In this document: positions 1 through 64,000 of the stretch, piece after piece
Layout: each line of letters starts with the position of its first letter
Numbering within the stretch: position 1 is the first letter of the stretch
From: Pontibacter roseus DSM 17521
GTDB taxonomy: Bacteria > Bacteroidota > Bacteroidia > Cytophagales > Hymenobacteraceae
Length of the DNA: 64,000 nucleotides
Reading direction: 5' to 3'
NCBI RefSeq assembly: GCF_000373265.1
Contig: NZ_KB890766.1
Span: 218,594 to 282,593, forward strand
Translations under genes and position numbers: made by a program
Notes under the pieces: generated by a model
What the model saw: the letters and a program-made list of their open reading frames with translations, nothing else
What the model was told of the DNA's origin: nothing
Databases searched by the model: none

Positions 1-1
1 G

Positions 2-1045
<1,044 letters not shown>

Positions 1046-1047
1046 AA

Positions 1048-2106
1048 ATGCCAGAGCACTTAGATTTCCATTACCAAACAGATTTCGTGCTGGAGTCGGG
1101 AGAGACACTCCCCGGCTTCCAGCTTGCTTATACCACCTATGGCCGCCTGAATCGGGAGCGCAGCAATGTGGTGTGGGTGTGCCATGCCCTGACCGGCAGC
1201 TCCGACTTCACTGATTGGTGGGGAGAATTGTTCGGCGAGGGCAGGTTGTACGACCCGGCCGACTGGTTCATCGTCTGCGCCAATACCCTGGGTGGTTGCT
1301 ATGGCTCCACCGGTCCCTTGTCTATGAACCCGCGCACGCTCAAGCCGTTCTACCATACCTTCCCACAACTGACCAACCGGGACATCGTGCGCGCTTTTGA
1401 CCTGCTGCGGCAGGAGTTGGGGCTGGAGCAAATCCATACCCTGCTGGGCGGCTCGTTGGGTGGGCAGCAGGCGCTGGAATGGGCCGTGCAGCAACCACAG
1501 GTGTTTCAGCGGCTGGTGCAGGTGGCCTCCAATGCGCGTCACTCCGCCTGGGGCATCGCCTTCAACGAGAGCCAGCGTATGGCCATCCGCCAGGACCCGT
1601 CCTGGGCCAGCGATAGTGCCAGTGCCGGGCAGGAGGGACTGAAGACGGCCCGCGCCATCGCCATGCTTTCCTACCGGCACTACCGTTGCTACGAGGCATC
1701 GCAGCAGGAGCCCGGCAACAGCATCACCGACAATTTCAGGGCAGCCTCCTACCAGGTATACCAAGGCGAGAAACTGGCGCAGCGCTTCAATGCCTATACC
1801 TATTGGCTGCTGTCGAAAGCCATGGACTCGCACCATATCGGCCGCGGCAGGGGAGGTATACGCAAGGCGCTGGAACGGCTGACGGCAAGCTGCCTCTTTG
1901 TGGGCGTTGACACTGATTTGCTCTTCCCGGTAGAGGAGCAGCAAGCGCTGCACCAGCAGGTGCCCGGCTCCACCTTTGCGCGCATCCGCTCCACCTATGG
2001 GCACGATGGCTTCCTGGTAGAAACAGAGCAGCTCAGCCAGATTATCAAGGATTTTTATGAACCTGAAGAAGTAAAACAGCATCGCTATGAAAATACAGAA
2101 GTTTAA
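1048..2106 (+). CDS. metX: Homoserine O-acetyltransferase
   Basis: Alpha/beta-hydrolase-fold acyltransferase (352 aa, normal length) that acetylates homoserine from acetyl-CoA in methionine synthesis. Family motifs seen: HALTGSSD near residue 46, NTLGGCYGSTGP, and the nucleophile elbow GGSLGGQQALEW with the catalytic serine at residue 136. The acid VDTDLLFP and the histidine in STYGHDGFL complete the triad near the C-terminus. It begins 2 bases after metY and its last 20 bases overlap the homoserine dehydrogenase gene, so metY-metX-hom reads as one operon supplying and using homoserine. MetX-type acyltransferases can use succinyl-CoA in some lineages; substrate choice is inferred from family and context. 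Confidence 0.95.
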   Translation: MPEHLDFHYQTDFVLESGETLPGFQLAYTTYGRLNRERSNVVWVCHALTGSSDFTDWWGELFGEGRLYDPADWFIVCANTLGGCYGSTGPLSMNPRTLKPFYHTFPQLTNRDIVRAFDLLRQELGLEQIHTLLGGSLGGQQALEWAVQQPQVFQRLVQVASNARHSAWGIAFNESQRMAIRQDPSWASDSASAGQEGLKTARAIAMLSYRHYRCYEASQQEPGNSITDNFRAASYQVYQGEKLAQRFNAYTYWLLSKAMDSHHIGRGRGGIRKALERLTASCLFVGVDTDLLFPVEEQQALHQQVPGSTFARIRSTYGHDGFLVETEQLSQIIKDFYEPEEVKQHRYENTEV

Positions 2107-3343
2107 GAAACGCATCGGCATCATTGGGTTTGGGTGTGTGGGGCAGGGGCTCTACGATGTTGTGGCCGCTAACCCGCATTTGGGTCTGGAAGTAGGCCGC
2201 ATCTGTGTGAAGGACAAAGAGAAGCCACGCACACTGCCACACGCCGCCTTCACCTTTGACGTGCAGGAGGTGTTGCAGGACAAGTCGCTGGACATTCTGG
2301 CGGAATTGATAAGCGACCCGGAGGAGGCCTTGCACATTGTGCGACAGGCGCTGCAGCAGGGCCAGACCATTGTGTCGGCTAATAAGAAGATGATAGCTGA
2401 GAATCTTCCAGAGTTGATTCAATTGCAGCAGCGCCATGGGGGAGTGTTACTTTATGAGGCCTCTGTTTGCGGGAGCATCCCCATCATCCGGACGCTGGAA
2501 GGATACTATGGCTCCGAGCCCCTGCTGGAGGTGCGCGGAATATTGAACGGCTCCTCTAACTACATTTTGAGCAAACTGCACAACGGAGTGGGCTCCTACG
2601 CCGATGCCCTGCAGCAGGCGCAGAAGCTCGGTTTTGCAGAGGCAGACCCGTCTTTGGATGTAGACGGGATAGACGCGCTGCATAAACTCTGCATCATTAC
2701 TGCCCATGCCTTCGGTCTGCTGGTGCACCCGGATGAGGTGCTGCACTTTGGCATTGGCAATATAACCCGAGAGGCGGTGGAACTGGCGGCATCACTGGAT
2801 GCTTCTGTCAAATTGGTTGCAACAACACAAACGGATGAAGCCGGAAACATTTCCCTGCACGTGCTGCCTACCTTGGTGCCCGCCCAGGAGGAACTGCATG
2901 CCGTGCATGATGAATTCAATGGCGTGGAGATAGAGGCGCAGTTCGCTGGCCGGCAGTTGCTGAAGGGGCGTGGCGCCGGCAGCCACCCAACGGGTTCCGC
3001 CGTGTGGGCGGATATCACGTCCGCCGTGCGGGGCTATCGCTATACCTACCCAAAACTATGTGTGACTGATGCGCGCGCAGCGCTTTCAACCACTCCTGTC
3101 ACGCTCTTGCTGCAGGGTGAGTCAGCACGATTGGAGCAATTGGTGGCAACGCTGCGACCAACAGAAGTGCATCAACCCGCCGTCACTGGACAAGCGGTTA
3201 TAACGACTTTGTTGCAGCATCTGAAACAGCACCAGGCTTTGTTCAAGGAGAAGCAAGTGTTCGTGGCGCAGATTCCTGATGCAGTACCATTAGAAAAAGT
3301 TCTTATGCGGCTATATGCACCTGTGGTAGCTTTAGTACCTTAG
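2087..3343 (+). CDS. hom: Homoserine dehydrogenase
   Basis: NAD(P)-dependent reduction of aspartate semialdehyde to homoserine (418 aa). The N-terminal Rossmann motif is IGIIGFGCVGQG (residues 7-18). The catalytic/substrate region follows: ANKKMIAE, EASVCGSIPIIRTL, LNGSSNYIL and EADPSLDVDGIDALHKL, all typical of homoserine dehydrogenase. The protein is monofunctional, with no kinase domain; the aspartokinase is a separate gene at 5506-6837 on the other strand. The ATG overlaps the 3' end of metX by 20 bases, which suggests translational coupling. The last ~80 residues could be a short regulatory tail, but I see no clear ACT motif. Symbol hom used; some annotations call it thrA. Confidence 0.93.
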   Translation: MKIQKFKKRIGIIGFGCVGQGLYDVVAANPHLGLEVGRICVKDKEKPRTLPHAAFTFDVQEVLQDKSLDILAELISDPEEALHIVRQALQQGQTIVSANKKMIAENLPELIQLQQRHGGVLLYEASVCGSIPIIRTLEGYYGSEPLLEVRGILNGSSNYILSKLHNGVGSYADALQQAQKLGFAEADPSLDVDGIDALHKLCIITAHAFGLLVHPDEVLHFGIGNITREAVELAASLDASVKLVATTQTDEAGNISLHVLPTLVPAQEELHAVHDEFNGVEIEAQFAGRQLLKGRGAGSHPTGSAVWADITSAVRGYRYTYPKLCVTDARAALSTTPVTLLLQGESARLEQLVATLRPTEVHQPAVTGQAVITTLLQHLKQHQALFKEKQVFVAQIPDAVPLEKVLMRLYAPVVALVP

Positions 3344-3533
3344 TAGAGAATATTACCGCAGTTAAATATAGTTTTGTTAGAAAAGTTATATTTAAATTAT
3401 AAAATAATTTTAACTATAAATTGTATCTATTAGATAAGTGTCATTTGTAAAAGGTTGCTGTACAGGGTGGAATAGGTGAGCTATCAGATATCGCTATAAA
3501 TAAGATTAATATTTATGGCTCTTCTATATTTCT

Positions 3534-3562
3534 TGTCGTACAAAGAATATTTATGTACGACA
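3534..3562. promoter_or_regulatory. Perfect 9-bp inverted repeat upstream of lipoprotein gene
   Basis: TGTCGTACA and TGTACGACA are separated by 11 bases and end 16 bases before the ATG of the propeptide-like lipoprotein. The rest of the 235-bp spacer (3344-3578) is AT-rich with no gene. The arms could be a dimeric regulator's operator or a leader hairpin; it is too close to the ATG and lacks a T-run for a terminator. Confidence 0.4.
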
Positions 3563-3578
3563 GCTAACCCGCACGGCA

Positions 3579-4271
3579 ATGAAAATCTATATACCCTGGC
3601 TAAGCGCTATACTTGTTTTAATCATATTGTCATCCTGCAGGAACGACAACGCAACCCCTATCCGCAACGTTCGGTTTGACCCGGGCCTTCTAAACCCGGT
3701 CCGTGCGGCCGATGCCCCTTGCACCTTCTATAACTACTATACCAACGCGCAGTCAAAAGCCTTGGGTGCTGTCTACAGCAAAATGGTTTTGGTTTCGTTT
3801 GCAGAAGGGTACACACACGAACAAGCATTGGCTACAGCCGGAGGTTATGGTTTCGTTGAAAAGCTGGGGCAGGCGGTAGAGTCCAATTCAGCCAGGCTAT
3901 ACCCTGTGCAGCTGGTGGACGGGCTGAATTGTAAGCAGGTGGAGCAGGCGATTCGGGAACTGGAGAAAGATGCAGGTATAGCGTATGCCGCGCCTTATTT
4001 CCTGGCAACAGATAATGGCAACGCTCAACTACTGGGGCTTACAAATGAGTTCAGGGTAACAATCGGGGAAGGGAAAGAGGCTGGCATGCTCTTAACCCGA
4101 TTGGCCAATGCCACCAACACGACCATTGTGGCCGCTGTGAGCGAAGACACCTATCTGCTGAAGACTGACAAAAACTCACGTGGCAACGCCCTGCAGATGG
4201 CCAACCACTTCAAAGAGCAGGCTATTGTGGCGCATGCCGAGCCTAAATTTGTGGTATCCCCTGAAATGTAG
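3579..4271 (+). CDS. Lipoprotein with two propeptide-like domains
   Basis: 230-aa predicted lipoprotein of unknown function. Residues 1-20 are a hydrophobic signal with lipobox ILSSC (Cys20). The mature part appears to hold two related ~75-residue modules, about 60-145 and 150-228, each with the strand-helix-strand rhythm of subtilase prodomains (inhibitor I9 / fervidolysin-prodomain type). Each module ends in an Ala/Glu-x-Pro motif: IAYAAPYFL and VAHAEPKFV. No protease domain follows; the gene stops cleanly and a hairpin terminator comes next. A free-standing propeptide could inhibit or chaperone a subtilisin-like protease in trans, but that is inference. The domain assignment rests on pattern only, so treat the function as unknown. 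Confidence 0.7.
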   Translation: MKIYIPWLSAILVLIILSSCRNDNATPIRNVRFDPGLLNPVRAADAPCTFYNYYTNAQSKALGAVYSKMVLVSFAEGYTHEQALATAGGYGFVEKLGQAVESNSARLYPVQLVDGLNCKQVEQAIRELEKDAGIAYAAPYFLATDNGNAQLLGLTNEFRVTIGEGKEAGMLLTRLANATNTTIVAAVSEDTYLLKTDKNSRGNALQMANHFKEQAIVAHAEPKFVVSPEM

Positions 4272-4310
4272 CGGTTTTCATAGTTTTATCTGTTTTGGGT
4301 TTCAAATGAA

Positions 4311-4342
4311 AAGCCCCTGTTCTTTTGTCGGAACAGGGGCTT
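4311..4342. terminator. Bidirectional hairpin terminator
   Basis: Perfect 12-bp stem (AAGCCCCTGTTC / GAACAGGGGCTT) with an 8-base loop TTTTGTCG, between the convergent lipoprotein gene and lysA. The A/T ends of the arms give a short T-run in both directions. Confidence 0.8.
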
Positions 4343-4367
4343 CTCTGTTTGGTGCGATAGGTATAGC

Positions 4368-5513
4368 CTATCCGATGTAGATGGCTGCCGCTTTGTCGCG
4401 CAGGTTGTAGGACGAGGCCATCACCTCTCCGTAGGCGCCGGCCGTGCGGATGGCAATCAGGTCGCCACGGTTCGTCTCCGGAAGCGCCACTGCTTTGCCA
4501 AAACAGTCGGACGATTCGCAGATGGGGCCTACCACGTCGTAGCGCTCTTCCTCGGCCGTGCTGCTGAGGTTCTCAATCTTGTGGTACGACTGGTACAGAG
4601 CAGGCCGAATTAGTTCTGTCATACCTGCATCCAGAATGGCGAAGTTCGTTGTAACTCCTTTCTTGATGTAGAGCACTCTGGAGATGAGGCTGCCACTTTG
4701 GGCCACCAAAGCCCTGCCCAGTTCGAAGTGCACCTGCTGGCCGGGGCGCAGCTCCAGGAACTGGTTGAACAAAGCAAAGTATGCCTCAAAGTCAGGTATA
4801 GGCTGCTGCTCCGGGTTGTAGTAGTCCACTCCCAAGCCGCCACCTACGTTGATGTGCTCCAGTTGCACGCTATGCGACTCAAAGAACTCCTGAAACTCGT
4901 TCACGCGGGTGCATAGGTTCCTGAACGCGGAAAGGTCTGTGATTTGGGAACCGATGTGGAAGTGCAAGCCAATCAGCGCCAGGTTCGGAAGCGTCTTCAG
5001 CAAGGCCAACACATCGGGCAGTTCCCAGGCATTGATGCCGAACTTGTTCTCCTCCAGCCCAGTGGTGATGTACTTGTGCGTATTGGCGTTCACGTTCGGG
5101 TTGATGCGAAGCGCGATACGGGCTGTTTTGCCTTTGGCGGTTGCCAGCTCGTTGAGCACAATGAGCTCATGGCTCGATTCGCAGTTGAAGCAGAAGATGT
5201 CCTGGTCTAGTGCATAGTTGATTTCCGCATCAGACTTGCCAACCCCGGCGAACACCACATGCTGTGGGCTGAACCCGTTCTCGATGGCACGTTTCACTTC
5301 GTTTCCGCTCACGCAGTCGGCACCGAAACCCACCTGGCGCATCTCGTCCAGTATAGGTCCGTTGGTATTGGCCTTCAGCGCATAATGCACCTGGAAATTA
5401 TACCGCTGGGCCTGCTGCTGTGCTTGCTGCAACGTCTGGCGCAGCAGGTTGAGGTCGTATACATAAAATGGAGTGGCATGTTGCTGCAGCTCCTGCAAGG
5501 AAAGACTAAGCAT
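4368..5513 (-). CDS. lysA: Diaminopimelate decarboxylase
   Basis: PLP-dependent, fold-type III decarboxylase making L-lysine from meso-diaminopimelate, the last step of lysine synthesis. Seen: TPFYVYDLNLLR at the N-terminus, VHYALKANTN with the PLP lysine, HFHIGSQI, the glycine-rich loop HINVGGGLGVDY, ELGRALVAQSG, and CESSDCFG followed by RTAGAYGEVMASSYN. I place the start at the ATG at 5513, preceded by AAAGGAA, rather than at a TTG 18 bases upstream. This ATG overlaps the end of lysC by 8 bases, so the two form an operon with the aspartokinase first. Length (381 aa) is usual for compact bacterial LysA. Confidence 0.94.
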   Translation of the reverse strand: MLSLSLQELQQHATPFYVYDLNLLRQTLQQAQQQAQRYNFQVHYALKANTNGPILDEMRQVGFGADCVSGNEVKRAIENGFSPQHVVFAGVGKSDAEINYALDQDIFCFNCESSHELIVLNELATAKGKTARIALRINPNVNANTHKYITTGLEENKFGINAWELPDVLALLKTLPNLALIGLHFHIGSQITDLSAFRNLCTRVNEFQEFFESHSVQLEHINVGGGLGVDYYNPEQQPIPDFEAYFALFNQFLELRPGQQVHFELGRALVAQSGSLISRVLYIKKGVTTNFAILDAGMTELIRPALYQSYHKIENLSSTAEEERYDVVGPICESSDCFGKAVALPETNRGDLIAIRTAGAYGEVMASSYNLRDKAAAIYIG

Positions 5514-6837
5514 TGTTCGTGTTCCTTTCAAAGATGCCCTCGTTCAGCAGAACTAGGGCTCTTTCTTTATCGGTTGTGTTAATTAATAAACTGATGTTGT
5601 TCTTGCTTCCGCCATAGGAAATCATGCGCAGCGGGATGTCCTTCAACGACTCGAATATCTTGAGCCCGGACCCGCTGCGCTCGGCTATGAAATCGCCTAC
5701 CACACAGATGATGGTTTGGTCCTTGTCAAGCTCCACCTGTCCATACTCTTCCAACTCCTTCGTTATCTCGCTCAGGAACTTCGGGTTATCGATGGTCAGG
5801 GAAACGGCAACTTCTGATGTGGTAATCATATCGATTGGTGTCTTATACCTTTCGAACACCTCAAACACGCTGCGCAGGAAACCATAGGCCAGCAACATGC
5901 GCCCCGACTTTATCTTGATGGCCGTAATGCCGTCTTTGGCGGCCACTGCTTTGATGCTGCCTCTGCCGCTCTGCGCGGAGATGGTGGTGCCTTGCGCCTC
6001 GGGCTGCATGGTGTTGAGCAGGCGCACCGGTATGTTCTTCTGCTTGGCCGGCAGCACGCTGGATGGGTGCAGGATTTTGGCCCCAAAATACGCCAGCTCC
6101 GCCGCCTCGTCAAAAGACAGCTCCGCAATTGGGAAAGTGTTCTTCACCACGCGCGGGTCGTTGTTGTGCATGCCGTTGATGTCGGTCCAGATTTGGATTT
6201 CAGAGGCATCAGCAGCAGCTCCTATAAGCGAGGCGGAGTAGTCGGAACCGCCCCGTTTCAGGTTGTCAACTTCCCCGAAGGCATTGCGGCAGATGTAGCC
6301 CTGCGTGATGAACAGCTTGGCGTTAGGATATTTATCCAGCTCCGTCTTCAGATTTTTGCTGATATAGTCTGTGTCCGGCTCCTCGTTTTCGTCAATCCGC
6401 ATAAAGTTCAGGGCAGGCAGCAGCACCGAAGGTATACCTTGCTCCTCCAGGAAAAACTGGAACAGCGCTGTAGACAGTAACTCGCCCTGTGCCAGCACAG
6501 CACGCTCTTCGTGAATGGTGAAGAGGTCGAGTGTGAAGGAACGGAGGTAGTCGAAATGATGAAGCAGCAGCTCTTGGGCCTGTTTTTTCTTTTCTTCAGA
6601 GGTGTAGAGCGAGTCTACCACCTGTTTATAGGTATGATGCAGCGCATCAATCAGCGCATTGGCTTCTTTGTTGTCGTTCTGGTATAGCTTCTCAGCAATC
6701 TGCACCAGCTGGTTGGTAGTGCCCGACATAGCCGAAAGCACCACTATTTTGGCCTCTCCGTCCTGAATGAGGTCTGCCACGGCTTTCATCCTTTCGGCCG
6801 ACCCTACGGAGGTTCCGCCGAACTTTAAAACTTTCAT
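5506..6837 (-). CDS. lysC: Aspartate kinase, monofunctional
   Basis: Phosphorylates aspartate, the entry step to Lys, Met and Thr (443 aa). The N-terminal amino-acid-kinase motif is MKVLKFGGTSVGSAERM, followed by ITQGYICRNAFGEV, LKRGGSDYSASLIGAAADA and IWTDINGMHNNDPRVV. Two C-terminal ACT domains are expected from about residue 300; GITAIKIKSGRMLLAYGFLR and TIICVVGDFI fit them. There is no fused dehydrogenase or decarboxylase; both partners are separate genes in this window (hom at 2087-3343, lysA overlapping downstream). Feedback control through the ACT domains by lysine or threonine is family knowledge, not visible here. Confidence 0.94.
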   Translation of the reverse strand: MKVLKFGGTSVGSAERMKAVADLIQDGEAKIVVLSAMSGTTNQLVQIAEKLYQNDNKEANALIDALHHTYKQVVDSLYTSEEKKKQAQELLLHHFDYLRSFTLDLFTIHEERAVLAQGELLSTALFQFFLEEQGIPSVLLPALNFMRIDENEEPDTDYISKNLKTELDKYPNAKLFITQGYICRNAFGEVDNLKRGGSDYSASLIGAAADASEIQIWTDINGMHNNDPRVVKNTFPIAELSFDEAAELAYFGAKILHPSSVLPAKQKNIPVRLLNTMQPEAQGTTISAQSGRGSIKAVAAKDGITAIKIKSGRMLLAYGFLRSVFEVFERYKTPIDMITTSEVAVSLTIDNPKFLSEITKELEEYGQVELDKDQTIICVVGDFIAERSGSGLKIFESLKDIPLRMISYGGSKNNISLLINTTDKERALVLLNEGIFERNTNNA

Positions 6838-6871
6838 CCGTTACTTGAAAAAGTGTTTTATTAAATGCCTG

Positions 6872-6879
6872 CAAAATTA
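6872..6879 (-). promoter_or_regulatory. Candidate -7 promoter element for lysC
   Basis: Read on the minus strand, TAATTTTG fits the Bacteroidota -7 consensus TAnnTTTG and would start transcription about 28 bases before the lysC ATG. No good -33 TTTG is visible, so support is partial. Confidence 0.4.
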
Positions 6880-6932
6880 ATGAAAAGTGTAGAGTTTAAG
6901 GCAGCTGTGCTGCTAAAGCGCACAAAAAAGAC

Positions 6933-6976
6933 AAAAAAAGAAGCGGCAGCCTCATCGGGTTGCCGCTTCTTTTTTT
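6933..6976 (-). terminator. Intrinsic terminator of the T9SS gene
   Basis: A 16-bp perfect stem, AAAAAAAGAAGCGGCA (6933-6948) and TGCCGCTTCTTTTTTT (6961-6976), with a 12-base loop. It lies just beyond the stop of the large secreted protein and upstream of lysC on the same strand. Confidence 0.85.
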
Positions 6977-6992
6977 GTGGGGGAAAAGCTGA

Positions 6993-9900
6993 CTAGTTCT
7001 TCATAATCTTGGTAGTGGAGTCCATACCTTGTCCAAGGATTTTGAGGATGTACATGCCTTTGCCAAGCTTTTGCAAGTCAAGTTCCAGCTTGTTTAGTCC
7101 GGCCTCAACTTCTAAGGACTGGGTCATTACGCGTCTACCATTCAGGTCGTAGAGTACTAACTCCACCGTCTGGTCATTTGGTGAGGTCAACGAAATCTTC
7201 ACTCTATCCTGGAACGGATTTGGGTATACCTGCGTGGTCAGCTCGTTGGCCAGACCCTTGGCATTCACGGCGATGACATTGCTGAAGGCAAAGTCGCCAT
7301 CAAAGTCTACTTGCTTGAGCCTGTAGTACACCGTGCCTTGTACTGGCGTTCTGTCGGTGTATTCGTACTTAGTCTCCAAGCTAGTGGTACCCTGGCCTTT
7401 CACAGTGCCTATAATCTCAAAAGACTTACCGTCTTGGCTGCGCTGTACCTCAAAGCGGTCATTGTCGTCTTCCGAGGCAGTGAGCCACTGCAGGTGTGCC
7501 TGGTTGTCACGCACAACCGCCGTAAAGTATACCAGCTCGACTGGGAGCGGAACCACAACCGGTGCATTGCCTAAGATTCGGATGATGATGCTTAGATTAG
7601 TAGGTACGCCAAACTCATCTGTTAGCGTAATGGAGAGCGGGTATACACCTTCTTCCAATGCAGCTGCATTCATTACAAAAATGTTACCAACCGTGCCAGC
7701 TTCTTGTGAAAGGGCGGTGCCTGGAGGAAGGCTTCCCATTGTAATCGTAGCACTAGTAATAACACCGTCCGAATCTGACGCTGTCGCCAGAACATTTCCA
7801 TTAGTATACAGGTTTCTGTAATTCGGCACTGCAATGGTATAGGTTGCAGGACAGTTTAAAGTGATAGTTACTCGGTCCTGAGAGGTACTGGTGCTAGCTC
7901 CGCAAGTAATGCGTGCTGTCCATTCAAAAACATACACACCTCCCGGTATCAGGCCTTCTACAGACGATGTAGGATTGTTTGGATTTATGAATCTGGCAGT
8001 TGATGGGCCACTTACCTGGCCCCAAGTGCCAATACCTGGTGTTACGTCGTTACCTTGTAGTACAACAGTACTTCCGCAAGCTATGGTATCTAGGCCAGCA
8101 TCAGCTTGTTCAACACCATTATTTACCTGAACTGTAGCGGTGTTGAGCAGAGTCAGCGTGCCACAAGTATTTGTGCCGGTCTCGGTTACTTGCACATAGT
8201 AGGTTGCTGGACCTGTAGTCAGTGGACCAGTCGTAATGCCTACTAGGCCTCCGGTTCCAGTAAAGTTTCCATTAATATCTGTTACGCCTGTTTGTATGAG
8301 TGCAGGGTCTACGCTAGGATTGTTTGTAGCACCAAGTCTTCTGCGTATCACATATCTGAAATTAGTGCCCTGCTCTGTAGCAACAAATATTGTTGTTGCT
8401 CCCCCCACGCATATATTGCTGGCCTCCGGAAAGACAATATTGGTGATAGAAGGATTTCTAATAGCGGCAGTGGCCTGACCTGGAAGCGTGATGCTGCATG
8501 GTTCTGTGCCTGTTCTTGGTGTAACTCGCAAACTGAAAGTAGTGAACGTATTCACTTGTCCTGCTTGCACAATGATTGCATTAGTGGCGCCTGGTGTCGG
8601 AGAACCTACTGGTAGACCTGTTGCTTCGTTCAAAAACTGATAATTATAAGCCGAGTTGGTTCCAGTGATGGAGAAGCTAACCGCTTGACCCGGACATATA
8701 GACTGATTGGCATTGGTGATAACTAGACCAGTAGTGACAGGCTGCGGGCGCACAGTTACTGTTGTAGTGTTAGTGGAAATAGCATCACAGTTTGTGCCAC
8801 TTACCCTTCTGGCTCTATACCGGAGGGTTCGGGTAACATCTGAAATTGTCAGATTAGTAAGAGGACCTGAAACCAAGGTAATAGGTCCACCGGTGCCAAC
8901 TACAGAGGTGCCAGATTCGGTCCCATCAGGCAGTAGCAGTCTGTATGATATGCCAAACTCAGAACCAGACAAAGTAACACTTACGGTGGTTCCTCCGCAA
9001 ACTGTTGTGGTTACTGGTGCCAGAGTAAAGGTGGTGGCTGGGGTATTACAAGTTACTATAACAGGGTTTGCCAGTGCGCTTTCACAGCCACCTGCTGTTG
9101 GAGTGAATGTGGCGGATACGGAAGCGCCGGCAAACAATTCTAAGGATGAAATCCCGCTCACTGTCCAGGCTCCATTGTTTACAGTGGCCGTAGTGGGGAA
9201 TGGAGTTCCTTCAATGTAAAGTGTGATAGTTGCTCCGTTTGCAGACGCTGGAGCAGTTCCTGATACAGTGGTAGCCCCTTCGGTGATGGGACTGTTGACC
9301 GTCAACACTCCGGTTGGATTAGGAGTAGCCGTCACTGCGTTGGAGTTGACACTTCTGATACTTCCAGTAGCTAGCGCCCTTGCTGTGATGGCGGTACCTG
9401 CTGGTAAGCCACCTCCTGCAGCTGCAGTTAAGTCTGCTGCCCAAACACCTGTGCTGGTGACTGTAGCAGTGATAGGGGTTGTAGTTCCACTGCGGGTCAC
9501 CAAGGTGCCGTTATCTGCTCCTGCCGTGCCACCTAAGTAGAACTGGATTACTGTGCCAGCCGGCTCCGTGGAGGTGCCTGATAAGGTTGTTACCAAGCCG
9601 CAGTCAGGTTGGTTGATGGTTGGTGTGGTTGTAAATCCAACTACAGAAAGCGGATTGGCTGAGGCGTTGGAGAGCGCTGTACAGCCAGTTGATGCTACCT
9701 CTGTCCTGACAGTAAGGATATCTCCTGCGGTGATTGCTGGCGTTACATCGGTTACATTAAGAGTACGTGTAGTTGCGTTGCCCGTAATAGCCTCTTTAAC
9801 ATTGGTGGCTATCCCATTTCTATAAAGCACTAACGAGCCGCTCGTCACTCCGCCATAATCAATACTAACTATAATAGATGCCAGATTGGCTGGTACCTGT

Positions 9901-11483
9901 GTCGGTGTGGGGCTGGACGTGATTGTTTGTGTTACGGCACCATAGATTACACCTGTAATTGTCAAAATATTAGGGTTTACAGTGAAAGTATTAGAACCAC
10001 CACCAGCACATATTGTATTCGAGAGAAGTGAAGTGCAATTTGGTGCATTTACGTTAGCGCTGGTTGGGGTCGTAGTTACCTGATAATTACCTGTAATTGT
10101 CTGATCCAGTACAAATCCTGCAACAACGTACGTGCTTCCTGCAGTTAAATTCAGGACTTCGCTTGTGTGAACAACAGTTGGTTGTGTGGGATTAGTGGTA
10201 TTATAGAAAGTAAGTACTTGGGGGCCATTAATGCTGGGGATTATAGTGAATACTTTATTTGGTCCTCTAGGTGCTGATTGAGTACCAGTGATTCTTGGTG
10301 CGGCCGGAGGAGTGCACTGTACTGTCGTAACCGTAACGGCGTTTGACACTGGTGAAATGGTTTCCCCAGGAGCCGTCACTCTGGCTGTGATGATACTTCC
10401 AGCAGTCAACGTACCAGCTGGAATATTAGTAAGTGTCCAGGTGCCGTCAGCACCTACTGTAGGACAGGTAAGCTGGTTTGCTCCACCACATATTTGAGTA
10501 GTAGTTTGGGTAGCACCCTGTGTAGTAGTTCTAATTACTGTCACCAGTGAACCAGGAGCCTCTATGGATGTGCCGGATATGGAAGTGCTGGTAGTGGTGA
10601 TTGGGCTAATCAAGAATGGAGCAGTGGACGCTACAGGAGCAATGCCTGGCGTCTGCAATTGTGCCGGGGTAGTTGGTGGGAATATGCCTAATAATGCGCG
10701 CCACGCAGCCGGAGCGTCTGCGTTGTAGGCCTGGTAATTTATTCCACCTACATCAGCTATAGCAGTTGGGTCAATCAAAGCACCTTGAGCTTTGTTAACG
10801 GTGCTGCCCACCATGCGCAGTGGGGTAGAGGCAGAAATTCCATTGCCAAAAACAGTGAGTGGCACGAAGAAATCATAGAAGAAGTCCGTGTCACCGCTTC
10901 CTATGCTCGCTGCCACAGCTCTCTGGGCATATTGTGTGGCCGCACCAGTGAAAATAGTTTGCGAGGAAGAGCCATTATGGGCAATCACTTTCACGTCAGA
11001 ATTTGATGAGAACAATACTTCGTATTCGAACCCTGGATTTGCTCCTGTGCCTGTAGCGCTATTGTTGTTGTCAATCAGTACGCTATAGCCTCTTATGGCC
11101 GTAGATGTTCCCCCAACCCTGAATCGGAACATGAGGTTTTGGCCATTAAAGTAGGCCTGAACAGGAGAGGGGGGCGCCAAGTCCACATGACCGCCAGCCG
11201 CACCGTTTTGCAGGTCACCCAGGGGCTCAGATGATATGGTAGGAAAAGGGCGGTATGGAATCTCGCTTATGCCTGCTCCTACATCGCTAGCACCCGGAAA
11301 GCCAGTGGCTGCCGTGGATACATAGCCATCACTGTTGGGGTCTAATATCGCTGCGCCGCTAGTTGAAGCTGGCCGTACGATTAAACCGGGAGTCTGTGCA
11401 AAGGAAGCTGATGTGACCATCAAAGCTGCAAACAGCATCAGGAAATGATGCAGCAGCAGCTTTTTGTGTAGATATTTTCTCAT
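6993..11483 (-). CDS. Giant T9SS-secreted repeat protein
   Basis: About 1496 aa, predicted cell-surface or secreted adhesin-like protein. Start chosen at the ATG at 11483 (MRKYLHKKLLLHHF), giving a signal peptide ending near SASFAQ; a longer frame adds 20 residues that do not look like a signal. The N-terminal ~270 residues may be a carbohydrate-binding-like domain with NNNSATGTGANPGFEYEV. The middle is Thr/Ala/Gly/Pro-rich with several Ig-like or bacterial adhesin-type repeats (for example ISGTSIEAPGSLVTV, LSGTSTEPAGTVIQF, VSGTAPASANGATI) and a PKD-like unit near GTWGQVSGPSTARF. The end has a fibronectin-like stretch (HLQWLTASEDDNDRFEVQRS) and a type A T9SS sorting domain: VYPNPFQDRV ... LYDLNGRRV ... 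KGMYILKI. Substrate or ligand is unknown. Confidence 0.85.
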   Translation of the reverse strand: MRKYLHKKLLLHHFLMLFAALMVTSASFAQTPGLIVRPASTSGAAILDPNSDGYVSTAATGFPGASDVGAGISEIPYRPFPTISSEPLGDLQNGAAGGHVDLAPPSPVQAYFNGQNLMFRFRVGGTSTAIRGYSVLIDNNNSATGTGANPGFEYEVLFSSNSDVKVIAHNGSSSQTIFTGAATQYAQRAVAASIGSGDTDFFYDFFVPLTVFGNGISASTPLRMVGSTVNKAQGALIDPTAIADVGGINYQAYNADAPAAWRALLGIFPPTTPAQLQTPGIAPVASTAPFLISPITTTSTSISGTSIEAPGSLVTVIRTTTQGATQTTTQICGGANQLTCPTVGADGTWTLTNIPAGTLTAGSIITARVTAPGETISPVSNAVTVTTVQCTPPAAPRITGTQSAPRGPNKVFTIIPSINGPQVLTFYNTTNPTQPTVVHTSEVLNLTAGSTYVVAGFVLDQTITGNYQVTTTPTSANVNAPNCTSLLSNTICAGGGSNTFTVNPNILTITGVIYGAVTQTITSSPTPTQVPANLASIIVSIDYGGVTSGSLVLYRNGIATNVKEAITGNATTRTLNVTDVTPAITAGDILTVRTEVASTGCTALSNASANPLSVVGFTTTPTINQPDCGLVTTLSGTSTEPAGTVIQFYLGGTAGADNGTLVTRSGTTTPITATVTSTGVWAADLTAAAGGGLPAGTAITARALATGSIRSVNSNAVTATPNPTGVLTVNSPITEGATTVSGTAPASANGATITLYIEGTPFPTTATVNNGAWTVSGISSLELFAGASVSATFTPTAGGCESALANPVIVTCNTPATTFTLAPVTTTVCGGTTVSVTLSGSEFGISYRLLLPDGTESGTSVVGTGGPITLVSGPLTNLTISDVTRTLRYRARRVSGTNCDAISTNTTTVTVRPQPVTTGLVITNANQSICPGQAVSFSITGTNSAYNYQFLNEATGLPVGSPTPGATNAIIVQAGQVNTFTTFSLRVTPRTGTEPCSITLPGQATAAIRNPSITNIVFPEASNICVGGATTIFVATEQGTNFRYVIRRRLGATNNPSVDPALIQTGVTDINGNFTGTGGLVGITTGPLTTGPATYYVQVTETGTNTCGTLTLLNTATVQVNNGVEQADAGLDTIACGSTVVLQGNDVTPGIGTWGQVSGPSTARFINPNNPTSSVEGLIPGGVYVFEWTARITCGASTSTSQDRVTITLNCPATYTIAVPNYRNLYTNGNVLATASDSDGVITSATITMGSLPPGTALSQEAGTVGNIFVMNAAALEEGVYPLSITLTDEFGVPTNLSIIIRILGNAPVVVPLPVELVYFTAVVRDNQAHLQWLTASEDDNDRFEVQRSQDGKSFEIIGTVKGQGTTSLETKYEYTDRTPVQGTVYYRLKQVDFDGDFAFSNVIAVNAKGLANELTTQVYPNPFQDRVKISLTSPNDQTVELVLYDLNGRRVMTQSLEVEAGLNKLELDLQKLGKGMYILKILGQGMDSTTKIMKN

Positions 11484-11991
11484 AGTACGTTGTAAAAATG
11501 TGCAAATTGTGAATTTTGTTTGGTTGATAAATTGCGTGTCCATCAGAATAGGCTAAGTTCAATTTTGACTCTACTCCGATGTTGTGGTTTTCCTATATAC
11601 GGTAGGTGAAGGCAAAACTATAGTGTGCAATTCTGGTTTTGGCTACTGCTCTAAGGCAATAGTGTACAGGCGGGTCAAGCTAAAAATAGACTATTAGAGA
11701 TAGTCTATTTTTATATTTATGCATTATTGTTCCCCTAGTGCATTATAGGATTGCTCCTAAAGATGATGCATTGTAAAATATATATATATAAAGTATCTTT
11801 TGTTATATAGTATTTAGTACAATAAAAAATTTATAATATGGAATATATAGAGTGTATTATAAATTAGAAAAATCCTGTATAGTTTATTTTATCGCTCTAT
11901 ATAGAAGTATAGATAGGAAAAGGTATAGCTGGTGAGAAGCGATGACTTCATTGAAATTTAGTGCTATGGTTTAGGTATAGCTTCGCTACAA
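11484..11991. other. AT-rich 508-bp spacer
   Basis: Gap between two genes on the minus strand. It is strikingly AT-rich between about 11680 and 11900, with TA-runs. Apart from the hairpin at 11681-11713 I see no gene, tRNA or clear TAnnTTTG element; the promoter of the T9SS gene presumably lies at its left edge. Confidence 0.6.
11681..11713. terminator. Perfect 14-bp hairpin
   Basis: TAAAAATAGACTAT and ATAGTCTATTTTTA around the 5-base loop TAGAG. T-rich on either strand, so it can terminate transcripts in both directions. It sits about 280 bases downstream of the ketosynthase stop, the last gene of the biotin cluster. Confidence 0.6.
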
Positions 11992-13203
11992 TTAAAATGA
12001 CAGAACACGCCTAAGAATAACACAGGCTGCATTGCCCCCAAATCCTGCAGCGTTCACCATCACCCGACTGATATGAGAAGGGCGGGAGAAAGGTATAGCA
12101 GCCGGATAAGGTATAGGAGCAAGGCGTTGGCTACGCAGCAGATACAGGGCATAGTGCATGCTCAAAGCTCCGGAGGCACCTAGCGTATGGCCCAACAGCC
12201 ATTTGTTTGTGGTGATGGCCGGTGCAAGCACACTGAAAACAGTCTCTATAGCTGCCAATTCGGCTTTGTCGCCTGCGTAAGTGCCGGGGGTGTGGGTAAT
12301 AATCACATCAACGCCTTGGTTTTGTGAAGGCAGTTGGCTGAGGGCATGGCGCATAGCCTGCTGAAAGTTCTGCCCTTGTGCTGATATGCCTGTTTTGCTC
12401 CCGATTCGCTCAAAACCCAACCCTATGGCTTCAACCACTATATCACCCGCAGCAAGGTCAGCTGTATCGGCCTTTTCAAGAGCAAACACGGCGGCGCCTT
12501 CACCCAGTGTAAAGGTGTTCTGCTTCTCCAGCGCGTATGGCTGACAAGGATAAGGGTGGTTGTGTAATTTGGAGTAGATACCGATGGCTTTCATTTGGGC
12601 GATGGTGAAATCGGTCAGCGGGGCCTCGGTCCCTCCGGCTAGGAACCGCTCTGCCATACCTGCCCGAAGCCAAGCAGCCCCGTTGGCAACCGCCATGAGC
12701 GCTGTGCTGCAGGTGATGGAGTGGCTGATTTGGGCCCCACCGGCGCCGACCGCCTGTGCCACCCAACTGGAGAGGTTGCCTAAGGTGGTGGTGGGGGAGG
12801 AGGAAGGGGAAATCCGCTCTTGCTGAAACGCCTCAAAGTGCGATTCGAACAGGCCGGTGGCGCCACGCGAGGACCCGATGTTGACCGCCAAGCCCTCCTG
12901 CTGGGAATCTGTGTCCCGAGATAGCCACCCCGCCTGCTCAGTGGCCTGCCGGGCGGCGTATATCGCCAGTAGCACGGAGCGGTCCAGGTGCCTGTAATCC
13001 GGGTTGGACTGCACCAGTTGCTGCAGCTTTTGCTCAGCTTCAGCCGGGAGCGAGGCTACGGGAGTAGGCTGGCCCTGGTGCAGGATGGTGCTGAAAGCTT
13101 GTATGCCTGCAAGATACGCCTCTGCCGATGTGGCATCGTCCGAACCGAGTGGCGAAATGACGCCGCACCCCCTGATGACGATATGTTCCTTCGCTGCTTC
13201 CAA
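11992..13203 (-). CDS. Beta-ketoacyl synthase in the biotin cluster
   Basis: FabF/KAS-II-type condensing enzyme (403 aa) of unassigned role. Catalytic residues look intact: Cys165 in HSITCSTALMA, His304 in IITHTPGTYAGDKAE, Lys334/His339 in TNKWLLGHTLGASG. The N-terminal IRGCGVISPLG is typical of Bacteroidota relatives of this family. The first codon of the frame is TTG at 13203; no ATG is available before the conserved region. It is last in the biotin cluster, 125 bases after bioA. Because the cluster has bioA, B, D and F but no pimelate genes, a role in building the pimeloyl chain is attractive but is only inference. It may instead serve another fatty-acid-like product. Confidence 0.85.
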   Translation of the reverse strand: MEAAKEHIVIRGCGVISPLGSDDATSAEAYLAGIQAFSTILHQGQPTPVASLPAEAEQKLQQLVQSNPDYRHLDRSVLLAIYAARQATEQAGWLSRDTDSQQEGLAVNIGSSRGATGLFESHFEAFQQERISPSSSPTTTLGNLSSWVAQAVGAGGAQISHSITCSTALMAVANGAAWLRAGMAERFLAGGTEAPLTDFTIAQMKAIGIYSKLHNHPYPCQPYALEKQNTFTLGEGAAVFALEKADTADLAAGDIVVEAIGLGFERIGSKTGISAQGQNFQQAMRHALSQLPSQNQGVDVIITHTPGTYAGDKAELAAIETVFSVLAPAITTNKWLLGHTLGASGALSMHYALYLLRSQRLAPIPYPAAIPFSRPSHISRVMVNAAGFGGNAACVILRRVLSF

Positions 13204-13210
13204 TTGTATA

Positions 13211-13218
13211 CAAAGGTA
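13211..13218 (-). promoter_or_regulatory. TAnnTTTG-like element at ketosynthase start
   Basis: Read on the minus strand, TACCTTTG matches TAnnTTTG. It ends only 7 bases before the TTG start, so a transcript from it would be nearly leaderless. No -33 TTTG is seen. It may be a chance match. Confidence 0.25.
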
Positions 13219-13328
13219 GTGGCAGAGGGATACTTTTGAATGATGAATAGAGAATTAATTCTGATTCTCCAGCGCACTTTTTCTTATCAGATTGGCTCTA
13301 GGCCAATCGAGGTATAGGTGCGTCCATA

Positions 13329-14657
13329 TCAATCGTGCAAGGTTGTGTTTGTTGGAGGTTCGAAGTAGCGTTTGCCAGTAACCAGTTCCTGCATTCCCAA
13401 GATGGTTTGGTATACCTTATCCAGTTGCTCATCGGTAATGCAGTAGGGGGGGATGATGTAGATGATGTTGCCGAGCGGACGCAGTATGACACCCTGTTCC
13501 AGGGCGAAGCTATACAGGGTATCGCCCCACTTGCTGAAGTAGGAGGTGCCTCCCGCTTCGAATTCCACTGCCAGAATGGTGCCCTGTTGCCGCACCTGGG
13601 CTATACCTGGCATAGTGGCTATACCTTGCGCAAAGGTCTCGTGGCGTAGGCTGAGGCGGTTGATGTCCTGCTGCGTTCCATCTTGTAGTAACAGGTCCAG
13701 GCTGGCGAGGCCAGCGGAGCATGCCACAGGGTTGGCAGTATAGCTGTGGCCGTGGAACAGGGTCTTGCGCTTGTCGTCGTGCAGGAAGGCCTCGTAGATT
13801 TTCTCGTTGCAGGAAGTAGCGCCCAGTGCCATGGTACCCCCTGTGAGGCCTTTGGAAAGCGTCACTATGTCGGGTTTGCGTGGCACGTAATCGCTGGCGA
13901 AGGTATGGCCGGTGCGCCCAAAGCCTGTCATCACCTCATCGGCAATGGTCAGTATATCAAATTGTTGGCAAATTTCCAGCAGCCTGTCCAGCACCTCCGG
14001 GGAATACATGACCATACCGGCCGTGCCCAACACCAGCGGCTCGTAGATGAAAGCGGCTATGTCTCCGTCTTGTGCCAATTCCTCCAGTTGCTTTACTGTC
14101 TCTTCTTCCCGTCCAGGTATAGGCACATCAATAAAAGCCACCTCAAACAGGTAGGACCAGAAGGGAGCGGTGAAGGCGCTGCGGGCACTTACGGCCATGG
14201 CCCCAAAAGTATCGCCGTGGTAGCTGTCGCGGAAAGCAATGATTTTCCTTTTGGGCGTGCCCGTGTTCTGCCAGTATTGTATCGCCATCTTCAAGGCCAC
14301 CTCCACCGCCGTGGACCCATTGTCGGAGTAAAAGATGCGACTCTGGCCCTGAGGCAGAATCTCAATCAGGCGCTCCGCAAAGGTGACGGCGGCCGGATGC
14401 GTGAAACCGGCAAAGATGACGTGCTCCAGCGTCTGCAGCTGCTCGGCTACTTTCTGGGCGATGTAGGGGTGCGCGTGTCCGTGCAGGTTCACCCACCAGG
14501 AAGCCACCGCATCAATGTAGCTTTTCCCATCCTCGGCATACAGCAGCGCGCCTTCTCCCCGCACGATGGGTATAGGAAGGGCAGCGGTCTTCATCTGCGT
14601 ATAGGGGTGCCAGATGAAGTTGTGGTCGCGTAGGGCTAGTGAATCGGAGGTAGGCAT
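13329..14657 (-). CDS. bioA: Adenosylmethionine-8-amino-7-oxononanoate aminotransferase
   Basis: PLP aminotransferase (442 aa) that uses SAM to convert KAPA to DAPA in biotin synthesis. Family marks: HNFIWHPYTQMK at the N-terminus, DAVASWWVNLHGH, FYSDNGSTAVEVALKMA, SYHGDTFGAMAVSA, IADEVMTGFGRTG, and the PLP lysine in LSKGLTGGTMALGAT. ATG at 14657. It follows the HEAT-like gene by 48 bases, consistent with one bio operon. A near-consensus TACTTTCG lies at 14676-14683 on the minus strand and could be an internal promoter, but the match is incomplete. Confidence 0.95.
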   Translation of the reverse strand: MPTSDSLALRDHNFIWHPYTQMKTAALPIPIVRGEGALLYAEDGKSYIDAVASWWVNLHGHAHPYIAQKVAEQLQTLEHVIFAGFTHPAAVTFAERLIEILPQGQSRIFYSDNGSTAVEVALKMAIQYWQNTGTPKRKIIAFRDSYHGDTFGAMAVSARSAFTAPFWSYLFEVAFIDVPIPGREEETVKQLEELAQDGDIAAFIYEPLVLGTAGMVMYSPEVLDRLLEICQQFDILTIADEVMTGFGRTGHTFASDYVPRKPDIVTLSKGLTGGTMALGATSCNEKIYEAFLHDDKRKTLFHGHSYTANPVACSAGLASLDLLLQDGTQQDINRLSLRHETFAQGIATMPGIAQVRQQGTILAVEFEAGGTSYFSKWGDTLYSFALEQGVILRPLGNIIYIIPPYCITDEQLDKVYQTILGMQELVTGKRYFEPPTNTTLHD

Positions 14658-14705
14658 GTCTTACAGAGCGGTTTGTGCGAAAGTAGGAAAGGATACGGTA
14701 TTTGC

Positions 14706-15272
14706 CTATTGATTGCTGGATAAAAGGCGCTGCAGTAGTTTCTTGCCCCGGCTCTGCATGGCCGGCAACCCGTCTTTCAGAAGAAACGTAATCTGGGCCT
14801 CCAACTCTTCTTTCACCCAAGGGAATTCAGCCCGCAGGTTTACCAGCACATCCAGGCAATTTACCTTCACAGCAACGGGTGTGCGGATGGCTATCAGCCA
14901 TTCAAACACGGTTTCAACCACTGCTGCATGCTCCGTTACAGTCAGCCAAGCTTGTTTATATACAGGCGCTGCTACCGGGCTTGTGCAGCACATCAGGATT
15001 TTGGTGAAATGCCGCTGACAACTCAAGTTGTGCTGCTCAGGTAATCGTGCTATAAACTCCTGCAGGTATGGCGCAAAATGGTCCGGGTAGGTATAGGCAA
15101 CATGCTCCAGCACCCAGGAGGCCCGAAAGGCGACAGTTCTGACTTTTTGAAAAGAAAACGTCAGCAGGTCCTGCACAAAGTTTTGCCCGGAGACGGCCTG
15201 TTTGGCAAGCTTCTGCACACCTATTTTGGTCAGTGGGCGCGACAAAGCCTGGAGCAGTCTGGCTGAATCCAT
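14706..15272 (-). CDS. HEAT-like helical protein in the biotin cluster
   Basis: 188 aa, no signal peptide or membrane segment, predicted all-helical. The repeated pattern of hydrophobic helices (FSFQKVRTVAFRASWVLEHVA, HFAPYLQEFIARLP, PVAVKVNCLDVLVNLRAEFP) resembles HEAT/ARM repeats, as does the other helical protein at 24275-24808. It sits between bioD (93 bases upstream) and bioA (48 bases downstream) on the same strand and so is probably co-transcribed with them. I do not recognise a named family. A scaffold or accessory role in biotin synthesis is possible from position alone; no catalytic motif is visible. Confidence 0.75.
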   Translation of the reverse strand: MDSARLLQALSRPLTKIGVQKLAKQAVSGQNFVQDLLTFSFQKVRTVAFRASWVLEHVAYTYPDHFAPYLQEFIARLPEQHNLSCQRHFTKILMCCTSPVAAPVYKQAWLTVTEHAAVVETVFEWLIAIRTPVAVKVNCLDVLVNLRAEFPWVKEELEAQITFLLKDGLPAMQSRGKKLLQRLLSSNQ

Positions 15273-15365
15273 AAGCAGAGTTAGAGAATTTTCGAAACGT
15301 CAGGTATAGTAGAGTCTACTCGATAGGCAATGTGTAAGGCTGTACTTAATTTAAAGTGGAATGAT

Positions 15366-15980
15366 TTACAGGTACGGCACGAATTCCCTTGCGTATTCGG
15401 CCACCGTCTCCTGACAGAAATCCGCTTCCTGCCGGATAGAGGGAAGGCGACGCAAACCGGTATACTTGATAATGAAGTCCTCGGATGTCTGGTTCTCCTC
15501 GCCGTTGAAGATGATGCCGGCCACCGGTACTTTGCGGTAGCGCAGCACTTCTGCCGTGAGTAGGGTATGGTTGATGCTGCCCAGGTAGTTGCGGGAGACC
15601 AGTATCACCTCCAGCCCCAACTGCTGCACCAGGTCCAGTACCAGGTAGCGCTTGTTCAGGGGCACCATTAAGCCTCCGGCGCCTTCCACTATCAGGTTGT
15701 TCTGTGTGTCGGGCAGTGTCAAGCCGTGGACGTCAATCTCTATACCTTCGGCCGCCGCCGCCTTATGTGGCGATGAGGCCATTTTGAGGCGGTAGGCTTC
15801 CGGGTGGAACACGGATTGCTCATTCGAGACCAGACTCTTGACCATGTCTGTGTCGGTGAAGTCAAGGCCGCCCGCTTGCACGGGTTTCCAGTAATCGGCC
15901 TGCAGGGCTTCGGTGAGTATGGCTGCGGCAACAGTCTTGCCTACGTCCGTACCGATGCCTGTTACAAAATATCGTTTCAT
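15366..15980 (-). CDS. bioD: Dethiobiotin synthetase
   Basis: ATP-dependent ureido-ring closure of DAPA to dethiobiotin (204 aa, slightly shorter than the E. coli enzyme). The P-loop is FVTGIGTDVGKTVAAA at residues 5-20; YWKPVQAGG and VEGAGGLMVPLN are the conserved substrate and Mg/ATP regions. Its ATG overlaps the bioF stop by 4 bases (ATGA), so translation is coupled. The C-terminus (DFCQETVAEYAREF) is ordinary. Confidence 0.93.
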   Translation of the reverse strand: MKRYFVTGIGTDVGKTVAAAILTEALQADYWKPVQAGGLDFTDTDMVKSLVSNEQSVFHPEAYRLKMASSPHKAAAAEGIEIDVHGLTLPDTQNNLIVEGAGGLMVPLNKRYLVLDLVQQLGLEVILVSRNYLGSINHTLLTAEVLRYRKVPVAGIIFNGEENQTSEDFIIKYTGLRRLPSIRQEADFCQETVAEYAREFVPYL

Positions 15981-17125
15981 GTCCCTTTCGCTAAGGCCTG
16001 CACGAGGCCGTCAATTTCATCTTCTGTATTATATGCATGCACAATCACGCGAAGCCTTTCCGTGCCAGCAGGCACAGTAGGGGGCAGCACGGGTCGCACA
16101 TCAAAGCCATCTTGTTGCAGCGCAGCCGCTAGCGCCTTGAGCTGCTGGGGCTGTTGCGGGAAAACAGACAGTATCATGCTGTTTTCCGGGGTGCAGCGTA
16201 TGCCGCTAAGTTTGTTCAGTTTCAGGTACAGTCGGGTAGCGAGTTGCTGCACGCGCTCTCGCTCCGGCTTGAGTTCGGGCAGCAGGGTATAGGCGCACTT
16301 CAGGGCTACCAGCGCATGCGTAGGCAGGCCTGTCGTGTAAATGAATGCTCTGCTATAGTTAATCAGAAAGTCACGCAGCACTCTGGGCCCTACCACGGCG
16401 GCACCGTGGCAGCCCATGGCTTTGCCACAGGTGATGACCTGCGCGAATACCTGTTCCTGCAGCCCCAGGGCCACAGTCAGGCCTTCTCCTTTTTCGCCGT
16501 ATAAACCCACGGCATGGGCTTCGTCAACAATTAACGTGGCTCCTTGTGCGTTACATAGCTGAGCCAGTTCCCGCAGGGGAGCCTGGTCACCATCCATGGA
16601 GTATACTGATTCCACCACCACGTATACCTGCCCGGTCGCATGCTTCAGCTTCTGCCGCAGGTCTTCCACGCTGTTGTGCCGGAAGCTGTAGGTTTTGGCA
16701 TAACTCAGCCGCAGGCCGTCCTTCATAGAGGCATGGCTGGCTTCGTCATAGAACACGGTGTCGCCACGCTGCGGCAGGGCAGACAGCAGCCCCACGTTAG
16801 CGGTATAGCCCGAGTTGAAAAGCAGTGCCGCCTCCCCCTGGTGGTAGGACGCGATGGTATCTTCCAGCTCTTCGAAAAGGCTGTGGTTACCGGACAACAG
16901 TCGGGAGCCTGTCGCTCCCAATGGCAAGTGTCTGTAATGTTCCTCTTCCTGCTGGATAAGCGCCCGCAACCGTTCAGAGCGGGCAAGGCCGAGGTAATCG
17001 TTCGAGCAGAAGTCAACGAGGCCAGTAGTGGTTTTGAGCGTACGCAGAGTGTTCTGCGCCGCCCTTTCCGCCAGCTTCTGCTGTAATTTTTGAGACAAAG
17101 GAATATTTGACAAAGGACAGAGCAA
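15977..17125 (-). CDS. bioF: 8-amino-7-oxononanoate synthase
   Basis: PLP alpha-oxoamine synthase (about 382 aa) condensing a pimeloyl thioester with alanine. Seen: TTGLVDFCSNDYLGLARS, GATGSRLLSGNHSLFEELE, ALLFNSGYTANVGLLSALP, FYDEASHASMKDGLRLS, LIVDEAHAVGLYGEKGEG and the PLP lysine in VITCGKAMGCHGAAVVG. The frame opens directly after a stop with TTG at 17125 and no ATG precedes the conserved region, so a TTG start (17125 or 17113) is likely. It lies 48 bases after bioB and overlaps bioD. Related KBL enzymes differ in context; the bio neighbours settle it. Confidence 0.92.
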   Translation of the reverse strand: MLCPLSNIPLSQKLQQKLAERAAQNTLRTLKTTTGLVDFCSNDYLGLARSERLRALIQQEEEHYRHLPLGATGSRLLSGNHSLFEELEDTIASYHQGEAALLFNSGYTANVGLLSALPQRGDTVFYDEASHASMKDGLRLSYAKTYSFRHNSVEDLRQKLKHATGQVYVVVESVYSMDGDQAPLRELAQLCNAQGATLIVDEAHAVGLYGEKGEGLTVALGLQEQVFAQVITCGKAMGCHGAAVVGPRVLRDFLINYSRAFIYTTGLPTHALVALKCAYTLLPELKPERERVQQLATRLYLKLNKLSGIRCTPENSMILSVFPQQPQQLKALAAALQQDGFDVRPVLPPTVPAGTERLRVIVHAYNTEDEIDGLVQALAKGT

Positions 17126-17173
17126 TCAAAGACGGTGAGTCAATCTACAAAAAGTCTTTTGTCTTCTGTCTAT

Positions 17174-18175
17174 TTAGCACACGTGCTGCACTTCTTCTTT
17201 GAATGATTTCCGTGGAGTCAAACCTAACAAGTCGAACATGGCCTTGTCGGCATCGAAATCCGGGTTTGGAGTCGTCAGCAGCTTCTCGCCTGTGAAAATA
17301 GAATTCGCGCCGGCCAGGAAGCAAAGTGCCTGCTCGGTCACGTTCATCTGCTCACGGCCAGCCGAGAGGCGCACCATTGTCTTCGGCATCAGGATACGGG
17401 CCGTGGCAATCATGCGCACCATCTCCCAAACCGAAACACGCGGCTGGTTCTCCAACGGCGTCCCTTTCACGGGCACCAGCGCATTGACCGGTACCGACTC
17501 TGGGTGCTGCACCAAAGTAGACAAGGTATGGAGCATGCCTATGCGGTCTTCATCCGTCTCGCCCAACCCGATGATTCCACCCGAGCAAACCGATATACCT
17601 GCTTTCCGCACGTTCTCAATGGTGTCGAGACGGTCGTCGTAGGTGCGGGTCGTGATGATGTTTGAATAGTTTTCCTCTGACGTGTCGAGGTTGTGGTTGT
17701 AGGCATATAAACCAGCCTCTTTCAGCTTCTCGGCCTGGTACTCGTTCACCATACCCAGGGTACAGCATACTTCCAAGCCCATCTCGTTCACCCCCTTCAC
17801 CATGTCCAGCACTTTGTCGAAGTCGCGGTTGTCGCGCACCTCGCGCCAGGCGGCACCCATGCAGAAACGGGTGGAACCGCCATCTTTGGCACGCTGCGCC
17901 GCCGTGAGCACCTGCTCCTGGCTCAGCAGCTTGTGCACCTCCACATCGGTATGGAAACGGGCCGCTTGCGGACAGTAAGCACAGTCTTCGGGACAGCCGC
18001 CGGTTTTCACGGATAGCAGGGTGCATACCTGCACCTCACCAGTAGCCTGGTGTTGCTTGTGCACAGTGGCTGCCTCTACAATAAGCTCCAGCACGGGCTT
18101 GTAGTAAATCGCCTTGATTTCCTCCAGGCTCCAGTCGTTTCGAATAGCTGCGTTCTGTCCGTTTAGTGTCGTCAT
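17174..18175 (-). CDS. bioB: Biotin synthase
   Basis: Radical-SAM enzyme (333 aa) that inserts sulfur into dethiobiotin. The radical-SAM cluster is CPEDCAYC (CxxxCxxC) in [17 protein letters not shown]. Other BioB marks: [54 protein letters not shown] and [11 protein letters not shown] at 18175. It is the first gene of the cluster bioB-bioF-bioD-HEAT-bioA-ketosynthase on the minus strand, so regulation of the operon should act upstream of it. Confidence 0.96.
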
Positions 18176-18599
18176 ACTCGGGGGTTTGGATTACGAAGAT
18201 AATTTGAAGAATTAGTAATAAAAAATCAACCCTGGGGGTATGTTTGGTGGATAACTTGTTAACTTATTCAGCAGCTGGCCTATTGCTGTGGAAAAAATGG
18301 TTTGTGAATTTGTATAGAAGATGAATTCATCGATTTTGGCGGAGACACTGTGGAGGCTGGGTGTCTTTGAAACGGCAGCCACCCCAGGTAATCGTGACAG
18401 TCAGACAGAATGCGGTCAGCAGATAGAGCATGGCTTCATGAGATGGCTAGGTGTACAGGCGAGTTTTCAGGTATGGATTTGGAGGAGGGGCAGTTACAAA
18501 GCGCTGTACGGTTGAAGCGTAAAGGCAACAGCGAAGCCAGAACTCAGGTATAAGCGGAGTGATTTGAGTGCAATTCAATTACTTAACCCAAGCAGGCCT
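18176..18599. other. 424-bp divergent spacer
   Basis: Separates bioB (minus) from the membrane protein gene (plus). It should hold the biotin operon promoter near its left edge. A single TTGTTAAC at about 18257 resembles a half operator but has no partner. A 64-codon frame at 18321-18515 shows no domain or composition that makes it convincing. Confidence 0.5.
18194..18201 (-). promoter_or_regulatory. Weak candidate -7 element for bioB operon
   Basis: TATCTTCG on the minus strand is one base off TAnnTTTG and would give a leader of about 12 bases before the bioB ATG. No matched -33 element and no paired BirA-type operator were found. Confidence 0.25.
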
Positions 18600-19358
18600 A
18601 TGTATCAGACTTCTACGTTGGAGAACAAAAAACAGGTATTCGTGACTCCTGAGGGAGTAGTCAAGTGGCTGGGCGTGGTTGTTTTTATCCTGTTGTTGGC
18701 CAATATCACCGGCATCGTACTGGAAAACATTGTGCAATCGGAGGCCAGGTTTACCCGCATACTAGTGCGCTACTTCGATTTCAATGGCGAGAGCAACATA
18801 CCTGCCTTCTTCTCCTCGATCATTCTGCTGCTATCCGCTGCTATACTCTTCCTGATATACAAACAGCGAAGACACCAGGGCAAAACCAGGTATACCAGGC
18901 AATGGCTCCTGCTGGGGCTGCTGTTCGTTTTCCTGGCAGTGGATGAGAACGTGCAGTTACATGAACACGTGGCTGAGTTTGTGCGGCCACAACTGGGCAA
19001 CGACCTGTCTGGCTTTCTGCACTGGGCCTGGGTGGTGCCATACGCTGTACTTACAGTGGCTGTGATGTTCTATTTCCTAAGGTTTGTGCTGCATCTTCCG
19101 CCGTTCACCCGTAGACTGGTTTTCATAGCAGGAGCCCTGTTTGTGACAGGTGCGCTCGGGCTGGAGCTGTTTGAAGGGTACCTCTACAAGCGGTATGGCA
19201 TCGACCATCTCTACAACCGGATACTGTATTGCCTAGAAGAACTGATGGAGATGAGTGGAGTCGTGCTTTTCATTTACGCCCTGCTCCATTACCTGGCGCA
19301 GCGGGATACCCAGGTGGCACTCGTTCCGAAGGAGAATGCAGCATTGCAGCCGAAGTAA
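18600..19358 (+). CDS. Multi-pass membrane protein, unknown function
   Basis: About 252 aa with roughly six hydrophobic segments: WLGVVVFILLLANITGIVL, FFSSIILLLSAAILFLIY, WLLLGLLFVFLAV, a stretch from WAWVVPYAVLTVAVMFYFL, LVFIAGALFVTGALGLELF, and VVLFIYALLHYLA. Charged residues lie at or inside membrane segments: DENVQLHEH, LELFEGYLYKRYG and LEELMEMSG, suggesting a metal or proton site, though no family is recognised. Start is uncertain: ATG at 18600 is used; an in-frame TTG at 18564 would add 12 residues. It stands alone between the biotin operon and the helicase gene. Confidence 0.75.
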   Translation: MYQTSTLENKKQVFVTPEGVVKWLGVVVFILLLANITGIVLENIVQSEARFTRILVRYFDFNGESNIPAFFSSIILLLSAAILFLIYKQRRHQGKTRYTRQWLLLGLLFVFLAVDENVQLHEHVAEFVRPQLGNDLSGFLHWAWVVPYAVLTVAVMFYFLRFVLHLPPFTRRLVFIAGALFVTGALGLELFEGYLYKRYGIDHLYNRILYCLEELMEMSGVVLFIYALLHYLAQRDTQVALVPKENAALQPK

Positions 19359-19386
19359 AACCAAAGCGGCTGCGCCAGAATATTCG

Positions 19387-19394
19387 TACCTTTG
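19387..19394 (+). promoter_or_regulatory. Candidate -7 element for the helicase gene
   Basis: TACCTTTG matches TAnnTTTG and predicts transcription from about 19401, 35 bases before the ATG. The -33 position (CAAAG) is not TTTG. Confidence 0.4.
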
Positions 19395-19435
19395 GCGTCG
19401 CCGGGCAGGTTGGCCGGTCTTTACAGCGCTTTACT

Positions 19436-20578
19436 ATGTCATTCGCATCGCTCGGCTTGTCGGCCCCTATTCTCAAAGCCATTCAGGAACAAGGCTATAC
19501 TTCTCCTTACCCTATCCAGACGGAAGCTATACCTGCCGTTCTGAAAGGAAGGGACATTTTAGGTATAGCCCAGACTGGCTCGGGCAAGACAGCCAGCTTC
19601 GCTTTGCCCCTATTGGAGATGTTCCAGAAGAAGCGCCCTACGCGGAACCGGTTTGTCAGCGCCCTGGTGCTGGTGCCTACCCGCGAGCTGGCGGTGCAGA
19701 TAGAGGAGGTTTTCAAGAACTTCGGCTACCGGCTGGACCGGCAGGTAAAAACGCTGGCGGTGTATGGGGGCGTGTCCATCAACCCCCAGATGATGAAGCT
19801 CAGCGGTACAGACGTGCTTGTTGCCACTCCCGGCAGATTGTTGGACCTAATTTCCAGCAACGCAGTGCAGCTCTCAGAAGTAGAAGTGCTGGTGCTGGAC
19901 GAGGCGGACAAGATGCTCAACCTGGGTTTTCAGGAGGAGGTGAATAAGATACTGGCCTTGCTGCCAGCCAAGCGCCAGAACCTGCTTTTCTCGGCCACAC
20001 TCAGCGGCGACGTAGACAGCCTGGTGGCAGCTTCCTTATCAGACCCATTGAAAATAAGCATACAGGAAGAGGCCTCTGTACCGGACCTCATCAAGCAAGT
20101 AGCCTACCAGGTGGCCCCCGAAAAGAAGGGACCGCTGCTGCGCTACCTCATCCGGCAAAACGACATGCAGCAGGTGCTGGTGTTCGCCTCCTCCATACGC
20201 ACAGCCGACAACGTGGCGGGCAAGCTGCAGAAGCACGGCATAGAGGCGGCCGCTTTTCATGGCGACAAGAGCCAGGGCGGCAGAACGGAAGCGCTCAGGC
20301 AATTCAAGGCAGGAAAGCTGCGCGTGCTCGTAGCCACAGACCTGGCATCCAGAGGTATAGACATCAAGTTTCTGCCTTACGTCATCAACTATGAGCTGCC
20401 CCGCTCCCCCAAAGATTACGTGCACCGCATTGGCAGGACCGGACGCGCCGAGGCCTCCGGAGAAGCCATATCGATTATCACCCCTGAGGATGCCCACCAC
20501 TTCAAAATCATCCAGAAGAAGATGGGCAGAAAGGTGGAGGTGCTGCCTACGGATGAATTCGATTTGCAAGGGCAGTAA
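19436..20578 (+). CDS. rhlE: DEAD-box RNA helicase, RhlE type
   Basis: ATP-dependent RNA helicase, about 380 aa. Start set at ATG 19436 (MSFASLGLSAPILKAI); the open frame runs 69 codons further up but overlaps the previous gene and has no family similarity. Motifs in order: Q motif GYTSPYPIQ, I AQTGSGKT, Ia PTRELAVQ, Ib ATPGRLLDL, II LDEADKML, III FSATL, IV VFASS, V VATDLASRGIDI, VI HRIGRTGRAE. The short C-terminal tail without a basic extension fits the RhlE group in Bacteroidota, which are often linked to cold growth and ribosome assembly (family knowledge). Confidence 0.93.
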   Translation: MSFASLGLSAPILKAIQEQGYTSPYPIQTEAIPAVLKGRDILGIAQTGSGKTASFALPLLEMFQKKRPTRNRFVSALVLVPTRELAVQIEEVFKNFGYRLDRQVKTLAVYGGVSINPQMMKLSGTDVLVATPGRLLDLISSNAVQLSEVEVLVLDEADKMLNLGFQEEVNKILALLPAKRQNLLFSATLSGDVDSLVAASLSDPLKISIQEEASVPDLIKQVAYQVAPEKKGPLLRYLIRQNDMQQVLVFASSIRTADNVAGKLQKHGIEAAAFHGDKSQGGRTEALRQFKAGKLRVLVATDLASRGIDIKFLPYVINYELPRSPKDYVHRIGRTGRAEASGEAISIITPEDAHHFKIIQKKMGRKVEVLPTDEFDLQGQ

Positions 20579-20613
20579 GCGGGGAGCACAGGTATAGCGG
20601 CCCCCTTCCCGGC

Positions 20614-22281
20614 TTACTTTTTACGCATCAGGTGGTTGAGGTCGCCTGCCCGGAACCAGCGGTAGCCGTAGGCTTCGAGCGTGATGAAGTGCTTGCCTTT
20701 GTCGTCTGCTTCGCTCTCGTAGTTGACCATCAGGTCCACCAGCCGGATTTCCTTTTCCTGCTCTTCCTTGCGGGTCTGCTTCAGGTCCAGCACCACTTCG
20801 TGGGCCTTCTCGTCGAAGTTGTGCAGAATGAGGAGTGAACTGCCTTGCCAACTGTAGTGCATACATAATACGCTGGCCTTGTTGGTCTGTAGTATCTGCC
20901 ATTCTCCCCAGCCTATCTCGGTACATTCCTGACGCAGGCGTATGAGCGCAGTCATCCAGTTCAGCAGCGAGTTGGGTTCACGGCGCTGCGCCTCCACATT
21001 AACGTGGTGGTAGGAGTAAGGGCCTTTGTCAATGACCGGGTGTACCAGCTTCTCCGCCTTCGAGAAACCGGCCTGGAAGTCATCTGTCCATTGCATGGGC
21101 GTACGCACAGCGTCCCGCTCCTTCAGGCTCAGGTCATCGCCCAGACCTAATTCATCGCCGTAGCGGATGACGGGTGTGCCGGGAAGTGAGAACATCAGGC
21201 TGTAGGCGAGCTCCGTCTGCTGCCTATTCCCGAGCATAGTGGAGAGCCTCCTGCGGATGCCTCTGTCATAGAGTTGCATGTTTTTATCCGGGCCAAAACG
21301 TGCGAAAACCTTCTCGCGTTGCTCATCGGTCAGGCGGCCCAGGTCCAGCTCGTCGTGGTTGCGCAGGAAGTGCGCCCACTGCACCGTAGGGAAGTGCGTG
21401 CGGGTCTGCTCCAGCGCGTCCACAAGCGGCTCAATGTCACCGGTGGCCAAGGCGTAGAACATGTGCTGGTTGACATAGAAATTGAACATCATCTGGATAC
21501 CGTCGCCTTCCTCTCCAAAGTATGTCTTGTTCTCGTCGGGGAGCACGTTGGCCTCTCCGAGCAAGATGGCATCGCCCCGGCGCCACTGCAGGAAGCGGCG
21601 CATCTCACGAAGGTACTCGAAGTTGAGCGTAGGCTTTGCCGCGCCGGGTTTGGGCGATTCAATCATGAAGGGCACGGCATCTACCCGGAAACCACTTACC
21701 CCCAGTTGCAGCCAGAATCCCATGATTCGGCTGATTTCTTCCCTGACTTTGGGATTATCCATGTTGAGGTCAGGTTGGAATTTGTAGAAGCGGTGGTAGT
21801 ACCAGGCTTTGGCTTTGTTATCGAACGTCCAAGTGGATTCCTGCACACCCGGAAAAACCATTCCTTCGTCCCAATCGGAAGGCTTTTCTTTGGACCACAC
21901 GTACCAGTCGCGGTGTAGGGCGTCTTCGCTGCTGCGGGCATTCTGGAACCAGGGGTGTTGGTCAGAGGTATGGTTTACCACCAAATCGATGATGACTTTG
22001 ATGCCGCGCTTGTTGGCCTGGTGCATGAACTCCACGAAGTTGCCGCTGGATCCATGCCGCGGGTCCACGCCGTAGTAGTCGTAGATGTCGTAGCCGTTGT
22101 CTTTGTTGGGAGTGGGTTGAAAAGGAGCCAGCCAGATGGTGTCAACGCCCATGGCGTTAAGGTAATCGAGGCGGCGGGTGAGACCTTCAAAGTCACCTAC
22201 GCCGTCGCCGTTCAGGTCCATGAACGTCTCCAGGTCCAGGCTATAAATAATGGCGTTTTTGTACCAGAGCTCTTCAAGCAT
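20614..22281 (-). CDS. GH13 alpha-amylase-family enzyme, trehalose synthase-like
   Basis: 555 aa, close to the catalytic part of TreS (maltose alpha-D-glucosyltransferase). Conserved GH13 regions: GVDTIWLAPFQPTPNKDNGYDIYDY, DLVVNHTSDQHPWF, GFRVDAVPFM with the nucleophile Asp, ILLGEANVL with the acid Glu, and FLRNHDELDL. The tail VIRYGDELGLGDDLSLKERDAVRTPMQW is characteristic of TreS/oligo-glucosidases. There is no fused maltokinase domain and no maltokinase gene next to it. It stands apart from the treY-malQ operon at 59-64 kb. Interconversion of maltose and trehalose is the best guess; an alpha-glucosidase hydrolysing oligosaccharides is the alternative. Confidence 0.8.
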   Translation of the reverse strand: MLEELWYKNAIIYSLDLETFMDLNGDGVGDFEGLTRRLDYLNAMGVDTIWLAPFQPTPNKDNGYDIYDYYGVDPRHGSSGNFVEFMHQANKRGIKVIIDLVVNHTSDQHPWFQNARSSEDALHRDWYVWSKEKPSDWDEGMVFPGVQESTWTFDNKAKAWYYHRFYKFQPDLNMDNPKVREEISRIMGFWLQLGVSGFRVDAVPFMIESPKPGAAKPTLNFEYLREMRRFLQWRRGDAILLGEANVLPDENKTYFGEEGDGIQMMFNFYVNQHMFYALATGDIEPLVDALEQTRTHFPTVQWAHFLRNHDELDLGRLTDEQREKVFARFGPDKNMQLYDRGIRRRLSTMLGNRQQTELAYSLMFSLPGTPVIRYGDELGLGDDLSLKERDAVRTPMQWTDDFQAGFSKAEKLVHPVIDKGPYSYHHVNVEAQRREPNSLLNWMTALIRLRQECTEIGWGEWQILQTNKASVLCMHYSWQGSSLLILHNFDEKAHEVVLDLKQTRKEEQEKEIRLVDLMVNYESEADDKGKHFITLEAYGYRWFRAGDLNHLMRKK

Positions 22282-22408
22282 TGTAATAGGGGTTGGTTAA
22301 TGATGTGTTCCGTCTATACGGGAACCAACCCTTAAAAGTAGGCGGCAAAGGGAGAAAGACCAGGCTGCTAAGGTATAGCCGAGGTGAATATGGAGGGGCT
22401 CGCGTGAC

Positions 22409-22858
22409 CTAAAGTGCAGGCTTCTTTGCCTGCCATACCGCATACGACATCTCAAATTTGATTTCCCCTTTGCCATGCAGGCCAACTTCTTTCCAGCCCT
22501 GCTTTCGGTAAAATAGCGCGGCCCTGGTGCCGGGGTCTGTGCCCAGCCAGATGGTTTCTTTCGTCTTCCGGAAGTACCAGTCCAGCATCAGGTCGTGGAG
22601 GCACTTGCCTATACCTTGGCCTTCGTGCTCCGGTCTCAGGAAAAGCGCCCACACGTTGTGGTTCTGCAGGTCCACGATAGAGAACCCCGTCACCTGACCA
22701 TCCACTTCGCATACCCACCCTTTACCGCGCTCGGTCAGATATAGCGCACAGAGTTCGTCAGTCACCAATGCAGGGTCTGACAGGATATTTTCCCTGACGG
22801 AGTGGCGGACGAGTTGGAGCTGGGGTATGTCGGCGGTGTTGGCTTCTCTGTAGTGCAT
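22409..22858 (-). CDS. GNAT-family N-acetyltransferase
   Basis: 149-aa single-domain acetyltransferase. The fold marks are REANTADIPQLQLVRHSV at the N-terminus, the strand GFSIVDLQNHNVWALFLRPEHEGQGIGKCLHDLML containing the acetyl-CoA loop EGQGIG, and the late segment TRAALFYRKQGWKEVG. No substrate can be named. It stands about 125 bases downstream of the TreS-like gene start on the same strand and is probably an independent unit. Confidence 0.85.
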   Translation of the reverse strand: MHYREANTADIPQLQLVRHSVRENILSDPALVTDELCALYLTERGKGWVCEVDGQVTGFSIVDLQNHNVWALFLRPEHEGQGIGKCLHDLMLDWYFRKTKETIWLGTDPGTRAALFYRKQGWKEVGLHGKGEIKFEMSYAVWQAKKPAL

Positions 22859-22875
22859 CGTCTAAGATAAACAAA

Positions 22876-22902
22876 AAACCCTTGCCTGTTGAGCAAGGGT
22901 TT
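22876..22902 (-). terminator. Terminator of the MORN-repeat gene
   Basis: 10-bp perfect stem AAACCCTTGC / GCAAGGGTTT with a 7-base loop, followed on the minus strand by a T-run. It lies just past the stop of the gene at 22925. Confidence 0.8.
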
Positions 22903-22924
22903 ATGAGATTATGAGTAAGGTGGT

Positions 22925-24241
22925 TTACTTTGATTTCTCTTCCACGACCGCACCGTTACGGTACAGGATGGTGTTGTATACCTTGCCTTCCGGGTTGTGG
23001 TACTTCCAGGTGCCGGTGGCTTTGTTGTTGCGGTGCTGGCCCAATACCTCCACTTTTCCATCCTCGAAGTACTGCTTGTGCGAACCGAAGCGTAACCCAT
23101 CCTTGTAGCTCGTCTCGGACTTCAGTTTACCGCTTGGGTAGAACTCCTGGCTGCTGAGGATTTTCCCGCTCTCGTATTTGTACTTCTCTTTGATTTGACC
23201 ATTCTCGTGGTACACCAGGCGCTCGCCTACCAGTTTGTCGGCGTTGTAGCTTTCGGCCACCGATACCTTTTTGCCGGGCTCGTCAAAATATTCTTTCCAG
23301 TTGCCGGTGCGCAGCTTGTTCTTATACTGCTCTTCTGCCTTTATATTTCCGGAAGGGTAGTAGGTGGTGATTTTGCGGTCGTCGCCGTTATTGCTGTAAG
23401 TTCCTTCCTCCTTGAGTTTGCCGTCTTCATAGAACACCTGCGAAAGGCCTTGTATCTGTCCGTTGCGGTAGGTGACCATACCTCTGGGTTTCCCGCTCTC
23501 GAAGTAGGATTTGGAGGGACCGTGCATCTTGCCGGACACGAAGCTGCCCTCAGTGCTCAACTTGCCGCTGCGGTAGTAGCTCTTGAAGCTGCCATTGCGC
23601 TGGCCCGCCACGTTCACCACCTCTGTCTCCAACTGGCCGTTGTCGTGGTAGGTTTTATAGGAGCCCTCCAGCATGCCGTTGCGGTAGGTGGCGTCTGTCT
23701 CCAGGTTGCCGTTCTCGAAATAGGTTTTGGCAGGTCCGTTCTGCTTGCTGTTGCTATAGGTTATCTCTGATTTGAGTTTGCCGTTCGGATAATACTCGCG
23801 CACCAGTCCTTCGGGAAAGCCGTTGACAAAAGAGGTTTCTTTGCGGACGGAGCCATCGGCATAGAAGGTGCGGAACACGTCGCTCTGCTGGTCTTTGTCA
23901 TAGCTGCCTTCTTGCAAGAGGCGACCGTCCGGGTGGAAGGCCCTGAACGGACCCTGCTTCTGGTCCTGCACATAGGTTACCTGCAGCTTGGGTTTGCCAT
24001 TGGGGTAGAACTCCGTGAAGACACTGTCTTTCTTGCCCTCCACGAACTTGGCGAATGCCTCCCGCTCTCCGGTAGGGTAGTAGCGGGTATAGTGGCCTAC
24101 TATGGAGGAATCGGGAGTGATGAAGTATACCTCCTTGACGGCGGTCATGGCCTCGTCGTGGAAGGTGGTGACTTTCGTCTGCGCGTATGCCGCTGTCTGC
24201 ACCAGCGCCAGTACCAGCAAAGTGGAAAGGAATTTTGGCAT
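22925..24241 (-). CDS. Secreted MORN/YwqK-type repeat protein
   Basis: 438 aa with a signal peptide (MPKFLSTLLVLALVQTAAYAQ). The rest is built almost wholly of about 16 repeats of ~23 residues with the core [KRT]xYYxxGxL and then a strand ending xxYxxG, e.g. TEFYPNGKPK, REYYPNGKLK, KTYFENGNLE, KSYYRSGKLS, KQYFEDGKVE. This is the MORN-variant repeat labelled 'YwqK family antitoxin' in databases, a label that does not imply toxin-antitoxin function here. The signal peptide places it in the periplasm or outer membrane. Function is unknown; a repeat scaffold that binds surface or protein ligands is plausible. Confidence 0.85.
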   Translation of the reverse strand: MPKFLSTLLVLALVQTAAYAQTKVTTFHDEAMTAVKEVYFITPDSSIVGHYTRYYPTGEREAFAKFVEGKKDSVFTEFYPNGKPKLQVTYVQDQKQGPFRAFHPDGRLLQEGSYDKDQQSDVFRTFYADGSVRKETSFVNGFPEGLVREYYPNGKLKSEITYSNSKQNGPAKTYFENGNLETDATYRNGMLEGSYKTYHDNGQLETEVVNVAGQRNGSFKSYYRSGKLSTEGSFVSGKMHGPSKSYFESGKPRGMVTYRNGQIQGLSQVFYEDGKLKEEGTYSNNGDDRKITTYYPSGNIKAEEQYKNKLRTGNWKEYFDEPGKKVSVAESYNADKLVGERLVYHENGQIKEKYKYESGKILSSQEFYPSGKLKSETSYKDGLRFGSHKQYFEDGKVEVLGQHRNNKATGTWKYHNPEGKVYNTILYRNGAVVEEKSK

Positions 24242-24274
24242 AGGAATAAATATTACGGTTACTAGGGTAGAAGG

Positions 24275-24808
24275 CTATACCTTCTTTTTGGTAATCTCTT
24301 TAGCGACTAATTTCAGGAAGGGGTCTGCGTCTCTTACATATTTCTGCGCCAACTCAACCGCTTTTGCGTGGTTGACTTTGCTCAGGCTCATCAAGGCTCT
24401 TCTGATGACATACTTGTCGTCTTCCTGGTTAATCAGGTGCAGGAGCATCTTTTCACCACCCTCTACTTCTGTGTTTCCAAGCAGTTCGGCCATTTGCCAC
24501 CTGGCCTGCGGTTGGTCAGAATAAACAGCCTTTCGCACAAACCGAAGCTTGTTCTCCAGTTTCTCCTCTACGCTCCTCAGTACCCGTCCCGACTCATTAT
24601 CTATCGCCAGCGCATAAACGAGGAACTGGGCTAAATCGTGGTCGAAATCGCGGTCAAGCTGTTCCAGTGCCTCATTCGCCGCTTTGTACAGCTCGTCCCA
24701 GGCAGGGTACTCCACTTCCCATTCTCCCAGCCCTCTGTTCTCTGTATAGGTGTCGGGCGTCATGTTAGCCCACTCCCAAAATTTAGCCAGTTCAATCTCT
24801 AATGACAT
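24275..24808 (-). CDS. HEAT-repeat-like cytosolic protein
   Basis: 177 aa, no signal sequence. ATG at 24808 (MSLEIELAKFWEW) is used; the frame extends to a TTG 27 bases earlier that adds residues of low value. The C-terminal half has paired helices typical of HEAT repeats: KLRFVRKAVYSDQPQARWQMAELLG, GGEKMLLHLINQEDDKYVIRRALMSLSKV, AKAVELAQKYVRDADPFLKLVAKEI. Such small proteins are common and poorly characterised in Bacteroidota. It lies 33 bases upstream of the MORN gene start on the same strand, so the two may be co-transcribed. Confidence 0.8.
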   Translation of the reverse strand: MSLEIELAKFWEWANMTPDTYTENRGLGEWEVEYPAWDELYKAANEALEQLDRDFDHDLAQFLVYALAIDNESGRVLRSVEEKLENKLRFVRKAVYSDQPQARWQMAELLGNTEVEGGEKMLLHLINQEDDKYVIRRALMSLSKVNHAKAVELAQKYVRDADPFLKLVAKEITKKKV

Positions 24809-24879
24809 GCGTTCTTTAGTAGAGGTAAACACCAAAAGTATAAGAAACAGTTTACTATACAGGCGAAGTTATAAGCAAA

Positions 24880-24907
24880 GAAGCCCTACGTCCTAACGTA
24901 GGGCTTC
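24880..24907 (-). terminator. Terminator of the thiolase gene
   Basis: 11-bp perfect stem GAAGCCCTACG / CGTAGGGCTTC with loop TCCTAA, followed on the minus strand by TTTG. Lies 28 bases past the thiolase stop. Confidence 0.8.
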
Positions 24908-24935
24908 CTGCAAAAAATATACCGTTACCGGCGAA

Positions 24936-26120
24936 TTACATTTTCTCAATCACGAGGGCAGACGCGCCGCCACCGCCGTTGCAGATACCGGTCACACCGA
25001 TTTTTCCACCTTTTTTGTCGAGCACGTTGCAAAGCGTAGCCACGATGCGGGCTCCGGAGGCGCCAAGTGGGTGACCCAGGGAGACCGCACCACCGAACAC
25101 GTTCACGTTGCCGCCTTCCAAACCGAGCTTCTGGTTGTTGGCGATGGACACCACCGAGAAGGCCTCGTTGATTTCATAGAAATCCACTTCCTCTGGTGTT
25201 ACACCTGCGTTTTTCAGCGCTTTAGGTATAGCCAGGGCTGGTGTGGTTGTGAACCAGATAGGGTCCTGCTCTGCATCTGCGAAGCCACGGATTTTAGCAA
25301 TCGGCTTCACACCCAGCTCTTCAGCCATCTCTTTGCTCATGAGCAGGAGGGCAGCAGCGCCGTCGTTCAAAGTAGAGGCGTTGGCGGCCGTCACAGTGCC
25401 TTCCTTGTCGAACACAGGGCGCAGACCGGCCATCTTCTCGAAGTTGACCTTTCTGAATTCTTCGTCCTCTGTCACCAGGATAGGGTCTTTGCCACGCTGC
25501 GGAATCTCTATAGGAATGATTTCGTCCTTGAGCAGGCCGGCCTCTGCGGCGGCAGCCACTTTCTTGTAAGACTGCGTTGCATATTCATCCTGCATTTCAC
25601 GGGTGATTTTCATTTCGCGGGCGGTGTTCTCAGCCGCGTTACCCATGTGGAAGTCGTTGTATACGTCCCACAGACCGTCCTTCACCAGACCGTCAATCAT
25701 CTGGCCGTGGCCCATCTTGGCTCCGAAGCGGGCTTTGTCGAGGTAATAAGGCACATTGGACATGCTTTCCATACCACCTGCCACGATGATGTCTTTGTGG
25801 CCCAGCATGATGGCCTGCGCCGCGAACATGATGGCTTTGGTGCCAGATGCGCACACCTTATTCACAGTCGTACACTCCACCTCATAACCCAGACCAGCCT
25901 TCACAGCCGCCTGGCGCGCGGGAGCCTGCCCTACGTTAGCGGACAGTACATTGCCCATAATCACTTCCTGCACAAGGCTCTTGTCCACACCGGCTCTCTC
26001 GAGAGCGCCTTTGATAGCGGCTGCACCCAGGTCCGTAGCGGAAAGGCTAGCGAAAGCCCCGCCAAAGCTGCCAATCGGGGTGCGAACAGCCGAAATGATA
26101 TATACTTCTTTGATTTGCAT
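24936..26120 (-). CDS. Acetyl-CoA C-acetyltransferase (thiolase)
   Basis: 394-aa type II thiolase that joins or splits acetyl-CoA units. Start at ATG 26120 (MQIKEVYIISAVRTPIGSFGG), the canonical thiolase N-terminus; the open frame continues 65 codons upstream through spacer sequence. The acyl-accepting Cys is in TTVNKVCASGTKAIMFAAQ, then NEAFSV, GGAVSLGHPLGASGARI with the catalytic His, and CNGGGGASALVI with the second Cys. Residue pattern favours a biosynthetic/short-chain acetoacetyl-CoA thiolase over a FadA-type enzyme. No beta-oxidation or polyhydroxyalkanoate gene is adjacent. Confidence 0.92.
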   Translation of the reverse strand: MQIKEVYIISAVRTPIGSFGGAFASLSATDLGAAAIKGALERAGVDKSLVQEVIMGNVLSANVGQAPARQAAVKAGLGYEVECTTVNKVCASGTKAIMFAAQAIMLGHKDIIVAGGMESMSNVPYYLDKARFGAKMGHGQMIDGLVKDGLWDVYNDFHMGNAAENTAREMKITREMQDEYATQSYKKVAAAAEAGLLKDEIIPIEIPQRGKDPILVTEDEEFRKVNFEKMAGLRPVFDKEGTVTAANASTLNDGAAALLLMSKEMAEELGVKPIAKIRGFADAEQDPIWFTTTPALAIPKALKNAGVTPEEVDFYEINEAFSVVSIANNQKLGLEGGNVNVFGGAVSLGHPLGASGARIVATLCNVLDKKGGKIGVTGICNGGGGASALVIEKM

Positions 26121-26348
26121 AGTGATATTGTGTCTAATAGTTTTATAGAGTGTGAATTTATCAGGATTCAGGCTGAAAACCAAACAATCGTTAGGGTAAA
26201 GGCGATTTGTGTGGATTAACGGCTTCTTGGTGAAAGTGTTGAGGTAGGGGATATCGGTTACTGAGCTAGGTTCAGCTGCCCTTTCTTTCCAAGGCGGATG
26301 GGGAACGATTGTCATCCCCCTGCCCTAACTGTCATTCCTTTTCATTGT

Positions 26349-26526
26349 TGTCATTCCGACGAAAGGAGGAATCTATTACTCTTCCGGTAGCGAATCCAGC
26401 GTCAGCGCAGATGCGGCTTTTTGTGAGCTTCCTTTATAACTAGCTCTCATGTTTCACCGCCGTTTCCCGCTGCGCTCGCACCGGCGGCGGGTAGGGTAAC
26501 AGATTCCTCCTTTCGTCGGAATGACA
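26349..26526. repeat. MITE/REPIN-like element, copy 1 (repeat A)
   Basis: 178-bp element bounded by perfect 26-bp inverted repeats: 26349-26374 begins TGTCATTCCGACGAAAGG and 26501-26526 is its reverse complement. Inside are GCAGATGCGGCTTTT and a second hairpin (CCGCCG...CGGCGG around 26456-26488). A copy with the same ends and partly conserved interior lies at 54309-54509. No coding capacity. A further TGTCATTCC precedes both copies by about 20 bases. Confidence 0.85.
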
Positions 26527-26568
26527 GAAATAGGAGAATGGAGTGGAAGGTATGGCAGGAGAAGTCCA

Positions 26569-26834
26569 GGTATAGCCTTAACACCCCTCTTGCTCCCCTC
26601 AAGGGGAGAGCTTCCACTGTAGCTAAGTGGCAGCGGCCTGAGCGCGGTGCACCCTCTGACGCTCCACTGTTCGAGCGTTCAGCGAGTGGGGGTAGGGGCC
26701 CTCGAGAAAGGAGCGTCTTGATTCTTTTGCTTACTTTGGGGGTAGGGGCCCTCGATTCTCATCAAGGAAAAAAGTAAGGCCCGCCCGGCCAGGGCAGGCT
26801 ATACAACAACTCAGTGGGCAAGTAGCAAAAGCCG
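26569..26834. repeat. Hairpin-rich intergenic repeat, copy 1 (repeat B)
   Basis: About 266 bp that aligns by eye with 54691-54935. Shared landmarks in order: GGTATAGCCTTAACACCCCT, a CTCCCCT/AGGGGAG hairpin, GCGTTCAGCGAG or GCGTCAGCGAG, TTTTGCTTACTTTGGGG, TAGGGGCCCTCGA, AAAAAAGTAAGGCCCGCCCGG, and CTATACAACAA. Copy 1 carries GGGGGTAGGGGCCCTCGA twice (26688 and 26738), 50 bases apart. Confidence 0.8.
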
Positions 26835-27029
26835 GAGCAACAGTTCAAAAGCAGCTTGTAAGCAATCAGTCCGCACAGGCAATGAGACAACCCCCATTTA
26901 TATGAGCAAAAAGTATACTCCATTAAACCTTCCTTCTGCAGGAGCCTCTAAGACTTGAACCGCATTTGCCAGAAAATCCTTACTTTTAAAAAACAAAACA
27001 ATCCGCTTATCCTTAGCTATACCTTTGCA

Positions 27030-29936
27030 ATGAAGAACCTCCTATTGTGGATGGCGCTGCTCGGAGCTGGCATCACGCAGGCCCAGGCACAGCAGCAAGC
27101 CCCCAAGAAACCACTCACCCACGACGTGTACGACAGCTGGAAAGGCGTGAACGGAGACAAAATCTCCCACAACGGCCAATACGTGCTCTTCAACGTGGAC
27201 CCGCAGGAAGGCGACGGTGCCCTCTACATCAAGAGCTACGCCACCAAAGCCATGCAAACCTTCAGCCGCGGCACCAAAGCGGAGTTCACCAACGACAGCC
27301 GCTACGCCGTGTTCCAGATTCTGCCGGAGTATAACAAGGTGCGCGCGCTCAAGCTGAAGAAGAAAAAAGGCGACGATTTGCCCAAAGACTCACTCGCCAT
27401 TGTGGCGCTGGAGAACATGAGCGTGGTGAAAGTGCCCCGCGTGAAATCCTATAAGCTGCCAAAGGAGGGAAGCAACTGGGTAGCCTACCAACTGGAGAAG
27501 CCGGTGCCGGCCAAGAAAGAAGCCGCTAAAAAAGAAGAGCCGAAAACTGAACCGGCTATACCTGAGGCTGAGAAGGCATCGGCTCAAAAAACGGCGGCAG
27601 CCAAACCGGCGGCCAAACCAAAGCAGAAGAAATCAGAAGGAACGGAGCTGGTGCTGCGCAACCTGCAGACAGGGCAGGAGCACAAATTCAACCGGGTAGT
27701 AGATTACCTGTTCTCCGAGAAAGGCAACATGCTCTACTTCGTAAAAGACGAACTGGACTCGCTGCACACAGCCGGGGTATACGCCTTCAACACCGCCAAC
27801 CTGCAGGTGATGCCCATTGATACCGGCAAAGTGACCTACAAAGGTATCAGCACCGACAAGGCAGGCGAGCAGCTGGCTTACGTGGCGACCAAAGACACCG
27901 TGGGCGCCGAAATCCGCTACTTCAGCCTCTTCTACTGGAACCGGAAAGACAACAAAGCCATCACACTGGCTGACACCGTGTCTAAAGGTATGCCGGCCGC
28001 ATGGATGGTGAGCGAGCACGGCAACCTGAACTTCTCCGAAGACGGCAAGCGCCTGTTTTTCGGCACCTTCCCACGCCCGACACGCTACGAGAAAGACACC
28101 ACCAAGCTGGAGGAGGAAAAAGTGAACCTAGATATCTGGTCTTACAAAGACCCGCTGATACAGCCCATGCAGCTCAAGCAGCTGACCCGCGACCAGAAGC
28201 GCTCTTTCCTGGCCATGTATGACTTCAAAGGGAAGAAGATGCAGCAGCTGGCCACCCTCGAGATGCCGGACGTATACATGGACGCCTACGGGCAAAGCGA
28301 CGTGGCGCTGGGCGTGAGCGACGAGAAGTACAAGCTGACCATCGGCTACGACACCCCCACCCGGAAAGACGCCTATCTGATTGACCTCAAGAAAGGCACG
28401 AAGAAGCAGATACTCACTGAGACGCGCGGCTTCCCGCGCCTGTCGCCGCAGGGGCAGTACGTGTACTGGTATGAGCCTACCGACAGCAGCTGGCATACCT
28501 TGTCTGTCAAAAATAGGTCAAACCTGAACCTGACCAAGGGCATAGGCGTGCCGTTCTATGAAGAAGACAACGACATGCCCGTTTTGCCGGGTTCCTACGA
28601 CGCAGCCGGTTGGGTAGAGAAAGACAGCTACCTGCTGGTATACGACCGCTTCGACATCTGGAAACTGGACCCGAGCGGCAAGAAAGCACCGGAGAACCTG
28701 ACCGACAATTACGGCCGCACGAACAAGCTGCGCCTGCGCTACGAGCAACTCGATAATGAGCAGAAATTCATTCCGGAGAATGCTTCGCTATACCTGAGCG
28801 CTTTCCACTACGGCGACAAGACAGCCGGTTTTTTCCGTGACGAGGTGAGCAAGAAAGTGCAGCCTACTAAACTGGTAATGTCACCCAACTCTTACCTGGC
28901 TTTCCGCAAGGCGAAGTACGCAGACCGCATCACTTTCCGCCGCGGCAACTTCAGGGAATACAGCGACCTCTATACCTCAGACCTGACCTTTGCCAATCCG
29001 GAGAAGCTGAGCAATGCCAACCCGCAGATGAGCGAGTACCGCTGGGGCAACGTGGAGTTGGTGAATTGGAAATCGACGGACGGCGTGCCACTGGAGGGCC
29101 TGCTGTTCAAGCCGGAGAACTTCGACCCGAACAGGAAATACCCGATGTTGGTGTACTTCTACGAGCGCTCTTCTGATGGACTGTACATGCACCGACAGCC
29201 CGCTCCGAGCGCCTCCACCATCAACATTCCTTACTTTGTGAGCAACGATTACCTGGTGTTCGTGCCAGACATCGTCTATACCGACGGTTACCCAGGTGAG
29301 AGCGCCATGGACTGCATTATACCGGGTGTGCAGAGCCTGGTGGCGCAGGGTTTTGTGGATGACAAGAACATGGCGCTGCAGGGGCAGAGCTGGGGCGGTT
29401 ACCAGATTGCCTACATGGTGACGCGCACCAACATGTTCAAGGCCGCCATGGCTGGCGCACCGGTGTCAAACATGACTTCCGCTTACGGCGGCATACGCTG
29501 GGGCACGGGCCTGAGCCGGCAGTTCCAGTACGAGCGCACGCAGAGCCGCATCGGGGGCACGCTTTGGGAGAAGCCGATGCAGTTCATCGAGAACTCGCCG
29601 CTCTTCTACGCAGACCGTGTGAAGACACCGCTCCTCATCATGCACAACGACCAGGATGGTGCCGTGCCGTGGTACCAGGGTATAGAATACTTCATGGCGC
29701 TGCGTCGCCTCAACAAGCCAGTATGGATGCTGGTTTACAACGAAGAGGACCACAACCTGGTGCAGCGTAAGAACCGCAAAGATTTGTCGGTGCGCATGTC
29801 ACAGTTCTTCGACCACTACCTCAAAGGTGCCCCAGTTCCGAAGTGGATGGAACAGGGGGTACCGTCCTTGCAAAAAGGTAAAGAATACGGCTTCGAACTG
29901 ATAGAGCCACAAGTGTCTTCCGCACCGAAGGAGTAA
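27030..29936 (+). CDS. S9-family serine peptidase (prolyl oligopeptidase type)
   Basis: 968 aa exported peptidase. ATG at 27030 (MKNLLLWMALLGAGITQAQAQ) gives a good signal peptide; the frame extends upstream without one. The N-terminal ~650 residues should be the beta-propeller, interrupted at about residues 160-215 by a Lys/Ala/Glu/Pro-rich linker. The C-terminal alpha/beta-hydrolase has the nucleophile in ALQGQSWGGYQIAYM (Ser787), acid in HNDQDGAVPW and histidine in NEEDHNLVQ. Such proteins act on proline-containing or dipeptide ends in the periplasm. The alternative of an acylaminoacyl-peptidase cannot be excluded. It is monocistronic and followed by a strong terminator. Confidence 0.92.
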   Translation: MKNLLLWMALLGAGITQAQAQQQAPKKPLTHDVYDSWKGVNGDKISHNGQYVLFNVDPQEGDGALYIKSYATKAMQTFSRGTKAEFTNDSRYAVFQILPEYNKVRALKLKKKKGDDLPKDSLAIVALENMSVVKVPRVKSYKLPKEGSNWVAYQLEKPVPAKKEAAKKEEPKTEPAIPEAEKASAQKTAAAKPAAKPKQKKSEGTELVLRNLQTGQEHKFNRVVDYLFSEKGNMLYFVKDELDSLHTAGVYAFNTANLQVMPIDTGKVTYKGISTDKAGEQLAYVATKDTVGAEIRYFSLFYWNRKDNKAITLADTVSKGMPAAWMVSEHGNLNFSEDGKRLFFGTFPRPTRYEKDTTKLEEEKVNLDIWSYKDPLIQPMQLKQLTRDQKRSFLAMYDFKGKKMQQLATLEMPDVYMDAYGQSDVALGVSDEKYKLTIGYDTPTRKDAYLIDLKKGTKKQILTETRGFPRLSPQGQYVYWYEPTDSSWHTLSVKNRSNLNLTKGIGVPFYEEDNDMPVLPGSYDAAGWVEKDSYLLVYDRFDIWKLDPSGKKAPENLTDNYGRTNKLRLRYEQLDNEQKFIPENASLYLSAFHYGDKTAGFFRDEVSKKVQPTKLVMSPNSYLAFRKAKYADRITFRRGNFREYSDLYTSDLTFANPEKLSNANPQMSEYRWGNVELVNWKSTDGVPLEGLLFKPENFDPNRKYPMLVYFYERSSDGLYMHRQPAPSASTINIPYFVSNDYLVFVPDIVYTDGYPGESAMDCIIPGVQSLVAQGFVDDKNMALQGQSWGGYQIAYMVTRTNMFKAAMAGAPVSNMTSAYGGIRWGTGLSRQFQYERTQSRIGGTLWEKPMQFIENSPLFYADRVKTPLLIMHNDQDGAVPWYQGIEYFMALRRLNKPVWMLVYNEEDHNLVQRKNRKDLSVRMSQFFDHYLKGAPVPKWMEQGVPSLQKGKEYGFELIEPQVSSAPKE

Positions 29937-29960
29937 CGAAAGAGTTGACAAGAACATACA

Positions 29961-29996
29961 AAGGGGGAGCAGCCAATTGGCTGTTCCCCCTTTTTT
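29961..29996 (+). terminator. Intrinsic terminator after S9 peptidase
   Basis: 14-bp stem with one G-T pair (AAGGGGGAGCAGCC / GGCTGTTCCCCCTT), loop AATT, then a T-run. Confidence 0.9.
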
Positions 29997-30085
29997 ATGC
30001 CTGCTGTTTCAGCACTTTCACCCTTCAGGCAGCTCCATTAACAATTCATGAAGTATGACTATAGGTGTTAAAATTTAACTTTAAC

Positions 30086-30093
30086 TAAGTTTG
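30086..30093 (+). promoter_or_regulatory. Candidate -7 element TAAGTTTG
   Basis: Fits TAnnTTTG and would start transcription near 30100, about 25 bases before the ATG of the membrane protein. The -33 region is not a clear TTTG. Confidence 0.45.
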
Positions 30094-30124
30094 CGAATCG
30101 TTTTAACCAAACTTAGGTGCATGT

Positions 30125-30640
30125 ATGGATAACACAGTTCTCATTGATTCCGGCCTTGTCGTACTGGCTATAGTGGCGGGTTGGAGGCTTACCAGTCTCT
30201 GGTATCGCAACAGGTCTACAGCTATCAAAAGGTTTCCTTTGTTGCTCGTCAATGTGGCGGCGTTGTGGGGCTTGTTCAACTGGCTGACCCACATCATCGC
30301 GGTATTGGCAGTGAACATAGAGCGCATGCTGGCAGGTACGTTTGTATACACGTTCCACTTCTACTCGATGCTACTGATGGGGATTACCTTCACCGCTTTG
30401 AGCACTTTCCAGCTCAGCCGCATACGCCTGATGAGCCGGGGAAAATATTATGTGCACGGCCAACTGATGCTGGTTAGCTGGAGCATCATCTTACTGAGCC
30501 TGCCTATCTTCCCGCTCAACCCTATTGGATTGCTGCCTGTGCTTTCCTCCGCTATTATACTGTTGACCATAGCAGCTACAAGAAGCCAATGGAAGCCAGC
30601 GGCCTTTCAGGTTCGTTCCAGGAAAATAGTGTCAGCTTGA
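30125..30640 (+). CDS. Small four-helix membrane protein
   Basis: 171 aa with four predicted transmembrane helices: VLIDSGLVVLAIVAGWRL, FPLLLVNVAALWGLFNWLTHIIAVLAV, TFHFYSMLLMGITFTALSTF and LMLVSWSIILLSLPIFPL/LLPVLSSAIILLTIAA (the last possibly two). His/Tyr/Arg residues cluster at helix ends (LTHII, YTFHFYS). I recognise no family and there is no partner gene; it is flanked by a terminator upstream and a long hairpin downstream. Probably a real gene because of the promoter and consistent hydrophobicity. Confidence 0.75.
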   Translation: MDNTVLIDSGLVVLAIVAGWRLTSLWYRNRSTAIKRFPLLLVNVAALWGLFNWLTHIIAVLAVNIERMLAGTFVYTFHFYSMLLMGITFTALSTFQLSRIRLMSRGKYYVHGQLMLVSWSIILLSLPIFPLNPIGLLPVLSSAIILLTIAATRSQWKPAAFQVRSRKIVSA

Positions 30641-30675
30641 CTCGCACTTGTGCCTTGCAATATCATACTCATAAG

Positions 30676-30728
30676 CCCTACAGCACAACGGGCCGCTCCC
30701 ATAAGGAGCGGCCCGTTGTGCTGTAGGG
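30676..30728. terminator. 24-bp perfect hairpin between convergent genes
   Basis: Arms 30676-30699 (CCCTACAGCACAACGGG...) and 30705-30728 are exact reverse complements with loop CATAA. Likely a bidirectional terminator for the membrane protein and CHRD-like genes, though it has no T-run on either side and is unusually long. Confidence 0.75.
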
Positions 30729-30740
30729 TTGTAAACAGAA

Positions 30741-31346
30741 TTAATTGCCTCTGTTCATAACCTTTAGTTGACCACAGGCCACTGGAATGGTCGCATCATA
30801 TACGCCGTCCACATACATGCCGTGCAACACGATGACGTTGTTCTGCAGCGGGCGCACGACTTTGGAGATGCCGTAGTCACGCATGAAATTCACGCTTCCG
30901 GCCGCGTCGGCTGTAGGGTATGGAGTGAGTGCCAGCAGGACTGGTCCATAATAGGGAACGCCCTCTACCAGACTAATCAGCCCATCTCCATCTGTGTCGG
31001 CAGACATTGGTGGGCAAACAGCATTCTTGTTACTGTCAGTAAAGCCATGGATGTGCTGCATGTGCTCCATGTTTGGTGTCAGTCCAGCGGCTTGCAAATG
31101 TACGTCCACCATATCTCCAGTCAGTTCAATCGTAGCCATGCCGCTCACTCCCGAATTGTTGAGTTCCATCAACTCCACCGTGTAGGTTTGGTTCAGGTTC
31201 ATGGACTTGGTTTTATGAGCTTCCGCCACGCCTTGTGCGGACATGCTTGCATCAGGAGTCACCTCATTTTGCTCACAGGCAGTAAAAGAGAAAAGCATGG
31301 CAACGGCGGCCAGAATGCTGGTTGATTTTTTGCTAAAGTTTTTCAT
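30741..31346 (-). CDS. CHRD-like lipoprotein
   Basis: 201-aa lipoprotein: signal with lipobox MLFSFTAC (Cys24). Residues ~55-130 show the pattern of CHRD-like domains, TATIELTGDMVDVHLQAAGLTP followed by EHMQHIHGF with three histidines. DTDGDGLISLVEG is a clear EF-hand-like calcium loop, which is unusual here. The end (NVIVLHGMYVDGVYDATIPVACGQL) resembles the closing strand of CHRD or Cu/Zn-SOD-like folds. Function unknown; metal binding at the outer or periplasmic side is the inference. Confidence 0.75.
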   Translation of the reverse strand: MKNFSKKSTSILAAVAMLFSFTACEQNEVTPDASMSAQGVAEAHKTKSMNLNQTYTVELMELNNSGVSGMATIELTGDMVDVHLQAAGLTPNMEHMQHIHGFTDSNKNAVCPPMSADTDGDGLISLVEGVPYYGPVLLALTPYPTADAAGSVNFMRDYGISKVVRPLQNNVIVLHGMYVDGVYDATIPVACGQLKVMNRGN

Positions 31347-31731
31347 AATTATTTTGTATTTATTTTATATAAACTACTTACGAGGTATAATCAACCAATT
31401 AGAAAATTGTTTAGTTACATTGGGTAGAAAACCTTAATTTAATAGTAAAGCTGATTGTTTATTGAGTAAGCAGAAAATCCAGCTTTAACGCCAGTAGATT
31501 AAATGTTGTAACATACAAAGTATTAAGCCCTCAGTAGGGTATAGCATAGGCTCAAAATAATGTGAGTCTGAGCGGATAATCTCCCAAGAAGGAGAACCCA
31601 CTATAAACTCACCTTAAATGCAAATCCAGGGGAAGTACGAAATTTCATTACTTGTTAAATTTTAATAAAAACTTGTATTTGTAAAAGCCGTTATTTAGTT
31701 TCGAAAATCTGTTCACTAATGGAAAAGAAGC
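31347..31731. other. 385-bp divergent AT-rich spacer
   Basis: Holds promoters for the CHRD-like gene (minus) and tldD (plus). For tldD, TTG at 31673-31675 and TAGTTTCG at 31696-31703 are 20 bases apart, close to TTTG-N19-TAnnTTTG but with C for T. No other feature recognised. Confidence 0.45.
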
Positions 31732-33363
31732 TTGAGACGTCGTGATTTTATGTATCTGGCAGGGATGGGGGCGGGAGCGCTCATGCTGCCTATACCTGTA
31801 CTGGGGAATGCCGTCGCGCCGGAGGCCCTATTGGGGCAGATGGATGTCGCGCTGAAGAAGCAATTGGCAGACGTGGCTTTGAATTCCGCCCGCTCCAGTG
31901 GCGCCACCTACGCCGATATACGCATTGGGCGCTACCTCAACCAGTACGTCATCACCCGCGACAACAAAGTGGAGAACACGGTGAACACCGAATCCTACGG
32001 CGCAGGTATACGCGTGATAGCAGACGGTGCCTGGGGCTTCGTGGCGGCCGACAACATCACCAAGGACAACATAGCGGCCATGGCCAAGCAGGCCGTCGCC
32101 ATTGCCAAAGCCAATGCCAAGCTGCTGGAGCAGCCCGTGCAGCTGGCGCCGCAGAAAGGCTATGGCGAGGTGAGTTGGAAAACACCAATCGAGAAAAATG
32201 CGCTGGCTATACCTATCAAGGAGAAGGCTGACCTGTTGCTGGCTGCCAACGCAGCCGCTATGAAGAACGGGGCCAACTACATGAACTCCCTGCTCTTCCT
32301 GGTGAACGAGCAGAAATACTTAGCTTCCACCGACGGCTCTTATATCGACCAGGACGTGCACCGCATCTGGCCTGTTTTCACGGCTACGGCCATTGACCCG
32401 GCCTCCGGTAAGTTTGAGACGCGCCAGTCTCTGAGTGCCCCTATGGGCATGGGCTATGAATATTTGGACGGCCGCAAGGAAAGCAAAATCGCCAGCGTGA
32501 CCACCCTCTACGGCAAACACTACGACATGCTCGAGGATGCCGCCGCCGCCGGAAAGCAGGCTGTGGAGAAGTTGAAAGCAAAGTCAGTCGAGGCAGGCAA
32601 ATACGACCTGGTGCTCGACCCCTCGCACCTCTGGCTGACCATACACGAGTCGGTGGGGCACCCGCTGGAGCTGGACCGCGTGTTGGGCTACGAGGCCAAC
32701 TTCGCCGGAACCTCTTTTGCGACACTAGACAAGTGGAAAAGCAAGAACTTCAACTACGGTAGCAAGCAGGTCACACTGTTCGCCGATAAGATACAGCCCG
32801 GTTCTCTTGGCGCCGTCGGGTTTGACGATGAGGGCGTGAAAACGAAGCAGTGGGACTTGGTGAAGGACGGTACGCTGGTGAACTACCAGGCCACCCGCGA
32901 CCAGGCGCACATTATCGGAGAGAAGGAATCGCATGGATGCTGCTACGCCGACAGCTGGAGTTCGGTGCAGTTCCAGCGTATGCCGAACGTGTCACTGGCC
33001 GCGGGAAAGAACCCGTTGAGCGTGCAGGACATGATAAAGGACGTGAAGAAAGGTATCTATATCATCGGCGACGGCTCTTTTTCCATTGACCAGCAGCGCT
33101 ACAACTTCCAGTTCGGTGGGCAGCTCTACTATGAGATTAAGGACGGGCAGATTGCCGGGCAGCTGCGCGATGTGGCCTACCAGAGCAACACCCAGGAATT
33201 CTGGAACTCCTGCGCCGCCATCTGCGACGAGCGCGACTACCGGTTGGGCGGCTCCTTCTTCGATGGCAAAGGCCAACCGATGCAGGTCAGCGCCGTGTCG
33301 CACGGCAGCGCCACCACCCGCTTCAATGGCGTGAACGTCATCAACACAGCACGGAAAATCTAA
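31732..33363 (+). CDS. tldD: TldD-type metalloprotease with Tat-like signal
   Basis: 543 aa. The zinc motif is HESVGH (HExxxH, residues 305-310) followed by PLELDRVLGYEANFAGTSF, diagnostic of TldD. The start is TTG at 31732, preceded by GGAAAAGAAG; it gives MRRRDFMYLAGMGAGALMLP, a twin-arginine-like signal (RRxF-hydrophobic). An ATG at 31719 is in another frame and ends after eight codons. TldD/TldE heterodimers in E. coli are cytosolic and process peptides such as microcins or CcdA; here TldD appears exported. The partner tldE follows at 178 bases. Substrate unknown. Confidence 0.9.
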   Translation: MRRRDFMYLAGMGAGALMLPIPVLGNAVAPEALLGQMDVALKKQLADVALNSARSSGATYADIRIGRYLNQYVITRDNKVENTVNTESYGAGIRVIADGAWGFVAADNITKDNIAAMAKQAVAIAKANAKLLEQPVQLAPQKGYGEVSWKTPIEKNALAIPIKEKADLLLAANAAAMKNGANYMNSLLFLVNEQKYLASTDGSYIDQDVHRIWPVFTATAIDPASGKFETRQSLSAPMGMGYEYLDGRKESKIASVTTLYGKHYDMLEDAAAAGKQAVEKLKAKSVEAGKYDLVLDPSHLWLTIHESVGHPLELDRVLGYEANFAGTSFATLDKWKSKNFNYGSKQVTLFADKIQPGSLGAVGFDDEGVKTKQWDLVKDGTLVNYQATRDQAHIIGEKESHGCCYADSWSSVQFQRMPNVSLAAGKNPLSVQDMIKDVKKGIYIIGDGSFSIDQQRYNFQFGGQLYYEIKDGQIAGQLRDVAYQSNTQEFWNSCAAICDERDYRLGGSFFDGKGQPMQVSAVSHGSATTRFNGVNVINTARKI

Positions 33364-33364
33364 A

Positions 33365-33530
33365 TGAGTCTTGAGTTCTGAGTTCTGAGTCTCGAGTTAT
33401 ACCTGAAACATACATGGTATTACATCTCCGGATTTCCTTCTTCAGAAACTCGCGATTTACACGAATTTGATTGGCCGGTGATTATTAGTCACAAATGGAA
33501 GACATCTCAAAACTCAGAACTCAAGACTCA
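33365..33530. repeat. 20-bp inverted repeat between tldD and tldE
   Basis: TGAGTCTTGAGTTCTGAGTT at 33365-33384 pairs exactly with 33511-33530, enclosing 126 bases. The arms themselves are made of GAGTTCTGA-type short direct repeats, and imperfect copies extend past both arms. It fills most of the tldD-tldE gap. It could be a small mobile/REP-like element or a regulatory hairpin. Confidence 0.7.
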
Positions 33531-33541
33531 TAACTCAAATT

Positions 33542-34873
33542 ATGATATACACAGAACAGCAGGCTCGGGAAATCATGCAGAAGGTGCTGAAGTTCTCTAA
33601 GGCCGATGAGTGTGTCGTGAACCTGCAGGGCAGCAACAGCGGCAACATCCGGTACGCCAACAATGCCGTGTCTACGAGCGGCGAGAACAGCACCACGAGC
33701 CTGGTGGTAAACTCCGCCTTCGGCAAGAAAACAGGTATAGCCACCATCAATGAGTTTGATGACGCGTCGCTGGAAAAAGTGGTGCGGCGCTCAGAGGAAC
33801 TGGCTCAGCTGGCGCCCGAAAATCCAGAGTACATGCCCATACTGGGGCCGCAGAAATACCAGACCTCCAATGCCTTCTTCAAGAGCACGGCAGGCTTCAC
33901 ACCACAGCAGCGCGCAGAGGCGGCAGCGGCCAGTATCCTGCCAGCACGCGAGCGCAAACTCAAGGCTGCCGGCTATCTCCAGCACAACGCTGGCTTCCAA
34001 GCCATGCTTAATTCCAAAGGGTTATTCGCCTATCACCCCGCCACCGATGTGGAGTTCTCGGTGACAGTGCGCAACGAGGCGGGAACCGGCTCAGGCTACG
34101 CCTCCCGCGGGTATAACGACATCTCGAAACTGAACACGGCAACCGCCTCCAAAATAGCCATGGACAAGGCAGAAGGCTCTGCCAAGGCCGTGGCGCTGGA
34201 GCCGGGAAAGTATACCGTGATTCTGGAGCCGGCCGCGGTGGCGGTCTTGCTGGAGAACATGTTCTTCAACATGGATGCCCGCAACGCCGACGAGGGCCGC
34301 AGTTTTATGAGCAAGCAGGGAGGCAAAACCAAGATAGGGGAGAAGCTCGTGGACGCGAAAGTGAACATTTATTCGGACCCTACGCACCCTGAACTGCCCA
34401 CCGCCACCTGGAGCGCCGATGGCAGGCCTGTGGAGAAGGTGAACTGGATTGAAAACGGTGTGGTGAAGAATCTGTACTCCTCCCGCTACTGGGCCGAGAA
34501 GAAAGGCGTAAAGGGTATACCTATGCCGAACAACGCCCTGATGGAAGGCGGCAACGCTTCGCTAGAAGACATGATTAAGAACACGAAACGCGGCATCCTG
34601 GTGACGCGTCTGTGGTACATCCGCTCCGTAGACCCGCAGACATTGCTGCTCACGGGCCTCACCCGCGATGGTACCTTTTTAATTGAGAATGGAAAAATAA
34701 AACATCCGGTGAAGAACTTCCGTTTCAACGAAAGTCCCATCATTATGCTCAACAATTTGGAGGAGATGGGACGCCCGGAGCGGGTCGTAAGTGGTGAGTC
34801 AAACATCAACTACATCCTGCCCCCGCTGAAGGTGCGTGACTTTACTTTCAGCAGCCTCTCTGACGCTGTATAA
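33542..34873 (+). CDS. tldE: TldE/PmbA-type partner protein
   Basis: 443 aa, same fold family as TldD but lacking the HExxxH motif, as expected for the non-catalytic TldE/PmbA subunit. Seen: IRYANNAVSTSGENSTTSL, ARERKLKAAGYLQ, YTVILEPAAVAVLLENMFFNMDARNADEGRSFM, IYSDPTHPELPTATWSADG and NTKRGILVTRLWYIRSVDPQTLLLTGLTRDGTFLIENGKI, all family hallmarks. No signal peptide or Tat motif is present, in contrast to the TldD partner. ATG at 33542. Confidence 0.9.
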   Translation: MIYTEQQAREIMQKVLKFSKADECVVNLQGSNSGNIRYANNAVSTSGENSTTSLVVNSAFGKKTGIATINEFDDASLEKVVRRSEELAQLAPENPEYMPILGPQKYQTSNAFFKSTAGFTPQQRAEAAAASILPARERKLKAAGYLQHNAGFQAMLNSKGLFAYHPATDVEFSVTVRNEAGTGSGYASRGYNDISKLNTATASKIAMDKAEGSAKAVALEPGKYTVILEPAAVAVLLENMFFNMDARNADEGRSFMSKQGGKTKIGEKLVDAKVNIYSDPTHPELPTATWSADGRPVEKVNWIENGVVKNLYSSRYWAEKKGVKGIPMPNNALMEGGNASLEDMIKNTKRGILVTRLWYIRSVDPQTLLLTGLTRDGTFLIENGKIKHPVKNFRFNESPIIMLNNLEEMGRPERVVSGESNINYILPPLKVRDFTFSSLSDAV

Positions 34874-34923
34874 GCGTTGGGAATGATTTTTTAAGAGTGC
34901 CTTTTCGCTATGAAACGCTAAAG

Positions 34924-34951
34924 CCGCATCGGGATTACCGGGCGGTTTTTT
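34924..34951 (+). terminator. Imperfect hairpin terminator after tldE
   Basis: CCGC...GCGG with inner CGG/CCG pairing and a small bulge, followed by TTTTTT. Confidence 0.55.
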
Positions 34952-34955
34952 AGTT

Positions 34956-35414
34956 TCAGCTCTCTAACCCACTACCTTCCATATACCCTTCCAGGCTCTG
35001 CAGCGGCTGTGCCGTCCGCATGAACTGACCAGTGCCGAAGGCGACTTCCTTGCCCTTGTCGTTGTACAAGGTGGACTCGGCGGTAAAGAGGTTTTTGGAG
35101 ACGGAACGAACTTTACCGACGGCTCTTAGCTGTCCGCTGCTGACAGGGCGCAGCAGGTTGAGTTGGAAGGATGAGGTGACAATGAAAACATCCTGCACCA
35201 GCGAAGCCACTGCAAAATAGGCGGCATCGTCGAGCAGCTTGAAGTAGATGGAGCCATGAATGGATTGCGCCCCATGGAAGTACTTGGAGTCAACAGGAAG
35301 CGTGAGTTCTGCCTGTCCGTGGGTGACGGAGATGGTGCTGCCCGGCAACAGGCTTTGGACGTTGGCCTGGTGGTAGAGGTGCTCCAGGCGGCGGTAGTGC
35401 GTTTCAGGTATCAT
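34956..35414 (-). CDS. PaaI-type hotdog thioesterase
   Basis: 152 aa hotdog-fold protein. The core helix and strand SIHGSIYFKLLDDAAYFAVASL, preceded by VDSKYFHGAQ, match PaaI/4HBT-type thioesterases, and LRAVGKVRSVSKNLFTAESTLYNDKGKEVAFGTGQFM is the usual second half. It would hydrolyse acyl-CoA thioesters; substrate unknown. It is convergent with tldE and 239 bases from the divergent DAC-like gene. Confidence 0.87.
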   Translation of the reverse strand: MIPETHYRRLEHLYHQANVQSLLPGSTISVTHGQAELTLPVDSKYFHGAQSIHGSIYFKLLDDAAYFAVASLVQDVFIVTSSFQLNLLRPVSSGQLRAVGKVRSVSKNLFTAESTLYNDKGKEVAFGTGQFMRTAQPLQSLEGYMEGSGLES

Positions 35415-35653
35415 GGTAAGTAGGGGATAGTTGCGAAAGCAAGTATATACAATGGCCGGATGTATACGCTAAAAATCTGGTCAGTTTTTCTAAGGAAAGC
35501 TCTCATTCAGCTATAGCCTGTTGCTATACCGAAAGAGCAACGTACTGGCAAATTTCAGGACGTACCCCCACATAGGGCACCGACAGAAAGATAAACGACA
35601 ATCTGGTCGCCTTCTTCAGGAAACATTCTGACTCCTGACCGTAAACCAATACC

Positions 35654-36793
35654 ATGACAGGAGAAGCAACGTACCGGGCAGCGCGAATGGTGTCGGCCGG
35701 TGTGCAGGAACACTTCGAAGCACAGCTCAACGAGGCCCGGCAGAAAGGGGAGGAGCGTCTGGCGCAGGCTCCCTCCAAACAGACCATCGAGACGATGATA
35801 GACCGTGCCTTTTGGGCGAGCCTGCGGAGGGAGGAAGGGTATTCGCCTAAAATTTCGCTGGCATACCTGCCGCCAGAGGAAGCCAGTATGCCACTCTTAC
35901 TTGAGGAGCGCCTCCCGTTCTCGTCTTACACGCTCACCAAAATGGCGCCGGGTGTGGAGCGGCCCGGCATTCATTTGGGGGTATGGGAGGAGGAAGGACA
36001 ACTCTACATCTGGGGCTCCACGCAAAACCTCCCCAACTTCTGTTTTGTGTTGGATGTCTCGGAGCCGGGTTTGCTGGTTGTCAAGTACAGGCGCAAGCAG
36101 GGCTTTGGCAAGTTCTCGAACGTAGCCGTGCTCATAGGGGACCAAGTGAAGATGGTGGACCAGTCCAGCGCCAGACTACCGGATTGCATGAGCCTGCTCA
36201 CATCGCTCCTCAGCTCGGATAGTGCCACCGAAGACGACTCCGTCAACGTGCTGGTGCAGTTAGCTGTGTCCATGCGCCGCCACGCACACGGCGGCTCGCT
36301 GCTGATAGTGCCGGCCGATACTTATGCCTGGCATGACTCCATCATACACCCCATCCGGTATGCGGTGAAACCTGCCTATACCGGCCTGGCTGAGTTGTTA
36401 CAGTCACAAGTGGAGTTTGGTAGCCAGAGCCTATGGAAAGAAGCGCTGCGCAAGGAAGTGGATAACCTGGCGGGGCTGACCGCCATCGATGGAGCCACTA
36501 TCATCAACGACAGGTATGAGCTGCTGGCATTCGGGACCAAAATCGCGCGAAGGAAGGGGGGTGCTCCAGTGGAGAAGATTCTGACGACCGAGCCTGTCAT
36601 TGGTGGTGTGGCTGCCGTGGTGTCGTCTGCTTTGAACGGAGGAACGCGCCACTTGTCAGCTGCCCAGTTCGTGCACGACCAGCGGAATGCGCTCGCTTTG
36701 GTAGCCTCGCAGGATGGGCGCTTCACCATCTTCACCTGGTCAGCCTGCGAAGACATGGTGCAGGCGCACCAGATTGACGCCCTCTTGCTGTAA
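35654..36793 (+). CDS. Diadenylate-cyclase-like (DACNV-like) protein
   Basis: 379 aa soluble protein. The C-terminal ~110 residues resemble the DisA_N diadenylate cyclase fold: IDGATIINDRYELLAFGTKI carries the DGA motif (residues 279-281), and GTRHLSAAQFVHDQRNALALVASQDGRFTIFTW carries GTRH (330-333), where active cyclases have RHR. The third position is Leu, so catalysis is doubtful. The N-terminal ~270 residues contain a beta-rich region with LLVVKYRRKQGFGKFSNVAVL. The arrangement resembles the predicted 'DACNV' sensor proteins of Bacteroidota; that name rests on memory of the family. Ligand or nucleotide product unknown; no effector gene is adjacent. Confidence 0.65.
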   Translation: MTGEATYRAARMVSAGVQEHFEAQLNEARQKGEERLAQAPSKQTIETMIDRAFWASLRREEGYSPKISLAYLPPEEASMPLLLEERLPFSSYTLTKMAPGVERPGIHLGVWEEEGQLYIWGSTQNLPNFCFVLDVSEPGLLVVKYRRKQGFGKFSNVAVLIGDQVKMVDQSSARLPDCMSLLTSLLSSDSATEDDSVNVLVQLAVSMRRHAHGGSLLIVPADTYAWHDSIIHPIRYAVKPAYTGLAELLQSQVEFGSQSLWKEALRKEVDNLAGLTAIDGATIINDRYELLAFGTKIARRKGGAPVEKILTTEPVIGGVAAVVSSALNGGTRHLSAAQFVHDQRNALALVASQDGRFTIFTWSACEDMVQAHQIDALLL

Positions 36794-36894
36794 AAGCCAA
36801 CCTCCAGGTATACCTGACTCAGGGTAGAATCTTACACTTTTCTTACTGCTTATTTCGCAGTAGCTTCGCAGCTCCTACAAACGCTGAAAAAGTT

Positions 36895-37284
36895 ATGAGC
36901 TATACCTACGGACCAGGTATAAACCACATTGAGTTTTGGGTGAAAAATCTAGAAGAATCGCTTGGTTTCTACCATGAGCTGTTCCCGTTGATAGGCTGGT
37001 ATGCGCTCAACCGCACGTCTTTCAGCTGCGGCCAGCACGAGGTATATTTCAAGGAGATGCCGGTGGCTCTGCACGATAGCCTGGGTGTGCGACACATCTG
37101 CTTCCATGCCACTAGTCGGGAGGTGGTGCAGCAGGTGGGGGAGTGGCTCCAAAACAGGAACGCTGACATCATCCGGGGACCGCTGGAGATGCCACACTAC
37201 AACGCATCTTACTATACCGTAGACTTCCGCGACCCGAATGGCTTCGTGCTGGAGGTGGCGCATACACCCCATTCAAAACTCTAG
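36895..37284 (+). CDS. VOC-superfamily (glyoxalase-like) protein
   Basis: 129 aa, two babab units. The metal-ligand pattern fits vicinal oxygen chelate enzymes: GINHIEFWVKNLEESLGFYHELF at the start, LGVRHICFHA in the middle and YYTVDFRDPNGFVLEVAHTP at the end, with His11 and the Glu of VLEVAH as likely ligands. Reaction (glyoxalase, dioxygenase or resistance type) cannot be told. Confidence 0.88.
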   Translation: MSYTYGPGINHIEFWVKNLEESLGFYHELFPLIGWYALNRTSFSCGQHEVYFKEMPVALHDSLGVRHICFHATSREVVQQVGEWLQNRNADIIRGPLEMPHYNASYYTVDFRDPNGFVLEVAHTPHSKL

Positions 37285-37314
37285 TATACAAAGACAGAAA
37301 GGCTATAAAAAAAC

Positions 37315-37344
37315 AAAGGCAGCTATACCTAGCTGCCCCCTTTT
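37315..37344. terminator. Hairpin between convergent VOC and HD genes
   Basis: 8-bp stem GGCAGCTA / TAGCTGCC with loop TACC; AAA before and CCCTTTT after make it usable in both directions. The loop side carries the CTATACC motif. Confidence 0.7.
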
Positions 37345-37421
37345 CATAGTTGTATTTTGCACCATGAATACCTTATACTCCGAATGAAAAAGTAGGTTGT
37401 GTACAGGTATAGAAATATGGT

Positions 37422-38057
37422 CTAAGCCTGCTGTCCTTTAGCCATCATTCGCTCTTTGACGGTGGTGGTGCAGATGCCTGCCTGCTCCATTTTCAGCACC
37501 GACATTTCCTCTATCAAAGCGCGGAATTCCTCCAGTCCTTTGTCGAAGGCAGTGTGGCGTCCCATCAGGAAAACGAACTCCCGTTCTATCTCAATCCAGG
37601 TGCTCATGTCGGCGTGGTTGTGCTGTATCTGCACCTCCAGTTTATCCAAAGCGTTGGCCACTTTGGCCTCGTAAGTTTGCTTGTCTTCGAACTCATGCCA
37701 GAGCTCGTATACCTCTTGTCCGGTAGGTGCGCTGAGTTGCTGGCGCAGGTTCTCAATGGCCTGTTGTTCGCGCTGCTGCTTCAGCAGTCTGGTCTCTTCA
37801 TTCACTATGTTGAAGGCAGGTATGTCACCGGCCTCGGCTTCCACCAAATCATGCAGGATTATCATTTTCAGCAGACGGGCCATGTCTACCGGGTGCTCCA
37901 GGTATGGCTCCAGCAAAACGGCCATCAGGCTCATGCGCCAGGTATGCTCGGCCACACTTTCCTGCCGGCCGTTGGAGAGCCAGCTATGGCGCATCTCACA
38001 CTTGATTTTCTCGGCCAGCGTGAGCACCTCCAGCACTTTCATCAGGTTTTCTCTCAT
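37422..38057 (-). CDS. HD-domain phosphohydrolase (YfbR/HDDC2-like)
   Basis: 211 aa. HD-domain ligands are seen in MRHSWLSNGRQESVAEHTWRMSLMAVLL (first His and the EHT), LKMIILHDLVEAEAGDIPAF (HD pair) and a later Asp in ANALDKLEVQIQHN. This order matches the YfbR/HDDC2 5'-deoxynucleotidase group. It would remove phosphate from deoxynucleoside monophosphates. The start at 38057 (MRENLMKVLEVL) has an alternative ATG five codons in. Confidence 0.85.
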   Translation of the reverse strand: MRENLMKVLEVLTLAEKIKCEMRHSWLSNGRQESVAEHTWRMSLMAVLLEPYLEHPVDMARLLKMIILHDLVEAEAGDIPAFNIVNEETRLLKQQREQQAIENLRQQLSAPTGQEVYELWHEFEDKQTYEAKVANALDKLEVQIQHNHADMSTWIEIEREFVFLMGRHTAFDKGLEEFRALIEEMSVLKMEQAGICTTTVKERMMAKGQQA

Positions 38058-38099
38058 GCTTCTCGCGTTGTTATATTGGGTTGGAGTTTCAGGTAAAGC

Positions 38100-38621
38100 C
38101 TACGCCTCTGGCAACGCCTGTGACCCCGCGGACTGTGCGCGCAGCTCCTTTACCCGGTCCTCAAAGTAAGCTTCTGGCTTGCCCTCACCCAATATGGCCA
38201 CTTTGCTGAATAGTGCGGTGAGTTCTGCATCATGTGTGGCCTTTTGGCCTTTGCGCACATCAATGTACGTGAAACGGCTCCAGATAACGGAGATGATGGC
38301 ACCGGTATCCAGGTTCACCATCTGGCCCTCCATCAGCAGGTCTGAGCCGGTGAACCAGCGCAGGCAGGTTTTGATTTTCACCGTTTCCATGTACTTCACC
38401 TCGCGCAGGTAGGCTATCTGGTTTGCGGCCACCACCCAGGCTTTCCCCGTCGTCTTCGCCAACGCGTAGATGTCGAGGCCGTAGTTGTCGCGCACCTGGT
38501 CTTCGCGTGCGTTCAGGTAGTAGTCAATGTATCGGCCATTGTTCAGGTGCCCGAAAGGGTCACAATCCTCAAAGCGGATGAGCGCTTTGCTCTCCAATAT
38601 TTTCTCGTAGTTTCTTTCCAT
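38100..38621 (-). CDS. 4HBT-type acyl-CoA thioesterase
   Basis: 173-aa hotdog protein. The N-terminal signature RFEDCDPFGHLNNGRYIDYYLNARED is the 4-hydroxybenzoyl-CoA thioesterase / YbgC pattern (D-x-x-G-H-x-N-N-x-x-Y). The rest, VKYMETVKIKTCLRWFTGSDLLMEGQMVN, is the usual second strand pair. Substrate unknown. It is 42 bases upstream of the HD gene start on the same strand, so the two may be an operon. Confidence 0.88.
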   Translation of the reverse strand: MERNYEKILESKALIRFEDCDPFGHLNNGRYIDYYLNAREDQVRDNYGLDIYALAKTTGKAWVVAANQIAYLREVKYMETVKIKTCLRWFTGSDLLMEGQMVNLDTGAIISVIWSRFTYIDVRKGQKATHDAELTALFSKVAILGEGKPEAYFEDRVKELRAQSAGSQALPEA

Positions 38622-38718
38622 ATCCAGAGTCTTCTTTTAGAGGAATGATGTGCACTCTTATATATTTAATCCCGCTGCAGCGCCCTGTGTCTTTTCCTAT
38701 ACCTGTCGTTGCCTAAAC

Positions 38719-39708
38719 CTACCAGTCCGGTTTGGAGCTGTCTGGTTTGCGGGTGGGCTTTTTGGGCAGCTGCTGTATGTACTGTTGCTCTGCATGGCGC
38801 ATTGCGTCCAGCATGAGACGGGCTTTGTCCGGGCTGATGTTCATCTGCCGCAGGCGACTGTTTCTGGTCTGGGCTCGCGGGTCATTTCCGGCGCTCTGGT
38901 CGTTGGTGCGGCTACGTTCTGGCCGTGACTGGTCAAAGGCGTTGTTGGGATTGAGCCCTTTGGTTTCGCCCTTTTCCTGGCCACTGGCCTCCTCTTTTTC
39001 CTGCTCGCCTGCTCTTTCGCTGTTGCCTTTGTCAGGCTGGTCTTGTCCTTTGCCGGAGCCTTTTTGTTCCTGCTGACCATCATCTGCCTGCTCCTGTTTT
39101 TCTATTTCCTCTTCCTGGTCACCAGTGCTGTCAGGCTTGTTTTTGGGTTCAGGCGCATGCTCTTCCTCGCTAGGGGGAGGGGTCTGGCCGAGGCTGTCCG
39201 GGCGCTGCTGTTCCTGACTTTGCTCGCCGGTGGGCGGAGCGGTTTCCTCCTCCTCGGAGTCGGCGAGCTCCGGGCGCTGCGCTAGGAATTTCTTGAGCAG
39301 CTCATAGTTGTAGCGTGCCGCCTGATTGGAAGGCTCGGCAATAAGTGCACTGCGGAAGTAGGCGAGGGCCTGTTTGAATTGTTTGCCCTTGGCTGAAATG
39401 TTACCCAGCTGCAAAAGCGCCACAGCCCTGATTTCTTTAGAGGAATGGCTGGCCAGCATATAATATTGCTGACGGGCCTGCTGCAGCTCCCCAGCCCTGA
39501 AATAGGCATGGCCCAGGTTGAGACGCAGCTTGTCGTCCTGCACCTCCAGGTCTGTGAGCAGGTACTCGTAAGCGGCAATGGCTTCTATGTACTCGTGCCG
39601 GCTATACGCTTGCGAGGCAAGGCTGGAGTACTCGTTTATACGCGATATTGTCTGCAGTCCTCCGCCCAACAGGCTTATCAGGAAAATGATGGTGAACAGC
39701 GTTTTCAT
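38719..39708 (-). CDS. BatC-like TPR protein
   Basis: 329 aa. A hydrophobic N-terminal anchor (FTIIFLISLLGGG) precedes three TPR-like helical pairs at about residues 30-150 (YIEAIAAYEYLLTDLE, RLNLGHAYFRAGELQQARQQYYMLA, QALAYFRSALIAEPSNQAARYNYELL). Then comes a long, highly charged Glu/Gln/Pro-rich stretch (about 150-265) and a basic tail. This matches BatC of the Bacteroidota aerotolerance (bat) operon. Its ATG overlaps the stop of the VWA gene by 4 bases. Confidence 0.85.
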   Translation of the reverse strand: MKTLFTIIFLISLLGGGLQTISRINEYSSLASQAYSRHEYIEAIAAYEYLLTDLEVQDDKLRLNLGHAYFRAGELQQARQQYYMLASHSSKEIRAVALLQLGNISAKGKQFKQALAYFRSALIAEPSNQAARYNYELLKKFLAQRPELADSEEEETAPPTGEQSQEQQRPDSLGQTPPPSEEEHAPEPKNKPDSTGDQEEEIEKQEQADDGQQEQKGSGKGQDQPDKGNSERAGEQEKEEASGQEKGETKGLNPNNAFDQSRPERSRTNDQSAGNDPRAQTRNSRLRQMNISPDKARLMLDAMRHAEQQYIQQLPKKPTRKPDSSKPDW

Positions 39709-40676
39709 ATGCGTACCAGTTTCACCGTTATAAGCACATCCAGCAGAATGAAGAGCAGCGCCAGCGCCAGTGGGTATACGTACTTGTTGGCAGTCACATC
39801 AATGGTTTTGCTTTCGCGGAGCTCGCCCTCAATGTTGTTGATGGAGCTGATGAGGCGGCTGATTTCACTTACACGCTCATTCACCTCGAAATATTGTCCG
39901 TTGGTGGCTTCAGCCAACTGCACCAGCGCCTCGCGGTTGAGTTTGCTGATAACCGTGTTGCCGCTCTGGTCGCGCTTTACGCCACTTCCATCCGGTATGG
40001 TGGTTCCTTCGGTTGTGCCTATACCTAGCGCGAATACCCGTATGTTCTGCTCGTTCAGCCTATCCGCCCAGTCGCTCAACTTTCCGTCGAAGTCCTCGCC
40101 GTCGCTGATGAGCACCAGAATCTGGGCTTTCTCCTCGTCTGCTTCGGGCGTGGCTGTTTGGCCAAACTTGTTGGAGACGAGCTCCAGCACCGGGGTATAG
40201 CTGGTGCCACCGTGGGGCAGCAGGTCGGTGCGCAGGCTGTTGATGAAGAGCTGCAGGGCGTTCTGGTCGTAAGTCAGCGGACTCTGCAGGTAGGCTTCCG
40301 AGGAGAAGACGATTAACCCGATGCGGTCGGAGTTGAAGCGGCTGATGAGGCGCAGCATATCGTGCTTGGCCCGGTCGAGCCGCGAAGGTGCCACGTCCGT
40401 CGCCTCCATGGAGTTCGATAAATCGACTGCTATGTAGATGTCCTTGCCGATGGTCTTGATTTCTTTTTTCATGGCCCCGAAAGAAGGGCCGAGTATGGCG
40501 ATGATGAGGAGGATGATGTAGGCGTGACGCAGCACGAACTTCACCCACACCCCATGCGGCCGCTGCCCAAAGAATGCCGCCACCCGCCGCACGCGCAGCA
40601 GGTATCCGATGTACAGTCCCAGGAACAGCACACCGAACAGAATCTCGAGCAGAGTAATGGTTTGGTACCAGGTCAT
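39705..40676 (-). CDS. BatB-like VWA membrane protein
   Basis: 323 aa: two N-terminal membrane helices, a von Willebrand A domain with the MIDAS motif DLSNSM (residues ~87-92) plus the later TSYTP and SDGEDFDG, and a C-terminal membrane helix. This layout is that of BatA/BatB. Gene order BatB-BatC with a 4-base overlap agrees. No MoxR ATPase, BatA, BatD or BatE gene is in reach upstream, so here the pair stands alone. Known bat operons are linked to oxygen/stress tolerance in Bacteroides and to virulence elsewhere, with no settled biochemistry. Confidence 0.87.
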   Translation of the reverse strand: MTWYQTITLLEILFGVLFLGLYIGYLLRVRRVAAFFGQRPHGVWVKFVLRHAYIILLIIAILGPSFGAMKKEIKTIGKDIYIAVDLSNSMEATDVAPSRLDRAKHDMLRLISRFNSDRIGLIVFSSEAYLQSPLTYDQNALQLFINSLRTDLLPHGGTSYTPVLELVSNKFGQTATPEADEEKAQILVLISDGEDFDGKLSDWADRLNEQNIRVFALGIGTTEGTTIPDGSGVKRDQSGNTVISKLNREALVQLAEATNGQYFEVNERVSEISRLISSINNIEGELRESKTIDVTANKYVYPLALALLFILLDVLITVKLVRI

Positions 40677-41007
40677 GTATGTGGGCGTTTGGTAATGCCC
40701 GATGACAAATATAACAAAGGAAAACTAATGAATAGGGCTTTTGCCTAGGCCATCAACCTGGCAAGCATGCCTGTCTTTGGGTGCATCAGCTAGGTGCGGT
40801 TGTGGAAAACAGGGCAAGGGACAGAATATTTGAAAATAATTTGAAGAATGACGGCGCAAGAAAGCCGAATAGAATCAATTAGTTAGTCTTGTAAGATGCA
40901 GCCTGGGCGCCCCTGGAGAGGGTTTGGGAGCTAAAATTTTGTAAAGCGCTATTGTTTGCTCAAATTTAATGTAGTATGTTTGCAATCTCTTCAGCAGGGA
41001 GAGACCC
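40677..41007. other. 331-bp spacer upstream of tRNA genes
   Basis: Divergent region between the BatB-like gene and the tRNA cluster. Only the tRNA promoter (40952-40982) is recognised. Confidence 0.5.
40952..40982 (+). promoter_or_regulatory. Promoter of tRNA-Ser
   Basis: TTG at 40952-40954, 20 bases, then TATGTTTG at 40975-40982: a good fit to the Bacteroidota -33/-7 promoter. Predicted start near 40989, 19 bases before the tRNA. Confidence 0.75.
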
Positions 41008-41094
41008 GGAGAGGTGGGTGAGTGGCTTAAACCAGCAGTTTGCTAAACTGCCGTACTGGAAACGGTACCGGGGGTTCGAATCCCCCCTTCTCCG
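41008..41094 (+). tRNA. tRNA-Ser (GCT)
   Basis: 87-nt class II tRNA. Acceptor GGAGAGG (41008-41014) pairs with CTTCTCC (41087-41093) with one wobble. Anticodon stem GCAGT/ACTGC holds loop TTGCTAA, anticodon GCT, reading AGC/AGU. A long variable arm and T-loop GTTCGAATC are present. The 3' CCA is not encoded. Confidence 0.95.
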
Positions 41095-41120
41095 CAAGCG
41101 AAAAAATAAATTGAAATTGT

Positions 41121-41151
41121 TTTGTCAATTAGAATTCTTCGCTTACTTTTG
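41121..41151 (+). promoter_or_regulatory. Promoter of tRNA-Pro
   Basis: TTTG (41121-41124), exactly 19 bases, then TACTTTTG (41144-41151): a perfect match to the Bacteroidota consensus. Predicted start near 41157. Confidence 0.8.
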
Positions 41152-41208
41152 CACCGCGTTCAACATTAACAGCGACACAAATCGCTGACCGGAGTTGGAA
41201 GCATAGTT

Positions 41209-41282
41209 CGGGGTGTAGCGTAGCCCGGTATCGCGCCACATTTGGGATGTGGAGGTCGTAGGTTCGAATCCTGCCACCCCGA
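41209..41282 (+). tRNA. tRNA-Pro (TGG)
   Basis: 74 nt. Acceptor CGGGGTG pairs with CACCCCG (41275-41281), discriminator A. Anticodon stem CCACA/TGTGG with loop TTTGGGA, anticodon TGG. T-arm GTAGGTTCGAATCCTGC. CCA not encoded. Confidence 0.95.
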
Positions 41283-41287
41283 CTTAA

Positions 41288-41316
41288 AAATTTCGGAAGC
41301 AATTCCGAAATTTTTT
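41288..41316 (+). terminator. Terminator after tRNA-Pro
   Basis: 11-bp perfect stem AAATTTCGGAA / TTCCGAAATTT, loop GCAA, then T-run. It lies between tRNA-Pro and tRNA-Arg, yet I see no promoter between it and tRNA-Arg. Confidence 0.8.
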
Positions 41317-41352
41317 GTTTAAGGGTAGAGCTAACGCTCTCCTAAGGACGCT

Positions 41353-41426
41353 GGTCTCGTAGCTCAGCTGGATAGAGCAACTGCCTTCTAAGCAGTAGGT
41401 CTTTGGTTCGAATCCAAACGGGATCA
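41353..41426 (+). tRNA. tRNA-Arg (TCT)
   Basis: 74 nt. Acceptor GGTCTCG pairs with CGGGATC (41419-41425) with two wobbles, discriminator A. Anticodon stem ACTGC/GCAGT with loop CTTCTAA, anticodon TCT reading AGA/AGG. T-arm TTTGGTTCGAATCCAAA. CCA not encoded. Confidence 0.94.
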
Positions 41427-41436
41427 CAACAGTATC

Positions 41437-41471
41437 AAGCCAGATAGCTAAAAGCTGTCTGGCTTTTTTTT
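41437..41471 (+). terminator. Terminator after tRNA-Arg
   Basis: 13-bp stem with one wobble (AAGCCAGATAGCT / AGCTGTCTGGCTT), loop AAA, then a long T-run. Confidence 0.85.
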
Positions 41472-41709
41472 GTTTTTTTGTTTTTGGCTTACCGTTCCCT
41501 GCATACGTTTAGGACATGTCCCTTTAGGTATAAAGGCAAACCTTGGTCCTAGGGAAAGGTATAATCCCTATCGTTACTTCTGTGCTGCTTCCACACAGTT
41601 GTACCTCCACAAAAGCCTAGAAACCGATATACACTGCCATGGCCCTGCCAGATGAGGGGCTTCATTCTCCTGCAATACCTGTCTGATGTCGAACAGTGAT
41701 ATTTTTAAA

Positions 41710-41758
41710 AAACCGAAAGAGCCCTCTCCGTTCAAAACGGAGAGGGCTCTTTCGGTTT
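41710..41758 (-). terminator. 23-bp perfect hairpin terminator
   Basis: Arms 41710-41732 (AAACCGAAAGAGCCCTCTCC...) and 41736-41758 are exact reverse complements around loop CAA. On the minus strand it follows the stop of the gene at 41771 and ends in a T-run. Confidence 0.85.
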
Positions 41759-41770
41759 AGATATCTCTGC

Positions 41771-42412
41771 TTATTTACTCGTGCTGACGCTCATGTCAGT
41801 TGGGGCCGTCTCCGGCAGCAGGAGCTTCATGAAATCGGTAGGGGAAGTTTCGTAATAGCCTTCCTTCAGGTTGTGCATCGCTTTGACGTGTCTGCAAACC
41901 CTTTGCTCATTGGAGAAAGGCAGCTTGAACCGGACCACGTGCTGCTCTCCCACCTGCAAGGAGCTCACCATGAACACCGCGTTGTTTTTGTACCAGTGCT
42001 TCTGTCGGATGGCGGTTGCCATGCTGCTAAGGAACTGCTGATTGACCTCGGCTTTTGCTGCCCCGGCATACACGTCGTGGAAGTTGGTCACCTCCAGGTA
42101 GTGCGTTTTCCCATCCTTCTTTTCCAGGATAGCAACAATCCTATCCACTTGCTCTTTGGTGAAATGCACCACCTGTTTTTCGTCAGGGCCATCTACCAGC
42201 ATCAGGTGCCAGGGAGCTTCCTTGTACCGGATAGTCACGGGCTGGATGAAATGGAGGGCCTTGGTGGTTTCTCTGGTGCCGGAAAGACTGCCGGCGTCGG
42301 TTGTTCCCCCGATTGTCTCCAGCGAAGCCATGACTAAGTTGGACCTGACCTGAGAGTATGCTGCCGGAATGGTGAGTAACCCAAAAGCCAGGCAAATGAA
42401 CAAAGTTTTCAT
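41771..42412 (-). CDS. Secreted protein of unknown function
   Basis: 213 aa with a signal peptide (MKTLFICLAFGLLTIPAAYSQ). The mature part is a compact alpha/beta sequence without a family I recognise; notable stretches are HFIQPVTIRYKEAPWHLMLVDG, HFTKEQVDRIVAILEK and MVSSLQVGEQHVVRFKLPF. Only one Cys remains in the mature part, so no disulfide. It is monocistronic with its own long terminator. Real by length, signal peptide and terminator; function unknown. Confidence 0.75.
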   Translation of the reverse strand: MKTLFICLAFGLLTIPAAYSQVRSNLVMASLETIGGTTDAGSLSGTRETTKALHFIQPVTIRYKEAPWHLMLVDGPDEKQVVHFTKEQVDRIVAILEKKDGKTHYLEVTNFHDVYAGAAKAEVNQQFLSSMATAIRQKHWYKNNAVFMVSSLQVGEQHVVRFKLPFSNEQRVCRHVKAMHNLKEGYYETSPTDFMKLLLPETAPTDMSVSTSK

Positions 42413-42824
42413 GGGTGAAAATTAAGGTATGGAGGTATAGCTGGAGCAGAAATCCAAAACTCTGCTCAAATCAGGTGGAGCAGAATAAGAACAATCCTTC
42501 TTACAGTATTACAAATATATACTTTTATAGATATAGTATCATAACTATTTTAGATTTTGTTGTAGCTAAACGGGCATTCCCGCATAATCGAGGACTTGAC
42601 AGTATTTTTAATTAGACATTCCCGGCTCAACCTAAATAGTGATTTTGTCACTCAGTCTAATGCCGCTCCTCCAAAATAACAGGTAGCGCCATCACCATTT
42701 CTGATGAAAAATAATAAATTGCTGCCTGCATAAAACAGAGTTAACCCATTCTGCCGTAACACAGGATTCTAAACATCGTTTATACCTGCTACGATAGCTA
42801 CGAGATTGATTAACCAGCACTACC
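42413..42824. other. 412-bp divergent AT-rich spacer
   Basis: Lies between the secreted protein gene (minus) and the cupin gene (plus). I find no clear TAnnTTTG element, RNA gene or repeat. Confidence 0.4.
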
Positions 42825-43328
42825 ATGATGACCGATACTTCAAAAGACACCCTTTTCCAAGAGACAGCGCAGCAATTAAAAGAGCAGCAATTCAATATCA
42901 GCAGCCAGGACCAAAGCAGGCCCTGGGGCGGTTTTTTTGTGATAGATGAGAGCCAGGCACAGGCTTTCGCGGATACTTACTTTGATAGCATGCCGGTGGA
43001 GGAGCTGAAGATAGCAGGCAAGCTGAGCCCCAAAATACTGTTGGTGGCACCCCAAAAGCGCCTTTCGTGGCAGTACCATCACCGCCGCGCCGAGATATGG
43101 AAAGTAGTGCGAGGCACTGTGGGCGTGGTGACAAGCGAAACCGACACAGAAGGGCAGCTGCAGGTGCTGCACCCAGGTGAGTTAATTACGCTCCGGCAAG
43201 GGGAGCGCCACCGCTTGGTTGGGCTCGATGATTGGGGCGTGCTGGCCGAAATCTGGCAACACACCGATGCAGACAACCCCTCCAACGAAGACGACATCGT
43301 GCGCGTGCAGGATGACTTCGGGCGCTAA
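42825..43328 (+). CDS. Cupin, mannose-6-phosphate isomerase type II-like
   Basis: 167 aa single cupin related to the C-terminal isomerase domain of ManC/type II phosphomannose isomerases. The metal-binding cupin motif is WQYHHRRAEIWKVVRGTVGV, with a second His in LRQGERHRLVG. It ends EIWQHTDADNPSNEDDIVRVQDDFGR, which is the highly conserved type II tail (NxEDDIxRxxDxYGR). The pyrophosphorylase domain is absent, so it acts, if at all, as a free-standing isomerase or sugar-binding cupin. ATG at 42825 or 42828. Confidence 0.87.
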   Translation: MMTDTSKDTLFQETAQQLKEQQFNISSQDQSRPWGGFFVIDESQAQAFADTYFDSMPVEELKIAGKLSPKILLVAPQKRLSWQYHHRRAEIWKVVRGTVGVVTSETDTEGQLQVLHPGELITLRQGERHRLVGLDDWGVLAEIWQHTDADNPSNEDDIVRVQDDFGR

Positions 43329-43345
43329 GCCAAGGTATAGGCATG

Positions 43346-43392
43346 AAGCGGAATGGCGCTGTGACTGAGGTCGCAGCGCCATTCCGGCTTTT
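43346..43392. terminator. Hairpin between cupin and cytochrome c genes
   Basis: 13-bp perfect stem CGGAATGGCGCTG (43349-43361) / CAGCGCCATTCCG (43374-43386) followed by GCTTTT, between convergent genes. Confidence 0.75.
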
Positions 43393-43404
43393 ATGGAGTT
43401 CACG

Positions 43405-43827
43405 CTACCGTTCCAACAGGTGCCGGCATTTGTTCAGCTGCAACTCCACCTCCCGGATGGTGAAGCGTTCGTTGCTGTTGCCGAAGCTGGTCTGCACGTA
43501 GTTGAGGATGTTGGTGATTTCGCCTTTGTCGAGTTGTTCGAAGGCGGGCATACCCTGGTTGTAATTTTTGCCATTCACCACAATGTTGCCTGTCTGGCCG
43601 TGCTTTATGATGCAGGCCAGTTCGTCGCGGTGGCTTTCTAGGTAGTCTGCCCCGGCTAGAGGAGGGATGAGGTTGCGGAGGCCGCTGCCGTCGTCCATGT
43701 GGCAGTTGGCGCAGTACTGGGTATAGAAACGCTCCCCTTCGTTCTGTTTATCGGTGAAGCATTGGGTGAGGGTGAGGAGCGCGGCCATACCTGCGGCCTG
43801 TGCGAGCAGCTTATTGGGTATCTGCAT
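43405..43827 (-). CDS. Monoheme cytochrome c lipoprotein
   Basis: 140 aa. Signal with lipobox LTLTQC (Cys23); class I cytochrome c with heme motif CANCH (residues 39-43) and the distal Met in NQGMPAFEQL. It would shuttle electrons on the periplasmic face. The start overlaps the SCO gene by 17 bases, so it is third in an operon: lipoprotein (44496), SCO (43811), cytochrome c. Three conserved parts of a copper/cytochrome oxidase maturation or electron-transfer unit are suggested; no oxidase gene lies nearby. Confidence 0.9.
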   Translation of the reverse strand: MQIPNKLLAQAAGMAALLTLTQCFTDKQNEGERFYTQYCANCHMDDGSGLRNLIPPLAGADYLESHRDELACIIKHGQTGNIVVNGKNYNQGMPAFEQLDKGEITNILNYVQTSFGNSNERFTIREVELQLNKCRHLLER

Positions 43828-44509
43828 CCTGCTTCTTTTTCTTTTTCTTGTTGCTGTCGAGCAGGGCAGGTATGTCGCGGATGAGTTTGTCTACCTGGGC
43901 CGGGTCAGTGCCGTCGTAGATGCCGCGCACGTGCCGGTTCTGGTCCACGAGTACGAAGGCGCCGCTGTGCACAAACCCTCCGGGCTCTTCCTGGTCCTCC
44001 TGTGCCGTCACCATGTACTGCAGGGCGATGTCGTAGATGCTGTCTTTCTCCCCGGTCACAAAGTGCCACTTGTCGCTGCTCACCTGCAGGCGTTCGGCGT
44101 AGTCACGCAGCACGGCCACCGTATCGTGCGCCGGGTCAATGGTGTGGGAGAGGAGCACTAGCTGTGGCTCATCCTTGAAGGCCTCGTACACGCGCAGCAT
44201 CTGGCTCTTCATTTTGGGGCAGATAGTGGGGCAGGTGGTGAAGAAGAAATCCGTCACGTATACCTTGTCCTGCAGCGTGAGGCTGGTCACCACTTGGCTG
44301 TCCTGGTTGATGAAGGCGAAGTCGGGGATGCGGTGGTAAACCGTGTCGGCCACCTGCTGGCCGCCTGATTCACGTTGTACTACCTGCCGCTCACCTAAGT
44401 AGGGTAGCTCGGAGTTAGCGTCAGGGCCGCCGGAGCAGCCTTGCAATAGTCCCGCCAGCAGTACCAGCAGGATGACAAAGCCGGAATTGGAAATGCTACT
44501 TCTGTTCAT
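43811..44509 (-). CDS. SCO1/SenC-family copper chaperone
   Basis: 232 aa thioredoxin-fold lipoprotein. The start is ATG 44509 (MNRSSISNSGFVILL), not a TTG further up; lipobox LLQGC (Cys25). The copper motif is CPTIC (Cys93, Cys97) in FFFTTCPTICPKMKSQM, with the SHTIDPAHD loop carrying the conserved His later. SCO proteins deliver copper to the CuA site of cytochrome oxidase or act as thiol reductases. It overlaps the upstream lipoprotein gene by 14 bases and the cytochrome c downstream by 17. Confidence 0.92.
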   Translation of the reverse strand: MNRSSISNSGFVILLVLLAGLLQGCSGGPDANSELPYLGERQVVQRESGGQQVADTVYHRIPDFAFINQDSQVVTSLTLQDKVYVTDFFFTTCPTICPKMKSQMLRVYEAFKDEPQLVLLSHTIDPAHDTVAVLRDYAERLQVSSDKWHFVTGEKDSIYDIALQYMVTAQEDQEEPGGFVHSGAFVLVDQNRHVRGIYDGTDPAQVDKLIRDIPALLDSNKKKKKKQDADTQ

Positions 44510-44924
44510 AGGGAGAATAGGATTGTTTGGCGTTGGCAATGGTACTGTCCATCAAGGCTTTCACACCGGCCATTTTAGTATGTTCTTCCTGTAGGTATAG
44601 CATAGCCTGCTCGTGGGCCAGCGTGTCAGGCGCTTTGTACTGGCGCATCCAGCTCATCATGGCTTCATCGGCTTTGTAGAGCTGCGTGATTTGCTGGTTG
44701 AGTAAGTTAACAGTGGCTGTATCGGTAGATTGTTGTGCTAGTGAATCGCGCAGGGAGGTGAGGCTGCGGCGCAGGCGATATATCTTGCCCATGTCGGCCA
44801 TGGCCACGTCGTGCAGCTGCATCACCTCCGACTCCAGCGCCTCCTGCTGCTCTGCTTCGGAGGGGCCGCTCTGGCAGCCGGCCAGCAGCAGGGGGAAGAC
44901 GAGGTATAGGGGCCACTTTTTCAT
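44496..44924 (-). CDS. Helical lipoprotein, unknown function
   Basis: 142 aa. ATG at 44924 gives a signal with lipobox LLLAGC (Cys17). The mature part is nearly all helical with heptad-like runs from about residue 25 (EAEQQEALESEVMQLHDVAMADMGKIYRLRRSLTSLRDSL, broken across a coiled coil) to the end. First in an operon with SCO and cytochrome c, so a link to oxidase or copper handling is inferred from position. No family recognised. Confidence 0.82.
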   Translation of the reverse strand: MKKWPLYLVFPLLLAGCQSGPSEAEQQEALESEVMQLHDVAMADMGKIYRLRRSLTSLRDSLAQQSTDTATVNLLNQQITQLYKADEAMMSWMRQYKAPDTLAHEQAMLYLQEEHTKMAGVKALMDSTIANAKQSYSPYEQK

Positions 44925-45062
44925 GTAGTTTCTTTTGGGTGCGTGATGGGCAGGTATAGCCCGCCAGCGGTAAATTGGTTGTCCCTGTAAAGGTACGGCA
45001 TCCGGCAGAATAATAACCAGTGTAACGTGATTGATTAGCGGCCCAGCTAGAGGATGCAAAAA

Positions 45063-45084
45063 AGCCCGGTATACCAACCGGGCT
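45063..45084 (-). terminator. Terminator of the DUF2267 gene
   Basis: 8-bp stem AGCCCGGT / ACCGGGCT with a 6-base loop; on the minus strand a T-run follows. Its loop also contains the GGTATACC motif. Confidence 0.75.
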
Positions 45085-45112
45085 GGTTCAACAATGGATT
45101 CAGGATTGCACG

Positions 45113-45541
45113 CTAGGCAGGAACGGCTATCTCTGAATGCAGGGCGTGTGCCACCTGGTTGTACTGCCCCTCGGACAAGCGGCTGCGCAGGAACTTCATC
45201 ACATCCTGAAAGGCATAGTGCACGTGGTCCAGGGTTGGGAAATCAGCATTTTCCGCAAAGGCGTCTTTGGAGCGGATGAACTCCAGCCACTCCTCATCGT
45301 GGCGTATGCGCACCGGCTCCTCGCGCAGCGTAAAGCCGTCGAAGTAAATGCCTTTCCAGACAACAGGGAGCTGGGCAGCCAGGTGGATGGCCTCACCGGC
45401 CGGAATGCGGTCGCGGATAGCGTGCAGCACCGAGCGGAAGATGCGGGCCGCCTTCTGCTCGTCGTCTATGCCCAGGTAGCCGCAAAGCTCGTGTAACCAT
45501 GTTTTGGCCTCCTTTTGATAATTCTCAAAATTCATCGACAT
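45113..45541 (-). CDS. DUF2267-family protein
   Basis: 142 aa, DUF2267: FENYQKEAKTWLHELCGYLG at the start, RIFRSVLHAIRDRIPAGEAIHLAAQLPVVWKGIYFDGF in the core. The family is all-helical and often sits with stress-response genes; function is unknown. Start is ATG 45541; it has a strong Shine-Dalgarno AAGGAGG five to six bases upstream, which is rare in Bacteroidota genes and suggests high expression. The frame upstream of it opens at a TTG that would include the SD itself. Confidence 0.87.
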   Translation of the reverse strand: MSMNFENYQKEAKTWLHELCGYLGIDDEQKAARIFRSVLHAIRDRIPAGEAIHLAAQLPVVWKGIYFDGFTLREEPVRIRHDEEWLEFIRSKDAFAENADFPTLDHVHYAFQDVMKFLRSRLSEGQYNQVAHALHSEIAVPA

Positions 45542-45712
45542 GTTTACCTCCTTTTTTAAGTTCAAAAATTGTACTCACTCTTTTATCAACGAGGCAGGCC
45601 TCCAAGAGTTAGGGGTTTGGAGGGGAAGCAAGGACTGACAAGGTGAAAGCGCCTTTTCGGGTGGTGATGGTATAAAATCGGTTAGTGGACCAGCAACCGA
45701 ACTTTCGTCCGG

Positions 45713-46042
45713 CTACCACTTCTTGAATACAAAAAATACCGCCAGCAGGATGAAAACGAAGCCCACGATGTAGTTCCACTTCACCTCCTCTTTCAGGTAT
45801 AGCACCGAGAAGGCCACAAATACTACTAGCGTGATGACCTCTTGGATGGTTTTGAGCTGGAAAGCCGTGAATTGCCCGTGCCCGATGCGGTTGGCTGGCA
45901 CTTGGAAGCAGTATTCAAAGAAGGCGATGAGCCAGCTCACCAGTATCACTTTCCAAAGCACCGTGTCTTTGAACTTGAGGTGGCCATACCAGGCGAAGGT
46001 CATGAAGATGTTGGAGATGAGCAGGAGCAGAATGGTTTTCAT
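45713..46042 (-). CDS. DUF486 (DMT-like) membrane protein
   Basis: 109 aa with four predicted helices: TILLLLISNIFMTFAWYG, VILVSWLIAFFEYCFQVPANRIG, QEVITLVVFVAFSVLYL and YIVGFVFILLAVFFVF. The segment AFFEYCFQVPANRIGHGQFTAFQLK is the DUF486 signature. Function unknown; it resembles half of a drug/metabolite transporter. Start is ATG 46042; the open frame upstream adds 19 residues (MQVRTDWRRG...) that do not fit. Confidence 0.88.
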   Translation of the reverse strand: MKTILLLLISNIFMTFAWYGHLKFKDTVLWKVILVSWLIAFFEYCFQVPANRIGHGQFTAFQLKTIQEVITLVVFVAFSVLYLKEEVKWNYIVGFVFILLAVFFVFKKW

Positions 46043-46228
46043 GTAGAATGACAAATGGTTGCAGCGGCGCCCTCGGCGCCAATCCGTACGAACCTGCAAA
46101 ACTGCGAAAAATAAGATTAGGCCTCGAAGAGGGGCGTCACTATTTTTTAATCGAGTACCTACCTATATGCAATCTGTTGGCACGGTTTTCGTTATAGAAA
46201 CACTATATAGACGCTACCTATCTTCTCT

Positions 46229-46867
46229 ATGAAAAAGGCATACTTACAGGTGCTGACACTTACTATCCTTCTGATTATTGTCAGCGGCTGCGACACCCGT
46301 AGGGCAGCTGCAGAGGAAGAGTACATTGAAGTGGTAGGGGAGTATGAAGGCAGTCTGCCGGAGGCCGGATTCCGGCTTAATTTGACGTTCAATGGCCCGC
46401 TGGACATGCACGACAGGTTTCAGGTATGGGCCGATTCCATGCAGCGGCAGACGGAAGGTATGGTGAAGCTGAACGACAACATCTACCTCAACCATATGCC
46501 GGAGCAGATGGGCCGCAAAATCAGCAGAAGCCAGTTCCAGGTGGGCGTGACCTACAGCCTGAATGTGGCAGACAGTGCCGCCTACAACCGCATCACCCGT
46601 GACCTGTTCAGGCGCAACCTGCCGTTCCACCTGAACGTGACCGGCAGCTACCTGGAGCCGGAGCGCAAGGCGGCCGTGCAGCGGGAGTCCCTGCAGCAAG
46701 CGCTGGACAACGCCCGGCAGAAGCTCGACTTCCTGAGCAATGGCCGGAGCTATGAAATTGTAGGTATGGAGGAGCTGCACCAGAGTCCTCCTTACGCGCC
46801 CGAGTACTATGAATACAACCGCCGCACCATCAGCCGGATAAAGGTGAAGGCGCGGCTGACGGAATAA
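46229..46867 (+). CDS. SIMPL-like lipoprotein
   Basis: 212 aa. Signal with lipobox LIIVSGC (Cys21). The mature part starts IEVVGEYEGSLPEAGFRLNL, like the first strand of SIMPL (DUF541) domains, and has ALDNARQKLDFLSNGRSYEIVGMEELHQ near the end, like the conserved helix and closing motif. Assignment to SIMPL is tentative because the central region is divergent. Outer envelope location; function unknown. A hairpin terminator follows at 46962-46991. Confidence 0.65.
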   Translation: MKKAYLQVLTLTILLIIVSGCDTRRAAAEEEYIEVVGEYEGSLPEAGFRLNLTFNGPLDMHDRFQVWADSMQRQTEGMVKLNDNIYLNHMPEQMGRKISRSQFQVGVTYSLNVADSAAYNRITRDLFRRNLPFHLNVTGSYLEPERKAAVQRESLQQALDNARQKLDFLSNGRSYEIVGMEELHQSPPYAPEYYEYNRRTISRIKVKARLTE

Positions 46868-49136
<2,269 letters not shown>

Positions 49137-49160
49137 TCCATTTCTGAAGCAGAAAACAGC

Positions 49161-49195
49161 AGCGGCTGCTCCTTTATGGGAGCAGCCGCTTTTTT
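49161..49195 (+). terminator. gyrB terminator
   Basis: 12-bp perfect stem AGCGGCTGCTCC / GGAGCAGCCGCT, loop TTTATG, then T-run. Confidence 0.9.
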
Positions 49196-49388
49196 GTGGG
49201 CAGTTGTGGTTTCTGTATTTGTAAGCTGCTGATGTGATTTAAATTTGATACGGGGCTTTTACTCATTATACGTACTTGCAGCCTTTGATTCACATTCTGA
49301 GTTCTGTAAAAAAGTGTTATCCCAATTTTGATGTAGCATGAGCTAGATTATTAGGATTATGATTAAACTTGTTAAATAAGAAAGTAAT

Positions 49389-50027
49389 ATGATAGGCAAG
49401 GTACAGCAAGTTATTAAGTCACTTATACCTAGAGCTTTGAAGAGTTGGCTGGTGGGCCTGTTACAGAAGCAGCAGCTCAAAGACTGGCAAAAAAGCGGCT
49501 ACCCCTTGCCTCCTCCTGATGTCGTAAAATATTCTATTGTGCGGGAGTACCAGCAAAAGTACGGCTGTAAGGTCTTGGTGGAGACGGGTACCTATACTGG
49601 CAACATGGTCCAGGCACAGAAGGAAAATTTTGATAGAATCATCTCTGTTGAACTGGGCGAAGAGCTGGCCGAAGCCGCAAAGCGAAAGTTCAAGAGCGAC
49701 AAGCATGTTTCTATCATTCAAGGGGATAGTAGCGAGGTCCTTCATCAGATTGTGAAAGAGTTACAGGAGCCTGCACTGTTTTGGCTGGATGGGCATTACT
49801 CCGGGGGAATTACAGCCAAAGGAGAGAAGAATTGCCCCATATTCGAGGAGTTGACTGCCATACTTACGGACAACAAGTACAATCATGTTATCTTAATTGA
49901 TGACGCCAGGTGCTTCATTGGTCAAGATGATTATCCCACAGTTGAGGAACTGACAGAATTTATCAGAAGCAGAGACAAAAAGTATAGAGTTAGCACCGAG
50001 TACGATATCATTCGATACGTGGTATAA
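49389..50027 (+). CDS. Methyltransferase-like protein
   Basis: 212 aa. A Rossmann-type core is visible: KVLVETGTYTGNMVQAQ (motif I-like, ETGTYTG), RIISVELGEELAEAAKRKF (acidic end of strand 2), VSIIQGDSSEVLHQIV, and ALFWLDGHYSGG / VILIDDARCFIG. This fits class I SAM-dependent methyltransferases of the group found with glycosyl or polysaccharide genes. No partner gene is nearby. Codon composition is AT-richer than neighbours and its upstream region is AT-rich, hinting at recent acquisition. Confidence 0.75.
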   Translation: MIGKVQQVIKSLIPRALKSWLVGLLQKQQLKDWQKSGYPLPPPDVVKYSIVREYQQKYGCKVLVETGTYTGNMVQAQKENFDRIISVELGEELAEAAKRKFKSDKHVSIIQGDSSEVLHQIVKELQEPALFWLDGHYSGGITAKGEKNCPIFEELTAILTDNKYNHVILIDDARCFIGQDDYPTVEELTEFIRSRDKKYRVSTEYDIIRYVV

Positions 50028-50033
50028 AGCTCG

Positions 50034-50537
50034 TCACTTCTCCACCGCCTGCTTCAGCTGCTCATACACCTTCCCCATTTTGTCCAGCACGGCTTGCTGC
50101 TCACTCAACTTATAATCACGTTTCAGGTCATTTGGCTGATGGTAGCTCAGGTATACCTGGCCATTTTCATCTTGCCATACCAGCAGTTTTAAGGGCAGTT
50201 CCAAGCCAGTGCGCTGGTCGGCCTGCATCAGGCTGGTGCCTACCAAAGGGTTACCAAAGATGAGCAGGTGGGTAGGGCGCAACTTCAGCCCTTTGTCAGC
50301 GGCGGCTTTGGCATGATCCACCTCCGCCACTAGGTTGATGCCCAAGTCCTGCAGCGAGGCACGAAGCCTGTCAAGTGTTTCTTCCACCCCGAAAGAGCTG
50401 AGGCTGGTGATTGTCTTCTCCTCCGGGAGTGCCTGCCCTGCTGCCAAATTGATGTTCAACATGAAAGCGGCAATAAGTAGAATCAGATTTTTCGTCATAT
50501 TCATGTTCTGTAGCTGTTTGGTTTGGTATGTTGTCAT
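50034..50537 (-). CDS. DUF302 exported protein
   Basis: 167 aa. The core SFGVEETLDRLRASLQDLGINLVAEVDHAKAA ... LLIFGNPLVGTSLMQADQRTGLELPLKLLVW is DUF302. A signal peptide MTKNLILLIAAFMLNINLAAGQ begins at residue 14, so the true start may be one of the internal ATGs (50504 or 50498). However, the ATG at 50537 overlaps the PagL-like stop as TAATG, the classic coupling arrangement. DUF302 proteins are of unknown biochemistry. Confidence 0.85.
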   Translation of the reverse strand: MTTYQTKQLQNMNMTKNLILLIAAFMLNINLAAGQALPEEKTITSLSSFGVEETLDRLRASLQDLGINLVAEVDHAKAAADKGLKLRPTHLLIFGNPLVGTSLMQADQRTGLELPLKLLVWQDENGQVYLSYHQPNDLKRDYKLSEQQAVLDKMGKVYEQLKQAVEK

Positions 50538-51661
50538 TAAAACCGCACCCCTGCCCGCACGTCCAGAAAGTCAGCCACGTGGCGGTGCGCTTTCAGGTTG
50601 AGGCCAAAGAACGGCATGCTGCTGGTGTGGTACTCCAGTCCCCAACGCTGGTAGACCGGGTCGCGGGCTTTGACGGGAGCGTACACATACACGCCCAATT
50701 GCTGACTGAACCGGAACCTCCCAATCCGGAATTCGTGGCCTGCCAGCAGGGCGCCGCGCTGGAAATCCTTGTCTTCTCCCTTGTTTTGCAGCTGCCGCCG
50801 CAGGGCGTAATCTGCCACCCATTCTGCCCCGCCGGTCAGTGCGCTCAGCCGCCCGATGGGCTGGCTCACGTTCGCGGCTATACCCACCAAAGCGAGCCTC
50901 TTGGAAGATAACTCCTTACGGTCTTTGCCCGTTCCGAAAACCGCCACCAGGAAATTCCGCTCCTGTTGCACTGCCCGCGCCTGCGTCAGGTGCCGCTCCG
51001 GGAACGTGGCCGGCCGCAGTGCGTAGTTTATACCTAGCGTGGCCGACGGAAAGTTGATACCCTTGTTCGGCTGCCTGAGTCCGCCATTGGAGATGTGCTT
51101 ATAGGTGCCTCCGGCGCGCAGTATCCAGCGCTCACTAAGCCGGTAGTTGCCCAGCAGGCTAATCTCCAGCGGAAAACTGATGGCGGTGCTGTAAAAAAGG
51201 TTATCTGGATTATCGGTTGGGTGGTAGGTATTGTCCATATAAGCCAGACCTCCCCCCAAGCGGAAAGACAGACTGAATCGTCTGTGCGCCGACAGGAAAG
51301 GCTCTACGTATAGCAACAAGGTATAGGCATTGCCCAGCACCTCAGGGTTGTCAAAGTTGTAGAAGGCCACCGAAGCTCCCAGACGAGGGTAGCCATGCAG
51401 GTATAGCCAGGCCCTGTCGTTAGTGAAATGCAGACTCAGGTCAGCCTCAATACCCCAAGGGTAAGATTTGGATAGGTGCCGGATGTCGCGGGAGTGCGGA
51501 ATGATGAAACCAGTGTGTCCCGTTAAACCCAAATTGATAGCCGCTCGGGAGGAATCTGGGTTGAAAGAAACAGCGGCCGATGAAGGCGCGGAAAGGAAAA
51601 GCAGTAGCATGATGGCCGCTATACCTGAAAATCGAGTACACTTATGACTCCTTCTGCTCAT
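50537..51661 (-). CDS. PagL-like lipid A deacylase (acyloxyacyl hydrolase family)
   Basis: 374-aa outer-membrane protein with a signal (residues 1-30). Beta-barrel-like alternating strands dominate. The PagL active-site triplet is present: His189, Ser191, Asn192 in GGTYKHISNGGLRQPNKGINF, the pattern H-x-S-N followed by PNxG. PagL removes a 3-O-linked acyl chain from lipid A, a remodelling that lowers endotoxic activity (family knowledge). The protein is twice as long as the ~170-residue Pseudomonas enzyme, so it belongs to the larger Bacteroidota type. Confidence 0.87.
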   Translation of the reverse strand: MSRRSHKCTRFSGIAAIMLLLFLSAPSSAAVSFNPDSSRAAINLGLTGHTGFIIPHSRDIRHLSKSYPWGIEADLSLHFTNDRAWLYLHGYPRLGASVAFYNFDNPEVLGNAYTLLLYVEPFLSAHRRFSLSFRLGGGLAYMDNTYHPTDNPDNLFYSTAISFPLEISLLGNYRLSERWILRAGGTYKHISNGGLRQPNKGINFPSATLGINYALRPATFPERHLTQARAVQQERNFLVAVFGTGKDRKELSSKRLALVGIAANVSQPIGRLSALTGGAEWVADYALRRQLQNKGEDKDFQRGALLAGHEFRIGRFRFSQQLGVYVYAPVKARDPVYQRWGLEYHTSSMPFFGLNLKAHRHVADFLDVRAGVRF

Positions 51662-52082
51662 GCCGCCGCAATCATTTAAAAGCTATACCTACTCCCGCAT
51701 CTTCACCTGCACGTCCAGCGGTTCTTCCATTTAACTCAAACTCTCTGTCAGTGAATCAGTCTGGAGCTATAAGTCACTTCTTTTATACCGGTTATGGGGG
51801 AGAAATACCTGAATAGTTGCTGACTGATTTTAAGTCTGCTCGCAAAATTTGAGCCTGCACTTATTTTATACCACCTGGCGAGTGATAGGTTTTGCGCTTT
51901 TGCCGTATACCTGCTGCTATACCTGCCAAATGGAAATGGAAGCGCTTCGGAATCCTGAAAACAATTGTGCAAGCTTTCAGCAAAACACGTGACAAATTCA
52001 TATACAAAATCTATATTAGCAGTTAGGGCCGGCCAACCCGTGCCTATACCTTCGTCCGCCTTTGGGCACAACTTTTGAAGTC
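51662..52082. other. 421-bp spacer upstream of ppk
   Basis: Divergent region between PagL-like (minus) and ppk (plus). A weak TACCTTCG lies at 52047-52054 (-7-like for ppk). A 107-codon frame on the minus strand (51748-52071) shows no recognisable domain and is not annotated. Confidence 0.45.
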
Positions 52083-54218
52083 ATGCGAGGCAGCCCCATA
52101 ACACCTGAAAACATGCTAGTCAATAAGGTCTCTGACCAGATAAAGAGAAGTAAGTACATCAGCCGCGACCTGAGCTGGCTGCGTTTCAATTACCGCGTGC
52201 TCGACCAGGCCCGCGACACCAGCCGGAGTCTCTTCGACCGGCTTAAGTTCATGGCCATCACCGCCTCCAACCTCGATGAGTTTTTCATGATTCGGTTGGG
52301 CAGCTTGTACAATTACATTGACTACGGCAAGGAGCGACTCGACTATTCGGGGCTGCGGGAGCTGCCTTTCCGTAAGAAACTGCTGGACTACGCCCACCGC
52401 TTCGTCAATGACCAGTACCTGACCTTCAACAACGAGCTGGCGGAACTCTTTGACAAGAGCGGCTTCGACATACTCAAGGTAGGCGAACTGACCGAGATAG
52501 AGCAGAAGAAAGTGGACGGTTACTTCAAGAACACGATATACCCGCTGCTCACGCCCATGGTGTACGACAACTACCACGGCTTCCCGCTGCTCATGAACCA
52601 GCTGCTCACCTTTGGTGTGGTGACCCGCACCACCGAGGAGCAGAAGGCGCAGGACCGTGTGACGTTTGTGCAGATACCGCAGAACCTGGCCCGTTTCTAT
52701 GAAATCAACCGCAAGGACAAAATCATCTTCGTTCCGATAGAGGAGATTATCCGCTGGAAAATCAAAAAACTCTTCCGCAACGTGGACATCGTGTCGGTGA
52801 ACCTCTTCCGCATCACCCGCAACGGCGATTTCACGCTGGAGGAATCGGACGACATCGAGGCGGACTTCGTGCAGGAGATTAAATCGAAGCTGAAGACCCG
52901 CAAGAAAGGGCGCGTGGTGAGGCTTGAGATTGAGCGCAATCCATCGGCCTTCATGATGAAGGTGCTGAAAGAACGCTGGACCATTGACAACGCCAATGTG
53001 TTCACCATCAGCAGCATGATAGACCTGAGAGGCCTGTGGCAAATCATCAACCACCGCCAGTTCCGAGATAAGGGTTTCAAGCAGCCGGCGCCGGTGACGC
53101 CCCTCAGTCTGCCAAGCGAATCAGTGGACATGTTCCAGTACCTGAAGGAGCACGACGTGCTGCTGCACCACCCCTACAACAACATGGAGCCTGTGGTGCA
53201 ACTGCTGGAGCGCGCCGCCGAGGACCCTTACGTGCTGGGCATCAAGCAGACCATCTATCGCCTGGCCGACCAGTCGCGGGTGACGGCCGCCTTGCTGAAG
53301 GCTGCCGAGAATGGCAAGCACGTGTCGGTGCTGTTTGAGGTGAAGGCGCGATTTGACGAAGAACGCAATCTGCGGGAGGGAGAGCGACTGGAGAAGGCTG
53401 GCTGCTTCGTCATCTACGGCATCAGTAAGTACAAGACGCATACCAAGATGCTCATGATTATCCGGAAGGAAGGGGAGAAGGTGACGCGCTACGTGCACAT
53501 CGGCAGCGGCAACTACAACGAGCAGACGGCCCGCCTGTATACCGACGTGAGCCTGCTGACCACTAACGATGTGTATGCCCACGACGTATCGGAATTTTTC
53601 AACGTCATCACCGGCCACTCGCGTCCAAACGAGTACAAGTACCTGCTCACGTCCCCCAAAAGCATGCGCTCGCAACTCATTGAGCTCATCCGCCAGGAGG
53701 CCCGCAACGCCAAGAAAGGCCTGAAGAGTGGCATCGTCATCAAGATAAACTCACTGGAGGACAAAGAGGTGATTGATGAGTTCTACAAGGCTTCCAAGGC
53801 AGGCGTGCCTATCAAACTCATCGTGCGTGGTATCTGCTGCCTGCGTCCGGGCCGGGAGGAATTGAGCGAGAACATCACTGTGAAGTCGATAGTAGGAGAG
53901 TACCTGGAGCACAGCCGCATCTACTACTTCCACAACAACGGCGAACCCTTGGTATACGGCGGCAGCGCCGATATCATGGTGCGCAGCTTTGACCGCCGCA
54001 TCGAGGCGCTGTTCCTGATTGTGAACGAAGAGCTGAAGAAAGAGGCAATCAACATTCTGCACTACAACCTGCTCGACAACCAGAACTCCTATATCATGCG
54101 CGAGGACGGCACGTATGCCCGCAAGCGCCCCGCCGTCAATGAGGAGATCGTGGATGTGCACAAGGTGTTTTACAAGAAGGTGTTTGAGGAGGTGAAGGAA
54201 GAGGTTGAGTTGATATAG
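52083..54218 (+). CDS. ppk: Polyphosphate kinase 1
   Basis: 711 aa; polymerises ATP gamma-phosphate into polyphosphate. N-terminal KYISRDLSWLRFNYRVLDQA and MAITASNLDEFFMIR, then HHPYNNMEPVVQLLERAAEDPYVLGIKQTIYR, FEVKARFDEERNLREGERLEKAG, the autophosphorylated His in YKTHTKMLMI and HIGSGNYNEQTARLYTDVSLLT. ATG at 52083 chosen; 52113 is a possible alternative and TTG at 52062 is unlikely. It faces ppx across repeat copies A2/B2, so polyphosphate synthesis and breakdown are encoded side by side but convergently. Confidence 0.95.
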   Translation: MRGSPITPENMLVNKVSDQIKRSKYISRDLSWLRFNYRVLDQARDTSRSLFDRLKFMAITASNLDEFFMIRLGSLYNYIDYGKERLDYSGLRELPFRKKLLDYAHRFVNDQYLTFNNELAELFDKSGFDILKVGELTEIEQKKVDGYFKNTIYPLLTPMVYDNYHGFPLLMNQLLTFGVVTRTTEEQKAQDRVTFVQIPQNLARFYEINRKDKIIFVPIEEIIRWKIKKLFRNVDIVSVNLFRITRNGDFTLEESDDIEADFVQEIKSKLKTRKKGRVVRLEIERNPSAFMMKVLKERWTIDNANVFTISSMIDLRGLWQIINHRQFRDKGFKQPAPVTPLSLPSESVDMFQYLKEHDVLLHHPYNNMEPVVQLLERAAEDPYVLGIKQTIYRLADQSRVTAALLKAAENGKHVSVLFEVKARFDEERNLREGERLEKAGCFVIYGISKYKTHTKMLMIIRKEGEKVTRYVHIGSGNYNEQTARLYTDVSLLTTNDVYAHDVSEFFNVITGHSRPNEYKYLLTSPKSMRSQLIELIRQEARNAKKGLKSGIVIKINSLEDKEVIDEFYKASKAGVPIKLIVRGICCLRPGREELSENITVKSIVGEYLEHSRIYYFHNNGEPLVYGGSADIMVRSFDRRIEALFLIVNEELKKEAINILHYNLLDNQNSYIMREDGTYARKRPAVNEEIVDVHKVFYKKVFEEVKEEVELI

Positions 54219-54308
54219 GTATCTAACTCTCCGACCTATACCTGCCTGGATTAGGATTCTTAGAGTTCAGAAATTCAGAGAATGCTTCATTCTTGTCATT
54301 CCTCTTTA

Positions 54309-54509
54309 TGTCATTCCGACGAAAGGAGGAATCTCACGCCTTCTGGGCCGCACATCCAGCGCCAGCGCAGATGCGGCTTTTCTATAGAAAGTCAAGGGGC
54401 AGAGGAAATCACCAGGTGCAAAATAATCCCCATCTTTCACTGCCGGTTCCCGCTCCGCTCGAACCGGCAGTGGCTGTGGTAACAGATTCCTCCTTTCGTC
54501 GGAATGACA
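54309..54509. repeat. MITE/REPIN-like element, copy 2 (repeat A)
   Basis: 201 bp with the same perfect 26-bp terminal inverted repeats as copy 1 (54309-54334 and 54484-54509). The inner hairpin is CACTGCCGGTT (54438-54448) / AACCGGCAGTG (54462-54472); copy 1 has a different sequence but can also pair, which suggests the hairpin is conserved. Interior length differs from copy 1 by 23 bp. Confidence 0.85.
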
Positions 54510-54690
54510 GAGCGTGTATGGGAATGACTGGAGCATGAGCAGGTATGGCACCTGCTCACAATTGACACACCCCTGTCCCTCTCATGAGGGGAATATCCAC
54601 CGCTATGAACCCCCCCCTGCCCCCTTCAAAGGGGGACTTTCTGCCATCGCCTATTCCCAGGAATAGGCACTGTAGCACATAACACTGGCG

Positions 54691-54935
54691 GGTATAGCCT
54701 TAACACCCCTCTGGCTCCCCTCAAGGGGAGAGTTGCCCTGTAGCAACAGAGCGGCGGCATCGGCCCGGTGCACCTACCGACGATTTTGTGTCTGAGCGTC
54801 AGCGAGTTTAAAATCGTCTTGATTTTTTGCTTACTTTGGGGGGTAGGGGCCCTCGATTTTCATCAAGAAAAAAAGTAAGGCCCGCCCGGACAGGGCAAGC
54901 TATACAACAATTAAACGAGCGAGAAGCAATAGCCG
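54691..54935. repeat. Hairpin-rich intergenic repeat, copy 2 (repeat B)
   Basis: About 245 bp aligning with 26569-26834 in the same order relative to repeat A. Landmarks: GGTATAGCCTTAACACCCCT, CTCCCCTCAAGGGGAG, GAGCGTCAGCGAG, TTTTGCTTACTTTGGGG, TAGGGGCCCTCGA, AAAAAAAGTAAGGCCCGCCC. The internal 50-base duplication of copy 1 is absent. Confidence 0.8.
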
Positions 54936-54963
54936 CCGCTACACAAGCAAGCATTAGCCAGAA

Positions 54964-55866
54964 CTACCTACTTATCTGGCTTATCACAAACCGCTCCTGG
55001 TGGTGTTGCTCGTAGAGGGCGTGAATCATGCCATCCTTCAGACCAACGGCCGGTACCATCATGCTCTCCAGTTTAGCCCATTTCATGGCAGACAGGTATA
55101 TCTCAGCGGCAGGCAGAATCACGTCGGCGCGGTCAGGGTTCAGGAGGAGCTCCGTGAGGCGTTCCTCCATGGTCAGGGAAGCTACTTTGGCCACAATCTC
55201 CTCAATCTGTTTCCGGAAGATGGGCTTGCCTACTGGCTTGCCTGAAAGGTCGTATATTTTGTTGATGTTGCCACCGGTACCGATGGCGCGGGTCAGGTGG
55301 TATTTGCGCGAGTTCTCCTCAATCCAGAGGCGCATGTTATTCCAGAGCTCCTGCGAGTCCACGCCGTGCATGTGACGGATGGATCCCTGCTCAAATGAAT
55401 GCGAAGCCATCTTCTCGCGGTTTACATAGATGTTAAACTCGGTGCTGCCCCCACCCACATCAATGTGCAGGTAATTGCGCTCGTCCAGAAAATTGACGAT
55501 GACTTTGTTGATTAGGTCGGCCTCCGCCTCGCCGTCAATCACCTGAATCTCCATACCGACGGCCTGCCGCACACGTTCCAGAATCTCAGGGGCGTTTTGA
55601 GAGGTACGCATAGCGGAGGTAGCGCATACCATGAAATAGTCCACGTCGTGCACGTCCAGCAGGAGCTGGAAAGCGTGCATCAGCTTGATGAACTTCTGGA
55701 TTTTGACTTCACTGATAAACCCAGCACTGAAGACATCCTCACCGAAGCGTATGGCGTAGCGGATGTACTCTATTCGTTTGAAAATGACGTTCCCGTTCTG
55801 GTTCAGCACACTGGAGATTTGGCATCTGACCGCGTTTGAACCGATATCAATAGCCGCTAGCTTCAA
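54964..55866 (-). CDS. ppx: Exopolyphosphatase, Ppx/GppA family
   Basis: 300 aa. The N-terminal ASKHA phosphate motif is LKLAAIDIGSNAVRCQIS; others are ATSAMRTSQNAPEI, VIDGEAEADLI, HIDVGGGSTEFNIYVN (phosphate 2) and AIGTGGNINKIY. The start is TTG at 55866: the MKLAAIDIGSNAVR-like beginning, a close AGGAAA upstream, and a TATATTTG promoter at 55906-55913 whose start site falls downstream of the longer TTG at 55908. A shorter protein than E. coli Ppx; the Bacteroidota/GppA-like single-lobe form. It may also hydrolyse pppGpp. Confidence 0.9.
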   Translation of the reverse strand: MKLAAIDIGSNAVRCQISSVLNQNGNVIFKRIEYIRYAIRFGEDVFSAGFISEVKIQKFIKLMHAFQLLLDVHDVDYFMVCATSAMRTSQNAPEILERVRQAVGMEIQVIDGEAEADLINKVIVNFLDERNYLHIDVGGGSTEFNIYVNREKMASHSFEQGSIRHMHGVDSQELWNNMRLWIEENSRKYHLTRAIGTGGNINKIYDLSGKPVGKPIFRKQIEEIVAKVASLTMEERLTELLLNPDRADVILPAAEIYLSAMKWAKLESMMVPAVGLKDGMIHALYEQHHQERFVISQISR

Positions 55867-55905
55867 ATATTTCCTGAATATGTGTGTACAACATGCATGA
55901 TAGTC

Positions 55906-55913
55906 CAAATATA
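55906..55913 (-). promoter_or_regulatory. ppx promoter, -7 element
   Basis: TATATTTG on the minus strand fits TAnnTTTG; 19 bases up, TTTC stands in for TTTG. Predicted start near 55899, a 33-base leader, which rules out the TTG at 55908 as ppx start. Confidence 0.6.
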
Positions 55914-55978
55914 GGTATAAATGCTGTACGCAGAAAACCGGCCGCTGCTGTTTTTGAAGCGTCTTAATTATAGAAAAA

Positions 55979-57325
55979 TCACTCGTTCGCGTGTATCCAG
56001 CCCAAGCGCCCGCCTTCAGGCCGCACCATCAGAAACTGTTCATATGAGGCCACCACAGGCACTGCGGCACCGCTAGGCAAACTGTCCATTTGCGCGGCTT
56101 GTGGGTGAGCGTCGTCCAGGAGGGGCTGCTCCTGTTTCAGGTTCTTGACGGCAATGGGCTTGGCTATACCTTCCACCAGCGTACTGGCAACATACGCCTC
56201 CGTATTATCGGGCAGACGCACACGGTACCAACTGTCTGCCGCTCCCGTTACCTGCAGGGGCGTATGCCGTTTCAAGGTGCTGTAGACGCTTGATTTGGTG
56301 GAAGGCTGAAGGCGCACATTCGCCATTTTGGAGGCCACGCGTACCCAGTTGCCAATGTGGCTGGCGTCTACTTTGACGGCAGGTATAGGCTTGGCAGACG
56401 TATGCACGTAGGGGTAGGGGTTGGTGGCGCCGTGGCCGTAGCGGTATACCCCGAAATGCAGGTGCGGGCCGGTGCCCTTAGCGTTGCCGGTGTTGCCGAC
56501 CAGTCCCAAGGTATCGCCCACTGCCACGCGCTGTCCCGTTGAAACAAGTTGCTCGTCGAGGTGCGCGTAATACAGGTTCTGGCCCCTGTCTACATCCGAG
56601 AGCCACACTACTTTGCCACCACGGGGAGTTTCCCGCACGCTGGAGACGACTCCCGCCACAGAGGCGATTACGGGTGTTCCGCGGGGTGCGAAGATATCGA
56701 TACCTTCATGGCTGCGGGCGCCGGCATCGCGCGGGTCGCCCCAGATGCTGGCGATGTTCCGGCTGCTCTTGCCAGGTATAGGAAAGGCCATGGTAGGCTG
56801 CGCCTGGATGGTGATGGTATACTGCCCGCTGCGCAGCAGCTCCGGCTGCACGCGCAAGATGTGGGGCAGGTCCTCGTCCACCACATAGCTCAGCACCGTG
56901 GTGAGCGTATCGGCGTGGGCTACAGGCTTGGGTGACTGGGCAGGGTCAGCCGAAGCCTCGAAAAAATCCATGAACACCCGGTAGGTCTCGCGCGCTTTCA
57001 CCTCCAGGTTCACCACAATTTTTTCGCCTCGTTTGGCCTCCACACGATAGCCCAGCGCCTTGGGATTATCGGCCGGGAAATAGCCTGTCTCCTTGAAGGG
57101 CAATGTGACAGGGTTGGCCGTCTGCAGCGCCTTTTCTCCGGCGGCCAGCCAGTCGCGCCCAATGGCTGTCTGGTCCAGTTTGGCTGCTTTGAGCGAAGAG
57201 GCATAGCGCTCATACGGCGACTCATTCTTGAACACCCCGCGCAAGGCCTCTCGGCTGCCACAGCCTGACAGCAGCGCAACAGCCACAAAGAAATACAAAA
57301 GCTGAAAGTATCCTGATTTGCTCAT
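55979..57325 (-). CDS. M23 peptidase lipoprotein with SH3 domain
   Basis: 448 aa. Start ATG 57325 (MSKSGYFQLLYFFVAVALL), lipobox LLSGC. After an N-terminal ~180-residue region, the LytM/M23 domain has zinc ligands in SHEGIDIFAPRGTPVIASVAGVV and GPHLHFGVYRYG (HxH). A bacterial SH3-like domain follows: ANVRLQPSTKSSVYSTLKRHTPLQVTGAADSWYRV. Expected to cut peptidoglycan cross-links or regulate an amidase at the envelope. It is divergent from the L,D-transpeptidase-family gene, so both may share regulation. Confidence 0.92.
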   Translation of the reverse strand: MSKSGYFQLLYFFVAVALLSGCGSREALRGVFKNESPYERYASSLKAAKLDQTAIGRDWLAAGEKALQTANPVTLPFKETGYFPADNPKALGYRVEAKRGEKIVVNLEVKARETYRVFMDFFEASADPAQSPKPVAHADTLTTVLSYVVDEDLPHILRVQPELLRSGQYTITIQAQPTMAFPIPGKSSRNIASIWGDPRDAGARSHEGIDIFAPRGTPVIASVAGVVSSVRETPRGGKVVWLSDVDRGQNLYYAHLDEQLVSTGQRVAVGDTLGLVGNTGNAKGTGPHLHFGVYRYGHGATNPYPYVHTSAKPIPAVKVDASHIGNWVRVASKMANVRLQPSTKSSVYSTLKRHTPLQVTGAADSWYRVRLPDNTEAYVASTLVEGIAKPIAVKNLKQEQPLLDDAHPQAAQMDSLPSGAAVPVVASYEQFLMVRPEGGRLGWIHANE

Positions 57326-57500
57326 TTTCAATTGAGTAAGGTATGCTGTGGTCTCTCCAATTGATACAAAAACAATACCCATATTGATTCCTTTTGGTTG
57401 ATAGAGAATGCATTATGTCATCAGGTCTGAGAGTAGGTGCTGTTAGAACGGAGCGGTGTGCCATACGTACAACAGGTTGTGTACCAATGGGATTTCAATT

Positions 57501-58343
57501 GTGAGAAGGAAAAACATACGAACTAGATGGAAAAACAAGCGGAAGCGGGTAGCCAAAAAGCTGTTGCCCTTGTTCGCACCACTGATACTATCACCCATCG
57601 CCTCGCAGGCCGCAGGTAAGTTCGTGACGGTGGACAAGAAATCGAAGGGACGGATAGGCACACTCAAAATCATGCGGTTTGAGCAGGTGTCGTTTGACCT
57701 TTACAACCAGATGAACCTCCACGACGCGGACCTGCGCTACGAAGTGTTCAACAAGGCCCTAATGGGCTATTACAGCCTGAAGCACGAGGGCAAGCTCTCC
57801 GATAAAGGCATATTGACTATTGTGGACTTCACCAAGTCATCGAACGAGAAGCGGCTGTGGGTGGTGGACCTGGATAACAAGACCGTGCTATATAATACCT
57901 ATGTGGCGCATGGCCGAAACTCCGGCGAAGTGATGGCTGAGAATTTCTCCAATGAGCATAAGTCCAACATGAGCAGCATTGGCTTTTATGTGACGGAAGG
58001 CATTTACTACGGCAAACATGGTAAATCGCTGAAGCTGAACGGGGTGGACGAGAATTTCAACACCAACGCGCTGGACCGCTGCATTGTGATGCATGGGGCC
58101 GAGTATGCCACAGAGGATTTTATTGAGGAGTATGGTCGGCTGGGCAGGAGCCTGGGTTGTCCGGCGCTGCCGATGGGAGAGCATGAAGGCATCATCGACA
58201 CGGTGAAGGAAAACACGGCCCTCTACATACATGCCTCCAACGATGCCTATACCTCGCAGTACCTGGACCACGCCAACGCCATGGCCGGGCTTATTGAGGA
58301 AGGGCAGCCTAATCCACTGCCTCCGCCTGTGGCTTCCATTTGA
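57501..58343 (+). CDS. L,D-transpeptidase-catalytic-domain (YkuD-like) protein
   Basis: About 280 aa with a basic N-terminus and a hydrophobic signal (RVAKKLLPLFAPLILSPIASQAA). The conserved block FTKSSNEKRLWVVDLDNKTVLYNTYVAHGRNSG ... GIYYGKHGKSLKLNGVDENFNTNALDRCIVMHGAEYA ... GRLGRSLGCPALP has the catalytic HG and SxGCPA motif of the murein L,D-transpeptidase catalytic-domain family. It probably cross-links or anchors peptidoglycan. No ATG starts the frame: GTG at 57501 or 57456 are the options; GTG 57501 is used. Its 3' end overlaps the convergent redoxin gene by 35 bases. Confidence 0.87.
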   Translation: MRRKNIRTRWKNKRKRVAKKLLPLFAPLILSPIASQAAGKFVTVDKKSKGRIGTLKIMRFEQVSFDLYNQMNLHDADLRYEVFNKALMGYYSLKHEGKLSDKGILTIVDFTKSSNEKRLWVVDLDNKTVLYNTYVAHGRNSGEVMAENFSNEHKSNMSSIGFYVTEGIYYGKHGKSLKLNGVDENFNTNALDRCIVMHGAEYATEDFIEEYGRLGRSLGCPALPMGEHEGIIDTVKENTALYIHASNDAYTSQYLDHANAMAGLIEEGQPNPLPPPVASI

Positions 58344-58881
58344 TGCCGCAGCCTGTGCTTGGCTTCTGCTCATTACTCACCCTTTGCCCTGCCAGTAAGG
58401 CATCCAACGCCTGGCGCAAATCCTGGCCCGTGACAGGAGTCTGGCTACGGGGCCGGGAGTCATCAAACTGGCCGTGGTAGGCCAAGCGCATGCTCCGGTC
58501 AAACACATAGAACTCGGGGGTGCAGGCAGCGTGGAAGGCACGGGCTACCTGTTGCGTCTGGTCGTAGAGGTATGGAAACGGAAAGCCTTTTTCAGTGGCC
58601 AAAGCCTTCATCTGCTGCGGCCCATCTTCCGGGTAGGCATCGGCATTGTTGGCGCTGATGGCCACGAAATTTACTCCTTTCTGCTGGTATTCCCGCGCCA
58701 ACGCTACTAGTTCATCCAGAATATGCCTGACGTAAGGGCAGTGGTTGCACAAAAACATGATGACAGTGGCCCTGCTGGAAACCACATCCTGCAGCGAGAC
58801 CAACTTGTCGGAAACGGTGTCGAGGAGGGCGAAGTTGGGTGCTACAGTGCCCAGTGGTAATGCTGTGGAAGCTAATGGCAT
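58309..58881 (-). CDS. Thioredoxin-fold redoxin (AhpC/TSA-like)
   Basis: 190 aa, cytosolic. ATG 58881 (MPLASTALPLGTVAPNFALLDT) is used over a GTG 30 bases earlier. The redox motif is CNHCPY in IMFLCNHCPYVRHILDELVAL; then GVNFVAISANNADAYPEDGP and AFHAACTPEFYVFD. It belongs to the thioredoxin-like family of Bacteroidota whose members have a CxxC and a TPEFYVFD strand. Specific substrate unknown. Confidence 0.88.
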   Translation of the reverse strand: MPLASTALPLGTVAPNFALLDTVSDKLVSLQDVVSSRATVIMFLCNHCPYVRHILDELVALAREYQQKGVNFVAISANNADAYPEDGPQQMKALATEKGFPFPYLYDQTQQVARAFHAACTPEFYVFDRSMRLAYHGQFDDSRPRSQTPVTGQDLRQALDALLAGQRVSNEQKPSTGCGIKWKPQAEAVD

Positions 58882-59091
58882 GCTGCTGTAGATTAGGGTG
58901 AAACGTATCACGGGCTATACCCGAAAGCTGAATCAATGTAAGATTTTCGGAGGAAATAAAAAAGAAGACAGGAGCTTATTACGGAACCCGAACGTGACAC
59001 AGAACAAGCTCCCGTCTAGAGTGTTGCTTTTAAAAATATGGAGGAAGAATCGCAGGGAAAACCCAACTGGAGGTATAGTCCTAATGCCTAT

Positions 59092-59340
59092 TTACCGCTC
59101 ATCTTCCAAGCGGGTCAGAGAGAAGTAAATCACGTAAAACCAGTTGAAGAAGCCGTGGAGGATAGCCCACAAAATGGAACGATTGCGCGTCCAGGAAGTG
59201 ACCACGGCAATAGACACGCCTATCGCTGTGCCGGTGCTCAGTCCGTTTCGCACCACTGTCTGACTCACTTCCTGAGCAAGAAGTGGAGTAGAAATGAGAA
59301 GTAAAACCAACAGTAGGGGAAGGGAGAATTTGTTTTTCAT
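59092..59340 (-). CDS. Tiny membrane/secreted protein
   Basis: 82 aa: signal peptide MKNKFSLPLLLVLLLISTPLLAQ then one hydrophobic stretch (ILWAILHGFFNWFYVIYFSLT) ending in an acidic tail. ATG at 59340. No family recognised. The presence of a signal and transmembrane helix in 82 residues argues for a real gene; function unknown. Confidence 0.6.
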   Translation of the reverse strand: MKNKFSLPLLLVLLLISTPLLAQEVSQTVVRNGLSTGTAIGVSIAVVTSWTRNRSILWAILHGFFNWFYVIYFSLTRLEDER

Positions 59341-59421
59341 GTGGCTATTGTCAGAGGTGTACCTATACGCAGAACAATATACAGAAAAGCTATATATTTA
59401 AAAGATATATACCTGTTTTGC

Positions 59422-59468
59422 TTCACGCGTTCGCGCCGGCTGTTATTAAGCAGGCGCGGACGCGTGAA
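59422..59468 (-). terminator. Hairpin downstream of malQ
   Basis: 16-bp stem with one wobble (TTCACGCGTTCGCGCC / GGCGCGGACGCGTGAA), loop of 15 bases, 6 bases past the malQ stop. Likely terminator for the trehalose/glucan operon; weak T-run. Confidence 0.65.
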
Positions 59469-59473
59469 ATACC

Positions 59474-60985
59474 TTACAACCTGCCGTACAATTGCACTTC
59501 TTTCCTGAGCTTGTGGGCTACCGGTTTGGTGAACATGCCGGGCTCCAGGCGCCAGAGCCAGTTGCCATTGGAGGTCGAGGGTTTGTTCATGATGGCCTCT
59601 TTACCTAGTCCCAGAATGTCCTGCATCGGTATGACAGTCAACTGCGACACCGACATGTAGGCCAGCCGGTTCATGGCTTCATGCACATTTTCCTTTGTCA
59701 GTTGCTGTGCGCTGTAATCACTCAGGCGCTTGCGGTCTTCTTTGCTGGCATCCTGCTCAAACCACGCCCGTGTGGTGCTGTTGTCGTGGGTGCCGGTATA
59801 CACAATGGCGTTCTGGCTGTGGTTGTGCGGTGCGTACAGGCTGTTGGGCAGGTCCTCCCCAAAGGCGAACAGCAGCACCCGCATACCGGGCAGGTCGAAC
59901 TGCGCCATCAGGTCCCGCACCGGCTGGTCTATCTCTCCCAAGTCTTCCGCTATGATGGGCATCTCAGGGAACTTCTCCTTGACAAGGCTGAGTAGTTCTG
60001 CTCCGGGGGTTTTCACCCATTTGCCATGAATGGCGGTTTCTTCGCCTGCAGCCACCTGCCAGTAAGCCGAAAAGGCCCGGAAGTGGTCGAGGCGCAATAA
60101 GCCGAACAGCTCCAGGTTGTGGGCGATGCGCTGTATCCACCAGCTAAAATCATCTTCTTGCAGCACCTTCCAGTTGAAGACGGGCGTGCCCCACAATTGC
60201 CCCGTTTCGCTGAAATAGTCGGGCGGTACGCCGGAGACGGCTGTGGGCATACCTTTTTTGTCCAGCTTGAAAATAGTAGGGTGTGACCACACATCGGCGC
60301 TGTCATGGCTGACATAGAAGGGCATGTCGCCGATGAAGCTGATTCCTTTGGAATTGCAGTAGGTTTTCAGTCTTTCCCACTGGTGGTAGAAGAGAAACTG
60401 CAGGAATATTTCCCGCTCAATCTCCTCGGCCAGTTCGGCGGCCAGTTCCTCCACAGCTTCATGCTCACGGTTCTTCAGCTCAGCAGGCCACTGTGTCCAG
60501 GCCTGTTGCCCAAAATGATGCTTGAAGACCACAAAGCGGGCGAAGTCCGGCAGCCAGGCCTTGTGTTTTTCCTGAAACCGGATGAACGCACCGTTCAGCT
60601 GGCTGCCCTGTCCCGCCTTGAATTTCTGGTACGCCTTGTACAGCACCTGTTTCTTATACTCAGCCACCTTCTCAAACTCTACTTTCCTGTCATCGAAAGA
60701 GGTATTCGGTTTGATATCCTTTTTGATGAGCAGGCCATCCTCTACCAGCAAGTCCGGGCTGATGAGCAGGGGGTTGCCTGCGAAGGCGGAGTGGCTACTG
60801 TATGGGGAGTTGCCAGTGCCGATTTCGGTTGGGTTGAGCGGAAGAATCTGCCAGTAGCGCTGCCCTGCCTCTTCCAGCAGGTCTGCAAACCGATAGGCCT
60901 CCGGACCCAAATCCCCGATGCCATAGGGGGAGGGGAGAGAGGTGATGTGGAGCAGTATACCACTGCTTCGTTTTTTTATAATCAT
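59474..60985 (-). CDS. malQ: 4-alpha-glucanotransferase (amylomaltase)
   Basis: 503 aa GH77 enzyme that disproportionates maltooligosaccharides. Signature regions: RSSGILLHITSLPSPYGIGDLG, YWQILPLNPTEIGTGNSPYSSHSAFAGNPLLISPD, FIGDMPFYVSHDSADVWSHPTIF, AGVPPDYFSETGQLWG, LRLDHFRAFSAYWQV (Asp nucleophile), IIAEDLGEI (acid), and YTGTHDNST. Its ATG overlaps the treY stop (ATGA), so both are coupled. It can recycle the short glucans left by TreY. Confidence 0.95.
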   Translation of the reverse strand: MIIKKRSSGILLHITSLPSPYGIGDLGPEAYRFADLLEEAGQRYWQILPLNPTEIGTGNSPYSSHSAFAGNPLLISPDLLVEDGLLIKKDIKPNTSFDDRKVEFEKVAEYKKQVLYKAYQKFKAGQGSQLNGAFIRFQEKHKAWLPDFARFVVFKHHFGQQAWTQWPAELKNREHEAVEELAAELAEEIEREIFLQFLFYHQWERLKTYCNSKGISFIGDMPFYVSHDSADVWSHPTIFKLDKKGMPTAVSGVPPDYFSETGQLWGTPVFNWKVLQEDDFSWWIQRIAHNLELFGLLRLDHFRAFSAYWQVAAGEETAIHGKWVKTPGAELLSLVKEKFPEMPIIAEDLGEIDQPVRDLMAQFDLPGMRVLLFAFGEDLPNSLYAPHNHSQNAIVYTGTHDNSTTRAWFEQDASKEDRKRLSDYSAQQLTKENVHEAMNRLAYMSVSQLTVIPMQDILGLGKEAIMNKPSTSNGNWLWRLEPGMFTKPVAHKLRKEVQLYGRL

Positions 60986-63711
60986 GCTGTTTTAGACGTT
61001 ATTAGTGCTACCGGAAAAGATTTGAACAAGGTGGCAAGCGGAATCTCCTGCTGCCCCTCTACCTGGTGGTTGCTGAACAGGTGCTGCCATTGCTGCGGCG
61101 CCTCGGATGGCAACACAACAGCCGTGTCCTCCCATACCTGCTCCCCGAGCGGCAACTCGCTTTCGGAAACCAGCGAGGCAAGCAGGCGCGGTACCACCAC
61201 CAGGCACCAGGCCCCTTCCTGCTGGCGGGCAAAAGCGATGGCGTGGTTCCGGTGCTTTCCACTGAGTGTTAACGGAATGTAGTTTCCCTTGTCGAAGAGT
61301 GCCTTTTGTTCCTGGCGCAGGTGGAGCACCTTGTACAGCAGGTATAGCTTGACCTTCGCGTCTTCAGGAGACTGGAGCATTTCCGCTAACAGCGCTTGTG
61401 TATCCTGATTTTCCCGGGCCTGGATGTCCTGCAGGAATTCACGGCGCAAATCGTAATCCACGGGGCGGCGGTTGTCAGGGTCTACTAGGCTGAAATCCCA
61501 GAGCTCACATCCCTGGTATACATCGGGCACACCGGGGCAGGTGGTTTTCAGTAGCGTCTGGCAGAGGGAATAAATCCAGCCGAGGTGCGCCGCCCTGCTG
61601 AAGAACGGCATGAAGGAATCCAGGAAGGCCTCATCCTCCAGAAGCAGTTTCTGCACCAGGTTCTTGGCGGCTTCCTCGTAGGCTTCGTTCGGCTCGGACC
61701 AGTTCGTATTCTCCTTGGCCTCCCGGAAGGCCTTCACCAAGTACTCCTGCACACGCTCCACCAAGGTGTCGTCTACTGCGCCTTCTAGGGGCATCACACC
61801 TACCAGCGTCTGTAGGATGAAATACAAGTCGTTGGCCGTTGGCCCGGCTGAAGTGCTGTGCTTTCGGGCCAAATCCATCCACTCGGTCACGTACTTTTCC
61901 CACTCGTCGGGTAACTCGCTCAGCACCTCCAGACGCATACGGGAGCCTTCGCCGCGTTTGGTGTCGTGGGTGGAGGTGGCGTTGATGGAGTGCGGGTAGG
62001 TCTGGAGCCGGTACTCCATGAGCTGGTGGAAATCGCGGCGGGCGATGTTGAACACATCCGGACTGTTGCCTACCTCGTTGAGCGAAATCAGCCGGTTATA
62101 GTTGTAAAACGTGGTGTCTTCCACGCCTTTCGCTGCCAATGGCCCTGTGAACTGTTGGCTGCGCATCACAAAGTATAGCTTGTGGCGCCGGAGCTCCTCT
62201 GAATCCTGGTCATCAGACTCAAACAGGCTGCGGAGGTGCTGCAACTCAGCTTTGGCCTCTGGCGCACGTCTGTTTGCTACTTTAAAGGCTTCCTCCACGA
62301 CCTCCATGGCGGCAGGAGCCAGGGGGAAGGTATGGCCATAGATGCGGTATACCGGGAAGGAGGCCAGCAGTGCCGACAAGGCATCGGCCCATTTCTTTTC
62401 GTCGGCGCCGCTAGGGAGCAGGTCTGAGTCGCGGAGTAGGCGCAGCAGGTTCTTCAGTTCGCCCTGCATGTGGTGCTCCAGAATGAAGAGTTTCTTCTCA
62501 TACACCAGTTTCTCGTAGTCGATGGGGGCGTCGGGCACCAGGCGGCGGTACAGGCGTGTGAGCTTGCGTTCTCCTTCGGCATCGGTGTAGAGGTTGCTGA
62601 CCCAGGCCAAGAAGTCGTAGCCGCTGTTGCCCTGTATGGGCCAATACTCAGGCATATTTTCTTCCCCTTCCAGGATTTTCTCGACGACCAGGTATACCTC
62701 CTCACCCATCCGCTCGCGCAGGCGCTCCAGGTAAGTGTCTGGGTCGAAGAGGCCGTCCACGTGGTCTACCCGCAGTCCCTGCACCAGTTGGCGCACGCAA
62801 AGTTCTTTGATGAACCGGTGGTAGTGTTCGAACACCTCCTGGTGCTCCATACCCAAGCATATGAGGTCGTTGACGGTGAAGAAGCGGCGGTAGTTGATTC
62901 GCTTTTCGGTCTCCTGCCAATGACAGAGGAGGTAGTACTGCTGCTCCAATAGCTCAGTCAGCACCTGGGAATCTTGGTTGATGCCTTCCACCACCTGCTC
63001 TGCTGCCTTTTTCAGCTGTGCCTGCTGCTCCAGTGTCTGCCACAGGGAGTGCTTGAACTGCTGCCAGGCCTCGTGGTCGATTTCGTCCTGGGCTGTGTTG
63101 GTTAGCAACTGCTGCAGGAGCGCTTCGAGTTTATTTTTGGCTTCGTCTTGGCTTACCTGTTGGCTGATTTGCTGCAGCAGGTCCGCGTAACTGTCGATGC
63201 TGAGGGGATAGGCATTGTCGAAGTAGCTGATGTGAAAACCATTTTCGTCGAGAGACAGCTTCAGTTGCTGCTGTTGCACGACCTCTTCCAAGGGCTCACC
63301 CAGAAAGGGCACCATCACCCTGCCCTTGAAGTCCGGGTGGCCGAAGTTAATGTCGAAGAAGGTATAGAACCTGGATTTCTGGCCTTTCTCGAGCACATCC
63401 ATCAGCCAGAAGTTGTGCGGGTGAAAGGCCATGTGGTTGGGCACGATGTCCTGCAGCCAACCCATGCCATGGGCCTTCAACTCGTCGGCTATCTCTTGTA
63501 GCTCCTCCAACGTTCCCACATCGGGATTAATCTGATGTGGGTCCACCACATCATACCCGTGTTCGCTCTCTGGCCGCGCCGTGAAAAAGGGTGCTGCATA
63601 GACGGTGCTTATACCCAGTTCTTTCAGGTATGGGATAAGCTGCTTGACTTCGTTGAGTTTGAATTTAGGGGATATCTGTAGTCTGTAAGTCGACGAAGGG
63701 ATGTATACCAT
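60982..63711 (-). CDS. treY: Malto-oligosyltrehalose synthase
   Basis: 909 aa GH13 enzyme that turns the reducing end of maltodextrins into a trehalose unit. N-terminus SSTYRLQISPKFKLNEVKQLIPYLKELGISTVYAAPFFTARPESEHGYDVVDPHQINPDVG and DIVPNHMAFHPHNFWLMDVLEKG are diagnostic; GLRVDHVDGLFDP (nucleophile) and the NATSTHDTKRGEGSRMRLE and GVPDVYQGCELWDFSLVDPDNRRPVDY segments follow. It pairs with TreZ in most pathways; no treZ is in the window. It overlaps malQ and starts 8 bases from the unknown gene upstream. Confidence 0.94.
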   Translation of the reverse strand: MVYIPSSTYRLQISPKFKLNEVKQLIPYLKELGISTVYAAPFFTARPESEHGYDVVDPHQINPDVGTLEELQEIADELKAHGMGWLQDIVPNHMAFHPHNFWLMDVLEKGQKSRFYTFFDINFGHPDFKGRVMVPFLGEPLEEVVQQQQLKLSLDENGFHISYFDNAYPLSIDSYADLLQQISQQVSQDEAKNKLEALLQQLLTNTAQDEIDHEAWQQFKHSLWQTLEQQAQLKKAAEQVVEGINQDSQVLTELLEQQYYLLCHWQETEKRINYRRFFTVNDLICLGMEHQEVFEHYHRFIKELCVRQLVQGLRVDHVDGLFDPDTYLERLRERMGEEVYLVVEKILEGEENMPEYWPIQGNSGYDFLAWVSNLYTDAEGERKLTRLYRRLVPDAPIDYEKLVYEKKLFILEHHMQGELKNLLRLLRDSDLLPSGADEKKWADALSALLASFPVYRIYGHTFPLAPAAMEVVEEAFKVANRRAPEAKAELQHLRSLFESDDQDSEELRRHKLYFVMRSQQFTGPLAAKGVEDTTFYNYNRLISLNEVGNSPDVFNIARRDFHQLMEYRLQTYPHSINATSTHDTKRGEGSRMRLEVLSELPDEWEKYVTEWMDLARKHSTSAGPTANDLYFILQTLVGVMPLEGAVDDTLVERVQEYLVKAFREAKENTNWSEPNEAYEEAAKNLVQKLLLEDEAFLDSFMPFFSRAAHLGWIYSLCQTLLKTTCPGVPDVYQGCELWDFSLVDPDNRRPVDYDLRREFLQDIQARENQDTQALLAEMLQSPEDAKVKLYLLYKVLHLRQEQKALFDKGNYIPLTLSGKHRNHAIAFARQQEGAWCLVVVPRLLASLVSESELPLGEQVWEDTAVVLPSEAPQQWQHLFSNHQVEGQQEIPLATLFKSFPVALITSKTA

Positions 63712-63718
63712 AAGGATT

Positions 63719-64000
63719 TTAAGGAATCAGGTTTAAACTCTTGTACAACGCTTCAAATTTTTTACACCAATCGGTGGCATGCTCGTCTTGCTGGGCCATC
63801 TTCTCCTGGTACTCCTGGTATACCGTCTGACGCATGCGGAAAGCGATGTTCTGTGCCTGCCAGTACTCCGGCATCAGCATGGAGTCGTGCTGCAGCGTGA
63901 GCAGGTCTGTCAGGTACTCCATGCGCGAAGTGTCATCCGGCATGTTCTCCAGATACTCCATGGTAGACTCCACGTGAAGGGTGGCGGCGTAGTTCAACGC
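63719..64000 (-). CDS. C-terminal part of an unidentified helical protein
   Basis: The frame runs off the right window edge; 94 residues visible. The sequence is strongly helical and acidic (EYLENMPDDTSRMEYLTDLLTLQHDSMLMPEYWQAQNIAFRMRQTVYQEYQEKMAQQDEH...) and ends SLNLIP. It stops 7 bases before treY, so it is in the same operon. It does not look like the beta-sandwich end of TreZ; a GH57-type or other glucan enzyme is possible, but I cannot tell from this fragment. Confidence 0.55.
   Translation of the reverse strand, partial: ALNYAATLHVESTMEYLENMPDDTSRMEYLTDLLTLQHDSMLMPEYWQAQNIAFRMRQTVYQEYQEKMAQQDEHATDWCKKFEALYKSLNLIP

Follow-up and report, generated by a model that had tools for sequence, protein, structure and literature searches.

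A KASII-type ketosynthase family linked to biotin genes in Bacteroidota, with a candidate role at the pimelate stage

The window, i.e. the whole stretch of 64,000 nucleotides of Pontibacter roseus DSM 17521 analysed here, belongs to a 4.58-Mb genome in 12 contigs (98.6% complete). It contains a minus-strand gene run in the order bioB-bioF-bioD-orf188-bioA-KS, with a KASII-type ketosynthase (KS) as the last gene (Table 1). The gaps along this run measure 48, -4, 93, 48 and 125 bases, and the gaps flanking it on either side hold no ORF of at least 70 aa. The four biotin genes expected from the original prediction (bioF, bioA, bioD and bioB) are present, each as the best NCBIfam match of its ORF, with bioF below its cut-off. 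Genes for an ACP, a FabG-like or a FabZ-like protein were not found in the cluster, whose gaps do not exceed 125 bases and whose 188-aa ORF is without family match. ORFs similar to the latter occur in the Pontibacter loci L044-L046 and L050.

Scans of the cluster returned promoters (8, 5.5 expected) and terminators (5, 6.9 expected) in numbers near chance, so that an operon boundary could not be drawn. Directly ahead of the TTG start of KS, at window positions 13211-13218 of the minus strand, lies TACCTTTG, which we take to resemble the -7 promoter box of Bacteroidota; because of this resemblance KS may be transcribed from a promoter of its own, or else start later. The genes lysC and lysA are located one gene downstream of the biotin cluster (window 4368-6837). 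ORFs that look like lysC and lysA by eye also follow the cluster in another Pontibacter (L050) and in a Hymenobacter (L052).

Table 1. Features of the biotin cluster and codons of selected KS residues; positions refer to the window.
Feature	Position	Strand	Details
KASII-type ketosynthase (KS), biotin-linked clade	11992..13203	-	403 aa, TTG start
bioA	13329..14657	-	TIGR00508, 542 bits (cut-off 405)
188-aa ORF between bioD and bioA	14706..15272	-	no match in NCBIfam and Pfam
bioD	15366..15980	-	TIGR00347, 132 bits (cut-off 83)
bioF	15977..17125	-	TIGR00858 best match, 361 bits, under equivalog cut-off of 426
bioB	17174..18175	-	TIGR00433, 405 bits (cut-off 225)
Codon of nucleophile Cys165	12709..12711	-	
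Codon of catalytic His304	12292..12294	-	
Codon of Lys334	12202..12204	-	
Codon of catalytic His339	12187..12189	-	
Codon of Arg113	12865..12867	-	motif GSSRGA, at position of FabF gate Ile108
Codons of Gln203-Met204	12592..12597	-	aligned with the Gly-Phe pair of FabF gate Phe202

The KS ORF matches the Pfam families ketoacyl-synt (83 bits) and Ketoacyl-synt_C (61 bits), both over the cut-off of 20.8. The residues predicted as an intact catalytic triad, Cys165, His304 and His339, are all encoded at these positions, as is Lys334, and the GFGG loop is preserved too. Collapsing the 95 family ORFs leaves 83 distinct proteins, and every one of them retains Cys165, His304, Lys334, His339 and Phe388 of the GFGG loop. 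The AlphaFold model of KS has a mean pLDDT of 87 and a pTM of 0.91, with residues 132-139 as its least confident part, and the ten solved structures that match it best are all of FabF (TM 0.85-0.88). With Cys-His-His triad, lysine, GFGG loop and FabF fold, KS displays the features of the FabF/KASII class. The earlier description as "FabF-like" is thus correct for fold and class but does not extend to FabF proper, since the fabF equivalog model TIGR03150 yields only 169 bits against a curated cut-off of 493.75. The closest named relatives of KS come from Pontibacter (68-72% identity).

A second, far better ketoacyl-synthase domain match (189 versus 84 bits) is present on contig C1 of the same genome and bears the FabF-type motif GSGIGG. 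In a tree of 44 family rows and 22 other ketosynthases, one branch parts the two sets with a support of 100/100; the program excluded L069 (less than 10% of columns filled), and the long branches L090, L091, L129, L130 and L137 are of uncertain placement inside the family. The KS profile separates members from other proteins by a score gap as well, 232 versus 182 bits in 218 Bacteroidota genomes and 263 versus 153 bits in 32 genomes of a second phylum (the phylum of G366). KS is a member of a separate monophyletic KASII-type family. A misplaced housekeeping FabF is ruled out by score and tree.

In a sample of 150 genomes from the family of the window's genome, 121 possess KS with at least 301 bits, and the best scores of the other 29 stay below 100 bits. 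Among the 218 Bacteroidota genomes KS occurs in 18, all of which also possess bioA. The synteny with biotin genes that was suggested for Bacteroidota is borne out in every one of these 18 carriers, as KS either adjoins a biotin gene or is found at most two ORFs away from one. In 14 of the 18, bioA lies on the same strand within about 0.6 kb of KS; two ORFs separate bioA from KS in G188 and G302, and KS adjoins bioB in G202 and bioF in G325. The second phylum contributes 17 carriers in 32 genomes. Here the neighbour of KS is bioF (7), bioA (4), bioB (3) or bioD (2) in 16 carriers, and in the seventeenth, G404, a distance of about 5.5 kb separates KS from bioB-bioF. Names were initially given to the neighbours by their likeness to the proteins of the window; those beside KS in loci L155-L168, which include the neighbours in G202 and G325, were rechecked by NCBIfam. 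In this recheck bioB (4) and bioD (2) scored over their cut-offs; bioF (8) was always the best match, with 307-349 bits and 132 bits for a contig-end fragment (cut-off 426), scores that stay under the cut-off like that of the bioF of the window. As the neighbour varies between bioA, bioF, bioD and bioB, the association argues for a functional tie and not for a frozen gene pair.

Of 30 loci from the named collection, 27 hold members of the family, and L071-L073 were dropped as non-members. In 24 of the 27 loci bioA is present, and bioF in L069. Biotin genes and KS abut in L055 and L059 and leave no space for an additional gene. Two loci show that the family is not strictly bound to biotin genes: L063, a Capnocytophaga MAG, has a KS with the Arg motif (8004-9164) within 17 kb devoid of any bio gene, and L064, an Aminicenantes MAG, carries KS on a 5-kb contig likewise devoid of bio genes. 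The KS of L063 is either a remnant, or the biotin cluster is located elsewhere in that genome. L066 is a contig titled Bdellovibrio with the arrangement bioA-KS, but the tree places its KS within a Flavobacteriaceae-like branch, so that misbinning of the contig or a gene transfer is likely; the single MAG contigs L066 and L064 are therefore not counted as further phyla. Plasmid-borne copies of KS were not detected at E 1e-30. According to the neighbour lists, no gene besides the bio genes recurs beside KS in both phyla. Similar acyl-CoA dehydrogenase-like ORFs are found near KS in L154, L156, L164 and L166 of the second phylum, and models of acryloyl-CoA reductase and glutaryl-CoA dehydrogenase match the ORF of L154 with scores under their cut-offs. 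Response-regulator-like ORFs, too, are shared by three of the four loci, which suggests local synteny, and no conclusion was drawn from the acyl-CoA dehydrogenase.

Columns of KS were transferred to E. coli FabF numbering via shared motifs, which presumably mark equivalent positions. By this alignment to solved FabFs, Arg113 would be located in the acyl pocket, at its gate. All 83 distinct proteins of the family share the arginine, and none of the 30 control ketosynthases has it, the controls showing Ile (16), Val (8), Leu (2), other residues (3) or a gap (1) in this column; one piece of the control L071 reads Gln here. Gln203 is present in 78 of 83 family proteins versus 1 of 30 controls, and position 204 is Met or Leu in 81 of 83 versus 2 of 30, with Phe in 26 of the 30 controls. 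Furthermore, loop 2 of FabF is altered in KS, and His161, four residues before the nucleophile, is shared by 68 of 83 family proteins. Membership for these residue counts required at least 230 bits on a profile that itself includes the Arg column; a single column cannot create the score gap, and the gene context is independent of the column. In FabF, I108 and F202 are described as gating residues of the acyl pocket (PMC7138838), and a solved I108F mutant of the Bacillus enzyme exists. An invariant arginine at the gate provides a concrete reason why KS could accept an unmethylated omega-carboxyl primer. A primer with a free omega-carboxylate would require positive charge at the bottom of the pocket, and for BioZ the pocket-bottom residues S84, R147 and S287 have been proposed to neutralise the carboxylate of the glutaryl group; BioZ R147A keeps partial activity and S84A and S287A do not support good growth (PMC8024396). 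Arginine by itself need thus not be decisive.

BioC, BioW and the BioE-like protein were sought in the genome of the window and not found: BioC reaches at best 61.6 bits (cut-off 185), BioW (pimeloyl-CoA ligase, PF03744) was not found, and the bio-linked BioE-like protein has no match. The BioE-like profile was built from an alignment of four bio-linked ORFs of about 210 aa beside bio genes; at three of these loci the ORF and a GntR-aminotransferase (MocR-type) regulator point away from each other. The label is given by context, which matches the BioE-BioL description in PMC12915131, and not by a published BioE sequence. As no BioW was found to activate pimelate, rescue by pimelate of a KS loss, one of the tests originally suggested, is unsuitable.

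BioC carriers were defined by a full-length or near-full-length match of at least 136.9 bits, the next best matches having at most 98.7 bits. Under this definition BioC is carried by 72 Bacteroidota genomes, 47 with a match over the curated cut-off and 25 with one of 147-172 bits (in one case cut by a contig end), and by 6 genomes of the second phylum, one of them with a match over the curated cut-off. The bioA scores are bimodal in the 218 Bacteroidota genomes, with 109 genomes at 499 bits or more and the rest at 338 bits or less. The 109 bioA-positive genomes are composed of 66 with BioC, 18 with KS, 7 with the BioE-like protein and 18 with none of these, with zero overlap. That all 18 KS carriers fall within the 109 has a hypergeometric probability of 1.8e-6, and Fisher's test of KS versus BioC among the bioA genomes gives 3.6e-9; both values ignore shared ancestry and are overstated. 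The exclusion of KS and BioC is confounded by ancestry, as the BioC carriers among the sampled Bacteroidota belong to two families. The second phylum has 17 genomes with KS and 6 with BioC, again without overlap. BioC exceeds its cut-off in none of 12 KS genomes reached via their loci (best 82.5 bits), two of which also belong to the 17 second-phylum carriers. A bioC elsewhere in the genome, which would have weakened the idea of a ketosynthase route, was accordingly not found in the genome of the window, the other 17 Bacteroidota carriers, the 17 second-phylum carriers and the 12 locus genomes, with absence being weaker evidence in the latter two sets, which are of unstated completeness. A BioC-like gene (147-168 bits) without a bioA over the cut-off occurs in G210, G229, G256, G299, G307 and G350. 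The bioA-positive genomes with none of BioC, KS and BioE-like protein are G150, G152, G155, G156, G157, G160, G165, G198, G199, G207, G221, G239, G270, G274, G294, G303, G312 and G355; these 18 of 109 Bacteroidota either use further pimelate routes or are pimelate auxotrophs.

The support for a role of KS in pimelate synthesis is comparative and consists of the family, the biotin-gene context, the BioC-free genomes, the catalytic site and the invariant arginine. KS is probably a dedicated pimelate-stage ketosynthase that takes the place of BioC and of the esterase working with it, and elongates a free omega-carboxyl thioester. The ketosynthase-based pimelate route of the original prediction is supported by the biotin-gene context, the lack of BioC in the carriers and the gate arginine. 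In such a route the active cysteine of KS would be loaded with an omega-carboxyl primer, i.e. malonyl- and/or glutaryl-ACP or -CoA, whose free carboxylate would pair with Arg113, perhaps together with Gln203, at the bottom of the pocket. Malonyl-ACP would serve as the extender in a decarboxylative condensation adding two carbons, each round would be completed by the general FabG, FabZ and enoyl reductase, and the product pimeloyl-ACP would pass to BioF. A methyl ester would be unnecessary, because the carboxylate would be held directly by KS. The arginine would also shorten the pocket, so that the C7 product would not be re-accepted. Since the cluster is devoid of ACP, FabG and FabZ genes, general enzymes must accept the carboxylated intermediates. 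In the case of BioZ, general enzymes can finish the carboxylated C7 chain, according to PMC7645780 and PMC8024396.

The nearest alternative leaves the role of KS unchanged and differs in the primer and its metabolic source. As in BioZ, the sole primer would be glutaryl-CoA or -ACP, supplied by the breakdown of lysine or a similar catabolic path and elongated in one round to C7 and not in two rounds from malonyl-ACP. BioZ uses glutaryl-CoA, followed by general fatty-acid enzymes (PMC7645780 and PMC8024396), and such use of general enzymes would account for the missing ACP, FabG and FabZ genes in the cluster. It is a serious rival, because the BioZ precedent covers the finishing of C7 and not a C5 round. 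The lysC and lysA genes one gene downstream, with their look-alikes in L050 and L052, could be read in the same direction, but both belong to the synthesis of lysine and not to its breakdown; moreover, malonyl-ACP is the proposed start for the FabF-type ketosynthase of Desulfovibrio (PMC10102598). We give the restriction to glutaryl primers somewhat less than an even chance.

The remaining alternatives remove KS from the condensation that leads to pimelate. Pimelate could be supplied by another, undetected enzyme, such as a BioI-type P450, a divergent oxygenase or a KASIII paralogue acting as BioZ, with KS as an accessory. The 18 of 109 bioA-positive Bacteroidota that lack BioC, KS and the BioE-like protein point to further routes or to auxotrophy, and the genome of the window has four KASIII-type genes, two strong (FabH-like by score) and two weak. 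These genes, however, lie on contigs other than that of the biotin cluster, and no gene other than the bio genes recurs beside KS in the neighbour lists of both phyla, so that this explanation appears unlikely. KASII paralogues are common, and the 17 kb without bio genes around the KS of L063 would fit a paralogue that makes a different lipid or polyketide and is merely located in the biotin operon. Against this stand the change of the bio neighbour by lineage (bioA, bioF, bioD, bioB), the fact that BioC was never found alongside KS, and the abutting genes of L055 and L059 with no room for another gene; we regard such a paralogue as very improbable. Some ketosynthase homologues have decarboxylase or thioesterase side activities, and KS might in principle act in this way on malonyl- or pimeloyl-ACP instead of condensing. 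Hardly any weight is given to this option, as Cys165, His304, Lys334, His339 and Phe388 are retained in 83 of 83 proteins, the pattern expected of a fully condensing enzyme.

Of the two halves of the biotin pathway, the start is the variable and poorly known one. A dedicated pimelate-stage KS could fill the pimelate gap in 18 of the 109 bioA-bearing Bacteroidota and in 17 of the 32 second-phylum genomes, and if this role is true, prototrophs could be hidden among the genomes rated pimelate-deficient. The arginine switch also opens a long-standing question to direct testing, namely whether BioC has to disguise its substrate by methylation for no other reason than the greasy pockets of ordinary ketosynthases. 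In addition, the engineering of biotin or dicarboxylic acids could employ KS as a one-gene module. On balance we favour, with some reserve, the broader view that a stand-alone KASII-type enzyme with a gate arginine represents a further, unrecognised start of biotin synthesis by direct elongation of free dicarboxylic thioesters; it would have originated among the ketosynthases independently of BioZ and would serve a considerable share of the biotin-making Bacteroidota and about half of the second, little-known phylum, in genomes without BioC.

Among the papers listed from an open-access library, whose scope leaves out most subscription papers and preprints, there was no report of KS in biotin clusters of Bacteroidota and no enzymology or genetics of the KS family. 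The accessible portions of a 2024 biotin review (PMC11089781) and of a paper on Balneolaceae (PMC9909488) do not mention a KS of Bacteroidota biotin clusters. Among known systems, BioC-BioH and BioE-BioL act at the same step of the pathway and provide the pimeloyl-thioester for BioF. They differ from the proposed reaction of KS, BioC-BioH by the methyl-ester disguise and BioE-BioL by cleavage of an acyl chain, and neither BioC nor the BioE-like protein co-occurs with KS in the 218 Bacteroidota genomes. FabF (KASII) shares with KS the fold, the catalytic residues and the GFGG loop. KS differs from it by Arg in place of Ile108, Met in place of Phe202, the altered loop 2, a score far below the equivalog level and its separate clade.

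A fatty-acid-type pimelate route was predicted from the Desulfovibrio bio operon by Rodionov and co-workers (PMC545781). In D. vulgaris the genes of the bio cluster are needed for growth without biotin, as judged from transposon fitness; besides a FabF-like ketosynthase they encode a special ACP, a 3-oxoacyl-ACP reductase and FabZ-like proteins. The route proposed for them dispenses with methyl esters, and such clusters were found in only a few phyla of anaerobes (PMC10102598). As described there, DVU2563 is a KASII-type ketosynthase in a bio cluster of a genome without bioC and also without bioH, and the cluster of the window likewise combines a ketosynthase with the absence of bioC. The two differ in that KS is the sole fatty-acid-type gene of its cluster, which has no ACP, FabG-like or FabZ-like gene, and in the spread of the KS family, DVU2563 being compared by its description and not by sequence.

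BioZ, finally, is a ketosynthase of bio clusters too, and is described as making pimeloyl-ACP from a free omega-carboxyl primer with a polar or charged pocket bottom. It is a KASIII enzyme (FabH-like, Cys-His-Asn), whereas KS has a Cys-His-His triad like FabB and FabF. KS is not a BioZ, as its third catalytic residue is His339 and its Pfam matches are ketoacyl-synt and Ketoacyl-synt_C; that it belongs to a different family from BioZ, as originally predicted, is thereby confirmed. What appears to be new here is a KASII-type ketosynthase of another class than BioZ, set apart from the Desulfovibrio genes by gene content and spread, that would follow the same logic as both.
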